From: Halichondria panicea
Taxonomy: Eukaryota; Porifera; Demospongiae; Suberitida; Halichondriidae
Length of the DNA stretch: 64,000 bases
Reading direction: 5' to 3'
Assembly: GCF_963675165.1 (NCBI RefSeq)
Contig: NC_087377.1
Location: 2,882,978-2,946,977 of the forward strand
Shown in pieces: positions 1 to 64,000 of the stretch. The notes beneath the pieces were generated by a model. It ran no database searches, was not told the origin of the DNA, and saw only the letters and a list, made by a program, of their open reading frames with translations. Numbering within the stretch: position 1 is the stretch's first letter; each line of letters begins with the position of its first letter. Both the position numbers and the translations under genes were made by a program.

Positions 1-112
1 TGCATTCAGAGGTTGTTATAATTATTATAGCCAAGTTGATTTTTTGTGGCTCAAAAATTGTTTTAAACAGCGTGGTGCTATACCGAACACACCATCTAGT
101 CACTATACTCAC

Positions 113-385
113 CGTGACAATTTGTTGTGCACAATGATTGCCACCACGATACTGGGGAGCCTGATACTGCGGAGCACTATACTGTGGGGCCACTTGGTTC
201 ACATGCTGTATTGGAGCACTTGGCACTACAGGAGCTTGTGGAGGTTGGACCACTTGTTGTATGGTGGCAGGCTGTTGTTCGGCTGCAAGTAGAAAGTAGT
301 TGGTTGCAAGTTGCTGTGGAGCTCCATACTGTTGCTGAACACTTGGAGGTGCTTGTGCCACAGTTAGAAGCTGCTCTGTGTCCAT
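113..385 (-). CDS. 5' exon of a CD225/dispanin-like gene, rest outside window
   Basis: This exon is the duplicate of the first coding exon of gene B at 3173-3445: same length (91 codons), same ATG, same ACG|gtgagt donor, no indels, three visible substitutions. It encodes a Gln/Pro/Tyr-rich cytoplasmic-type segment with APQY repeats. The membrane-spanning exons would lie to the left of position 1 and are not visible. It is divergently oriented to gene A, whose ATG is 264 bp away, so the two probably share a promoter region. Function is inferred only from the paralogues. Confidence 0.75.
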
Positions 386-648
386 AACTATATCGTCCAG
401 ACTCCTGGAGAATAATTCACTACAATTAACTGTTTGTCATAACTGTTGTAGTCTAGACATGTATGCATGTGACACTACACGGGTAATGCGGTATGTGGTA
501 AAGATCATTAACTCGCCATCCACAAAATCACTTGCATAAGTGCCTCATAGGATAGTTGGGCGGAGGCTTCAATATCTATCAACTTAGCAGTCTACAAATT
601 CAATTTAGTCTTGTATACGCAAACACAAACAGTATAAGGATCTTTAAG
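386..648. promoter_or_regulatory. Shared divergent spacer upstream of copy 0 and gene A
   Basis: This is the region between two oppositely oriented ATGs. It is conserved with the corresponding sequence upstream of gene B (3446-3675) until the second unit is interrupted. No clear TATA box was seen; a bidirectional promoter is an inference from position and conservation. Confidence 0.4.
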
Positions 649-1773
649 ATGGCTCAACTGACAAATGGTGAGCCAGAGAGTGATGACCTGTGTGTATGCA
701 TAGACTGCTGCAGAGTTAGCCTCAGCAGATCAAGATTGTTAATATTTACTGAGTATAGCATTATTTTGCAATATAGCATTGTGTCAAATTCACACAATGA
801 TTATGTGTATTACTATCTATGTCTCAACTTTGTATGCAGCTCCTCCACCCATCTACGATGAGGTCAAAGAAAAGCGCGCTGAAACCGTGGCTCAACAACC
901 ACCCCAACAACCGACTCAACAACCGCTCCCCTCTGGACAGGTTTTCTACTCTGCACAGCAGCCGCAGGTGGTCCCCGGCACTGTTTATCAAATGCCCTAC
1001 CAAATCCCTCAAATGTATCAGCAGGTAAACGTTTGTGATAAAGTTTTGCTTGACATGCAGTTGAAAGTAATCTGCATGGAGAAGAATTGAACAACTGCAT
1101 GATGTGTTTCTGCAGTTATAATAGATTAAAACCTCTCTGTACAGGTTGAGGCTGCAATGGGCAAGCCCCCTTACCCTGGTCCCAGTGATTACTTCATTTT
1201 GAGCCTGGTTACCATGATCATGTGTGGATTACTCAACATCACCTCTCTCACGATTGGCATTCCAGGACTTGTGTTTGCAAGCTTGGTAACAGACTATTGT
1301 CTTATATATTTTACACGAGTGTTTATACGAATAATGCATGCATGGGCTGTGACGGCCTATATAGACGCATCCCATTTCAGGTATACCGAAACTGAATGCT
1401 TCTTCCTTATAGTCGTTAACATAAAATAATAATCACTTAAAAAGCACATGACAGCATGTTATTGCGTCAATGCAGAATCAATTACCATGATTGTTTAGGA
1501 ACTAATAATTATCTCACAAACAACAATGTGAAATGTGAAGAATGATTGTTTATTTTGTAACTGCATGCGTGTCCTCCTTTTTTAATTATACAGAGCAACC
1601 ACAATCGCACAGCCAACAAGAACTACCACAATGCCAAGAGGTACTCCAACTATGCCCTGGGGCTGGTCTTAGCCAACATCATCTACACCCTCCTGTTGGG
1701 TGTCATTTTGACTGGAGTTGCCGTGGGGATTGGCTCTCGCTGCTACAATTGCTATAATTACTACTACGGCTGA
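649..1773 (+). CDS. CD225/dispanin-like two-pass membrane protein (gene A)
   Basis: Four exons: 649-691, 840-1024, 1145-1285 and 1594-1773, giving 182 residues. Phases match at every junction. The N-terminus begins MAQLTNGEPES and carries a PPPIYDEV stretch resembling a PY motif, then a Gln/Pro-rich linker (residues about 30-76). Two hydrophobic segments (about 92-123 and 144-171) flank a polar loop with NAKRYSNYA, the layout of CD225/dispanin proteins, the family that includes IFITMs. The protein ends in a Cys/Tyr/Gly-rich tail. The family call rests on topology and loop pattern, not a database hit. The neighbouring minus-strand genes B and D encode the same architecture, so this is a local cluster. 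Antiviral or membrane-fusion roles known for IFITMs should not be assumed. Confidence 0.78.
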
Positions 1774-1906
1774 TAATTTCTGAGAACACTATACTTATAT
1801 GAAACTGAAAGGAACAGAATTAAGTAGTAGAGTAAACAAAATTGTATAGAGTGTATAGCTTTTAGCTTTTAGTGTATCATTACATGGTGCATTTGTACAA
1901 GCATAA

Positions 1907-2181
1907 GGCCACTCCAAGTGATACTCTGGTTTCTGGTCCACCGCCCGCATCAGATTTTATTCTTGGATTTCTATCTCATTATTGGATTTCTATCTCATTA
2001 TTTCTACTACGCATGCGCAGAATGATCCATGTGGTACAAAATAGTGTGATAATGATATTCATTTGCAAAATAATGAGATTCATAAGGTGAAATTGATAAT
2101 GACATAATGAGAAAAGCCGCCCGCCCGCATGCAATTAGAAAAACTTCAGGACCAGAAACCAGAGTGTCACTTGGAGTGGCC
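1907..2181. mobile_element. 275-bp MITE related to the 46-50 kb IS630/Tc1-like element
   Basis: Termini GGCCACTCCAAGTGA and its inverse are flanked by TAA on both sides. The corresponding site in the second duplication unit (about 6136-6145, gcataatccatg) is empty. Its internal sequence matches both ends of the transposon at 46362-49980 but in the opposite orientation, so it is an internally deleted derivative. Insertion postdates the segmental duplication, or the element was lost precisely from the other copy. Confidence 0.88.
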
Positions 2182-2405
2182 TAATCCATGATGTTTGTAT
2201 AACATGTTTACAGTTAAGTGTGTTCCATTCATTAAAAAAAACAATAATTCTAGGAAATGTAACAATATTCTGCCTACATGTATCTATCTATCTAGCTAGG
2301 TTCGTTTTGTCTAAAAATCGTTTGCTTGTATAATTATATATACAACACATGCATAAGTAACTATAATTCTGTTTCATCAGCTTTCATTGATTTCTTGCTC
2401 TTATC

Positions 2406-3445
2406 TTAGCGTCCATAACCATACCTATAGTATCTGCAAGAGTATCCTGTGCAGGGGTCAAGCATAATTAATATATAATTATACACTGTAAAGAATGATT
2501 GAAAAAAAGTGCGGTGGACACACTAAAACCGTCGCATATAGCACGCTTTTTTGAGAGTGTGCTATATGCGACGGTTTTAGTGTGCTCACCGCACTTTTTT
2601 TTTTTTACAGTGTAGTAGAATTATTATACTGAATCAGTACTTGTGTTGCATCATGTACACAAATATTGTTACCTCCATAATAGGGGCAGCTCTTGAGTAC
2701 CGGAATCATAGCCCCAGTGAGGACAATGGCAATCATGAGAGCAAACACTATGGCTCCAATAACCAGGTAGACTGCACACACTCCCAGTCTGCGGCCCTCC
2801 TTGATCTTGCCTGCAGCAGTCGCCCCTTTGCTCTGCAGAGCCGCAACACACAGCAATTAAGAGGTTACAACATTAGTACTCCGAAAATTTATAAGCACAC
2901 ATTAAGTATACCTTCACAGACAATATGATAGCTGGAACTGTACAGAAGAGACTCCCAACGGAGAAAACTCCACAGATAATTGCCAAGGTAACCGTCAGAG
3001 CAAGGTAGTTGTTTGGTTTGTAGTTGAAGTCGGGCAGATACGTATGACCAGTGTTCTGCGTGTATTCAGAGGTTGTTATAATTATTACAGCCAAGTTGAT
3101 TTTTTGTGGCTCAAAAATTGTTTTAAACAGCGTGGTGCTATACCGAACACACCATCTAGTCACTATACTCACCGTGACAATTTGTTGTGCACAATGATTG
3201 CCACCACGATACTGGGGAGCCTGATACTGCGGAGCACTATACTGTGGGGCCACTTGGTTCACATGCTGTATTGGAGCACTTGGCACTATAGGAGCTTGTG
3301 GAGGTTGGACCACTTGTTGCATGGTGGCAGGCTGTTGTTCGGCTGCAAGTAGAAAGTAGTTGGTTGCAAGTTGCTGTGGAGCTCCATACTGTTGCTGAAC
3401 ACTTGGAGATGCTTGTGCCACAGTTAGAAGCTGCTCTGTGTCCAT
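2406..3445 (-). CDS. CD225/dispanin-like two-pass membrane protein (gene B)
   Basis: Four exons on the minus strand: 3173-3445, 2912-3055, 2673-2832 and 2406-2446, giving 205 residues with consistent phases. The start at 3445 (MDTEQLLTVAQ) is chosen because it is kept in the copy at 385, whereas upstream in-frame ATGs are not. Residues 1-91 are Gln/Pro/Tyr-rich with repeated APQY units. Exon 2 carries the first hydrophobic segment (NNYLALTVTLAIICG...), exon 3 the basic loop (KIKEGRRLG) and second hydrophobic segment, and exon 4 a short Tyr/Arg/Gly tail ending YGYGR. The last exon is 41 bp, so a simple ORF call reads through its upstream intron and gives a false C-terminus. Intron 3 contains a hairpin MITE. 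Confidence 0.78.
2484..2612. mobile_element. 129-bp hairpin MITE with TA target duplication
   Basis: This is a nearly perfect inverted repeat with arms of about 55 bp; the terminal bases are CACTGTAAA and its inverse. It is flanked by TA on both sides. In the second duplication unit the site reads ataattaTAgtagaat near 6419-6435 with no insert. It sits in intron 3 of gene B. Confidence 0.88.
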
Positions 3446-3724
3446 AACTATATCGTTCAGATTCCTAATATTCTGGAGAATAATTAACTGTTTGTCATAA
3501 CTGTTGTAGTCAGACATGTATGCATGTGACACTGCACGGGTAATGCGGTATGTGGTAAAGATCATTAACTCGCCATCCACAAAATCACTTGCATAAGTGC
3601 CTCATAGGATAGTTGGGCAGACCCTTCAATATCTATCAACTTAGCAGTCTACAAATTCAATTTAGTCTTGTATAACCCTTTCCAGGTCAATCGCACACAA
3701 TCTGGAACCTGGAACAGTTCCATC

Positions 3725-4136
3725 CAGAGGAGGTCGGGACATCACTTGAACTTTCACTAATTATGACCTTTTAATGACATTCCAGGCCAAATTGCTTTTC
3801 GTTTTTGCTGACTCAGCAATAGAACACGACTGGATCTAGCTAGAATGGCTATTATGTGCTGATAGGGTTAGGTCCAGCAACCATCACAGACACCAAACAC
3901 AACTAGTTGTCAACAGATTCAGCGACAGAAAGCGTGCAAAAACATTATCTCATAAATCAGTCGCCCTCTATAACATAGACTCGTGATTAGGCCGTCCAAC
4001 TTTTAGAGGGCGGCTAAAATATGAGACTAGCTGAAGCCATTACTGCTGAGTCAGCAAAAAAGAAAAGCAATTTGGCCTGGAATGTCATTAAAAGGTCATA
4101 ATTAGTGAAAGTTCAAGTGATGTCCGACCTCCTCTG
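3725..4136. mobile_element. 412-bp foldback element with hAT-like ends
   Basis: Inverted arms of about 90 bp begin CAGAGGAGGTCGG and end with its inverse. The arms include a stretch reading TTTGGCCTGGAATGTCATTAA on one side. The flanks agttccatc and agttcctag share six bases, compatible with a decayed 8-9 bp target duplication. It is part of the extra sequence between divergent genes B and C. No coding sequence. Confidence 0.7.
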
Positions 4137-4862
4137 AGTTCCTAGTTTGCATCTGAGCCCAACCCACCAAATTAGCTTGATGTTAATAATAATAATAACA
4201 ATAATATATATCTTTACAGTGATATTATACAGTGTGATAGTAGTGGCATATTTAAAATAAAGCTATAGAGTCACTGAAAGCTTGGACCATTTAAGGAACA
4301 GCTTGGTAATTATATATATACATATTTATATTATACATGTTATCACCGCCCCCAATGAAGTGGCTATGGCTTGTAGAGATGGCTGTGCACAAACTAACCA
4401 TCGATTTTATGCCTTGCTGCTGCCTCGATGGAAGTATGTGTGGCCTTTAAAAGCTGCACTCTGGTCAACTAAGCTGCTTAGAAAGCATGTAGACTATTGT
4501 AGAGCTTGTGTCCACTTGTGAAGTGCCTGTGTACACAAATGGCTTGCTGCTTCCGCTTTGAAAGTATTCTATGGCTACCAAGATAGTCCAGAGGGTCTAC
4601 CAATGGATACTACTCAGTCCTACATGCTGTATAGCTTGTTTTAAACCTTTTTTTTTTTTTTTTTTAAGTGTCCTAATTGAACTGCTCAGCAGAACTTCAA
4701 AGGATAATCGCATTCATGATACTATCCAATCTGCCACAGAATCCAATATCATGCAACATTCACAAGTTGATAGCACGCTCCCTCCCAGATTGTTGTTGTA
4801 AAATTTACAACAATTTGACCAGTAAAGGATGTGCAAACACAAACAGTATAAGGATCTTCAAG
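4137..4862. other. Spacer between foldback element and gene C
   Basis: AT-rich sequence with a T-tract near 4650-4666. It is absent from the left duplication unit. No exon with coherent splice sites was found. Confidence 0.5.
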
Positions 4863-6001
4863 ATGGCTCAACTGACAAATGGCGAGCCAGAGAGTGATGA
4901 CCTGTGTGTATGCATATAGACTGCTGCAGAGTTAGCCTCAGCAGATCAGGATTGTTAATATTTACTGAGTATAGCATTATTAATTTTTGCTATAATCTAT
5001 AAAATATATATAGCATTGTGTCAAATTCACACAATGATTATGTGCATTACTATCTATATGTCTCAACTTTGTATGCAGCTCCTCCACCCACCTACGATGA
5101 GGTCAAAGAAAAGCGCGCTGAAACCGTGGCTCAACAACCAACTCAACAACCACCCTCCACTGGACAGGTTTTCTACTCCACACAGCAGCCGCAGGTGGTC
5201 CCCGGCACTGTTTATCAAATGCCCTACCAAATCCCTCAAATGTATCAGCAGGTGAACGTTTGTGATAAAGTTTTGCTTGACATGCAGTTGAAATAATTAT
5301 AACATAACTGCATGGAGAAGAATTGAACAACTGCATGATGTGTTTCTGCAGTTATAATAGATTAAAACCTCTCTGTACAGGTTGAGGCTGCAATGGGCAA
5401 GCCCCCTTACCCTGGTCCCAGTGATTACCTCATTTTGAGCCTGGTTACCATGATCATGTGTGGATTACTCAACATCACCTCTCTCATGATTGGCATTCCA
5501 GGACTTGTGTTTGCAAGCTTGGTAACAGACTATTGTCTTATATGTTTTACACGAGTGTTTATACGAATAATGCATGCATGGGCTGTGACGGCCTATATAG
5601 ACGCATCCCATTTCAGGTATATCGAAACTGAATGCTTCTACCTTATAGTCGTTAACATAAAATAATAATCACTGAAAAAGCACATGACAGCATGTTATTG
5701 TGTCAATGCAGAATCAATTACCATGAGATTGTTTAGGAACTAATAATTATCTCACAAACAACAATGTGAAATGTGAAGAACGATTGTTTATTTTGTAACT
5801 GCATGCGTGTCCTCCTTTTTTAATTATACAGAGCAACCACAATCGCACAGCCAACAAGAACTACCACAATGCCAAGAGGTACTCTAACTACGCCCTGTCT
5901 TAGCCAACATCATCTACACCCTCTTGTTGGGTGTCATTTTGACTGGAGTTGCCGTGGGGATTGGCTCTCGCTGCTACAATTGCTATTACTACTACGGCTG
6001 A
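4863..6001 (+). pseudogene. Frameshifted copy of gene A (gene C)
   Basis: Exons 4863-4905, 5079-5251, 5381-5521 and 5832-6001 mirror gene A. In the last exon, seven bases present in gene A (in the ALGLV codons) are missing near 5897, so translation hits TAG at 5901-5903 after AKRYSNYALS. The second hydrophobic segment and the Cys/Tyr tail are lost, leaving 142 residues with one membrane segment. The Gln/Pro linker is also four residues shorter. The downstream sequence still carries the original frame up to TGA at 5999. It may be a pseudogene, a truncated expressed form, or an assembly error at a short G/CTG-rich site. Confidence 0.75.
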
Positions 6002-6347
6002 TAATTTCTGAGAACACTATACTTATATGAAACTGAAAGTTAAAAGGAACAGAATTAAGTAGTAGAGTAAACAAACTTATATAGAGTATAGCTTTTAGCT
6101 TTTAGTGTATATCATTACATGGTGCATTTGTACAAGCATAATCCATGATGTTTGTATAACATGTTTACAGTTAAGTGTGTTCCATTCATTAAAAAAAACA
6201 ATAATTCTAGGAAATGTAACATTATTCTGCCTACATGTATCTATCTATCTAGCTAGGTTCGTTTTGCTTGTATAATTATATATACAACACATGCATAAGT
6301 AACTATAATTCTGTTTCATCAGCTTTCATTGATTTCTTGCTCTTATC

Positions 6348-7467
6348 TTAGCGTCCATAACCATACCTATAGTATCTGCAAGAGTATCCTGTGCAGGGGT
6401 CAGGGGTCAAGCATATATAATTATAGTAGAATATACTGAATCAGTATACTTGTGTTGCATCATGTACACAAGTATTATTATTACCTCCATAATAGGGGCA
6501 GCTCTTGAGTACCGGAATCATAGCCCCAGTGAGGATAATGGCAATCATGAGAGCAAACACTATGGCTCCAATAACCAGGTAGACTGCACACACTCCCAGT
6601 CTGCGGCCCTCCTTGATCTTGCCTGCAGCAGTCGCCCCTTTGCTCTGCAGAGCCGCAACACATGCAATTAAGAGGTTATAACATTAGTACTCCGACAATA
6701 TAAGCACATTAAGTATATATGAAATATTGTACCTTCACAGACAATATGATAGCTGGAACTGTACAGAAGAGACTCCCAACAGAGAAGATACCACAGATAA
6801 TTGCCAAGGTAACTGTCAGAGCAAGGTAGTTGTTTGGTTTGTAGTTGAAATCTGCGGGTTGATATATGCGACCAGGACTCTGCATAGGAAAGTACAGCCA
6901 ATAAATAGCTATTATTTTGTGTAGGAAGTTTTGCAATGTGAAAGGATAACCGTGTAAGAACATGCAGTATTTGATTATGAATAGCAAGAAAATATTGTGA
7001 GACTGCACACGTACACTTCATTGTTTTGAGTAGCAATCGCTGCTTACAGTATATTACTTGTTACAGCAACCAATCCACAACAAAAACACACTGTATCTCA
7101 CCATTGCTATCTGTACAACGCCTCCTTGCTGTGCAGAATAAGACACCTGATTTCCATGATACTGGGGAGCCTGACCATGCAACTGCAGAGGCTGATACTG
7201 TGGAGCCTGGCCATGAAACTGCAGAGGCTGATACTGGGGAGCCTGACCATGAAACTGCAGAGGCTGATACTGTGGAGCATACACTTGTTGTGGGGTCACT
7301 TGGTTCACATTCTTTATTGGGGCTGCTTGCATTATAGGAGCTTGCTGAGGTTGGACCACTTGTTGCATGGTGGCAGGCTGTTGTTGGTATTGGGTAGCAA
7401 GCTGCTGGGAGTTCCCTGGTTGTTGCAGACACACCACTACACCAGGATGATTAGCGCTTGTAGACAT
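6348..7467 (-). CDS. CD225/dispanin-like membrane protein with 12-residue repeats (gene D)
   Basis: Exons 7102-7467, 6733-6879, 6485-6644 and 6348-6388 give 237 residues. The membrane exons 2-4 are close copies of those in gene B, including the 41-bp last exon. The first exon is different: MSTSANHPGVV, a Gln-rich stretch, then repeats of the unit QAPQYQPLQFHG encoded by a 36-bp tandem repeat (about 7155-7275). It ends in a site-matched ATG|gtgaga donor. The repeat resembles Pro/Gln/Tyr-rich tails of vesicle and adaptor proteins, but no partner can be named. Two hydrophobic segments fall at about residues 135-165 and 190-215. It is convergent with broken copy C. Confidence 0.76.
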
Positions 7468-7567
7468 GGTTAGAAGTTAATTTATTCTTGTGTCTTTAGT
7501 AGTTGTATTTGGGGGGGTATACAGCAGCGCAGCATCTGACATGATTCACATCAGCACTGTGGTTCCT

Positions 7568-7684
7568 AGGCCGAGTTGTCTCTAAAATAACGCCATGTCA
7601 CCTGTTTTCAGGCCGATTTTGTTTTATAGAACAAAGTCCGTTGGCGGCCTAGCGTAAGCGTTATTTTAGTGACAACTCGACGGG
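7568..7684. mobile_element. Short inverted-repeat element
   Basis: The arms CCGAGTTGTCTCTAAAATAACG and the inverse near 7661-7682 (with one mismatch region) enclose about 70 bp. No target duplication could be fixed. Confidence 0.4.
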
Positions 7685-8544
7685 AACAAGGCTGATGAGC
7701 GCTGTAAATTGTGCAGAGAAGGCGAAAAGCTGGGAAGCCAAGAAATGCTTGAAACAGGTTCTCATGAGCCTAAAGAAATGCCTATTTAAAATCACGATAT
7801 AATTATAAATTATCTGCTCTTCTTGCTATACCCTCGATTGCAGGCCGCTGCTTCAAACTTGTGCAGTTAGTGCCGCTGCCAAATTCATAGTTAAGCATAA
7901 TGCCCGAGAACTTCATGACATCTTTCTGGTATTTCAGTTTTTGTGGCCTATAACAAGTACAGGCCCTGAAAATTATGCTTTTTTTACCCGGCCATTATTC
8001 ATTCTTGAAAAATGTGCCTATTATTCTCATAGATTACGATGTACGTATATTCTCAAATTATTCCTGTGACATAACAATTATAGAGAAAATTGAGACGTAT
8101 ATAATTATTATTGGATATTTTCCCCGTAAATTCCTGAATTTTATCAGTGAAATCGAAATCGAGGGTAGCATGCAAGAGCAAGATTTGAATGGTAATGTAT
8201 TGATGATGGAAAATTTTTTTGAGGGTCATATTAAAATGTGTATTTAATTTGAAGTTAGTGTGTGTGTATCAGTATTTTTTGGCTTCCCTTCTCCTCCCTT
8301 TCACAGCAGAGTGCGGTTATATAGGAGGAAGAGCCAAAATTATACGTGACTGTGTAGTTGGAGAGCCCATGCATTTTTTTAATACACCTCATTTCAGTTT
8401 GTGTGGCCTAACACAAGTGCTACATATAATTGACTAAGATTCTAAACAGTGTCCTAAAACAGTCGCTAGACTCTAGCTTAATTATTATATGCATGCATGC
8501 TAAATGTTATAGTGTTTCATGTGTACTGTATTCATGGCTGTCTC
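7685..8544. other. Gene-poor AT-rich stretch
   Basis: No exon chain was recognised. Part of it (about 7960-8020) recurs at about 8920-8980 (shared phrase ttcttgaaaaatgtgcct), suggesting a decayed dispersed repeat. Confidence 0.4.
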
Positions 8545-10988
8545 TTAGTTGAGTAGCTTCTGCAACAGTAGTTTCATCAAAAGTTTCTTGGTAGCTGCTG
8601 CCCCACCTGTATATATACGGAATAGAAATTCCTCATACAACATAAAAAACTATATACAACATGCATTTGAGCTGGAATGCACACATGCATGCATACATAC
8701 TCCAACCAAGTTTAATAATATTTCTTACCATCAGAGATTTGACAAGCCAATGGTTGTGCTCCATCAAGTGATTCATTCTGGCACATTTTCGTAATGACAG
8801 TCGTCTTTAGCTCTGTTCCAAGTACATGCATGCATGCAGAAATTATGAGAGAAATGCATGGTGCATGGAATAGCATATAGTATAGCTCCAGCTATATAAT
8901 TATGCCTTGCATGGTTAGGCCCTGATAAATAATGCTTTTTTTTTCACTCTATTCTTCAATTCTTGAAAAATGTGCCTCTCTGATTTTTCCCAAAAAATGT
9001 GACATAACAAAATTAAGACGTAGAAATAAACACAACATACAACTGACTCAAGACATAATTAATAATTATATCGTGTAATTGCATTAACTGATCCATAACT
9101 AAAAGGGCGGCTGATTCATGAGACTAAATATTCACCTTCAGCCATTTTTTGCCATGATAACATCGTTATGCAAAACTTAATGTAATGATCTTTACCAAAA
9201 GTGGACATTGGACACCTAAAAATTATAATTTATCAGGCCTAGCTTTGGTGCATGCGCATGATGCGCATCAAGCGAGGTATATTATATACATTTTTAGAAA
9301 ATGCTTGTAGTAATACTGCAATCTGATAGGTCACTGAGAGGTCCATTATTTCACTTATGGACCTGAGGTCTTCTAAGTAGGTCTATTATACTGATTATGC
9401 CTACAGGCAAGATGATGTCAAGATTAACTTGTATGGAACATGGCAACACATCACACAGTTTATGTTGAAGTCATAGTAACGATGATACAGTGCATCATTA
9501 AAAATTAATTTTTTTTTAAAGTTTTGCGTTCTGCAGTGTGCCGCTTTGCAGCTTTTATCTCTCTCTTGCAGCTACAATAGCTAGTGCTCTAGTGCAGAGC
9601 TATAACTACTATGACAATAGCAACTTTTTATTTGCAATGCGTGATTCTCAAGAAACAGAAACTGCCTTCATCAATGTGAGTTTTTTTATGTAGACTAGCC
9701 AGAGCAAAGCTTTAACGTTGCTTGAGGCTTGTAGAAACTCTTGGTTTCAGAGTCTTCTTTGTGCTAATATAGCCTAGCTTGCTTAGCACTATTCTAAACC
9801 AGTTATAGGCCTCGTCAACGGTCACTATGGAGTTTTGAGACCCTCAGGCCCTTAGTAGCACCCTCGCTACGCTCGAGATGCTACAGCCTCGGGCCTTCAG
9901 GTCTCAAAACCCCATAGAGACCTTGGACTCAGTCTATAACTATTATATAGTGTGTGTGTGTAGACTGCTATACAGCTGCTCAAGGCAATGAAGTGTAAGT
10001 AAAAGTTTCTATAGGCTTCTATAGTCATGTTTTCTCAATTAATGGTTTGGATTTGCAAAATAATGCTTCGTTCTTGAGTTATGCCTAGTTTTGCTTACTT
10101 GGAATGCCATTGCAGCCTTTTCAGAAGAGTACGTAGAAAAACTTGGCCATGGAGTGCATGTTGCTACTCTATACTTAGTATAGTTATAGCTCTGCATGTA
10201 CTAGAACGCTAGCTATTGGTAGATGCATGCAGGAGTGAGGAAAGAGCTGTATGGAGGCTCTGCTGATGCAGCCATAATAATTTTAGACTTAGACTTTTGG
10301 CATGATCCTTTTTAACAACAATCACGTCGATCATCATCATCAAAGCTGCATGCTAATATAGCTATATCGCTTTCAGTGACACCTCTATGCACCGAGGCAT
10401 CCGTCCCAACGGTGCTTTCATTTATATATAATTATAATGCTATATATATAGTATAATTATATTATACATTGAATGTTGCTCACCCTCAGCTTTTGTACAA
10501 GCACCCGCGCTGTACCCAGAATTGAGCTCACAGACGAACTTGTAGCTTTCATAATCTTCATGAAACACATGACAGAAGAGTTATAACCATGCATGCATGA
10601 CTGTATATAATGTGCATGCATGCGTATATATTTTTACATATACTGTGGTAGTGCATATTAAAATACCCAAAATTTTGCAGTATGCTTCTTGAACATCTTT
10701 AGAGAGGCTTTCATCGGAACATTTTTCATAGCTCTCGTCAACTGCGAAAATAACAGTGCATGCGAATCAGCAAGTGTAGCAGACTGTAATTATAGCTATA
10801 TATAATAATTATTATAAAAATCATGCACCTGCATGCATGCATCTGCTGCATCTATATACATGAAACCTCTGAGTGTATAGTTATCATACAACAGAATACA
10901 ACTCACAATTTTCAGAGACAGCAATTCCAGGGGCTCCAAATGCCATAGCCAGCATCCCTGTGAGCAAAAGAGTAACAAAAAGCTTCAT
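8545..10988 (-). CDS. Small secreted four-cysteine peptide with Lys/Leu tail (gene E)
   Basis: Four exons with matching phases: 10907-10988, 10667-10741, 10484-10555 and 8545-8606, encoding 96 residues. Exon 1 is a classic signal peptide (MKLFVTLLLTGMLAMAFGAP). Exons 2 and 3 encode an acidic, Tyr-rich middle with four cysteines (EKCSDE, AYCKIL, FVCELN, GACTK). The last exon encodes a cationic, Leu-rich C-terminus (TKKLLMKLLLQKLLN) that would form an amphipathic helix. A TATA box lies 63 bp upstream of the ATG. An additional exon at about 8733-8781 (NESLDGAQPLACQ) is open and phase-compatible with the last exon but not with exon 3, so it may be alternative or need an unseen partner. The family is not recognised; a membrane-active or host-defence role is only suggested by the tail. 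Intron 3 hosts a long dispersed repeat. Confidence 0.6.
9237..10430. repeat. Dispersed repeat in intron 3 of gene E
   Basis: This copy shares long stretches with 20280-21190, 54420-55740 and 56154-56610: the phrases gctctgcactagaacgctag, ggaatgccattgcagcc and accgaggcat recur in order. It ends at a CACCGAGGCAT box and begins near a GCGCATGATGCGC box. No ORF. Boundaries are approximate. Confidence 0.6.
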
Positions 10989-11050
10989 TTTGAGAGCTTC
11001 AATATCTTAAGTCAGTGAAATGAGGTTCTGAGCTTGCTAGCTGTTTTGAC

Positions 11051-11060
11051 CCTTTATATA
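11051..11060 (-). promoter_or_regulatory. TATA box of gene E
   Basis: On the minus strand this reads TATATAAAGG, 63 bp upstream of the gene E ATG, a good distance for a TATA box plus short 5' leader. A similar TATATAAAAG sits at 12761-12770 upstream of the decayed paralogue, with shared flanking bases, so the promoter was duplicated with the gene. Confidence 0.65.
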
Positions 11061-11129
11061 TACTTTCGATGATCACATCCTTATTTGGACAAGCTAACTT
11101 GTGACATTTTTGCTTAATGGCTCCCCTCA

Positions 11130-11590
11130 CACTGCATGCATTAAGAATAAATTCCTGGTAACCAACGGTGACTATAGATCTCCCAGTGGGAGAAACGCTA
11201 TACCAACAACACACATGCATGCATTCACCGGCAACATATTAATTGTTGCAGGTGGGTAAGGCTTTAAGGTATAAGTATATAGATTGATTTAACCAAGCAT
11301 GCATCTGTTATTGCAGCTCCCCCAATGCATAGCAACACAATCATAACGAATTAATTATGCATTAAGAATAAATTCCTGGTACGTAACCAACGGTGACTAT
11401 AGATCTCCCAGTGGGAGAAACGCTATATATACCAACAACACACATGCATGCATGCCTGCACCGGCAAAATATTAATTGTTGCAGGTGGGTAAGGCTTTAA
11501 GGTTTAAGTATATAGATTGATTTAACCGAGCATGCATCTGTTATACAGCTCCCCCAATACATAGCAACACAATCATAACGAGTGTTGCAA
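11130..11590. repeat. Tandem duplication of about 215 bp
   Basis: 11137-11340 and 11356-11570 are near-identical (both contain attaagaataaattcctgg and gggagaaacgctata). A third partial copy lies at 12508-12560. They derive from the upstream region of the gene E family. Confidence 0.7.
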
Positions 11591-11940
11591 GCGTGTGCTT
11601 GCTAATGCCTCTCGCCATGTTTTTACTTTCGCTCAAAAGTATTAGAGTGTTATAGAAGAGGTATATAAATAATTTGCAATGTGTTCGATTGTTTCACAAG
11701 AAGGGGTCCACATGTACAGTTATAATACTGATCGTCTTAAATGGCCTGTAGCCAAACAGTGCATGGGAGCAAACCTTTGTCAAAGGTATAGTCATATAGA
11801 AGGTATTGTATATAATACATTTGAACGAGTGTTGCAAGCGCGTGGCTTGCTAAGTGCGCTTGCTAATGCCTCTCGCCATGTTTTTGCTTTCGCTCAAAAG
11901 TATTAGAGTGTTATAGCTAGAGATAAATAATTTGCAATGT
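11581..11940. repeat. Two copies of an 80-bp dispersed repeat
   Basis: The phrase gcctctcgccatgttttt plus flanks occurs at 11606 and 11867, and a diverged version at about 33391. No coding potential. Confidence 0.5.
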
Positions 11941-12240
11941 GCTTATATTGTTTCATGCAAGAAAGGGGTGTCCACAGTTATTAAATAGTGCATATAATAC
12001 TGATCGTCCTAAATTAAACAGTGGGAGCAAACCTTTGTCAAAGGCATAATTATAGTCAGTAGTAGTCCGTGAGATAATCACAGAAAGTGGTATAACAATC
12101 TGATAATAGCTACAAACATGCATGTTAACTTGCACTATAATTATAGTGTCAACTAATACATCAACACTTATGGTGTATATTAATATGAGTTGCTATAATT
12201 ATGCCAAATGTTAAATGTTCACTGTGACGTGTTCATGGCT

Positions 12241-12698
12241 GTCTCTTAGTTGAGTAGCTTCTGCAACAGTAGCTAGCTTCATCAGAAGATTCTTGGTGGC
12301 CCCACCTGTACAGAAAAAAACGTTTCATAAAAAATTATTTTGATGAATGCTTAATTTCAGTAATTTCTTACCACGTGAGATTTCACAAGCTAATGTCAAG
12401 TGATTCATTCTGGCACAATGGTGGATTTTATTTTCATTGGGAATCACTAATTAACTATGTAAAATATTTGCTTAATGGATCCCCCACATGACAGTACTAG
12501 TGTGTGGATTAAGAATAAATTCCTGGTAACCAATGGTGACTATAGATCTTGGAGCTATATATACCAACAGCATGCATGACGACATGCATGAATCATGTAT
12601 GCATGCAACAACCACAACATGCAATATTGCTGCAGGGGTTAACCGAGCATGCATCAGTCTGTTAATAATACAAAAACAACGAACAGCTTCATTTTCAT
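12241..12698 (-). pseudogene. Decayed paralogue of the gene E peptide
   Basis: A TATA box (12761-12770), a start ATG (12692 or 12698) and a signal-peptide beginning MKLFVVFVLLT are followed at once by TGA. A relic of the optional exon (about 12386-12423) has an in-frame stop caused by an 11-bp deletion. The relic of the last exon (ending at 12308) carries a 4-bp insertion that shifts the Lys/Leu tail out of frame. Exons 2 and 3 were not found. The order and orientation match gene E. Confidence 0.6.
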
Positions 12699-12699
12699 C

Positions 12700-13055
12700 A
12701 AGAGAAAGAAGCTAGTAAATTCTTATAAAATGGTCCATGGCATGCGGGAGCTGTTTCGACCTTTTATATAGTACCCCCATAGCATGTAACCACATATTTG
12801 GAGATCAACTTGTGAAATGTTTGCGTTAACATATCATTCTGCATAATTATAGTATGCATGTGCTAAGCAATGGAATTCCTTCATGTCATTAGCCTCGTTC
12901 CCAGCCGAGGTGTATGCATGGGGTATTATCTGTGTCAAAATGACTATATATATTATATGACAATACAGTACACACGCGTCTATAGTGCATGCACGAGTGT
13001 ATATATACATTCATATGTACATTACAACATGCATATATGTATGTACGTTACAATA
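12700..13055. other. Promoter relic and low-complexity sequence
   Basis: It holds the duplicated TATA region and AT-rich sequence with many atgcat repeats. No exon was seen. Confidence 0.4.
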
Positions 13056-13060
13056 TACCG

Positions 13061-13285
13061 TATACCGTATATAGCGGGTAATTTTCGTGGGGGAAAATAT
13101 TCGTTATGTTCGTGGGCAAGCTGACCTCCACGAAATTTTAACGTAGGCATGGCTTACCGGAACGTAGGAATGCAGTGCATGCAGGCAACGAGACTAAATG
13201 AAATTTTTACTGAGTCTCACGAAACCACCGTTTCTCGAGTTGAACACATTTTTTACCCCACGAAACTTACCCGCTATTCTGTATG
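13061..13285. mobile_element. Palindromic MITE, GCGGGTAATTTTCGTGGGG family
   Basis: The termini CCGTATATAGCGGGTAATTTTC and the inverse ACCCGCTATTCTG flank a palindromic interior with the phrase cgttatgttcgtgggcaagc. Related copies lie at 23070, 34358, 35051, 43366, 51103 and 51770. Confidence 0.7.
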
Positions 13286-13879
13286 CAACATGCATGCATG
13301 TATAACCCTACGGCCTCGGTTAAGTAGCTTTTTTTTTTAACAGCCTTTATGGCCAAACGAGTGGGTCTGCATGTCTGTGTGTACCTGTGGAGAGAGGGAT
13401 TAACACTTTGGGTATACAGTCATACACTATTGCACAACAATACCAAATAAGTAGATGTAGCTATATAGTCTCGTGTAGTCTATATATAATTATAATCATG
13501 TCTTTAAGGCAAGAATCCCTTGCCTGGCATAAGCTTACATGAACATAAAAGTATAACCCCAAACAATAACCAACTAATTAGAAACGTACTACATTATAAT
13601 TATAGTCTTTTTCAAACATAATTATCGTATATATATAGCGGGTAATTTTTATTGTGCCCGACTGCCCGATCAGTATAATATAGAATTATTTGATAATTAA
13701 CCAATTGCGGTAGGAGTTTTAATACGAAATATATATGAAAATCTCCACCTGATATAAAAATAACCCGCTATACGGTATATGTAATAATTTATGGATCTTC
13801 TACAATGTCATGTGTTCATACGCTAGCTACACACTAGAAATGCTACAACGACGAGCATAAACATCTACCAGCTGTTCTT
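13286..13879. other. Intergenic sequence 3' of gene F
   Basis: AT-rich, with another copy of the gcgggtaattttt terminus at about 13638 and its inverse at about 13767 (a diverged MITE). No exon was recognised, so gene F appears to end at 13880. Confidence 0.4.
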
Positions 13880-14008
13880 CTAAACTACGAGACTTATCAA
13901 GCGAGGTAGGATCCTCGTGCAAAGGAGCGGGGTACTGTCAACGGGAGTGATGATTAGCCCTTCCTGGAGGTCCGCTGTGCTCACATTATTGATTGTGTCT
14001 CCGCTCGT

Positions 14009-14074
<66 letters not shown>

Positions 14075-14776
14075 GTGGAGTGGTGGGGTAAGTTTGTGTC
14101 ACTGTGGGGGTATAGATAATGCAAATTATAACGTGACAATTTCATATTATCTACAATGTATATGCATGTCATGTATAGACAAACAGATATACGAACACTA
14201 ACACATTGTGGACCCAAAATGTTTTGAGTACGTACGAGGAGGTTCTGTATTAGTCGGGCGCCGCCGCCCTCTACCAGTTCCCGGAAGGAGGTCGGGAATC
14301 AAGCCTATCCACAGTTTTGTTCTGCTGGTGGAATTCCACCAGCTCCAATCAGATTGCAGTATCTCATCAAACCCACCCAACTTACCACGTGTGAATTGTG
14401 CACACGTTGGATTGACCGAGCAACATCCATTTTAATAAATGTTATTCATCGCTATTGGCTAGCACCCACATAGATACTCATGATACTATTGCGTAACAGG
14501 CCAGAACAAAACTGTGGATAGGCTTGATTCCCGACCTCCTTCAAGGAGGGCGGCGATGCCCGACTAGATCTGTATCAAAAGGCGCCGCTAAACTACGTAC
14601 ACATGCACTCAGTATCATGCAAACTGCTTACAAGGATCCAGTACTTGCGAGCCGATTCGGCAGGTACTACTTGTATTGTCGTCAGTTGGCCCAGAGATCA
14701 TAAACTCCACAGTTACACTGGTGCCGCTGATAACCACTCCTTCGTTGATGAGATGAGCGGAACACCGTCCAGTCGA

Positions 14777-14822
<46 letters not shown>

Positions 14823-17800
14823 TGTGTGTGTGTGTGTGTGGGTGGGTTGTGTGTGTGTACACCATTCACCACACCTGAACGAACTCCTCTGGTTAGTGTG
14901 AAAGTCTGGCCGTTAGAAGCTGTAGCTGTGATGGTGATGTCTCTAGGACCAACTCTGTCCACTGGAGAGAACACAAAGCTACCAGAGAATGCATCCATAC
15001 CGAGATTACCTGTAGAAAAAATTTTCATTGTTTAATTGAAGATATTAGATCAATAATGTGAGCATTGTAGGAACAGCACTGAGTGGTGTCAATAGAGAGG
15101 TGGTCTCTTTAGGGATATCAATAGTGATAGCATTGTAGGGACAGTACTGAGTGGTCTCAATAGAGAGGTGGTCTCTTTAGGGAGATCAATAGTGATAGCA
15201 TTGTAGGGACAGTACTGAGTGGTCTCAATAGAGAGGTGGTCTCTTTAGGGAGGTCAATAGCGATAGCATTGTAGGGACGGTACTGCATGACAATCGAGTG
15301 GTGGAAACGTACATGGCCCAGAAATAGGGTTGCGACCAGAAATGGCACAGGTAGCTGATGCCAAAGGATTATTTGCTTCGAATGAGACTACTATACCAGT
15401 TCCGTCCACAATAGGTGTATCATCAATGAACAGCACCTCTAGGGTAGGTGCATCTGTGGAGGGAGGGAGGAGGGTGGAGTATAGTCACACAATAGCTTGC
15501 TGGGTGAATGGCTAAAGTAAGTACAGGATATTTAACAAGTTTTACAGCACGTACGTGCATTTAGACCAATGAAATAGCTGTATACATGTAATAGTTGTGT
15601 ACCATGGATATACCCAAGGATGTATTGGATTTGTACTACCGGGGCTGTTCTATGTATTCCCCGAGGGAATACATACAACTGCACGAGGTAGTACAATAAC
15701 AATTTACAACCGAGTAGTACCAGGAGCACATTACAGAAGGAGCGTCAACTGTGCATGGGTTTGGAAATCGCATCTCGTGTGCTTTCCTAAACGCCGCATT
15801 GCCTTATAAGAAAAGTGTGTAAGTACTGTGTACATAAAATTAATTACAGACCACGGTCATCCTGTGAATATTATTATGAACGGATTTTGTATGTAGTGCA
15901 GCAGCAGGAGAGCTAGGTTGAACCAAAAAGAGCTAAAATGAATAGCTAGGTCTTTGATGGATGTTGGTATACATCGTGGAAGAGACTGTCATTGGTGAGG
16001 TACAGAAAGTTCTAAAATAGGAGCATATCCAGTTACTTTGTACAGAGAAAGTTTGCTAGACTTAGACTAACACATACTAGGCGTTTTGTTTTTGCAGTAG
16101 GGAGTCTTACTAGTGTTCTTAGAAGAGAGAGCTTACTACCAGGCCTATAGCTAGCTAGCTAGCTGTAGCTTTTCACTTTTATTGACCTATGCTTGGTAAA
16201 AGTGCACCGTCAGCTCAATTAGCACTCGCCTGCAGATCTACTTAGTGGTTTTGCATATAAGGTCATGCTTCCACGAGCCCGAGGTAAGACGCTCCACTTC
16301 TGTAATGTGCTCTTGGTAGTAGTAAACACTCTTTGATCCCTGCCGTGCATGCACTGTGCACATTTTGTGTGTGTGTGCTTGCACTTGACAAACCACATTT
16401 ACAACTTCACACTCAAGTTCCAATGGGGTCAGGTAGTTTTAGTGCATCTGATTGGAAAACTTCACAATGTGATCCTAGTGTGTCACAGTAGTGATCTATA
16501 AAAGAGTGGCTCCTTTAAGGGTGGAGGGTGGGCTTTAGGCTGTACCACAAGCAAGTCAATGTACCCTAGGGTACATGAATGTATACCCTAGCAGGGTACA
16601 TGGCATTTGTACCCTGGAGTATCCTAAGAGTTTCAATGGCTATTCCTTAGTGTCAGAGCACATCATGGTACAAATATATATATATTGTACGTACGTGTAC
16701 AGCATCGTCGCACACTTGTCTACAGACCTATGTACATACCTGGGAGTGTGAATGTTCTGGTAACGACTTCTTGCTGCTGGAAGACATCAATAGCTGTGAC
16801 TGTGAGGCTATAATCGACACCGTCCATGAGAGGTGGGGCCGGAATGGTGTTGACTACGTCTAGCATACCTGTAAACGAAAAATTAAACGTCAATCAATTT
16901 TCCCCAGAAATGCAATCGTGCAACACATTGAATATATCCATACACTATTATAATACAATTCTTGGATTTTCAGAGATAGTAAATTTAATGATCAAATGGA
17001 CTCACGTCCACAGCTAGTGAAATTGTACCTAAAAAAATTATAGAGAAGCCTGCTTGTCGATTAATTGTGGTGTCCCTATAAGCAGGCCACCCTCTATAAT
17101 ACAGCCAGGTTAATGGGCCTCAAAGTCTCTCCATAGCTTGGACCTGTGTTAGCAGGCCACCCTCTATAATACAGCCAGGTTAATGGGCCCCAAAGTCTCC
17201 ATAGCATGTGTTTGGACCTGTGTTAGCAGGCCACCGTCTATAGTACAGCCAGGTTAATGGGCCCCAAAGTCTCCATAGCATGTGTTTGGACCTGTGTTAG
17301 CAGGCCACCCTCTATAATACAGCCAGGTTAATGGGCCCCAAAATCTCTCCATAGCATGTGTTTGGACCTGTGTTAGCAGGCCACCCTCTATAATACAGCC
17401 AGGTTAATGGGCCCCAAAGTCTCCATAGCATGTGTTTGGACCTGTGTTAGCAGGCCACCGTCTATAGTACAGCCAGGTTAATGGGCCCCAAAGTCTCCAT
17501 AGCATGTGTTTGGACCTGTGTTAGCAGGCCACCCTCTATAATACAGTCAGGTTAATGGGCCCCAAAGACTCTCCATAGCTTGGACCTGTGTTAGCAGGCC
17601 ACCGTCTATAATACAGCCAGGTTAATGGGCCTCAAAGTCTCCATAGCATGTGTTTGGACCTGTGTTAGCAGGCCACCCTCTATAATACAGCCAGGTTAAT
17701 GCGCCCCAAAGTCTCCATAGCATGTGTTTGGACCTGTGTTAGCAGGCCACCCTCTATAATACAGCCAGGTTAATGGGCCCCAAAGTCTCCATCAAGGGCC

Positions 17801-20800
17801 ACCACTATAGATTGTGTATGTACAATGTATGTTATGTCTACTAAATTGGAAGCTTATTTTCACTCACAAGGGACATTGCCGAGACTTGGGTTCACGGAAC
17901 ATAACAAAGATGTCAAGCTGGTGTCAGCTGTGCAGGTGAAGCTATAGAAGAAAGCTGTGAGCTCCACTCGCACACAGTTAAGTCCTAGGAGGGAGAGAAC
18001 AATGAAGAGCTGCACACAGACACCCACGCACGCCCACACATACACCCACACACCCACACAATTTAGTTACAAATCAAATTCATACATATATGCGTACGTC
18101 TCAGAGAGTAAACGGAACTGTCATGCAGGGAAGTGCTAGTAAGAATTATGTAGGCAATAATATTATACAATACACACAGTGTTGCATGCACGTACCGAGT
18201 GCTGGAGCAATCATGAAATCGAATGAAAACTGAGCTGTCTCTCCATCGCTGTCCGTAACCATAATATAGAGGGTGTGGTTACCAGAACCAAGTCGGCCAA
18301 CCACTTCACTTGATATAGGTGCCGCAAGATCTGAGGGAAAGGTACAGTAATAATTATGGTATATACAAGCATGTGATCGACATGTGCAAATTGAATCATC
18401 ACCAATATCGTGAGATCAGTATAACAAAATATTGGGAGATAATTCATGTTGTATTGAAAAAAACATACGTTAATTTACTTATAGCTGAAAATGGACAATT
18501 TTGGCCAGACATAAACTACTATTTAGTTCACTTTATAGATGGATTACTTACCACATTCTTCATATGCTCCGTCGTTAAAGCTACAGACAGTATTGAAGGT
18601 AGGGAGTGGACCCATTGCCGTACAACTAAGGTCAGGTTGCACTACGGGGTTGCCCCCCATGAAGGGGGTACAGGTCAAGTTGATAGCTGGGGGGGGGGGG
18701 GGACAGAGTGAATTACGTGCGTACAAAGTATAACGTTTAATTAAAAGTACAGATGTGTACAAACAAGAAACTATAATAAAACTGCATCACTAAATTGTTG
18801 CAACTTTATATAATAATTATAATTATATTGATAATAATAATAATATAACGTGCTAGACTTACCAATGCGCATGCAGGTCAGATCCTCTCCTGTCCAGGTT
18901 CCATTCGCCTGGCAGTTCCGGTATGGATTGCCAGCCTCCAGCTCGTAGAACTCGTCACAACTGTGGCAATATTAGCTTAAATTAATGTGGAATTAAGACC
19001 ACTCTAACAATATTGGTACTGTATTGGCAGGCAGCTCTTTGAAGTGTACTTTTCATAGTAACCTCACAACTATGGGACGCCAATTGCACCAAAGTTACTT
19101 TTTTGATGCTCTCATTACTTTTTCGAAAAAAAGTTAATTTTGGCACATTCGTCACCCATACACAAGCTAGGTAAAATGGGATACCGTATTACTAGAATAT
19201 TTTGCGGGTGAAAAACTTTGGCAAATGAGCCAAATGAGCAGAAAGTTTGACCCTTTGCGATCTAACTATTGCGCTCTGGCAAGGATCGTGTGTATTTACT
19301 AGTAATAATTATAGGTTTTGCGGATTTTATCGTTGCGAATTGATCAATTAACCATCGCAAAATTCGCAAATGTTTGATGCTCGCAAAACATTCTAGTAAT
19401 ACGGTATAGTTGTAGAATTCCTAGCACATGCACATTCCCGGTAATTACAGTATAATTTACTCTTGACAGCATGTGAGGAGAAATTAATATAAGTATCGTG
19501 AATCCCTCTACCAAAAGTTGAAACTTTTACTGTTAAGAGTGCTGCACAGTTTATTATCATGTACGTGCCTGTAATGGGCCGTGGTTCCCACCGCCTGCTC
19601 TCCCATTAGCTGTTGACCACCACCAACAGTGACGCTACCATTGGCAACGCTGAGTTCAGGACAGAACCCTACAGAGAGAGAGAGAGATATGTAATTTACA
19701 TTAGAAGTTAATTGGGAACAATAAGAAAATACACAAACTACCGTACTACGTACCGAACAGTAACAGTGTTTGAGAGTACTAGACAATTAAATTAGCCGAA
19801 CATTATTTTTACACTTAATTCGCTATTTAACTTTTGCAATTTGGCAAGAATCGTGATGTCATACCGTACAAGAAGTACAGGTGTAATTATGGTCAGTCTA
19901 ACAAAGTGCCATCATTCGTGCAGTAAAATAATGGTGTCACCAATAATGATATACAGGTACTTACGAGTAATGTTGTCGTCATCAATGATGACTACGGTTA
20001 CCGTGTCAACCAGTACATACACGTTAACGTCCACAGCTTCCAACATGATTTTGAATGTTTCGTTTGCTTCAATGTTAATATCATCTTCGATATTCACATA
20101 GAAACATTCTGTCGAGCCCTGCTCTGAGTTGATAGCGATGGAGCCAATCTCCCATAGGGCTTCGAAGTCAGCACCTTCTGCAGTGGTGTGTGTGGGGAGT
20201 TGGGGGGGTGAGTGGGTGGGTTAGGTGTGTGAAGACCAAAAAATAAAAAATTAGGCCTTTGAATTTTGAATTGAAACTAGGAAAAGTCTTTTTATGCCTC
20301 GGTGCGCATGCGCAAGCGAGGTATACGGTAGTGTGTTTGTGTGTCTGTGTGTGTGTGTGTAGACTATTTCAGCTGCTCAAGGATCAATGAAGTGCAAGTA
20401 AGAGTTTCTATAGGCTTCTAGTCATGTTTTCTTGGCATGATATTTGTGGATTTGCAAAATAAAGCTTCGTTCTTGAGTTATGCCTAGTTTTGCTTACTTG
20501 GAATGCCATTGCAGCCTTTTCAGAAGAGTCCGTAGCAAAACTTGTTCACCGAGTGTTGCTACTCTACTTAGTAGTTAGCTCTGCACTAGAACGCTAGCTA
20601 TTGGTAGCTGTAATTCATAAAGTTAGCTTATCTATATAAAGTCACTGAGAAGAAAAGACTTATTACATGCATCTATTGTTGTATTATGTGGCTTTAATAC
20701 CAGGACCTCAAGAAAGAAGAAAATTGATTCTTCCAGGATCTGTAGTTCAGTGTATAATTATAATATCTAAAAGGACTTGTGTACATGCATATTGTTATCT

Positions 20801-23800
20801 ATAATTGTTATATAGTAGTGTTTTGTGGCTTCTGGATCTTGGATATCACAGGGGGAATGAGCGCGCATGCGCATTACATCCACAGGAATAATTAAAGGGT
20901 GTGTCCAAAGAGATCAATTTCACAAATGGCTACAGAGTGAAAAGAGAGCTGCAAGGCTCTGCTGACTTGCAGCCATTAATTTTAGACTTGAACTTTTGGC
21001 ATCGATCGTTTTTAACAACAATCATGGTCGATCATTACCTACTCTTTGAGTTTCACAATGCAGCAAAATTAAAAAATAATGTTCTCATCATGATAATTAT
21101 AATCAATGTGACAGTGTATAAAAGCTAGCTAGTAGTTATGTAGCTTTGGCACCTCCACCGAGGCATCAGCACCCGCGGTGCTTTCATTATTTAAAGCTTT
21201 CAAATCATACATTAGATCAACAGTACATAAATGTATGGCTGTTGAAAGCAACTGCAACGCACACTATACTCTCTTGATTAAGAACACAAACATCCATTCT
21301 ATAGAGAGTCATATTGTCCTTCAAGTATGTACCCCCACACACCACGCCCACTCACCATCGGCAGGGTAGGCGTCGTCGGGGCACTCCTTTGTGTTCGCAC
21401 GTAGCACTATGGGGCGTTGGCAACCCTCTCCTCGGATGAGCTCCACGCACACATGCACCAAACCAGCATCCTCCAGGACATACACCCGCGTCGCATTGAA
21501 GCCAATCTTGACAACTGGAGGGGGGGGGGGGTTTCGAGTATAGTTAGCAGTGATTAAGATCGTGTGTTTACACGCACATGCATGTGCAGTATAGCACATG
21601 CATGTGCAGTGTAGCACATGCATGTGCAGTGTAGCACATGCATGTGCAGTGTAGCACATGCATGTGCAGTGTAGCACATGCATGTGCAGTGTAGCACATG
21701 CATGTGCAGTGTAGCACATGCATGTGCAGTGTAGCACATGCATGTGCAGTGTAGCACATGCATGTGCAGTATAGCACATGCATGTGCAGTGTAGCAGGAA
21801 CTGTATACTTATAGTTCCCGCTGACCTGGGTTGGCCAAAACAGATTGTACGTATATGTATTAAGCTCCTTCCCATAATTATAATTATAGCTACGTACATA
21901 ACGTCAACTTATATTGACTCATTAATTTGTTACAATAAAATTAATTTTATGACTATATATTACAATTATGATTCAGAAATACATTGTACGCTATATAAAC
22001 ATGCACTACACATGTCACACACGTCACAGTATTCACATCGTCGACTTACTGTCATCATCAACAACAATAATATCAGCGGAATCGTAACCCTCGACGACCA
22101 CTGCCAATTCACTGGTTGATTCCAGTTCCAATTCCACGCTCTGTTGCGCCATCTTGTTGAGAATGCTATCATCAGGAAACATAACGTTCACATATTCGAC
22201 AAACGTGGCTTGAGCCAGTGCCTCAAAAGTGAAGAATACGTAAAATCTGAATACTGGGGGAGGAGGGAGGAGGGAGGGGGGATGGACAGATTATTTTTTG
22301 CCATGAAAATGTCGTTACCGTATTACTAGAATATTTTGCGGGTGAAAAACCTTTGCGAATGAGCCGAATCAACAGAAAATTTGACCCTTTGCAATCTCGT
22401 TCTGGCAAGGAGCGTGTGTATTTACTTGTAATAATTTAGGTTTTGCGGATTTGATTGTTGCAAATGGATCAACCCTCGCAAAATTCGCAAATGTTTGATG
22501 CTCGCAAAACATTCTAGTAATACAGTATGCTATTCCCAACTATGGTTATTGTGTGGGCGTGGCTATAGTGAACTGCACCACTATGATTATAACACTTATT
22601 CAACTTTGTTTGAAACGGTCCTGTACTCATCAAAAGGAAGCTCCCTACACTAATTAATCTCATCAAAAAAGGACGCCCCTACACTAATTAAAGTCATAAG
22701 AAGGGGATGCCCCTACACTAAAAGGACGCCCCTACACTAATTAAAGTCATAAGAAGGGGATGCCCCTACACTAATCAAAAAGGGACGCCCCTACACTAAT
22801 TAACCGTTACTCACCACCACCGGATACATGGAAGCTTCCGGATACTGTGATGTTCTCATCGCTAGGATTGTACACATTGATAGCGACGGCAAGGTACTCC
22901 CCCTCCACCACACTGTAGAGCTGTGGGACCAGTCGTAGCTGAACCATGTCTGTGTGTGGTGTGTGTGGTGGGCATGAGTGTGTGTGGGCGTGAGTGTAGG
23001 TGGGGTGAACAAGTACGTACAACCTATAAGCGTGGTACATACCTAAGTTGCTGGTTTGAATAACGTATAGTGGGTATAATTTTCGTGGGGAAAATAATTC
23101 GTTCAACTACATAAAAAACGGTGAGTTAATGACTTCATTGCCTGCACTGCATTCCTACGTTCTGGTAAGCCACGCCTAGGTTTTCGTGGAGGTCAGCTTG
23201 CCCACGAAAATAACGAATATTTTACCCCTTGAAAATTACCCGCTGTAATGGTAACCAATAGCCTACCATGAGTGCAGGCGGGCTACATGTGTATATAGAC
23301 ACACTACCAAACAGTATAATTATTATAATATTATAATGATTATCATAATATCAAGGGCGTATGAAGAGAAGAGGGCATGTAACTCACAATGTATACTGCG
23401 TATGCGTCGTATTATTGATGAGATGTACAGCAGGATATACTATATACTATATTTAGCCAACCGCCCACTAGGGAATAGAGTAAAAGTGATCGAGGCAAGA
23501 CTATAAAGTACATTCTTTACAATTTTTAGACATAAGCCCCCGCCTATTTCTAATACGTAGTTGCATGCCCTCTTCTCTTCATACGCCCTTGGTACTACAT
23601 AGCGTGCTCGTTGCACTACTTATGAATATTCAAAGTGTGTGTTAATTAAAAGCACTTGTACACACAATACTAATCGTACGTACCCGGCATGCAAACGACG
23701 CCGTTTCCAAAGAAGTCATCATCACAGACACAGCTGAAGTTGCCGGGGGTGTTTGTGCAGGTGGCATTGGGGTGACAGTTGTCCTGTTCAGAGGCACACT

Positions 23801-26800
23801 CGTCTATGTCTGTGTGGGAATGGAACAGTGTGTATGGGAATGAAACAGTGCGTATGGGAATGGAACAGTGTGTATGGGAATGGAACAGTGCGTATGGGAT
23901 ATCCACTGTAGTGACAATCAGCTCGTACAGGACTATTATACAGTCAGTTCTAAGGCAATTTCTACCAGAGCGATAAATAATAGTCAAACCGACATTAAAA
24001 TACTTCACTCATAAGATATCACTGCCAAACAAATCGCCTCCCGTGAGACACCACACCCATTAAGTGAGACCACACCCATTACACAACACTCACCTGTGCA
24101 CATAGATCCATCACCAAAGTAACCGGAGTCACAAGCACAAGTGAAGCTGCCCATTGTGTTAGTACACTGAGCATTGTCGTCGTCGCAGTCATCCTGATCC
24201 TCACTACATTCGTCAATATCTGTATCATGAGGGGAGCGGGGCAATTAAAGAGCTATATATAATTATGTACAGTATTCACTTGATTAACGCGTTTATTTCA
24301 GATCAAAGTCTTTAGAGGGGGCGTTTAAACGAGGAGGGCTTTTATTGTTATGTCTACTAGTAGACATGCGTATTATTTTGTGTGAATGAGTCTTGACCGT
24401 TATTTTTATTGAATGCCGGCAACATGCAGCTACATTAACTTGGAAGGTTCAAAGGTCGTATTGCACACACATAATAATAATAATATTTAGGACCAATCTT
24501 CCAAGTTATCTTACCAGCACAGTTGCCAGAGCGACCGTCTCCACGGAAACCAACGAAACAAAGACAGTCGAAAGAGCCGGCATTGTTAATACAAGCAGCA
24601 TTGGCATCGCAATCATCGGAACCCACGGCACACTCGTCAATATCTGAGAGGGTGGGGAGGTACTGCGATGATATTTGTATAACAACAATTTACACTGTAA
24701 GTTTCCCAGAAAACTACAATTTTTACGAAAACAAGAATGTGCAAGTACAAATAAGACTCTGCATGCAAATACCTAAGCAGCTATATTATAGCACCCGACT
24801 GTTTGTTGAACACATTATTATTATAATTATGTATAATTATTAGCTTGCTAACTTTTATTTAAAAAACTTCCTTACCAACGCAAGTCCCACCGTCTCCCGT
24901 GAAACCTGAAGGGCAAGTACAAGTGAATCCCCCGATAAAGTTAGTGCACGTAGCTTCGTCAGCACAATTATCCGTGCCAAGAGCACACTCATCTTCATCT
25001 GCAGACAGAGAAACAATGCCGTTGAAGCACATCAGCAAAAAAAAACAAGAGCCATGCAACTACAGCACACGTACACGTATGTACAATAATAATAATAATG
25101 TACAAATGTGAACACTGAATATATGTAATAATGACTTCCATTCTCTGATACTGAAAGAGATGCAGCTAATTAAAGGTGAACTTTGACCTCAGGAGGTCTC
25201 AATAACTATTTGAAAGAGCTTCAAAATATCTAAAAGGTATACTGCGACTATACATGCATTTTGTTATCGTTCATGTAAAAATTAATTTGCTGCCAAAAAA
25301 ATCTCTGCCACATGCACCCACTTACCAAGACAGGTCATTCCATTACCACGGAAACCAGAGTTACAGTTGCAAAGGAACCCTCCAAAAGTGTCTATACAGA
25401 GAGCATTGTCATCGCAGTTGTCAGTGCCAAGCATACACTCGTTGTCATCTGGAGGGAGGAGGGAATGCATGAGACAAGAGATGTTAATTCATGAATCAAT
25501 CAGATACCGTATAGCGCAAAATTTTCGAGGCACTTATTATTTCGTGGAATAATACAAGCACTTCGTTGCATAATGTTCATGGAATGACTGCTTACCGAAA
25601 GCCACGCCTTTAATCTTTGCATGTTATAGCAGATAATTCTTTTTTCGTGGACTATAATATTTTCGTGTAGGATTGCTAACCCACGAAATTAGCGAACATT
25701 AAGCCTTTTAAGGCACTGGTCGGTCTACGCATATGGAGGGTGAAAAAATTATAGAGATCGCAGTTTTTGAGAGGTACAGGTACGTACATTTATTGACAAT
25801 TAAGCTATAGTATTGTAATAACAGGATTGATGCCATTACAACATTGTAATAACAGGATTGATGCCATTACAACATTGTAATAACAGGATTGATGCCATTA
25901 CAACATTGTAATAACAGGATTGATGCCATTACAACAGGAGCTAGCCAATGAAATGAGTTCCTATAATAAATTACTATACCGTATATAGCTGGTAATTTTC
26001 GTGGGGCAAAAATTAATATTTGTGGTTTTTGTGGTTGAACACTAGATCATGAATATTTTACCCACGAATGAAGCAACCTTGCCGCCTACCTTTACCTGCA
26101 GTGCAAGCAGTAGCCTCGAATCCAGGCCGATTCAAATACGGCCTGGTATCTATTGCATGTGTAATTAATCATAGGCGTGGTCCATACACGCCCACGTACT
26201 ATCTAAAATGTATATGAAGCTTTATAGCCTAGCTAGCTAGCTGTGGCCCTCTATGGTGTTGTCGAGAAGGCTTGCACACTAATCTGAAACCAAAAGAGGC
26301 TCTCATCTACCTCTATGATGGTTGGATGGTCGTGATTTATTGAACTGTACAAATGAGAGCTTCTTCTGGCTTCAGACTAGTGTGCAAGCCTTCTCGACAA
26401 CACCATAGAGGGCCACAGCTAGCTAGCAAGTCTTCTCGACAACGTAATAGAGAGCATAAGCCACAGCTTCATAGGAGACAAGTATTTGTTAAAATTAATA
26501 CGGAAAGAAACTAGTAAACAAACTAGTTTACGGTATAATTTTACAAAGGTTTACTAAAGTATAACGAGTCACCCAGATTCCACTATCACCCATGCAATAG
26601 ACACCAGGCCGTATTTTAATCGGCCTGGTCTCGAGGCTATGCAAGCAGCAACCACGAAAATATTATCCACGAAATGACTAAATATTGCCCAACCACTAAT
26701 GTTTTGCCCCCGAAAATTACCCGCTATAAATTATTATACGGTATATGTACTGCATGTACATAATTATAATATCAGCGACTCACTTTCACACACGACACCA

Positions 26801-28995
26801 TCTCCACTGAAGCCAATGTTACAGAAGCACAGGAAGGAACCCTCAGTGTTCAAACAAGCACCATTAAAAGAGCAGTTGTTCGTGCTGAGACTACACTCGT
26901 CGATATCTGAGAAAATGAACTGTTATTCACTTGTTGTCCTTTGACCTCTGAGATCAAAGTACCAATATAGGGGCCCTTGACCACAATCTACTACCGGGCC
27001 ATTAAACAGCTTGTGGCCCTCATAGCCATTAGATATTATGATCATTACCAAGAGTAATATTATGATAGAGAAGAGAGTATATCGAACGTAGGCATACTGT
27101 GTATCAGATGTATGCGGAGAGTAGCGTGACTTCTTGTATCTGTCACAAGCTTGGAATTTGCACACTTGGATTGGTCAGTGTGCAAATTCAAAATAAATAC
27201 CATGGCAATACATTGATAGGTCGACTTTGAGAGCACATGCAGCTAACCAAAATTAATACCACTCATGATTGACCTCTGACCCCGTAACTATCGAAGCTAA
27301 TTTCACCCCACCATCGTCAACGTACCGAAACAAGTCACTCCATTTCCAGTGAAGCCAGAGTTACAAGTACAGAAGAAGCCTCCCGGTGTGTTCGTGCACA
27401 AAGCATTTGGGGAACAGTTATCAAGACCCATAGCACACTCGTCTATTTCAGGACCTGTATGAGTGGGTGGGGTGTATGAATGGGAGGGGTGTATGAGTGG
27501 GTGGGATGTACGAGTGTGTGAGTGTATGAGTGGGAGGGATGTACGAGTGTGTGGGTGTATGAGTGGGTGGGAGGGGGATGCAGGGAGTGATTTTGTGTGA
27601 GATACTTGTACTTATAATTATGTATCCACTACATGTAGTTATATGCCAACTCGGGTAGTTTATTTCTCCATTGTAACACACGGCTAACTCTTGTAGCTGA
27701 TCTATATCTATACTATACAAGCTAAACTATATACACTGTACATGATGTGCAGCTTGTATCGTTCAACAATATACATGTACGTATATTTGACAATTAAATC
27801 ATGTGTATGATACACAATCTTACTGCATGATGAGAGATGACTCGTTTGCTAGCGCTAGCTAGTGTTGAAAAGTAAGCAAGCTAGCAACACTATAACTAGG
27901 TCATTAAACCAAACCTCTATTAGACAGTATAGTTAGAGTATAGTGTGACACTTACCGTCGTTATCGAGGAAGGTAAGAGAGAAAGCAGTGTTTCCCACAG
28001 CAGAAACACCTGTCACGTTCCCTGGGATCTCAAGAGGAACGGTGACCGTCGCGCCATTTTCGCGAAGGTTGTCTTCGGCAGCAGACAAAGTACCGCACAC
28101 TACGTCTCCAGCCACCAATCCAGCGCGGAATTCCCAGTGGGCCCAAATAGAAAAAGAAGCTGCATGGATGAGAAAAACAGGCAGTAAATAAAGATACTTC
28201 TATTGAAAAAACAACAACACACACTATATCATGAATGTATGTCATACGTGCAATATGTGCGTAAAAAAACAAAGACATGGTCTGATGATTTCATAAGTTC
28301 AGGAGATGTATAAAAGAACGTAAGAGGGACTTACGAAAGACACGGTGATACCAGATACCAAAGGAAATTCCGACGAAGCCACCCTCAATGACTATGCAGA
28401 CCTGGGTACTACTAGCCTCCATGACAGTGTAGGCAGCAAGTTGATAGGATATCGAAGCTGCATGTGCGTGGACGTGTAGGGATAGAGTCGTACAAATAAT
28501 TTAATAAGTGAAATATCACATGCAGTTTGCAATTAAGAAATGGTAATCATAAATCTTGATTCGGTGTCACGCAAAAAAGCCTTATTATATAATAGTGATT
28601 TCTCTGAAAGATCGCTACGTTATTTCGAAAGCTATATTTATGGTCGATAATCAATTACAAGTGCATTTTGCAGCTCTTTGAAAGGCCTATCACAATAATG
28701 TTTAAAGTAGCGATCGCTTTTTGTACATTAGCTGTCATTTCAAGTTCATTTAAACAGTATGCGTTGTCTATAATTGCACTCACCGCTATTGGAGGTTGGG
28801 AACTCGCATGTTGGTTCAGTCCCAGTCCAGAGTAAACCCGCCCCAACCAATACAGTGCATGTTCGTTGAGTGTTCCCGTTGAGGATATAGGGGGTGTTAC
28901 ACGAGTACATTGCCACGGAGCCTTCAATCATACCTTGAGAGAAAGAGACGGCACCGTTCTCTGGGTTGCTCAGACCTGGACACATCGGTACACCT

Positions 28996-29074
<79 letters not shown>

Positions 29075-31673
29075 GGATTTAAGAACAGTGTATATACATG
29101 TAGTGCTACAACTGTACAGTGTACATTGTATGCTTTATAGAAAACAGTGCTTGAAATTTGTTAATAGATTTCTAAGTGAAATCCACAATTAGTTACGATA
29201 ACCACCAACTTATTACCAGTATACGCACACAGTTACATAAGAAACACATGCACACTCGCTACTGGGCAACAGAGGCATCCAGTCAGCTACCCCTCCTAGT
29301 ACCGTACCTAGTACCGTACCTAGTAGCCCAGCTAGTACCGTACCTAGTAACCTAGCTAGTACCGTACCTAGCAATGCTAACCTCTCACATTCCATAGGTA
29401 GGCAAAAGAAGCCACCAGTTGTATCAGTAGAAGCCTGATACTAGTAAAGGAGAATGCGCACTTGAAAGTCTAGAGCTGAAATAATACCCTTCAAATATCC
29501 TTTTTAAGTATTTCTTAACACACACACACACACAACCTCTTCCCACGCACACACACATCACACAACCCCCCAGGGCCCTCCCACACACACATCACAACCC
29601 CCAGGGCCCTCCCACACACACACATCACATAACCCCCAGGGCCCTCACACACACACATCACACAACCCCCCAGGGCTCTCCCACAAACACACACATCACA
29701 CAACCCCCAGGGCCCTCCCACACACACACATCACACAACCCCCAGGGCCCTCCCACACACACACATCACACAATCCCCCAGGGCTCTCCCACACACACAC
29801 ACATCACACAACCCCCCAGGGCTCTCTCACACACACACACCCTTACCATCATCATCCAATAGAGTCAGAGTTGCAACACTCCGGCCCAAACTAATACCAG
29901 CACTGTTAGTGGTCGCCTGGATAGTCAGAGTTTGAGTTCCGTCGTCAACATTGTTGTTGGGGAAATTTAACGATCCACACATCCTATCAACGCCGGGGTC
30001 TAGCGACAAAGTCACAAGTAACTGGAAGTTGATAAGGGGCACTGTAGAGAAAAGAGGTCACAATTAGAGACACATTAATTAATAAAATATGTATACCTGT
30101 ATGTATTAGGTACTTACTGGAGGGCACAAAATAATTATATCATAATAACAATTATATATAGTGAGAAAGAAAGTGGGAGACCAGAGTGCGACATGCGTGA
30201 CTCGAAAATGGTTATGCCTACATTCAACGTTAATTGCAGAGGCAATTAAACTAATCGAGGCACGCGTGTCGTGCCTCCTCTGGTGAGGAAATAAAAATAC
30301 CGCTATACGGTATTTTTATATTATACACTTACAGTCTATAGTCAGAGCAACTTGAGAGGCCTGTGTAATGGGTACACTGTTCATGTCCAGCACCACACAG
30401 ATAGTCAAACTGTCGCCTCCCTCTGTCGCAATGTAAGTAGGGTTTTCAATGGAGACAGCTGAGAAGAGGGAGAGGAAGATGTGCAATCAATGATGTCAAT
30501 CAATGATGTCAATCAATGATGTCAATCAGAACCTGCTACTATACTAGCTGTATCTACAGTAACCAGCTAGGTGAACAATTAACATTTGTAAAAGGGAACT
30601 TAATTTCTTAATTAATTTATTTAATTGTATACGTGTCTTAATAAATTGTTAAGTGTGTGTGGATCGAGTCGTATATGAAAAAAATGATCATAGAACGTTC
30701 AATTAAAGTTGCAACGTTTCAGTTACTATACGTATGTAGCAGCTATCCTACGTAGCAACCAAGTCATGAGTAAGGCCTGCATGCCCAGGGTAAACAATTA
30801 ACAAGCTACACTGAACTCGTAGACACCAATTAACTTATAGGGGGTCTATTGAATAACAACATTGTTAACATTGCCGCATTCCCATGCCAATATTGCATGC
30901 AGGTCACAGTGGACAGTTCAGGGATTCATCTCTAGGATTAAATGTTTGGGGGACAAAATATTTGACCACACCCCCTGTTACATGCTAGTTACCAATTGCA
31001 CATCATAGACAGTACTAAATGTGGTGATGTCATTATTCTACAAAATTGGGGGGGGGGGGCAGGGATGGTTCGTCCCTGCCCCCCCACTAGATGAAACCCT
31101 GCCTGTACCAGAATAATTATAGTTGGTACTGACTGTTACCAATTATTATTACAACAGCTAGGAACATTCTAGTGAAGGCAAGCTTTTGTCATAGCTACAG
31201 TTTACTGTCTATATTATAAACGAACAAAATGGATGAATTGTAACTGCAAAGACATAATAGACATTAATTTCACATAGTGCAAAAGTAGACAGATTATTAT
31301 TATAGTAGGTCATAAGTTAATTGGAAGATTCAAAATCTTAGCAACCTTATTTTTTTTATGGATTAGTAGTTCAGGTACCTATATTTTAATATTTCCATGT
31401 AAGAAGATAAATTAATTAGGTATAATGCTTCTTACATGCAATTGACAACCTATATAAATAGCACATAATAAAATTATTACATACGTACAGTATATGTAAG
31501 CCAATAGCAAAAATTGACAATGCTCTTTTCTTGCAAAAATTATTTACGGATAAAATAATATTGAACGTCAAAATTATCTTGCACTTACTCTGTGCGCTGG
31601 CTGGTTTCCATGACCACAGGCACAAGACGCCCAATAGGAATGCAGCTGTCTTCATAACCACCTCAGAGAACAC
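13880..31673 (-). CDS. Secreted Calx-beta/Sushi/EGF/Ig-like mosaic protein (gene F)
   Basis: Twenty-seven minus-strand exons total 3,801 bp, 1,266 residues. Exons, 5' to 3': 31589-31673 signal peptide ([16 protein letters not shown]); 30333-30458 and 29847-30041 Calx-beta; 28784-28993 Sushi; 28335-28457 and 27956-28159 Calx-beta; seven EGF exons 27326-27454, 26784-26906, 25326-25448, 24876-24998, 24515-24643, 24094-24219, 23684-23809, most with the calcium-binding start DIDEC; 22815-22949, 22050-22253 and 21356-21514, 19965-20177 two Calx-beta; 19569-19668 and 18863-18960 Sushi; 18552-18686, 18196-18330, 17868-17984, 16740-16868 unassigned; 15313-15453, 14875-15009, 14632-14778 and 13880-14010 Ig-like Cys modules. 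Calx-beta second halves end in the typical L.DDD motif. Every intron is phase 1 except inside the second Sushi. No transmembrane segment was found; it is probably an adhesion or matrix protein. The C-terminus looks cut short. Confidence 0.87.
14012..14072. repeat. (GT)n microsatellite in intron of gene F
   Basis: About 30 GT units start directly at the acceptor of the last exon (minus strand reads (AC)n then ag). The same placement recurs at 14780-14860, 28998-29072 and 42485-42530, where TG-rich tracts also abut acceptors. Confidence 0.9.
14253..14564. mobile_element. 312-bp foldback MITE with TA duplication
   Basis: Arms of about 75 bp start GTCGGGC and contain gaggtcgggaatcaagcc. TA flanks both ends. 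It lies in the last intron of gene F. Confidence 0.8.
15061..15285. repeat. Tandem repeat, about 66-bp unit, three copies
   Basis: The phrase gcattgtagggacagtactg followed by gagaggtggtctctttaggg repeats three times in an intron of gene F. Confidence 0.85.
17079..17795. repeat. Minisatellite, about 74-bp unit, roughly ten copies
   Basis: The unit begins gtgttagcaggccaccctct and ends catgtgtttggacct, with single-base variants between copies. It is located in an intron of gene F. Confidence 0.9.
19192..19406. mobile_element. Palindromic MITE, CCGTATTACTAGAATATTTTGCG family
   Basis: Inverted ends CCGTATTACTAGAATATTTTG and the inverse are flanked by TA. Sister copies lie at 22316-22528 and 34599-34811. 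Intron of gene F. Confidence 0.8.
20280..21190. repeat. Dispersed repeat with ATGCCTCGGTG ends
   Basis: It starts ATGCCTCGGTGCGCATGCGC near 20295 and ends CACCGAGGCAT near 21168. It matches the repeats at 9237, 54420 and 56154 but has an unrelated insert at about 20612-20900. Intron of gene F. Confidence 0.6.
21580..21797. repeat. 20-bp minisatellite, about eleven copies
   Basis: The unit CACATGCATGTGCAGTGTAG contains the palindrome CACATGCATGTG, so each unit can form a small hairpin. It creates spurious Cys/His ORFs on the minus strand. Intron of gene F. Confidence 0.95.
22316..22528. mobile_element. Palindromic MITE, CCGTATTACTAGAATATTTTGCG family
   Basis: Second copy of the family at 19192, about 213 bp, TA-flanked on the left; the right end reads ACAGTA rather than ACGGTA. 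Intron of gene F. Confidence 0.75.
22640..22800. repeat. Short tandem repeat array
   Basis: The phrase ggacgcccctacactaatta recurs about five times with variable spacing, next to the acceptor-distal end of an intron of gene F. Confidence 0.7.
23070..23255. mobile_element. Palindromic MITE, GCGGGTAATTTTCGTGGGG family
   Basis: Inverted ends gtgggtataattttcgtggg and gaaaattacccgctg bound an interior sharing cgtggaggtcagcttgccc with the copy at 13061. Intron of gene F. Confidence 0.65.
25800..25938. repeat. 30-bp tandem repeat, four copies
   Basis: The unit cattgtaataacaggattga plus tgccattacaa repeats four times in an intron of gene F. Confidence 0.9.
26223..26425. mobile_element. Foldback element with about 60-bp arms
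   Basis: The left arm starts gtggccctctatggtgttgt and the right arm is its inverse ending ccatagagggccac. The loop carries degenerate inverse repeats (gaggctctcat, atgagagcttc). It is nested between two halves of a GCGGGTAATTTTC-type element whose ends lie near 25980 and 26745. Confidence 0.75.
28998..29072. repeat. (TG)n microsatellite
   Basis: About 36 TG units directly at the acceptor side of the first Sushi exon of gene F. Confidence 0.95.
29520..29840. repeat. Minisatellite of CA tracts and cccccagggccctc
   Basis: Repeated unit of about 36 bp (cacatcacacaacccccagg plus gccctcccacaca), roughly eight copies, in an intron of gene F. Confidence 0.85.
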
Positions 31674-31910
31674 AGTGTATACGTAAATCGAGCTGGCAAA
31701 GAATTACAAAGATTTACAATTATCAGCTCAAAAACTAGCTATTTCTTTTATAGTGTTCCAGCAGGATGCATTTGTATTGTGCTACGATAGAGACGGTGTG
31801 TACGTGTGTCCATGCATTATTGAATAGTTGAGCGAACATAGCAACCATGTACCAGGCTCAGGGTACAACAATATAATTATCACACGGTTGACAAAATACC
31901 TCGAGACAGA

Positions 31911-32048
31911 ATGAAGCTCTTAGCTATAATAGCGTGCCTGACTCTCAGAGGTACCAGCTATACAGCTACATGCCAACAACTGTCACACCGTTGCTATGTG
32001 CATGGGAACATATTATATGAGCCTAAACAATTATTACAGGACAAATAG
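31911..32048 (+). CDS. Candidate 45-residue secreted peptide
   Basis: An ATG opens a hydrophobic start (MKLLAIIACLTLRG) followed by a short tail with two cysteines (TATCQQLSHRC) and TAG at 32046. It is divergent to gene F, with ATGs about 238 bp apart. The sequence AGAG|gtacca inside it could be a donor, in which case this is the signal-peptide exon of a longer gene whose other exons I could not find. No homologue recognised. Confidence 0.35.
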   Translation: MKLLAIIACLTLRGTSYTATCQQLSHRCYVHGNILYEPKQLLQDK

Positions 32049-32300
32049 TCCGTGTATGCATGCTATAATTTATAATAATTATTATTATGGGTTCTATTTT
32101 GATATTATACAACCTTTTCACGTGGCTTGAAATGCAAACCAAGTCAACCACTATATACATAGTTACGTCAAGGGTAACGGAAGTAGTATATAGCTGGGCA
32201 TCAGATGTATTCGGAAAGCAAGATGACCGCTTGCTTGGTAACTAAACCTTATTATTCACGGGTTGTCTACATTTTCGATCAGAGAGAGGATCTATGAAAC

Positions 32301-32412
32301 CAGAGGAGGTACGACATCCACTTGTCAAAGGAAACGTTTTAGACACACATTCCTTAGATCAAAGTTCGGAATGTGTGTGTGTTAAAGACACGCGGATGTG
32401 GTACCTCCTCTG
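32301..32412. mobile_element. 112-bp hAT-like MITE with perfect 9-bp target duplication
   Basis: The ends CAGAGGAGGTAC and GTACCTCCTCTG are exact inverses. The flanks are ctatgaaac at 32292-32300 and again at 32413-32421. CAGRG-type termini with 8-9 bp duplications are typical of hAT elements. Confidence 0.85.
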
Positions 32413-32446
32413 CTATGAAACAGTACCCACTACAGGAATGACTTAC

Positions 32447-32544
32447 CAACATCAATCTTGCACTTCTCCACTATAGGTACTTTATAACTTGTATACTTCC
32501 TCCCACACAAGCCAGTGTAGGTTGACCTTGTCCCTCACATGCAT
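32447..32544 (-). pseudogene. Relic of an ankyrin-repeat exon
   Basis: It has intact donor (gtaag) and acceptor-like ends and aligns with the ANK exon at 36767-36868 (shared GTGAGGGACA, CTACACTGGCTTGTG, GATTGATGTTG), but small indels break the frame. It lies downstream of gene G on the same strand, so it was probably once part of it or of another paralogue. Confidence 0.6.
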
Positions 32545-33996
32545 CTGTGTGTACGTAACCTGTATATAACCTAAGGGAAGTGATGACATGCACACACAAT
32601 GAATGACAACATAACTAAAATGTATTACAGTGCCTGGAGCTACCATTTGCCTCGAGGCAGCAACAATTATGTCGTTAGCGTGTGGGCGGTGGCACATGAG
32701 CATTTGTGACATTTACATTCTTGTGGGAGCGTGACATTCTTCACGCACTAGGGCAACTCTCAACACGGCAGCTGGCCAGTCCCTTTCTCTCCAAGGAGAG
32801 ATTTCTATAATAATTATAGTCTATACTTGTCGCTGGTATATATATAGTATGTAGAGTTATACGCTTATTAGAGCAACACAACTTCCATTGATCAGCTACA
32901 ATTCTTCGGAGTAATAATTATGTATACCACCTCTGAAATGGAATAAGCCACCCTCACCCATGAAATCACAAGGTGGCACATTATATAATAGTATACCGTA
33001 AAACCTCGATTTATAGCAACACTTTTTAATAATTACAAAGCCGGAGGTGGCTACTTTTGGAGGTTGAAAAATTATATTGAAGTCCTGGTGTCGCATATTT
33101 AGAGGGTCGCATCTAATTGGAGGAAACTGTACAGAGTCTACTTGCCTCGATTTCAGGCCGCTTAAAACACTGATTTTCCAGTGGGCTACAATCGAGGCTA
33201 TGGAGTGGCTACATTTACCTCTATTTAGAACGCGACATTAAAAAATAATTGTCGACGCAGCTGTCGCTACTTTTAGAGGTCAGAAAATTGCTGAAGCTCC
33301 TGGGTGTCGCCTTAAATCGAGGTCTTATGGCACATGCATGTTCACTCATCCCGAGTCCAACGAGTGGTGCAAGCTGTGCTGTGCTAATACCTCTCCTCTC
33401 GCCATGTTTTGCTTTCGCTAGAAAGTTTAATAGAGTGTAAGAAGAGTATAATAATTAATTAAACGTGAAATAAATGTTTGCATTTGCAATTGTTGGCAAT
33501 GAACTATTAATAGAGTATTGTGAATCACTCATAGACTATTGTATGTGATTAGTACGTGGCTTACCAGGCCCACAAGAAGAAGATAGATCTGCCAAGAGCT
33601 AGGGCTAGGGGATCAAGGATCTGCAGGGATTCTCTCACACACATACGTGGTAATCCACCTGGATTCGAGGCTACTTTATGTTACTGTCTAGCCTCGATTT
33701 CAGGCCGCTCTCAGTTGAGAAAGCCGCGAGAGGGGCTGGGATCGAGGCTAATTACTGTCTAGCCCTTGTGCGGCTACGCCTCGAGGCATAATAACATCAT
33801 TTTTATTGCTAATAAGAAACAGTGAGTGTTTATAATAATTTAAACTAGAATTTCTAATTATGGTGAACCTAAAGCTAGCCTAGCTAGTTAACTACACATG
33901 TACATGTACAGAGTTCTTCTATTGAGCATTATAATAATTATAGCAGCTATCACCAGCTCTTCAAGTCAGGAGGAATCTTGAACTCCTGTGTGTGTG

Positions 33997-34039
<43 letters not shown>

Positions 34040-34598
34040 GTGTGTGTGTGTGCGTGTGTGTGTGTGCGTGCGCATGGGTGTGTGTGTGTGTGTGGGTGTA
34101 TATATAAGGTAAGTATAATCATTACAGTAATACTACACGAGGATTTAACCAGGATTAAATGGGGCACAAATATGTATAATGCACAACACCATACATGTGC
34201 ACACAATTGTGTTGGAGTTGTGCCCATTGTTTGCGTTACTACCTCAAAAACGGAATGCTCATGCACTGATGATTAATACTTTGTATTGCACAATATAACA
34301 CTATCCTAGATGCAGTAAGCCTCGATTTTAGGCTGTGAGTGGGCGCAGTCAGTAATACCGTATAGCGGGTAATTTTCGTGGGGTAAATATTCGTTATTTT
34401 CGTGGGCTAGCTGGCCTCAACAAAATTTTAACGTAGGCGTGGCTTACTGGAACGTAGGAATGCAGGTAGGCAACGAGACTAAACGAAATTTTTTACTCAC
34501 GAAAACCACCGTTTCTCGAGTTGAACGAATTTTTTACCCCACGAAAATTACCCGCTATACGGTATGAGTGAAGTACAAGTGTTGGTGTACAGTACTAT
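32545..34598. other. Repeat-rich intergenic or intronic sequence
   Basis: It contains an ACCGTAAAACCTCGATTTATAG-type MITE (about 32996-33330, right end aaatcgaggtcttatgg), a (TG)n tract at 33986-34100, and a GCGGGTAATTTTC MITE at 34358-34562. No coherent exon was found. Confidence 0.5.
34358..34562. mobile_element. Palindromic MITE, GCGGGTAATTTTCGTGGGG family
   Basis: Best preserved copy: the ends CCGTATAGCGGGTAATTTTC and their exact inverse, flanked by TA on both sides. Length 205 bp. Confidence 0.85.
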
Positions 34599-34811
34599 TA
34601 CCGTATTACTAGAATATTTTGCGAGCATCAAACATTTGCGAAATTTGCGAGGGTTGATCACAATAAAATTCGCAAAACCTAAATTATTACTAGTAAATAC
34701 ACACGATCCTTGCCAGAGAACGCAATAGTTGATCGCAAAGGGTCAAATTTTCTGCTGATTCGGCTCATTCGCAAAGGTTCTTCACCCGCAAAATATTCTA
34801 GTAATACGGTA
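34599..34811. mobile_element. Palindromic MITE abutting the last exon of gene G
   Basis: A CCGTATTACTAGAATATTTTGCG-family element with TA flanks. It begins 14 bp beyond the donor of the last recognised exon of gene G and may have disrupted the downstream intron or 3' end. Confidence 0.8.
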
Positions 34812-34824
34812 CACACATACATAC

Positions 34825-37800
34825 CTGGTTCACTGAGGAGTGGAGGATTTATGCGAGACTTGAGAAAGTCAGCAATTTCAGGGTATCCCCACACTATTGC
34901 CAGGTCAAGAGGAGCGTCGCCACCATTACTAGTCACACCTGGACAGGTGAGGGACACAGATCTTGTACTAAATATTATATCAGACTGAGAGCATTGACAT
35001 TAGCCACCTTACGTGTACCATGCAATAATGTATTGTATTACAGTTGACATACTGTATAGCGGGCAATTTTCGGGGGACAAAATATTCCGTGGTTCAGCAA
35101 TATTGAGAGATTTCGTGGGTAATATTTTCGTGGTTGCTGCTTGCACTGCAGGTAAAGGTAGGCAAGGTCGCTTCATTCGTGGGTAAAATATTCGTGGTCA
35201 GACCTCCAACCACGAAAACCACGAATATTTTGCCCCACGAAAATTACCTGCTATACGGTAGTTAGACAGTGTATGCAAAATGTCTCAATATTGCTGAACC
35301 ACGAATATTTTGTCCCCTGAAAATTACCCGCTATACGGTTATATGGCATGATGATTATTGATGTACTGATTAGTTAGACAGTGTATGTGGTAAAATTAAA
35401 GCCAGAAACTATTTATTCGTTCTAAGGTTTCATACTGAATGTGCTTAGCAACCCACATTGAAGTAAAGAGATGTCTCTAAAGCCAGGCGAGGATATTCTA
35501 CAAGAGCTATGCATTTGCATTAGTGTCTACATAACATTATTATGTGTAGTGCATGGGTGTGGTCAAATCAGAATATCGCTACAAGAGATCAAAAGTTCAA
35601 ATATAATTATAACTGTAAAGGGGGTAATTAAATTGGCAGTGGCAGTACCCACTACAGTGGAACCTCTGTTAACAACCACCTCCTCCGAATAAAGGCCAGT
35701 TGCTATATAACGGCCAGGCACCCAGGTCCAAAATGAACAGTTTGTGTTTATACAAAACAACATCTCAACAAAGGCCACCTCTGTATAAAGGCCAAAACAT
35801 TGTTCCCCAAAGGTGTCTGTTATAGAGGGGTTCCACGTACATGTACTGTACAAGCATGACTCACCAACGTTACACTTGCCCTCCTCCACCAGCCACTCAA
35901 CAGCCTCTTTGAATCCATACGTACATGCCATGTGCAGTGGTGTTCGTCCGTCCCTGTCCCTCACATCTGTGTGTGATAATACACCTCACAGTGAAGTGAT
36001 GACATGAACACACTAGCTACACACACACACTGACAACATAAGCCCCGCTTATACAAAACACCTAATCCGGGTGAATCCTCCGGGTCAAATTTTTCCAGTA
36101 GTGATGCATGCAGGGCATAGTAAAACAACTACTAATAGCTAATTTAATACTGGCACAGACTCGTGATTGTAAATCGCAGTCCTTGTCTAAGTCAGTACTC
36201 TTTGCTTAGCATTTGTGCAAACATTGGCTGATACAGGGAACACCCATGCACTAACATGTGGTCTATTTGATGGAGAAGCCAGTTCGATTGCGTATAATTA
36301 TAGTCACTCACCTACATCACATTTTCCCTCTTCAACTAGGTATTTGATAACTTCCACAGTTCCCTCCATGCAAGCCAAGTGCAGCGGTGTTTTGTTGTCA
36401 TTGTCCATCACATCTGTGTGTTGATACAGTGAAACCTCTGTTAACAACCACCTCCGAATAAAGGCCAGCTAAATTATAACGGCCAGGCATTCCCCAAATG
36501 AACAGTTTGTGTACAAAACCACCTCTCAACAAAGGCCACCTCTGTATAAAGGCCAAAACATTGTTCCCCAAAGGAATATTAAATTCAAGTGAGATATGTT
36601 ATTACAGATTCAGAATAATTATTGTGACATTGTTTTTGGTGTGGGATTTCAAACGCTATACACGGCTTAATTACATACATCAAGTGTACAACTGTTTGCA
36701 TTGTCATGCTCGTCCATTATCCGTATACAGTTATTGACAATTGGGGTTCATTGTGAACCCACTCACCAACATCCATTTTGAGTACTTCCATTAGGTACTT
36801 GACAACTTCTGCATTTCCCTCCAAACAAGCTGGGTGCATAGGTGTCTGGTTGTTCATGTCCCTCACATCTGTGTAGGTGATACCTCATGACATGCAAACA
36901 CAAGATCATCACAATAATTAGTTCTAAAAATTTGGGCTCAATCCTTTAGCTACGCTACGCTACTGACACACACACACACACTTACCAGTACGACATTTTA
37001 CATTCTGTGTCAAGTACACCATAATCTCCATACGCCCTTTGTGGCATGCCCAGTGAAATGCAGTCATGCCATGTCGTCCGTCACCTTTCTCGATATCAGC
37101 TCCACCACTAACGAGTTCTTTAGTGATCTCCAGGTGGCCATTCATACACGCTACATGTACTGGAGGGAAACTGCCCTTATACTTGTACCATTCCACACCC
37201 CAATATATCTGGTGGTTGGGGTTGGCCCCCTGTTTCAACAGGGACCGAACTTCGCTGGCATCATTATTTTGAACTGCTTTTGATAGATCCAAGGCTAGTA
37301 TCTCTTGAGCACTGCATGTGTATGATTATAGTTGGAGCATCACAGAAATCATGAACTCTAGCTATATTATGTAACATCAGTATTTAGAGGGGTAGTTTTG
37401 TTCTGGCCAGTTACGCCAATGGCAATATTCATTTACAAGTGGATGTTACCCAATAGCGATGATTACCATTTAAAGCGGGTGTCAGCCACTAGCAATGTCT
37501 AGCAGTCATGAACTTAATTACTTATTAGTAATACGTGGTACATGGTAAAGTTAAGTGGGTGTGATAAAATACTGATTGCAATGGAATTCCACCGGCAGAG
37601 CAAAACTGCATGTATATATATATATAGGCTTATTACTATCACCAGGAGTACATATGTGCTCCTGGTATCACTAGTACCCATACCGTGGCATTTACCCTTG
37701 GCATTTAATTAATTGAGAACAAAGCACCGGGGATTTTGATCACTATAATTAAAAGTACTTGTCGCCATCACAAGATGGCCACTCTAGTCTACATATGACA

Positions 37801-37846
37801 TGTACATGTTCACTCACCCTGAGTCTTGTTCACTTCCAGTAGCCAT
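34825..37846 (-). CDS. Ankyrin-repeat protein, 3' end missing (gene G)
   Basis: Six exons with matching phases: 37818-37846 (MATGSEQDSG), 36986-37311, 36767-36868, 36312-36413, 35865-35966 and 34825-34938, about 258 residues and still open at a gtatg donor. Exon 2 has a DLSKAVQNNDASEVRSLLKQGANPN opening followed by two ANK repeats. Exons 3-5 are one 34-residue ANK repeat each (for example KTPLHLACMEGTVEVIKYLVEEGKCD), and exon 6 a last degenerate repeat. Gene H has the same first exon, the same second exon layout and the same last ANK exon, so the two are tandem paralogues. The zinc-ribbon exons of H were not found here. It is probably a cytosolic scaffold protein; partner unknown. Introns contain pogo-like MITE fragments (cagtggaacctctgttaac at 35658 and 36430). 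Confidence 0.72.
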
Positions 37847-37997
37847 AATGATGGATACAGCGTTTGTTCATAGACGGCTTGTTTATCTCACAGTAAAATT
37901 AAAACCATCGCGAGATGTCACATGCATTCCCTAGCCCTAGATGGGCGTGCCCGTGGCCGGGGACGGGCACGCCCATCTAAGCCAGCCCTTCCTCTGT

Positions 37998-39310
37998 CAG
38001 AGGAGGTACGACCGGAAGCGATGTATCACTGCTAAATTGACATTCTTTAAATAACGCGCACACTTGCCACAAACAAAATGTCTTCCCAGCAAAACGTAGA
38101 CAGCGACATTGCTAGTCCTTTGTCAGTCTCTAGTCCCTTGTCATCAGTAGAAATTGGACTTGACAGATTGATCACTATATTTTGAAGATAGGAATAAAGT
38201 TTGCTTATATCATCCCGTCCTTCTCAGTGATCTATGTGGATTTGCGACAAGTTAGAATTCAGTTCCTTGATAAAGAAGACCAAGACAGTGCTAGTGACTC
38301 TCCTGTTGTAATGATGGATGCCTTCATCAGAGCTGATCCCGAGCTAGACAAAATAGTACCTCCTTTCACTATTCAACTCAAAGATTACTGCTTCGTATCG
38401 GTAAGAATTCCGTCCACTACATTAAACTGATATAGTGCTAGTGATCATACAAACTATAATTATAGAGAGGCATAATTATATGAAATTGTGTACATCATAC
38501 ATATAGTTTATAGTACAAATAATTATTCCGAATGTAGGTGGAAGAGTTTTGCAAACGTGTGTACGTCAAACACCTTGAATCTACACCAGATGGACTCTTC
38601 ATTATCTGGGGATGGACAGAAGAGAGTATGGATGAGAAAAATGCCTCTGATGACGATCCAGCGTTGATGTCTGACAGTTTGTCAACAGAATCAGATAAAA
38701 GTGATGACGAGTGTGCAGTCTCAAAAGAAATTAGCACAGTTAATTTTAAGTGTGTTGGTGTCACTCGTGACCCCTTGTATCAAGAAACTTTGAAGCTAGC
38801 ATTTGATATGTTGATCAACGAAAAAAGATGTTCCAGTGAGATTAAATCCCGAACCTAACAATCCGTATGATTCTCATGCAGTGGCATTTGAGTGTAAGAT
38901 AATTGCTGGCTGTTGGAAGGTGTTTGGGTATGTACCCAAGGAACTGTGTGATTTTGTATTGAGTGCTATCGACAAGGGGGACATTCTTAACGTTGAATTT
39001 TCATGGATTAAATATAAAATTATTCGAAGTACCACTCTAGTATGTGCACTGCAACTTCTGTCAGATCTACTTCCATTCCCAGTTCTTCTGCGTTTAGTTC
39101 TGTTCATTGCATTGTTTATTTCAGAGGTTATTTGGGGTTAATCTCTCCAAGTGTGTTGTTAGTAGAAGTACTTGCTTGGTACCAAATATCAACTGCTAAT
39201 TGTGTACGGTATTGAAGTAATACAAGAGCCAAATCCAATATGTTTTCAATGTAAAAACAGACAACAAAACTAATTAAAATGGATCTCGTGACCGTGTCGC
39301 ACCTCCTCTG
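37998..39310. mobile_element. hAT-like element carrying a HIRAN-domain gene
   Basis: Left end CAGAGGAGGTACGAC and right end GTCGCACCTCCTCTG are inverted with one mismatch. Both are flanked by TCCTCTGT (37990-37997 and 39311-39318), an 8-bp duplication as expected for hAT. A caution is that the duplication itself resembles the TIR end. No hAT transposase is present, so the element would be non-autonomous with captured or cargo sequence. Confidence 0.68.
38190..39141 (+). pseudogene. HIRAN-domain protein with one frameshift
   Basis: An open exon to 38400 (VDLRQVRIQFLDKEDQDSAS...) ends at TCG|gtaaga and joins an exon starting at 38538 after tgtag (VEEFCKRVYVKHLE). Around 38720-39040 the protein reads NFKCVGVTRDPLYQE, then after a frame change VRLNPEPNNPYDSHAVAF and WKVFGYVPKEL, the hallmark (P.NPYD..A, GYVP) of HIRAN domains, which in HLTF binds 3' DNA ends. 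The frame change falls in a run of six A at 38821-38826; one A fewer restores one reading frame, so it is either a mutation or a homopolymer error. The 5' start is unresolved (an ATG at 38078 opens MSSQQNVDSD). The frame closes at 39141 after a hydrophobic tail. It lies inside a hAT-like element. Confidence 0.65.
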
Positions 39311-39320
39311 TCCTCTGTTA

Positions 39321-39830
39321 GGGACTGGTGGATGCCTATCTGAGAGTTGTGCCGGTGGAATTTTAATGAGTTGCATGACATCATGTATGACATCATCATG
39401 TGGTTTGTAATGTCTGATATGCGTAGGTTGCAAATGGCTACACAATTACAAATAAGCTCCCCTTGCTTAGTTTGTGGCAGAGAAACCAAGAAACATTGAG
39501 ACTGGTGGTAGAAGGCTACTATCAAGCCCTTTTCATCCCCAGACTGGAAAGATTTTCTCCAATGTAAGACAAGTGGTGCAAATCATTTACATACTAAAGT
39601 CACTGGAGGATTTATCTCAATTGCAGCTTGATTGATAAGCTCTGCTTGGTCGCTTAATCTTGCACTAGCACAGTCTTGCATCCATTATTTTGTTATTATC
39701 TACCACAAAGAAATTAACTAAGCAATACTGTGGGCGTAAGAATGTCACATGACATTGATACTGCACTCTGATTGGTCATTACCAGATTCAGGTAACGGCA
39801 CAACTCTCAGATAGGCAATCCACCAGTCCC
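39321..39830. mobile_element. 510-bp inverted-repeat element with TA duplication
   Basis: The ends GGGACTGGTGGATGCCTATC and inverse (one indel) are followed inside by TGAGAGTTGTGCCG on both arms. TA lies on both sides. It abuts the right end of the hAT-like element. No transposase. Confidence 0.75.
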
Positions 39831-39986
39831 TATTAAGGGAGGAAGGGCGAGTCTAATGGATTCCCCACAAATTGCATGTCTAAATTCAGTTTATCACTGC
39901 AGTGATACTTTACCAGATGTACGAAGCTGCAAATTGAATGATCCTTACCAGATTCCAGGCCGCTCTCAAGAATAGTGAGGGCTGCA

Positions 39987-40044
39987 TAGCCTCGAGACCA
40001 GGCCGATTAAAACACGTATTTTAATCGGCCTGGTCTCGAGGCTA
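39987..40044. repeat. Near-perfect short hairpin
   Basis: The palindrome starts TAGCCTCGAGACCAGGCCG and closes with its inverse around an AT loop. A second one is at 44312-44358 and a split one at 26111/26641. Confidence 0.85.
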
Positions 40045-40092
40045 GGGGCTGCATGGGATCGAGGCTACAGGAACAATGGAGAAAGGGGTAAC

Positions 40093-41639
40093 CATAGATG
40101 ATACAGTACTGACGTGGATGTGAAACGTTTCCGGATTCCGGTATTCTGCTTGAAGCTATCATAGTAACGAGCATATCCGAGGTAATTTACTAGTTTCCGT
40201 AAATTAGGCAATTTGTTCCAAATAAACGCCGAGGGAATTATCGAGGTTATACCAAGCTGTGTAAGTGAGTTGGCAGAACTGGCCAGAGACAGATAAAAGA
40301 GAATCTATGCATTAACAGAGAGGATATTGATGCTGCAAGTGTATTAAGCGAAGACAGTAGTAGTGACTGTGAGGAGGTAGAATGAGTAGAGGAAGTACAG
40401 TCCAGTGCAAGATGATATTAACTATTCTATAATTAGTCTAGTAAATAGTCTATAATTATTATTTTATAGTAGATCTACCCCTGTACCCATGTAATTATAT
40501 CCAAAAAGCAAGCCACTCAATGTTGGTAGCATGCATGTAGATCAAAAGAAGTGTGGCTGACTCGTAACACTAGCATGAGATAAGCAAACGGCCCGGTGAA
40601 ATTGTTGATGATCTGTACGTGTACGTGTACGTGTACATGCTAATAATTATTATAATAGTCTTGAGAGTATTAATTTATAGTACACGATAAACTGTTTCTT
40701 GATCGTTTACGAAGTGGCTGTGAGAGAGACACATTCCAACTTGCCGGTTCGAAATTCCTATACAAGTGTAGATACACGGCACTTGAAAAGAGGTTGGACG
40801 TTAATGCTGTCTTCACCGATGGTGTTGCCTAGAGAAGTAGCACTCGAGTAGGTCCTGGGATAAATTTCACTTGATAGTATAATTAGCTAACATTTGGCAA
40901 TTGATATCTTAGCTCAGCGAAAGACAACACTGCAATTTGGAAAGTTAATGACATGTACATGTACGTGTGAACTTATTGATAGAAATCATAATTGTAGTTG
41001 TAATAAGAACGTAGCATTAATTTTTGTTTAACAGTACATGTACATGGATTTTACATATTTTTCTTGAGGCTGTATTTTTCCAATAACTTTACTGTATGCT
41101 TAGTTAATAGATTCTCCTGCTGCATCAATACACGAAGGTTTTCATCAGCTAAATATGCAAAAAGTAGGCTCAACAGGTTTAGAAATAACCTCACGCAAAA
41201 AGTGCAACTAACTCATGCTTTAGCCCTTTCTATAGCACTTAAACTTTCATAACAGTTGTCAAACATAGATTCTCCTCGTAGTTTACAGTGTACTTCAAGT
41301 ATTACTACTGAATGGTAACCTGAATATTTACTGTCCAAGCCAAAAATCTCACACAAAGTATTTTTACAGGAAAATTTATGCTAAAATATGATATTCTCCC
41401 ATGAGCTTAGAGAACTAGTCTTACCTACAAGCCCACTGCAAGTATCAATGTGTGCCAGTCATTTTCACCAGTTTTCAGACACAGAACACTGTTTACTACG
41501 CTCTGGTTGCTATATAAACATGACAGTTACAGGGTTTCTAACATAATCTGCTCGTTACAATGATAGCTTCAGACAATTCCCGTGGACCCCTCCGGATACT
41601 AGGCCGTTTCACATCCACGTCAGTACTGTATCATCTATG
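40093..41639. mobile_element. 1.55-kb inverted-repeat element, 7-8 bp target duplication
   Basis: Ends of about 80 bp start CATAGATGATACAGTACTGACG with inner matches such as GAAGCTATCAT. The flanks read GGGTAAC at 40086-40092 and 41640-41646. Internal sequence has no long ORF, so it is a non-autonomous DNA element of unassigned superfamily. Confidence 0.75.
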
Positions 41640-41892
41640 GGGTAACTAACATACACTTGTCACGCAATAAGGGAAATCCCCAACACAAATATGCATTCCA
41701 AGCAAATAATTATAATAATAATATTTTTTATAATCATGCTATTGCGAAGTTTTTGTACTAGCTTGAGTCAGTGTTGGGGCCAGAGTTCATCGGTTGCCTA
41801 GACGACTCTAACAATGGTGTAATAGGTGAAGAGAAACGATAATAATTATGCTGGAGCAGGTGAAGATGGAAACATTGGGAACGACACGGGAT

Positions 41893-44800
41893 TCAGGGAT
41901 TCGAGTTGTGTGAAGAAGGTCCAGTGAAATGGTTGGGGAGTGGTGGATCACCGGGTACAAAGGTCGATTGCCCTGTGTTCATTAAACCAGTAGCTGGGGA
42001 GTACGTGTGAGTGGGTGGGGCATGTAGACTGGACTGCATGGCATCAATTTGCTGACGGAGAGAAGATACGAGTGGTGTCAAGTCAGTAGAGGTTGGTGCT
42101 GCTTGTGATTGAGTACTGGAACCATTGCTGTCTTGAGATTCGCTGCCTTGATCATGTGACACTCCACTCGTATCATGTGATCTGTCCCCCTCCTGAGTGG
42201 TAGTAGTAGTATTCGTTTGTACTCCTTTTTTCTTTTGTGGGCTCTTGGATTGCTGAGCGTGTCCAGTTGAGGTCTTGTCAGAGCTACAGAAATCTTTCCA
42301 ACTGCCGTACACCAGAGGAGATTCAACAAAGCTCTCGGCCAGTCCGGAGGTGACAAACTTCCTGTAGGTGTGGCATGAGCGACTGGGCGTGTCATGTGAC
42401 GTGGTAGAGGAGTCATGTGATTTGTTTGAATCTCTGTGCACTAGTACGACAATGTCAAATCCTAACAGAGACAGTTGGTCCACCTGTGTGTGTGTGTGTG
42501 TGTGGGTGGTATGTGTGTGTGTGTGTGTGTGGGTGGGGGAGGGGGGATTATTAATGGAATAATTATAACAGTCTATTTGCGTTTAGTTCGACCCAGGAAG
42601 TTATGTAGTCGATCATTTATGCTTAGTATGCCAGGGAATTCTATGTAGCTTTTAGCTGTATAGATAAAAGCACTTTTAAAAGGAATCCAATGGTATGTGA
42701 AACTAGCGAAGTTATGTATGTAACAACATTATAAAGTCAAACACAACACAAAATTAATAGACTTTGCCACTCTGTAAGGCTGTAGAATACAATATTACTG
42801 TTACTCGTACTAAAGTCTATTTGTGTTGAGTTTGACCTTCATAAAGTTGACATAACTTTGTCATACTTTACTGAAATTCAAAGTTTCATATACCATTGGA
42901 TTCCTTGTTAAAAAGCGCTTCTATCTATATGCTGTAAGCTCCAACCAGCTAAAAGTTAGCATTTTCCATGTAGAAGTAGTCCCAGGCATACTTGTCCACC
43001 ACATGAAGCATAAATGAAGCCATAATTGCCCACATAACTTCCGGGGTCGAACTCAATGCAAATACACAGTATACAGTGTGTACTGTATAGTGACCTTTTT
43101 CTGTAGTATCTGCAGTAGGTTTGAAGAGTTTTCCACAATATCCTGGTCAGGTTTGGCCCTGCTCTTAGTGGAAGGAGGGAACTCGTCCTCACATTCGGGA
43201 CAGTTCTTGCAGCGGATGTGACAGCTCTCCTCACAGTTAGGACACACTCTCAGAGTCACTGGCTGGGCACCTGTGTGTGTGTGTGTGTGTGTGTGGGAGG
43301 GGGGCGTATAAAAGGTAGAGACAATATCTGACGACTTTGTACGTGCATATGGGAAAAATAAATATTACCGTATAGCGCGAAATGTTCAAGGGGCTTGATT
43401 TTCGCGGATTTCGTGGGTTAGAATTCTACACGAAAATTGCTAGAATTACCTGCTATCATGCAAATATTTAAAGGGGTGGCTTCCGGTAAGCAGTCATTCC
43501 GCGAACACTGTGCAACGAAATGGCTTTTAGAGGCCAATCCACAAAATATAAGTGCCTCGAAAATTTCGAGGTATACGGTAGTTACTTTTTTGTTTCTTTG
43601 TTGGTGGTGGTCCATTCTTACGCCTGGAGTTAGTGCCTCCAGTCACAGCAACTGTATACAGAGAGTAGCTGTATTGGACCACACTGTGTACTCATGATCC
43701 TAGTGAGCTTACATTGTCGTACAGACTTGAGGTAGTGAGCAATTTCAGTGAAACCACACTGTTTAGCGATGTCAAGAGGAGTCCAGCCAGCATCGTCAGT
43801 TATACCTGAGCAAGAGTGGGTGTAGAAACAAAGGTATAACACTGCACGGGGTTGCGTTGTACTCACTGATATCACAAGTTGGCCTTCTGCACCAAACACA
43901 TACTAATGAGGTTAATACATCGTAGATTATCACACTCACTATTGGGGTCAACTTTGTACTTCTTAACCAGCTTCTTCACCACACCCAGCCTGTCCCACTC
44001 ACATGCTACACACAGTAACTCGGCTTTGTCCCTATTACGACATTCACAGCCATGGCTCATCAGGTAGAGGGCAACATCCACCCGGTTATCATTTTTATCA
44101 TAGTACAGATCCTCCAGAGCTTCCTCTAGTGGTGACCGGCACTCAATATTCAACACATCTGACAGTAAAAGTTATGAAATCTGGCTAATTAATAATTATA
44201 TAATGTACTGTATATGTTATACATCTAATCCCTAGCTCGATTTCAATATACCATTCTGAGCTATATGAATATTTAGAATACGAAAATTGGACTTCATATC
44301 AAGCACACACATAGCCTCGAATCCACACCGTATTTTAATCGGCGTGGATTCGAGGCTAGCACACACACTAAAGAGGCTACTTACATGTACCGTATATCGG
44401 GAAATTTTCGTGGTGTGCAAACTTTCGCATTTTTCTAGGGAAGAGCAGTTAACACAAAAATTAAAACCGGGATAAACTCCCATGCACCGGTATTTTATAC
44501 TGGTGAGTGTGGTTTCCTGGCATTGAAACGCTACCCACCAACATTTCTGCTGAGGGCTTTGGAACCAAATAGCGAAAATTTCCCGCTAGACAGTATAATA
44601 TTATCACACTTACTCTTGGGGTCAACTTTGTATTTCTCAACCAGTTCCTTCACTACATCCAGCTTGCCATATGTACATGCTGCACACAGTAACTCGGTTT
44701 TGTCCTTATCACCACATGCACAGCCACGGCTCATCAGGTAGAGGGCAACATCCACACAACTACCGCCATCATCAGCATCATAATCATCACACAGATCCTC

Positions 44801-46331
44801 CAGAGCTCTGTCCAGTGGTGACCGTCCCTCATCATCCCTCACATCTGTACATTACACACAGTCAAACACAATAGTTACACGAACAAAACAGTCAGGGCTG
44901 CATTGAGGGGGGGCGGGGGCGAGGGGGGTAATTCGCCCCCCCCCCCTAGGATCAGGCAGATTCATTTGTACTGCTATAATTCTGATAACTAAGCCCCTCC
45001 TACAGTTTTAATTTTCCCAATTCGCCCCCCCTAATCCAAAATCCTCCCTGACAGTGCCTAATAAACTGGGCAGAAGCAAAGACGAACAGCAGGAGAGGCT
45101 ATGGGAACAAAATACAGATACATGTACTACGATAAAGTCAACACGAACATTTCTCGCTATACGGTATGTAAGTAGTCTCTTAGTGTGTACAAATATGAGT
45201 ACAGGGACTGTCAATAGAAGCTAAAACTCAAAACCATCCGTGCGTTGCAGTTTTAATCTAGGCCTGCCGTTTTTAATTAACTTTCCTCTCTCCTTTATCT
45301 ATGATCTCACCAAGATCCATCTTCCTCTCCTCCACCAGATACTGCACCACGTCTTTACTTCCTCTCACACAAGCCCAGTGAAGAGGAGTCTTGTTATCCT
45401 TATCCCTCACATCTGTTGTGGAACAGAGTTCAACTACCACAGATACTAACAGTATATAATTATTATTATGGTGAATGGAGGAACAAAATGGTACTTCAAC
45501 CACAAAATATATCATATGTAAAAGCGTAAGTACTGTACATAGCAAATGTTTTACTACGCACAATAGCAAGTTCGTGAAAAATTTATCTTTTCGCTACGTA
45601 CAATAACACAAATGTAACTTACCAGTGCTACATCCGAGCTCCTGGATCAGGAACTTTACCACGTCTTTATGACCTCCCTCACACGCATAGCAAAGTGGAG
45701 ACATGTTGTCTATCCCACCAACTTTATCAGTACGAGCTCCATAAGTAGCAAGTGTCTTCACAACCTCAAGGTAGCCCTTAAAACAAGCCTTGTGTAATGG
45801 AGGCAGCTTATCCGCCCACTCGTCACTCCAGTAGAGCTGGTGGTTGGGGTCTGCCCCCTGTCCCAACAGGGACCTCAATTTGATGACATCCCCTACAGCC
45901 TCCCATAAGTCCACGGCTAGCTTCTTTTGAGCACTGTACAAAATACAGAGAATAACTTGATGTGTATATCATTTGTATACAAGTGACACCATGCGCGCAC
46001 ATCCAGCTGTCACTTTGCTATAATTATATGGATCATAGCTAGCTAGCTAGCTAGCTAGCTACTGTAAAACCTTGCGACACTTTTAAGTACGTTTTGCGAA
46101 AATAGAGTTTTAATGTATACACAAAAAATGAATAATTACGATGCTATAATTATAAATGGGCAAAAATTTAGTGTCGCATATTTAGAGGGTTGCCTTAAAT
46201 AGAGGTTTTACAGTATCCTGCTCTGACTCTACTAATGGAATGAGCCTCCCTCCATGCAATCACAAGGTGCTACCATGAGTAGTAATTATAGTCTACATGT
46301 TCACTCACTCTGAGTCTTGTTCGGTAGCCAT
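41893..46331 (-). CDS. Ankyrin and zinc-ribbon protein (gene H)
   Basis: Eight exons with matching phases: 46309-46331 (MATEQDSE), 45623-45933, 45311-45412, 44614-44844, 43940-44158, 43713-43805, 43095-43270 and 41893-42483, encoding 581 residues. Residues 8-326 form ANK repeats; exon 3 is a clean one (KTPLHWACVRGSKDVVQYL) and exons 4-5 are a duplicated pair with longer, acidic variants. Residues about 335-352 contain CPNCEES, then CKNCPEC, a paired-Cys zinc ribbon. The C-terminal 196 residues start VDQLSLLGFDIVVLVHRD, then become Ser/Thr/Gln-rich and disordered. This layout suggests an adaptor protein binding partners through ANK repeats; no substrate can be named. It is a tandem paralogue of gene G, apparently complete. 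A transposon begins 31 bp upstream of the ATG and may have altered its promoter. Confidence 0.82.
44312..44358. repeat. Perfect short hairpin
   Basis: Palindrome TAGCCTCGAATCCACACCG, loop, and exact inverse, in an intron of gene H. It belongs to the same hairpin family as 39987-40044. Confidence 0.85.
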
Positions 46332-46591
46332 TTCTCAAAAGCCTCGTTTTTCCAGACTTTAGGCCACTCCAAGTGATACTCTGGTTTCTCCTGAAGTTTT
46401 TCTAATTGCATGCGGGCGGGCGGCTTTTCTCATTATGTCATTATCAATTTCACCTTATGAATCTCATTATTTTTCAAATGAATATCATTACTGTGATTTT
46501 TTACACCTTGCAATAACGCAAATTAACGCATGCGCAGAATTAAGGTTTGAATCTGGCCAAAGATTACTCCGAAGTACAGTAGATTTAGCTG

Positions 46592-48538
46592 ATGGCTGTG
46601 AGAGGAGGAAGTTCAACTTCATGTGAATCAAAGAGGATATCTGCCTACAGTGAAGACATTCGATGGAGGATGGTGTGGCAGCGTGAGGTTGAAAAGCTTT
46701 CCCTGAAGAATATTGCTTCAAATCTGTCTGTAGATGCTTCTACTGTTTACAGGATTGTGAACACTTTTCAGACAACTGGAACAGTTATGAAAAAGTTATA
46801 CACCTGTGAGAACCTCCCTATCAAGATGACAAGGCCAGTGCAGCTAACTGTGCTTATCTCTTTCCTTGGCAATCTGTTGTAGAAATTACCACAATGGGTA
46901 AGGAATCGTTATGATGAATTAGATGAAGTTGTATGTGAGCTCCTCCCTGACAAACAAACTGTAGTCTAGGTAACCGCCTTATCAGTCAAGTAGGCTAAAA
47001 AATCTGTGTCCTTTGATGTAAGCTTTGATGTCTCTTTGTGCATATGTAGTTATAAAAAAAAAAAAAAAAAAAAAGAAACCTTTGACTAGCTAGGAAGAGT
47101 AGCAGCAGTAGTAGTAGGAAGAGTAGCAGTAGCAGTAGTAGCAGTGCAAGCAGGACTAGACTAGATTAAAAAGTTGGTGGAAAGAATAACTGACCGTTTG
47201 GACGTCACCTGGCTGCCAGACTTTCATCTGGACTCTTCCCCCTGAGTAGCTGGCCTTTCTCTAAGCCACAAAACTGAGCAAGAAGCTGAAGAAGCAGCTA
47301 GAGAATTGTGAGGCGTGGCTCAACTAGTTAGCCCAGCCCAGAGGAATTGTTACCGTGGGTACTGAACAACCGTAGAAGTAGGGCTACCCCTGGCTTTACT
47401 GAATTAACTAGCTGTGTCTGCTGTCTAGTTGGACCAGATTTAGCTAGATAATGGGGTAGAGAATAGTTGAGCGGTGCTGTGTGTAGCTTGAACTGTACTG
47501 GCTGGCAAGAATCTAGTAAGCACCCTATGCACTGATAACTCGTCAGAATGGAGGGTATGTTCTAGGGATCTGGACAGCTGTACATCCAAAGGAGCCAGGG
47601 AGTGCCAATCATCTTCTCCCAGTCTCTGACACGCTAAACAAAAGGAGCTAGAACTGGGAGTCCCAGCTAGAATTGCTAGCCGGATCTAGACTAATAGAAT
47701 GACATGGAGGCGTGGTGAGGCCGGATCCACACTAATTGATCGACCTAAAGACGCTCCTGTTCCAGATTTCACGAATGGCAAGGAAAGGGTTATGCTTGTT
47801 TTAGATAAGCCTGGGATCTATCTGTGGGAAATCCAGTATGAATTAAGCTGGATGTTTGGTTTAAGCATCAGCCTTTCATCTCTGTGCACTTTTCTGAAGA
47901 AGAATAATTTCCGTAGAAAGAAGATGCAATTAGTAGCTTCACAGAGAGATGAAGAACTTAGAGCTAGTTATGTCAGTGAAGTTTCAATGTACGAAGATCA
48001 TTTTCCTATTTTCATTGACGAGACTGGCTGTGACCGACGAAATGCTCTCCGTAAGTATGGATATGGAGTGCGAGGCATGCCTGTCAAATGCCAAAAACTA
48101 CTTGTGAGAGGCGAGCGTGTTTCAGCGATTGCAGCTATGTCAATCAATGGTATTGTAGATCTTAAGATTGTACGTGGGTCTGTTAATGGAGATGTCTATG
48201 TCGATTTCATTGAAAAGCAGTTATTACCACACCTCATGACTTTCGATGGGTATAATTCGAATAGCGTTGTAATAATGGATAACTGTTCAGTACATCACGT
48301 AACAGGTGTAGCCAGTGTTATTCGTGAGATGGGAAGTCTGGTCCATTATCTCCCTCCCTATTATAACCCTATTGAGATGCTTTTCAGTAAAGTTAAGTCG
48401 TCAATCAGGCTAATGGAACTGGAATTGAGTGCTACAATGGATATCAAGACTACAGTTCTAACTGCATTTTCAACAATAACAAAAGAAGACTGTGAAGCAT
48501 GGATTGAATCGTGTGGAATATACAGTTCTAAATACTGA
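46592..48538 (+). pseudogene. IS630/Tc1-family DDE transposase split by an insertion
   Basis: The N-terminal part (46592-46857) holds a helix-turn-helix region (LSLKNIASNLSVDASTVYRI). The catalytic part (47794-48538) has FIDETGCDRR, VVIMDNCSVHH and YLPPYYNPIE, that is D, D and E with 31 residues between the last two. Removing the nested element and one TTAT puts both parts in one frame of about 336 residues, a normal length for this family. As it stands, translation of the first part ends shortly after the insertion and the second part starts from an internal ATG inside the nested element. The copy is therefore probably inactive. Apart from the insertion the catalytic part is open with no stops, so the element was recently active. 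Confidence 0.9.
46858..47789. mobile_element. Nested 932-bp element with TTAT duplication
   Basis: The ends CTCTTTCCTTGGCAATCTG and ...CGAATGGCAAGGAAAGGG are imperfect inverses, flanked by TTAT at 46854-46857 and 47790-47793. A near-identical copy in opposite orientation lies at 54611-55557, also flanked by TTAT. The interior has a poly-A run (about 47047-47072) and AGC/AGT repeats; no ORF. A TTAT target could point to piggyBac-like TTAA-type integration, but no transposase is visible. Confidence 0.85.
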
Positions 48539-48676
48539 ACAGACTTATATCACTTGCTGTTTTGTATGTTCTAAGTTATCACATAACATTGTACTTGCAT
48601 GAATGAATCATTACAAAACATTAATCTTTACTACAGTAACATATACCTGTACATGTACATGAATGACAAAAAAATA

Positions 48677-49475
48677 TTATGTAAGGTTACGTAGAGCATC
48701 AAAAACAATAGCCTTTTGTTCAGCAAGTTGAGAGGCCGAGATAATGTTGTCCTCAAAAAGTTCTTGTAGGAACCGTAGTTGTTGTAAATTCTTTGATCTT
48801 AAATCAGTGCATTTTCCAGGTGAAACTCCTACAATTCCCGAATCAGGTCTTGAACTCGAAGCGGCCGGACGATTTTGAGGAGTTGAAAACGCTTTGGCAA
48901 TTGCTCCAGCAGCTCCAGCAAAGGTTTCAGCAAGGGAGTCCTTTTTCAGGCGTTTCTGAGGCATTCCAGTAATCATTGGCACATGTGGAGGGTCCTTGTA
49001 GTCGTCATGGGTACCACACTGAATCATTTGCGCCCACAATTTTAATTGTGGTGTATTGTAGGTCGATTCGTCATGCTGATTCTTAAGCTTGCCATATATC
49101 TCCTCAAGTTTATCCGCTCCTTAGATAGCTGCTTTCCTTTCTTTCTACTAGGTTCTGGATTTATATCACTATCTTCTTCAGCATCTATATCTTCACATGT
49201 TTGCACCCACAAAGATATCTCACAAGAACTATTTGCTTTTTCGTACATAACCTTGAGATCTTTGGCTGAAACAAGCCACACCTTCGCAGATTGACGCCCA
49301 TCGAAGTAGCCCACATCTACTGAACTGTTAGGTAACTCATCCCCGAGTTAAGTATCAATTTGTGTTTTTAATTGAGAAACACTTTCAAATTTTCCTTTGA
49401 AATCATGTAGTTGTCTTGTTATTGCTTTCTTTCTTGCGTTTTACAGGAGTCAAGACTTTAACTTTGTACTGATAA
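48677..49475 (-). pseudogene. Second, antisense gene of the IS630/Tc1-like element
   Basis: Minus-strand reading gives, in order, AITRQLHDFKGKFESVSQLK, a stop, VGYFDGRQSAKVWLVSAKDL, an acidic stretch, a frame change near 49110, DKLEEIYGKLKNQ, LKLWAQMIQCGTHDDY and a C-terminus ending FDALRNLT at 48677. One nonsense codon and at least one frameshift break a protein of about 270 residues. The middle LKLWAQMI..GTHDDYKDPP segment looks conserved and structured. The family is not known to me; an accessory DNA-binding or regulatory protein is an inference from its place inside the transposon. Confidence 0.6.
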
Positions 49476-50378
49476 ACAGGTGCTGTTATCTGTAAAACAG
49501 GGAACATGACATAATTATTATATCTATATCTTACAGACTATATAGTATTATACTCTGAGTACACAATTATTTAATACCTTTTGAGGTTGAGAAACACCAG
49601 GAGGCTGATGACAAGTAGAAAAAAATGTACTATATTTGCTAGGACTTGACCTTGATTGCTAGTTATAACACGAAAAGATGTACCACACCTAGACTGAGAG
49701 TTAGACATGTTGATCAGCAAGCCAGACTGAGAGACACTAAAGCAAATTAGTACTGGTTTCCAGAATCTTCACTGTGAACGACCACGAGGTCTAACGCATG
49801 CGCATGCGCAGGTAACCCACACGTACAACACTGAAATCGCAGTATCACACTATTTTGTACCACATGGACCATTCTGTGCATGCGTAGTAGAAATAATGAG
49901 ATAGAAATCCAATAATGAGATAGAAATCCAAGAATAAAATCTGATGCGGGCCAGAAACCAGAGTATCACTTGGAGTGGCCTTAATTTAAATAAGATGGCC
50001 CCACCCACTTGTAGAGCATTCACGTGCACCACTTCGGAACGATGGAAAAGGGTCACTAAACTAGAAAGCTAGAAATTAAATTTTCTTCCAAAAATTAGAA
50101 TGTAAAATATCTCACAGCTCAACCAGCAACTTAATTGCAAATGTCAGTAACTCATAATTTATAATGGCTATACAGTCAGCTAAGAGTCATTGTAATTATT
50201 GATTGCATGCTTCTTCACTTGCGATCTTCATTCGTCCCCTTCCAGTATATCTGTATGAAAACATGAGCAGCACAATCAACTAGAGTCTTATAAGCTCTGC
50301 AACAAAATATTGTATGCAATGAAAATATGGATCAGATTTACATTAATAGTGCAAACATACCTTGTCAGGTTCTCATGA

Positions 50379-53300
50379 TCAATTGGTGGCACTATGAGCA
50401 ACTGCAGTTGCTGTCCTCACATACTTGTCTTCAATTTCCTCGGCTACATCGTTACGCTCAACAGTAGGCCTCCTCAGACATTCACATATGTAAGGCCATG
50501 TCATTGGATGCTCTGGATCAGTGACTTCAAGACGCTTGCCCACCATCTCCATTAGGCGGCGTTTGTTATGGCGGTATTCATCTTCGATGTCACTCAAATC
50601 ATTACTCTTCATTCCGAGAGCCAGTCCTAAATCAAACCAATTACAGGTGGCAGTTTTCAGACTCTCACAAATTGTATTAATATCCGCTCTAGTCAGAACA
50701 ATCGGCTGGTCTCCATTGCTGGTATCCTTCTCTGATGATGATCCTGTACACAAGTCAATAATAGATCACAGGCAATGCTTAGACACTATAAGGAACATAA
50801 AATAAATAACGTGTGCATCTTATTATACAAGCCATCTTGGAGTTAGAAAGTGTGTGACTGATGCAAGCAACACAACGCATGTAATGAGGAATGGATAAGA
50901 GTCAAAATTTAAAAAGTTCATAATGTCAAATAATTATTTTAATTGTGTATAATATGCATAATATGCATAATGTCAAATTTGTGAGATCCAAGTTGGGATG
51001 TGTTGGTGTTACGGATATAGAGTTTGGCTACAGGTACACTTAATTGTGTATGTATATTACGCATATAATGTGCATAATGTCGGGATTATGGGCGGTTATA
51101 AGGGTACCGTACGGGTAGAAAATTTTGAGGTGTTTTTAATTTCGCGTTTTTCGTGGGTGGCTGCAGAACACGAAAATTAAAACCCGCGAAAGGCTTTGTT
51201 TACGCATGCGAGATAGTGACACACCCTAACTCCACGAAATTTACTACCCGCGAAATTTTCCAGAATATTGAATTGCACGAAATTTTACACCCTCGAAATT
51301 TTCTACCCGTACGGTATATAAGAGGTTAGGTAACGGTATGGGTAAGGGTTATAGTTAGCATAAGGGGTAAAGGGTTAGGGATAGGGTTATAGGCCATAAG
51401 GTTAGGGTTAGGGTAACAGGCTAGGGGGTCAGGGTCAGGGTTAGGGTTAGGGTAAGAGATTAGAGTTAGGGTAAAGGGGTTAGGGTTAGGGTTGTTCAAC
51501 TTTTACCGTTTGGTTTCTGCTAGTATGCATCTCTTGTGACGATCCTACACACACACAAGCATTGAAAATGGCCAGTTTTATGACAAACTGCATATACAGT
51601 AAGCACCTGAAAATGCACAAATAATTATAATATAAGCAATGTGTATATTAATGGGGAATGCCGGGCCTGTAGGAATCAAGATCATGTGTTTTCCAGAGTG
51701 AAGGCTTTCGAATAGCAATCCGATTATGATACGATCTGATAGAACGTGTTTAATGGACTTGACAGATACTATAGTGAGTAATTTTCGTGGGGTAAAAAAG
51801 TCATTAAAAAATCGAAAACGGTGATTTTCGTCAGTATATAAAAATGTAGGTTGACTTTATTGCCTGTACTGCATTGTATGCGTTCCAGTAAACCACACCT
51901 ATGTATTCGTGAAAGTCAGCTTGCCCACGAAACTATAACGAATTTGTTACCCCACGAAAATTACTCGCAATAATTATATATACGGTATAGTTAATGCAAT
52001 ACACACACTTATACAAATGGCCCCTATAGCGAATAAAAAGCTTCACACAGTGTATGGTAATGGATTGGGCAGTTGTAAGAGTTCTGTTGTGATTGTGGGG
52101 CAGAGGAAGTAAACACTGTGTACACAGGTTATGTAATAAGTAGAAACAGGAGTGCATTCTCCTGGTAGAAAGAGTGACTAAGTTATAGTTGTGACACATG
52201 CACGAGTGCCACCTCGAGGGCAAAGGCACTACTGAGCCAATATATCCTAGCCTCCTCGCAGCCTCTCCTTTTTCTGTGTTATTTGTCATAGTAGTTCAAA
52301 TACGGGACTAATTGGAGGAACAAAGAAAGAAAGAAGAGACAAAGAAAAAGGAGAGCCCGCCTTGCTAAGTCGCGTGACGGTAGACGAGTGGTAGACGAGT
52401 GAAAAAATGAACGTGGGCAATCACTAGCTGGGCGAAGCCTGACAAAGCAAATAGCTACAGCATGCCTACGCAACATAAAAGCTGTTAGCATCGTAGATAG
52501 TAAGCCAGAATCAAGCGTGGAGACATCGTAGACGAGGGCTTACCTAGTAAAGACTAAAGATCTAGATCTATAATTATCTAAATTTAGCTCAAAACAGACC
52601 CTTAGTAGATATAATTATTACAGCAGTATAGTCTACTCTACTCTAGTCTTTCATACTTCCTCTACTGACTAAAGGTCTCACGAAGGCTGACTCTACTGCA
52701 CTGTACTGTACTGTTCATAACAGATTATGTTCCTGGTAAATGCGCTCCAAGTACTGTGTGGGAGGACAGTTATTGAGGTTTTCTCTCGCCCACGCTCGTT
52801 AAAATTTATCTACGCCAGTAGGAGATCACGCGACTTAGCAAGGCAGGCTCTCCTTTTTCTTTGTCGCTTCCTTCTTTCTTTCTTTGTTCCTCCAATTTTC
52901 TCTTCCGTGACAAAGAACAGAAAAAGGAGAGGCTGCGAAGGAGGCTAATGTAATGTTGACCTAATTCACAATACAAACCAATGCACACTATCTGCTACCT
53001 GACTGAGTGGTTGTGTGTGGAGTGGCTAGTGGAGTCACTGCATTACCTGTGAGGAGGATATGACAATAGATATAACAGTCATGCACTAGAGTCCCGCACT
53101 TACAGTTGTTGTAATTACACAATGTTACGATGAAGCTACGTATACTCAAATCATTTAGACTGAAGCTAGCTAATTTAATCAAGATTGACCTGTATAATTA
53201 TAGTGCTAAAATTCCAAAGTGGACCGGATCCCCTGATAGCAACCTTCAATGTATATTAGACAATAGATTGAATAGGGAGAGGGATTGAAGTTACCTTGAA

Positions 53301-55972
53301 TTATATCTGCATTACGCCGGGGTGTAATCGAGGCTATGTATCTAACGTTGAGTAAAATCTAGTACCTTCGACTGTCTGCTAGATTATACTACATTTGTAC
53401 TAAACTTACACTTCCAACTGACACTTGAGACCATAATTATGGGACACAGTACACCAATGAGTTGCACAGTCTTAGCTATACTAGAAGCATTCTAGGTACA
53501 TAAAGATCTCATAGCGTGACAAAGAACGTTTTGTACCTCTAGCTATCTTCACAAAATGTTTTTTTTATTTTCCAATTAACTGAAGCTCACCATTAGGGGG
53601 CATGAGAAAGACGTTTTAGGGGGGCTCTGAATATCTTTTATAGTGATCATAATTCATGAAACATTGTTTCCCGCGTGTTGAGCAAACGTAACACGGATTG
53701 ACATCAAAGGCTCTCTGGTGCCATGCTGCAAATTCAATGTAAAATGTCATGTGACGCTACTTCCGTTTCCAATCCCTCTCTCTATTCAATCTATGATTAG
53801 ACAGGCGATGCGGTTGTAAGAGTTCTGTTGTGATTGTGGGGCAGAGGAAGTAAACACTGTGTACACTGGTTATGCAATACCAGAGGAGGTTGGACACAAA
53901 GCCAAAAAGTTAATAATGACGTAGTCTTTATTAAAATACTTGAACCTTGAACCTACTTTAACAAGCTCTTTTCTAGCCAGCAGGCCACCTTTTCATTCTG
54001 GAAACAAGAGTATACTTAGATGATAGCTGAGCTATACATTCACTCTCATGACTCTACAGCACGGTAGCCCCTATACTTTAATTTATAAAGGTCAGAGGTC
54101 AGTTTGACATGACAGAACTACGACCTTTGTGAGAGGTCACCCCTTTTAGGGACTGCACGATTTCTCTGGAGGGGCGCAGTAGCTAAAAGTTAACTAATTT
54201 GCAGCAGCAGTAACATGAAGGGGCTACTTTATCACAAGAATCAGGGCGCGATGTGCAGTCAAACTGCACAAAACATAAGCTCACGTGATGATTCATTAGT
54301 GATCTTTTGACCCTGTCCACCCTACTCTGATGTAATACAGTCTGCATGCCCTAAGATAGGAAGTGCTACAAGTTGCCTCATGAATTATCTTTGTTTCAAG
54401 TACTGAAATAATGAAGCACTGCAGGTGCTGATGCCTCGGTGGAGATGCCAAAGCTACACAACATAAAGCTACTAATAGCTTTTATACACATGATAAACAA
54501 TTTAATTTTGCTGCATGCAAAAACTCAGAGAGTGGGTAATGATCAACCATAATTGTTGTTAAAAACGATCGATGCCAAAAGTTCAAGTCTAAAATTAATG
54601 GCTGCATTATCCCTTTCCTTGCCATTCGTGAAAATCTGGAACAGGAGCGTCTTTAGGTCGATCAATTAGTGTGGATCCGGCCTCACCACGCCTCCATGTC
54701 ATTCTATTAGTCTAGATCCGGCTAGCAATTCTAGCTGGGACTCCCAGTTCTAGTTCTTTTTGTTTAGCGTGTCAGAGACTGGGAGAAGATGATTGGCACT
54801 CCCTGGCTCCTTTGGATGTACAGATGTCCAGATCCCTAGAACATACCCTCCATTCTGACGAGTTATCAGTGCATAGGGTGCTTACTAGATTCTTGCCAGC
54901 CAGTACAGTTCAAGCTACACACAGCACCGCTCAACTATTCTCTACCCCATTATCTAGCTAAATCTGGTCCAACTAGACAGCAGACACAGCTAGTTAATTC
55001 AGTAAAGCCAGGGCTAGCTGTACTTCTACGGTTGTTCAGTACCCACGGTAACAATTCCTCTGGGCTGGGCTAACTAGTTGAGCCACGCCTCCCAATTCTC
55101 AAGGCTAGGTACATGTCTCTGTCTAGCTGCTTCTTTAGCTTCTTGCTCAGTTTTGTGGCTTAGAGAAAGGCCAGCTACTCAGGGGGAAGAGTCGAGATGA
55201 AAGTCTGGCAGCCAGGTGACGTCCAAACGGTCAGTTATTCTTTCCACCAACTTTTTAATCTAGTCTAGTCCTGCTTGCACTGCTACTACTACTGCTACTC
55301 TTCCTACTACTACTGCTACTCTTCCTAGCTAGTCAAAGGTTCCTTTTTTTTTTTTTTTTTTTTTTAACTACATATGCACAAAGAGACATCAAAGCTTACA
55401 TCAAAGGACACAGATTTTTAGCCTACTTGACTGATAAGGCCCTTACCTAGACTACAGTTTGTTTGTCAGGGAGGAGCTCACATACAACTTCATCTAATTC
55501 ATCATAACGATTCGTTACCGTTGTTGTAATTTCTACAACAGATTGCCAAGGAAAGAGTTATAGCAGAGCCTTGCAGCTCTCTTCTCATTCTTGCAGCTAC
55601 CAATAGCTAGCGTTCTAGTGCAGAGCTAACTACTAAGTAGAGTAGCAACACTCGGTAAGCAAGTTTGGCTACGTGCTCTTCTGAAAAGGCTGCAATGGCA
55701 TTCAAGTAAGCAAAACTAGGCATAACACAGGGAAAATATTGAAATTTCCTGCTACGTACAGTGCTGCTACAGTGCAGCCCTTAAAATCTGCACTGGTCTT
55801 AAGTTTGCATATTTTCACCAAAACCAGATGTATACGTTCTAATTTGACTAGTAATCATGTTTATTCTGCTGTCTCATCATACCTTGAATAGTGGCATCAT
55901 TCTTTGGACGCTTGGACAGAGTAGTTTCAACTTCTTCACCTGCTCCCAATAATCTTTTGCGCTCTAGAGGAT
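50379..55972 (-). CDS. Duplicated linker and Death-domain exons (gene K or 3' part of gene I)
   Basis: A linker exon at 55883-55972 (ERKRLLGAGEEVETTLSKRPK, a basic NLS-like patch) ends in phase 1 and fits a Death-domain exon starting at 50743. That exon matches the one at 57793-58111 along its whole 319-bp length and encodes NTICESLKTATCNWFDLGLA to TWPYICECLRRPTVERNDVA, the six-helix Death-domain pattern. It either splices at AA|gtatgtgag (50425) or reads to TGA at 50379. A 38-bp open exon at 51507-51544 does not match phase. It may be a separate gene lacking its 5' part, or tandem 3' exons of gene I, since the phase-1 ends are compatible. The intron of about 5 kb is filled with transposons. 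Confidence 0.5.
51103..51318. mobile_element. Palindromic MITE, ACCGTACGGGTAGAAAATTT ends
   Basis: Inverse ends TACCGTACGGGTAGAAAATTT and AAATTTTCTACCCGTACGGTA; a relative of the GCGGGTAATTTTC family. Confidence 0.8.
51320..51502. repeat. Degenerate interstitial telomere-type repeat (TTAGGG)n
   Basis: Many TTAGGG and GGGTTA units with variants (GGTCAGGG, TTAGAG). The orientation is G-rich on the plus strand. Confidence 0.9.
51770..51990. mobile_element. Palindromic MITE, GTAATTTTCGTGGGG family
   Basis: The end gtgagtaattttcgtggggt and its inverse at 51942-51972, with the same interior phrase cgtgaaagtcagcttgccc as the copy at 23070. Confidence 0.65.
52250..52945. mobile_element. About 700-bp foldback element, two nested inverted repeats
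   Basis: Outer arms GCCTCCTCGCAGCCTCTCC and the near-inverse GGAGAGGCTGCGAAGGAGGC are flanked by TA. Inner arms of about 75 bp (52312-52385 and 52826-52896) are also inverted. No transposase. Confidence 0.75.
53266..53791. mobile_element. 526-bp inverted-repeat element with TA duplication
   Basis: The ends GATTGAATAGGGAGAGGGAT and inverse are flanked by TA. Flanking sequence just right of it (53812-53880) duplicates 52070-52140. Confidence 0.8.
54420..55740. repeat. Dispersed repeat interrupted by the TTAT element
   Basis: It shares ggtgctgatgcctcggtgg, aaaaacgatcgatgccaaaa and gctaccaatagctagcg with the uninterrupted copy at 56154-56610. The break is exactly at the TTAT-flanked insert 54611-55557. 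Confidence 0.8.
54611..55557. mobile_element. Second copy of the TTAT-flanked element
   Basis: It is inverted relative to 46858-47789, with few differences. TTAT at 54607-54610 and 55558-55561. The neighbouring repeat at 56154 supplies the pre-insertion arrangement. Confidence 0.85.
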
Positions 55973-56153
55973 CTGTATATACGTATGCAGTAGGAAATGT
56001 CAGCAATATGTATTAGGGCATTAAAGAAAATCTACTTTACTATGACTAATAGATAACAAACCATAAACTGGCATGAGCATAAGAGTTGGAATTGAGACTA
56101 TGGAGCTCCAAACAATTTAAGTATGACTTGTGTTAGGTAAGCTGTAATAATGA

Positions 56154-56610
56154 AAGCACCGCGGGTGCTGATGCCTCGGTGGAGATGCCAAAGCTACATA
56201 ACATAAAGCTACTAATAGCTTTTATACACATGACATGTTGAACAATTAATTTTGCTGCATGTAAACTCAAGGAGTGGGTAATGATCAACCATGATTGTTG
56301 TTAAAAACGATCGATGCCAAAAGTTCAAGTCTAAAATTAATGGCTGCATTAGCAGAGCCTTGTAGCTCTTTTCTCACTCTTGCAGCTACCAATAGCTAGC
56401 GTTCTAGTGCAGAGTTAACTACTAAGTAGAGTAGCAACACTCGGTAAACAAGTTTGGCTACATGCTCTTCTGAAAAGGCTGCAATGGCATTCCAAGTAAG
56501 CAAAACTAGGCATAACTCGAGAACGAAGCATTATTTTGCAAATCCACGAATTAGAATCCAAGTAAACATGACTAGAAGCCTATAGAAACTCTTACTTGCA
56601 CTTGATTCAT
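56154..56610. repeat. Dispersed repeat, uninterrupted copy
   Basis: It begins near the palindromic gcaccgcgggtgc and runs through gatgcctcggtggag to aagcctatagaaactcttac. Same family as 9237, 20280 and 54420. Confidence 0.75.
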
Positions 56611-56959
56611 CCAATGGCACTGATTTAGTATCCCGAGCGTGGCGAGGGTACTAAAATTAAGTGGTTGAGGGCTTCTAAATCACATGGACACCGACAAAAC
56701 AGTGTCTAGATACTAGTGCGCATGCGCAAACCTTACCCTCGAGGCTTGACTACAATACAATTATAACTACAATACAATTATATACTTGACAACAGTATAC
56801 TAAGTAAGTTGCAGGTACACTAAGTCCCATAGTGTATATATTTGTTCTGAGGCACTTTCTTATGTACTTTCCATGTACATCTTAGTGTCTAATGTATGAG
56901 CCAGCAAATGACCATGATACTAAATTGCTCGACGCTTCCCTTTCAAAGAGCGGCTGAGA

Positions 56960-59900
56960 CTAACCTCTATACGTCCGCAGTAGAACAAGGTCACCTTTCA
57001 TCAATTTTTCAGAAGACCTACGTCCGAACTCAATCGCTCCCTCTACTTCTAGCTGTTTTCCTCTTCTGTCGTCAATAACCTGTACGAATTATGATGACTA
57101 TAACACTCTAAGGAAATAGACATTTAATGCTTAGATAGGTTTCGCCATTAAATAAAAGTTCGCTCAGTATAATTATATACTCTCACAATTATTGTACAAT
57201 TTGCATGAAAGACTACAGTATAATTATAGCAACATACTGTATCTTCGGCAACGCTTGAGGTAATATCAGCTGTTATCTCAAATCTGAAACAGAAGCCACA
57301 TCATTACATAGTACACCAAGTTGATTACATCTAAGTATTGACTTCACTCGTACAAATTTAGCTATCAAAACAAGTCTATTTCGAAAAAACCACCAAAGTT
57401 ATAGCTCGATCATGCTTTTTCTGAGCATTTCTACCCAAATGCATGCAGTCACTGATCAATTAACCCGAACCCCTCCCTTCCACAATTACATCCGGTGCCG
57501 TATATGCCACTTGATCCGAAAGCAGAGTTCTAGAAAGACTGATTCCAACCAATAATGTAATTGCTATTTGTTTTTTATGCATCCATATGAAAATGAGATC
57601 TCCTTCTCTCTATATAATACTCTCTAGATAAGTGTCTACTCTCCTTCTTCTCTAAAATTGCACTTAAATAAAACTCTGCATGAGGTAGTTCATGTGTGTG
57701 CGTATATACCTAGTACCTAGTATAATGTTTTACGCCATAAATGAGCCAAATTGCAATTTTACATACGCATATACATGAGTTGCCTCACATACTTGTCTTC
57801 AATTTCCTCGGCTACATCGTTACGCTCAACAGTAGGCCTCCTTAAACATTCACATATGTAAGGCCATGTCATTGGATGCTCTGGATCAGTGACTTCAAGA
57901 CGCTTGGCTACCATCTCCATTAGGCGGCGTTTGTTATCTTGGTATCGACTTTCGATATTTTTCAAAACGTAATAGTTTACTTCGAGAGCCAGTCCTAAAT
58001 TAAACCAATTATAGGTGGCTGTTTTCAGACGCTCACAAATTGTATTAAAATCCGCTCCAGTCAGAACAATCGGCTGGTCTCCATTGCTGGTATCCTTCTC
58101 TGGTGATGATCCTGTACACAAGTCAATATTAGATCACAGGCAATGCTTAGACACTATATATAATTATAAGGAAAATATTGTAACATAAAATAATGACGTG
58201 TGCATCTTATTATACAAGCCATCTAGGAGTTATAATAGAAAGCGTGTGACAAGCTGCATACAACAAACTATTCTGAAAATGCACATACCATTATTTATTT
58301 ATAATAGATCATATACCGTGTATAATGGTATCATTCTTAAAGCGCTTTGACGGACTTTTAACTGATGGCAATGATCTTTTGCAGTGGCTTGAGGCATGAT
58401 AGCAAAACCAAAATTAATGTATAATTAAATTACACATTTATTCATGAAAAGTATAATAATCATGATAATTCTGCGGAGTATATAAACAGATCATACCTTG
58501 TATAATCTTTGGACGTTTTGGCTGAGTTTCACCTTCTTCATCATCTGATTGCAATAATATTTTGCGCTGTCCTGAGGCCAGAGGATATATGCATTCAGTA
58601 TAATTATGAATTATAGCTAGATACAGTGCTAATTTATGCAGTAGGAATAATTATAGCCAGACAATGCAACGGACAAAACTATACTCAAACCCCTAGGACT
58701 GCTTATACCGTACTCTACCGAGATTACGCCCACCCTAATTGCATGCTACAAAGCAGCTATACAGGCCTCGAATTAAGCCCACTCATTAAGAAACTATTTT
58801 TCTCTGTCTGCGTCTGAGGCCTGCCAGCTTTTGAAATACAATGAATATACAACAATGGTAAATGCATGGGTATAAAGTAGCTAGGTATATAAAGAGTCAA
58901 GATTCTGCATCAGAAGGTTGTTCCTTGTCACTGTCAGAGTCTTAATTCAACAGAGATTCAGAGAAGATTGTCCTTGTCTCTTATACTTGGAAATAGGATC
59001 TAGCTATATCTAGCTATATGTATATTTAGAGCTAACCAGCGTACACAATAAACTGCTAAACCTTTTCTTGACAACTTGCTCACTGACAAATGCATTACTT
59101 CCTGGTGGGCGTATTTTCGAGGCAAATTAGCCTATATGCAGGAACTTTCACTCAAAAGTGGGGGTGGACGTAATTTCGGACGTGGGCGTAATCTCGGTAG
59201 AGTACGGTACATGTATAGCGTTAACGTTCCATCCCATAATAAACTTCACACTGCCATGGTAAGTGTGTTTGCATGCTCTCACCAACACTCTTTTTCAGGC
59301 AGTGGTACACGGTAAAGAAATGCTTCTGGTTCTTAGAGATCTCACAACTGATAAAGCCCTTGAAGTGACTATTTGATGAGGCCTTGAATACCAATTCATT
59401 CTCACTCCTGACAATTTTAGGACTTTTCTTCTTCCATTTGAAGGAGAGACTTGGCTCTAGGTCCTCTGGATCAGCAAACGGCAAGGCGAGGAGAGTAACA
59501 TCATCTCCCAGGCTGACTTCCTGCACACACACACACACATGCACACAAACACACACACACAGAACAGTAAGTCGATATAAAGAAAATGTACCTGAAATGC
59601 ATGCATGCAGGTACACATTAATAAAAGAACTAACTTCTGCAAACCAGCATTCTTGTTGAGAACTCAATGAGACTTTGCTGGTGCATTTAAAGCAGGGATC
59701 AGCTCCTGTTGTGAGGAGGCAAAGCTTGGAACTGTCTTCATGTTTGCCACAGTAGCAATCGAAAGCAATAATCGGAGTGAGTAGTGGACTAATATCCTTC
59801 ATCACAAAGAGGAGAGTTGAGAGGACGTAAGAACAGAGCTCGTGCATCGTATGGTTCCTGTCTTGTCGAACAATCCGTATTTCGTAGCAATCAGCGAGAG

Positions 59901-62201
59901 CAATCAGAGTAACAAAATGCTTAGCAGATTCGTCAATGTGAAAGGAGACAAGGTTTCTCTTCACTGATGAGGTATCAGTGGCAAGTTTCCAAGTCATGCC
60001 CAGAATGCCTTTGCCTTTACTCCCCCTTGAGACCAATTCACTGATCATGGCACAGAATACTCCAATAGGAACGTATTGTGGGTCAAATGTGATCTTGATT
60101 GGAGAGGGTGTATCAATGCCATTGGGGGGTGGTTTTGTTAGTTCTTCGCGAGATGCACACTCGAGAATAGCAGGGATGAAATACGTCGTTAATAATTTTT
60201 CTGTGGTATGGCCTTTCTCAATTGTTGTGATTTTGGCCAAAAGATGGGAATGCTCGAGTAGCATGAGCAGTTTCTCAACAGGAATCAACTGGTCTTTCTT
60301 CACACCCTGGTTTTTCTCGGAATGGAATTTAGTGATTGTTTTCAGTGAAAATTGTCCCTTCAAAGTCCAATTTCTTATCTCAGCTTCCGTATACTGAATA
60401 CGCCTCTTTTCAGAACGAAGTTCCAGCAGCGGCTCGACAACGAGAACACTTAGGCTGTTAAATACCACTTGGGGGTTGCAAATGACAAAGTTCCCAAACC
60501 AACCATCTTTGTCCTTGATCTCCGGATGATAGATCAAAGCTCCAACGTATCGATCTAGGTACCAAACGATGAATCGAACCTCCTCCTCTCTCATTTTTAA
60601 CCCCTCGGTACCGATACGAATGCAATCTTCCATAGACACAATGTCAAACTCTTTTCTCAGTGTAACTCCGAACAAAAGCTGTTGTGGGCGAATTCGAAGC
60701 TTGGCATCTTTGAAATAGCTACTGAATAAGCCATGAAGATGTTCACGAAGAGGTTCCATATCAGAATCAGTACCTTCGTAGTTGTCCACTGCTATGAACG
60801 TTTTGTCTTTTGGGTGAGAAAGTAAATCCTCAAACTTGCTGGTAATCTTGGTCATGGCTTCGTTTTTCTCTGTCAACTTTTGCTCTAAACGGTTTTCGAC
60901 ATCTTTGTTGAAAGTGTCTGAGTTGAGGTGTTGGCTGACTGTTTGTTCAATGGCAGCCATGTCTTCTGCACTGACGTTAGCATGCTCATCACTCTTCTGT
61001 TGAGTCAAAATGTTCTGAATTGCTTTCTTTTGTTCGTTTTCTTTAAGGCTTTTGCTGGCAGAGGTACTATCGATCTTGCTGGCAGTGGTGTTGCTGGCAG
61101 TGGTGCTATCGCTCTTGCTGGCAGTGGAGCTATCGCTCTTGCTGGCAGTGGTGCTATCGCTCTTGCTGGCAGTGGTGCTATCGCTCTTGCTGGCAGTGGT
61201 GCTATCGCTCTTGCTGGCAGTGGTGCTATCGCTCTTGTTGGCAGTGGTACTATCGCTTTTGCAGATAGCTTTTGTGGAGTCACAAAATATCTTGAACAGA
61301 AGATCAACTTTGATTTGCATTGCCAGTTCATCCTTGAAAGTACCTATGAGGGTAGCAACAGGCTCAGTGGAGCCTAGAGTTCCAAGTTTACTACATTGCT
61401 CTCTGTCAATACCTGAGTCAATCTTGGTATGGTGGCTGATACCAGAGAGGATTTGAATGAGCGTTTCTCTGCTTGTGTACACTGAATTGTACGGTATAAT
61501 TTTGTCCTTTCCTCGTTCGTAGGAGACTTGACACATGTCATCGAGGTCTTTGTCCAGTCGAAAGAATACTAGGAAAATCCCTGCACCCTTGCTTAGAAAT
61601 GGAAACATCTCCACAAATCCTGGCTGCCCACCTATATCGACCAGATTGAGTAGGGCTTTGTTCAGCAGCTCTTTAGTGTATTCTCCTGAACCTATAATAC
61701 TTCGAAGTCTCGAAATAACCTTTCCAACATCTAGAGTGGTCCTTTTCACGACCTTTTCTGGTTCTGGTGTTGGCCCAGGTGTTGGTAATACCACTTCATT
61801 GGTCTTAGGAGGTTGATTATTTTGGTCAGTGGTTTCTTTTGTGGGCTGTTTCTTAAGTGGACTAGTATTACCGACAGTGCTGTCTTCAATAGGTTCACAG
61901 GACATAAGGTAAGAGAAGATAAACTGTGTTTCTTCCTCTAGACTTGAAGATGCTTTGAATTCAAGCTTTGTTCCAGATTTGTCCACAAAGGCCAATACTT
62001 GTTCACACTCGGCTAGTAATGTACTGCAACGTTTCCTTTGATCTTCGGGCAGCAAAGACAGGTTAGTAATGGACCCAACAAGCCGCTGTCGAGTAGTTGT
62101 TTTACCAATACCTGAGGGACCAATAAAGTGTATCTTGAGGTAATGGAGCTCGATGGTATCCTTTTCGTCGGCCATCAGCTCATCCAGTTTTTGCAAATAG
62201 A
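56960..62201 (-). CDS. Roc/COR-like P-loop protein with C-terminal Death domain (gene I)
   Basis: Exons 59635-62201, 59283-59520, 58497-58571, 57793-58111, 57238-57283 and 56960-57079 join with matching phases. The large exon starts in phase 1 (acceptor at 62202), so one or more 5' exons are unseen; counting from the first ATG (62175) gives about 1,112 residues. GPSGIGKT at 19-26 is a Walker A motif; DIGGQ at about 180 is a switch-II-like DxxGQ. A Ser/Thr/Lys repeat covers about 304-370. Residues about 470-700 resemble a COR domain (GWFGNFVICNPQVVFNSLSV, YFIPAILE). A beta-rich, Ig-like segment (SFKWKKKSP..GFISCEI), a basic linker (QPKRPK) and a Death domain (about 952-1057) follow. Reading on past 59283 instead gives a stop at 59221. 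Such proteins are usually signalling GTPases; partner unknown. Confidence 0.75.
61055..61262 (-). repeat. 24-bp coding minisatellite in gene I
   Basis: It encodes about eight tandem SDSTTASK units with small variants, between the P-loop region and the COR-like region. It is in frame and free of stops, likely length-variable. Confidence 0.9.
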
Positions 62202-62442
62202 CTGTATATAGAGAAAAAATTCAGTATTAGGGGTAAATACTTACATTTTCTGGGAATTCTAAATCAACGTCTGCATATAGTTATTATTTTCAGTACATTA
62301 TTTGAAAGGATTCTGTCAAGCGTTTAGAATCATGAAGATTTTTTGATTTTTTTCTAGCTGTTAAAATTAACTTTCATCTCATACTTGAGGCCATTTGGGA
62401 CACAGGACACTATTTATAGTTACACATGCAGCTTTAGCTATA

Positions 62443-62741
62443 CAGTAGAACCTCGATTATCCGGCCCTCCATTATCCGGAACCTCGATTATCCGGCTTGG
62501 CAGTTTTCTTGTTATCAGATCAGAAAATGGGCGTGTCCCTCAAACGCGCATGCGCGTTGCAGCTGTTACCATGGAGACTTGCCTGCTTATCTTCTGCGCA
62601 TGCGCAGACAACCATGTGGCACTGCTGTTTATCAATAAAGTGGGTGGATCAAAGCGTGGTTTATCTATTCGATTATCCGGCATATTCACTTATCCGGCCT
62701 GCTTCTGGAACCAAGGTGTCCGGATAATCGAGGTTCTACTG
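62443..62741. mobile_element. 299-bp Tigger/pogo-like MITE
   Basis: The ends CAGTAGAACCTCGATTATCC and the exact inverse are flanked by TA, and the TATCCGG motif is repeated inside. A partial copy starts at 63022. Confidence 0.88.
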
Positions 62742-63535
62742 TATCATAATTATAATAGAGCGCTTTTTCATGCTTGTGTACCTATAGGTATAGGAACACA
62801 AGCATGAAAAAGCGCTCTGTGTGCCTCTAGCTACTTCATGACAATCGAGATTATATTTTTCCAATTGATATTCAGCTATAGCTAGTGCACACACACACAC
62901 ACGCGCGGGCAAGCAATACACGTGGTCATGCTGTGGTTTATGCTGATGCCTCTCAGTTTATACACAACTACAAGTGCTAGTGACGTATAATTAGGCCAAA
63001 GAGTATAGAGTGATCATACAGTAGAACCTCGATTATCCGGACACCTTGGTTCCAGAGGCAGGCTGGATAACTAAATATACTGGATAATCGAATATATATA
63101 AACCACGTCTTGATGGCGTAAGACATTGATTATCGACCTATACCTATTATATAATTATAATTATCTATTCTAATTATACGTAGATCTAATAGTGGGAGGA
63201 CCTAGATAAAATAATAATTATTGAACGGAGTCCAGCCTAATCAGGTATGATAATGCAAGTTCAAAGGTCAAATTTAGCAGCCCTATTATTATTATTAGTA
63301 GGGCCCTATTTTTGCCTAACCAATGCCACTAAGCTTTGTTCACCCCTGGGGAGACGACCAAGATGGTGATGTCCATCTATAGAAGAAGAACTGCATTTTA
63401 GTGTTCGGTTTGAGGTAATATATTTGGCATCGATCCAAGGTATGACGCTTGCATGGTTGCGGCTGAATCATCCAGAAGCAATTGGTCCTGTTTGTGTTAC
63501 TCCAAGTAAACCTCCGTCTATAGCCGTTCTGATCG
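62742..63535. other. Non-coding sequence with a partial Tigger-like MITE
   Basis: It holds an inverted pair around 62761-62815 (gcgctttttcatgcttgtgt), and a broken copy of the 62443 MITE at about 63022-63110. No 5' exon of gene I could be identified here. Confidence 0.5.
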
Positions 63536-63539
63536 TTCC

Positions 63540-64000
63540 AAGGACGCTAGTCGCTCTCCATTCTCGCCTACCAATTGTTCATCAAAGGACGCTACTCGCT
63601 CTACATTCTCGCCTACCAGTCTTTCAAAGGACCCTAGTCGCTCTCCATTCTCTGACCTCCTGAACTTACCACAATCAGCAAGTACTCAAAAGGCAAAGGC
63701 AACTAAGACAGGAAGAGTTTGGGTTTTAACAAGCAGTGAATGTTTACGTCAGTGAAAAAGAAGAACAAAAGCAACAAGTTACATTGGAGAAACAACAACG
63801 TAAACTGGAAAGAGAAACAGAAAAAAGACTGAAGAACAAAAATGCAAAGCAATTGCAAGACAAACGAAAGAGCTCTCAATTTGAAAGCAGCTAAGAGATC
63901 AGGCCAAAGCAAAGAAAGCAGGGGAGAGGCAACGGATAGCAGAGGAGAAGCAAAAGAAAGCAGCGGAGAGGCAAACTTCTACAAAGAGGAATCATGCCAC
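63540..64000 (+). pseudogene. Relic of a pogo-type transposase C-terminus
   Basis: From 63540 the reading is Ser/Pro-rich with repeated RSPFSPT units, then ATKTGRVWVLTSSECLRQ and TGA at 63753. After a frame change the sequence is a charged Glu/Lys/Gln coiled coil (EKEEQKQQVTLEKQQRKLER). A Ser-rich linker, a V.LTS.E.L motif and a charged tail are typical of the C-termini of animal pogo/Tigger transposases, from general knowledge of the family. Stops and frame changes show decay. It continues past the window edge. Confidence 0.5.

Follow-up and report, generated by a model that had tools for sequence, protein, structure and literature searches.

The genome of the sponge Halichondria panicea probably carries a lineage of IS630-like transposons with two genes, one encoding a DD34E-type transposase and the other, on the opposite strand, an accessory partner protein. 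The window (the whole stretch of DNA that was analysed, 64,000 nucleotides long) holds what looks like a dead copy of this lineage, nested in another element. Transposition by IS630/Tc1/mariner elements is the textbook example of a system that runs on one protein, and gene-transfer tools are built on it. In the accessible part of PMC8533490, ITm elements are described as usually having one open reading frame (ORF), and pogo elements, in that of PMC7386202, as having one or two, which are said to encode transposases.

Results

Boundaries of the window element

The sequence-only reading of the window had both genes enclosed by one pair of terminal inverted repeats (TIRs). These repeats are real, with a length of 32 nt and 97% complementarity (46358-46389 and 49953-49984), but they belong to a MITE of 275 bp. 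The GGCCACTCCAAGTGA ends are the termini of this MITE and are foreign to the two-gene element. The 15-mer occurs in the genome 222 times in forward and 223 times in reverse orientation, and its reversed control, used as a chance test, occurs 0 times. Five further copies of the MITE that were inspected have TTA or TAA on their flanks. A 3-bp duplication of TTA/TAA is the mark of PIF/Harbinger elements; this likeness is a feature of the outer MITE and not of the two-gene element, which is flanked by a duplicated TA instead of 3 bp (46489-46490 and 49843-49844). Removal of segment 46491-49842 in silico restores the MITE with one TA and a gapless junction, and the two-gene element is therefore nested in the MITE at a TA. 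An unsplit copy at C11:3282497-3284884, which has 2386 bp including one TA, has ends of this type too and does not match the MITE.

A reading in which the two-gene element ends in the GGCC repeats and represents a new DD31E lineage could appeal to repeats that are near-perfect and lie at a fitting distance. It is refuted by the joined flanks, and the C11 copy, with its inner ends, and the origin of the 31-residue spacing in a deletion (see below) also speak against it; we give it practically no credence. On contig C1, 34 of the 38 paired GGCC ends span merely 190-279 bp, which also rules out these repeats as ends of the element and makes them a misleading guide to further full-length copies, for which they had been proposed. 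The other four pairs are larger: those of the window and of L023 enclose the gene pair, with MITE pieces on both sides, while L074 and L075 have neither gene inside.

The transposase gene of the window copy is interrupted by a repeat of 932 bp, which is flanked by a 4-bp target duplication, TTAT (46854-46857 and 47790-47793), and has at least 41 matches in the genome including itself, at least 38 of them whole-length. With its transposase split by this insertion and the N-terminal half of its antisense gene out of frame, the window copy looks dead. Its history is that a two-gene copy jumped into the 275-bp MITE and that the 932-bp repeat split the transposase.

Table 1 Features of the nested element and of its surroundings, in window coordinates.
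Feature	Position	Strand	Basis
Second, uninterrupted copy of this MITE (275 bp; target duplication TAA)	1907..2181	+	
Target-site duplication, TTA, flanking the outer MITE	left 46359..46361, right 49981-49983	.	Read from the letters
Left MITE part (MITE positions 144-275, reversed), ends in TA 46489-46490	46362..46490	-	blastn against the MITE at 1907-2181, 96% identity; joined flanks gapless at the junction
Two-gene IS630-like transposon, 3352 bp without its TA	46491..49842	+	Boundaries and joined flanks; independent C11 copy
Transposase, N-terminal helix-turn-helix part	46592..46857	+	ORF; HTH_23 E 6.4e-7, over cut-off; aligns with C11 copy up to 46857
932-bp repeat inside the transposase gene, foreign to the element	46858..47789	.	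Absent from C11 copy, 4-bp overlap there
Transposase, catalytic part, DDE_3, private 9-bp deletion ahead of Glu	47790..48538	+	ORF, Pfam, alignments
C-terminal part of the antisense gene, open frame of 147 codons plus stop	48677..49120	-	ORF; conserved LWAxMI..DxPP block, SHOCT-like hairpin
N-terminal part of the antisense gene with broken frame, PB1-like domain	49121..49440	-	tblastn extent with 11 relatives; frame breaks
Right MITE part (MITE positions 1-148, reversed), starts with TA	49843..49980	-	blastn 93%; flank joining

Recurrence of the gene pair

Two transposase queries and three antisense queries were run against the genome, and a partner was counted when it lay within 3 kb in convergent (tail-to-tail) orientation. 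Among transposase clusters that reach 900 bp or more, 28 of 28 have such an antisense partner; for a minimum of 700 bp the count is 44 of 50, and for clusters of any size it is 63 of 88. A count of 38 of 38, which holds for clusters of at least 700 bp with the window transposase query alone, was rejected as a general figure: the second transposase query lengthens some clusters and adds six of at least 700 bp that have no partner, and the lower counts are therefore used. With one query per gene, there are 45 convergent pairs (32 of them 72-145 bp apart), one same-strand pair of neighbours and no divergent one, while a rough random-placement estimate gives 0.05 convergent pairs by chance. The polyadenylation signal AWTAAA or its complement lies between the genes in 10 of 14 pairs, with no clear pattern. 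The elements are mostly 2.2-2.5 kb long. Of the 43 loci where both genes occur, 24 have inverted repeats bounded by TA (doubtful in four of the 24), and the ends mostly read TACAG or TACTG.

The same gene pair is found in L083, a contig of another organism that is apparently misbinned. The best match of L083 for both genes is the host element C9:4092 (66% for the transposase and 54% for the antisense protein). On the source of the MAG with L083, PMC7848895, in its accessible part, concerns a thaumarchaeon that lives in symbiosis with the sponge Hymedesmia methanophila and may be linked to isolate HM_N. Over 14 elements, the divergence of one gene correlates with that of the other (Mantel r 0.97, p 0.0001), and this correlation, together with the best matches of L083, indicates that both genes have been inherited together.

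The genes could have come together by chance, as a single chimeric copy or as host genes beside a transposon, and 24 of the 87 antisense clusters have no transposase detected within 3 kb. The excess of convergent pairs over the random estimate, the partner at every near-full-length locus and the second organism refute this reading. The earlier inference of a lineage with a second, antisense gene, rather than one chimera, is borne out.

Recent movement is indicated by two comparisons of copies. A derivative of 1350 bp that retains a portion of the antisense gene occurs at two sites with 100% identity between them but different flanks, and L036 and L038 share 99.3% identity over 2231 bp.

The transposase

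The assignment of the window protein to the DDE transposases of the IS630/Tc1 type, made at first sight of the DNA, agrees with Pfam, in which DDE_3 is matched with an E-value of 2.5e-19 and HTH_23 as given in Table 1. HTH_23 is listed in all six relatives searched, four of them over the cut-off. The 31 residues between the second Asp and the Glu, on the other hand, had been taken as a trait of the lineage, and this does not hold. Among 12 intact relatives that were aligned, the spacing is 34 residues in eight, 35 in L023, L032 and L036, and 36 in L038. The nearest copies, C11 and C13, have 34 residues and read LPPYSPDYNPIE (PPYSPDYNPIE) where the window has LPPYYNPIE. DD31E was therefore rejected as a family mark, the value of 31 being due to a 9-bp deletion private to the window copy.

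The NCBIfam model of IS630, NF033545, scores 125-153 bits in six of six intact relatives tested, over its cut-off of 100 bits, and 78.5 bits, under the cut-off, on the broken window copy. In the 15 plasmid records listed out of 1020, the matches have 27-32% identity across 88-99% of the length. The transposase is only distantly similar to those of Sleeping Beauty (E 2.5e-7) and Mos1 (E 2.5e-4). In a tree, the two-gene transposases group with 16 bacterial IS630 proteins apart from Sleeping Beauty and Mos1 with a support of 90/95, the Tc1/mariner side consisting of only these two references, which are partial and have long branches. The 12 rows of two-gene transposases lie on one side of a branch with a support of only 43/85. 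By these sequence comparisons, the transposase is IS630-like. In viral contigs, 33 candidates for the transposase were obtained and none was confirmed.

The antisense protein

The opposite-strand gene noticed in the first reading is present, and its frame, the C-terminal part of which is open, contains the LKLWAQMI..GTHDDYKDPP block. The protein looks PB1-like in its N-terminal part and SHOCT-like in its C-terminal part, both under the curated cut-offs. The N-terminal part has the order of strands and helix of a PB1 domain, and PB1 accounts for 8 of the 11 structural matches listed; the gathering score of Pfam PF00564 (PB1) was missed, and of the 12 N-domains two reached E <= 1, the better of them 0.0026. 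A PB1 search of the whole genome gave six places, none of which is an antisense gene. SHOCT (PF09851) is listed in 7 of 10 members, the best with 25.4 bits against a gathering score of 27. Matches of the C-terminal hairpin to RNA polymerase and to other proteins were read as a common arrangement. A search of PDB sequences gave nothing convincing for the antisense protein, the best match being a DNA glycosylase (E 0.011), followed by p53 (0.07) and by weaker matches. No Myb/SANT domain is listed in 10 antisense proteins at E-values up to 10, a search that a diverged domain could escape.

Relatives of the antisense protein were not found in plasmids or phages, with one member queried in each. 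Pattern scans with five close members, which reach close relatives only, gave 21 matches in genome contigs and 12 in viral contigs, none of which was confirmed. The mean column identity is 29% for the antisense protein vs 54% for the transposase. In a mobile derivative from which most of the transposase is gone, an antisense frame of 243 codons persists, the start of which is missing.

Discussion

The transposase resembles that of bacterial IS630 elements in its NF033545 score, in its identity to plasmid proteins and in its position in the tree. The elements differ in having a eukaryotic host and in their usual length. No antisense gene was found at 83 prokaryotic IS630-like loci; several of these loci belong to one genome, and in 71 the 3' flank measured 1500 bp or more. 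With Tc1/mariner and pogo, the elements share DDE_3, a helix-turn-helix, about 34 residues between Asp and Glu, the TA duplication and short inverted repeats, but their transposase is distant from those of Sleeping Beauty and Mos1, and the ORFs of pogo are said to code for transposases and not for an accessory protein (PMC7386202, accessible part).

Multi-gene IS630/Tc1 elements are already known from ciliates. Tec, TBE, Anchois and Sardine likewise combine a DDE transposase of the IS630/Tc1 type with further ORFs, one of them in the complement in Tec (PMC7325037, accessible part); Anchois, in the accessible part of PMC3464196, has 3.6 kb, TIRs of about 22 nt and two hypothetical ORFs. As they are described, the ciliate elements differ in being germline elements with three or up to four ORFs, and their extra proteins, compared by description, are a recombinase in Tec and Sardine and a zinc-finger protein in TBE. 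The Harbinger transposase belongs to a different family. PIF/Harbinger elements also have a separate partner gene with a history congruent to that of the transposase (PMC9179366, accessible part), but their partner is Myb/SANT-like, and the two-gene element duplicates 2 bp, TA. In the accessible open-access literature, no two-gene IS630 element of animals was found.

We propose that the transposase would cut at its own short inverted repeats and insert at TA, a role suggested by the structure of the elements. The accessory protein, with a predicted layout of a PB1-like N-terminus, the LWAxMI..DxPP block and a SHOCT-like C-terminal hairpin, may oligomerise and act with the transposase, in end assembly, nuclear entry or dosage control, by analogy with the Myb-like partner of Harbinger.

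PB1 domains serve as scaffolds in autophagy and in signalling, and the antisense gene could instead encode a PB1/SHOCT scaffold for regulation or counter-defence, which would limit dosage or shield the element from host silencing, so that carriers persist longer. This would fit the lower conservation of the antisense protein and the retention of its frame in the derivative without most of the transposase. The partner at 28 of 28 near-full-length loci and the matched divergence suit a direct partner equally, however, and the Myb-like partner of Harbinger is likewise the less conserved gene (PMC9179366, accessible part); we regard a regulator as rather unlikely. Much less probable still, in our judgement, is a single capture of a host gene that has since travelled with the element as a passenger and brings it no benefit. 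Capture of PB1 has a precedent in a transposon-derived gene, that of the plant MUGB proteins (PMC8616336, accessible part), and, at the sensitivity of the searches, no relatives of the antisense protein were found in plasmids, phages or contigs of viruses and prokaryotes. Passengers decay, yet long frames are open among relatives that share down to about 22% of their residues, and in the second organism too.

The window illustrates a trap for annotation, in which a nested element is flanked by the ends of a MITE. The retention of a second protein through deep divergence and in two organisms raises the question of why it is kept, and the dozens of natural pairs in one genome provide material for testing if cutting, import or control depends on the partner. 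As a tentative view, for which we claim somewhat less than even confidence, animals, or at least sponges, may harbour an old branch of IS630, mobile until recently, with a two-component mechanism in which the transposase would require an oligomerising partner of the PB1 type; this combination would have arisen independently of those in Harbinger and in the ciliate elements.

Results

The two-gene element of the window carries an IS630-like DDE transposase and a convergent antisense gene, the product of which looks PB1-like and SHOCT-like, at levels below curated cut-offs. The window does contain what the sequence-only reading described: inverted repeats, a transposase and a gene on the opposite strand. 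The repeats with GGCCACTCCAAGTGA ends, which that reading assigned to the two-gene element, belong instead to a small repeat, the MITE: when the element and one TA are taken out, the remaining 265 bp align to the MITE with a gap-free junction, so that excision rebuilds it. The MITE halves at the two sides are 96% and 93% identical to the uninterrupted copy in the window. The host genome that was searched comprises 131 Mb in 39 contigs, and the window is C1:2882978-2946977. The 15-mer GGCCACTCCAAGTGA occurs in it 222 times forward and 223 times reverse, with 0 occurrences of the reversed control. On contig C1, 38 opposed pairs of these ends lie at most 10 kb apart, spanning 190-279 bp in 34 cases and 1002, 1916, 2472 and 3619 bp in the four larger ones, the last being the window element.

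Gene pairs at two other loci (L023 and L038) are likewise bordered by MITE pieces. The reverse nesting, the same MITE within a two-gene element, is found at locus L050 (C1:11458596-11461359), where the two-gene element measures 2762 bp versus 2477-2482 bp in three sister copies. The MITE family, with its GGCCACTCCAAGTGA ends, has 3-bp TTA/TAA duplications, from which we take it to be PIF/Harbinger-like. Another locus, L076 (C2:1948052-1956620), spans 8.5 kb from one GGCC end to the other and has diverged MITE flanks. One of its large ORFs is TNP-like RNase H (PF21787, E 2.7e-25); three more, one of them on the opposite strand, had no Pfam match when tested. This locus can be read as a nested element or as a candidate for an autonomous partner.

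Features of the window (window positions)
Feature	Position	Remarks
MITE, uninterrupted, 275 bp	1907-2181	TAA on either side
ORF flanking the element	45273-45941	by eye, the two flanking ORFs resemble ankyrin repeats and a death domain
Two-gene element	46491-49842	nested in a MITE
932-bp repeat, first copy	46858-47789	4-bp TTAT duplication
ORF flanking the element	50379-50753	see first flanking ORF
932-bp repeat, second copy	54632-55565	about 95% identical to first; no long gene noted in repeat

A copy on contig C11 (C11:3282497-3284884) has neither a MITE match nor an insert. It is 2386 bp long including one TA, with ends TACTGCGATTTCAGTACATTTTGCAAT and TACTGCGATTTTTTTACACCTTGCAAT. Compared with it, the window copy has gained the 932-bp repeat with its duplication and has also lost reading frames. 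This repeat has at least 41 matches in the host genome including itself, the others being 89-97% identical; the number is a lower bound because the second window copy is absent from them. The 31-residue spacing between Asp and Glu, previously read as a property of the transposase, reflects a 9-bp deletion in the window copy, which reads PPYYNPIE where the two nearest copies have PPYSPDYNPIE.

With one query per gene, 126 transposase matches formed 88 clusters and 56 antisense matches formed 52, of which 45 have a convergent transposase no more than 3 kb away, against 0.05 expected by a rough estimate. The gap is 72-145 bp in 32 of these 45; one neighbour lies on the same strand and none is divergent. 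At fetched loci, 11 antisense queries detected the antisense gene or its remains at 30/30 loci of the best transposase matches. The fullest count, which used two transposase and three antisense queries, gave a partner for all 28 transposase clusters that reach 900 bp, for 44/50 of those reaching 700 bp, 55/63 reaching 600 bp and 61/75 reaching 400 bp, and for 63/88 of any size. The pairing thus remains far above chance, and the co-occurrence of both genes bears out the earlier proposal of a lineage rather than one chimeric copy. With the window transposase query alone, all 38 clusters of at least 700 bp have a partner. In the fullest count, no antisense partner was detected at six clusters of this size (C1:10827615, C1:11428942, C12:744797, C14:4091952, C17:3073826 and C6:1158339), four of which contain stops or span only part of the query. 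In the reverse direction, 24 of 87 antisense clusters lack a transposase within 3 kb. Orphan antisense loci with open frames and no transposase detected within 3 kb (C10:3518300, C14:3878600, C5:5745058 and others) may be derivatives, or possibly host-adopted copies.

TA-bounded inverted repeats were found by script at 24 of the 43 loci matching both genes, two derivatives included, although L011, L013, L059 and L064 are doubtful in place or size. Four of the 19 loci missed by the script (L023, L024, L026 and L029) have TACAG or TACTG arms by eye, and one subfamily has TATTG ends instead. Element length is 2202-2502 bp in 18 of the 24.

A 1350-bp derivative, which has lost most of the transposase and keeps an antisense frame of 243 codons without a start, is 100% identical on contigs C3 and C12 (L070:3744-5093 and L071:3092-4441), with different flanks. 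Loci L036 and L038 are 99.3% identical across 2231 bp. Such elements have therefore been mobile in the recent past and can presumably be mobilised in trans. Across 14 elements in which both genes have long open frames, near-copies among them, the distance matrices of the two genes are correlated (Mantel r 0.97, p 0.0001). In five young pairs, the antisense gene has dN/dS values of 0.20, 0.37, 0.53, 0.61 and 0.97; those of the transposase are 0.19, 0.21, 0.48 and 0.65, one pair having no changes in it. Changes are few, which makes both series weak evidence. Frames that remain open across subfamilies down to about 22% residue identity are the stronger sign.

A pattern scan of prokaryote genomes, built on the transposase alignment, gave 332 relatives, of which 79 loci were kept; 5 from plasmids bring the foreign loci with a transposase match to 84. 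Only L083 has the antisense gene; it was found in none of the other 83, and in 71 of these the 3' flank is 1500 bp or longer. The L083 contig, of 4896 bp and 44% GC, is single-copy in a MAG that the reference collection lists under the archaeal genus Nitrosopumilus; it holds a transposase and a convergent antisense gene with an N-terminus that runs into stops. Its transposase best matches C9:4092645 in the host genome (66%; next 54%) and its antisense protein C9:4092067 (54%), which are one element, so both genes point to the same host element. The two transposases are sisters in the tree (support 93/99). Together, these observations indicate that the gene pair was inherited or transferred as a unit. 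The contig is eukaryotic by content and likely represents host contamination from a sponge, a candidate source of which is described in PMC7848895.

Discussion

Convergent genes, TA duplication, ends of their own, a common history and recent copies are established for the two-gene elements. The transposase would act by cut-and-paste at TA, and the accessory protein may oligomerise and assist or control it. Harbinger serves as a working parallel: in the account in PMC9179366, its Myb-like partner contacts the transposase, makes nuclear import possible and also binds the ends; the trees of the two proteins are congruent.

One ORF is usual in ITm elements (PMC8533490), pogo elements have one or two, for transposases (PMC7386202), and a PB1 domain is already known in transposon-derived plant proteins (PMC8616336). 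The literature searched, with Repbase outside its scope, yielded no two-gene IS630 lineage of animals. Multi-ORF IS630/Tc1-type elements are already known from ciliates, among them Tec and TBE (PMC7325037) and Anchois and Sardine (PMC3464196), and we file the two-gene IS630 lineage in an animal genome as a new variant.
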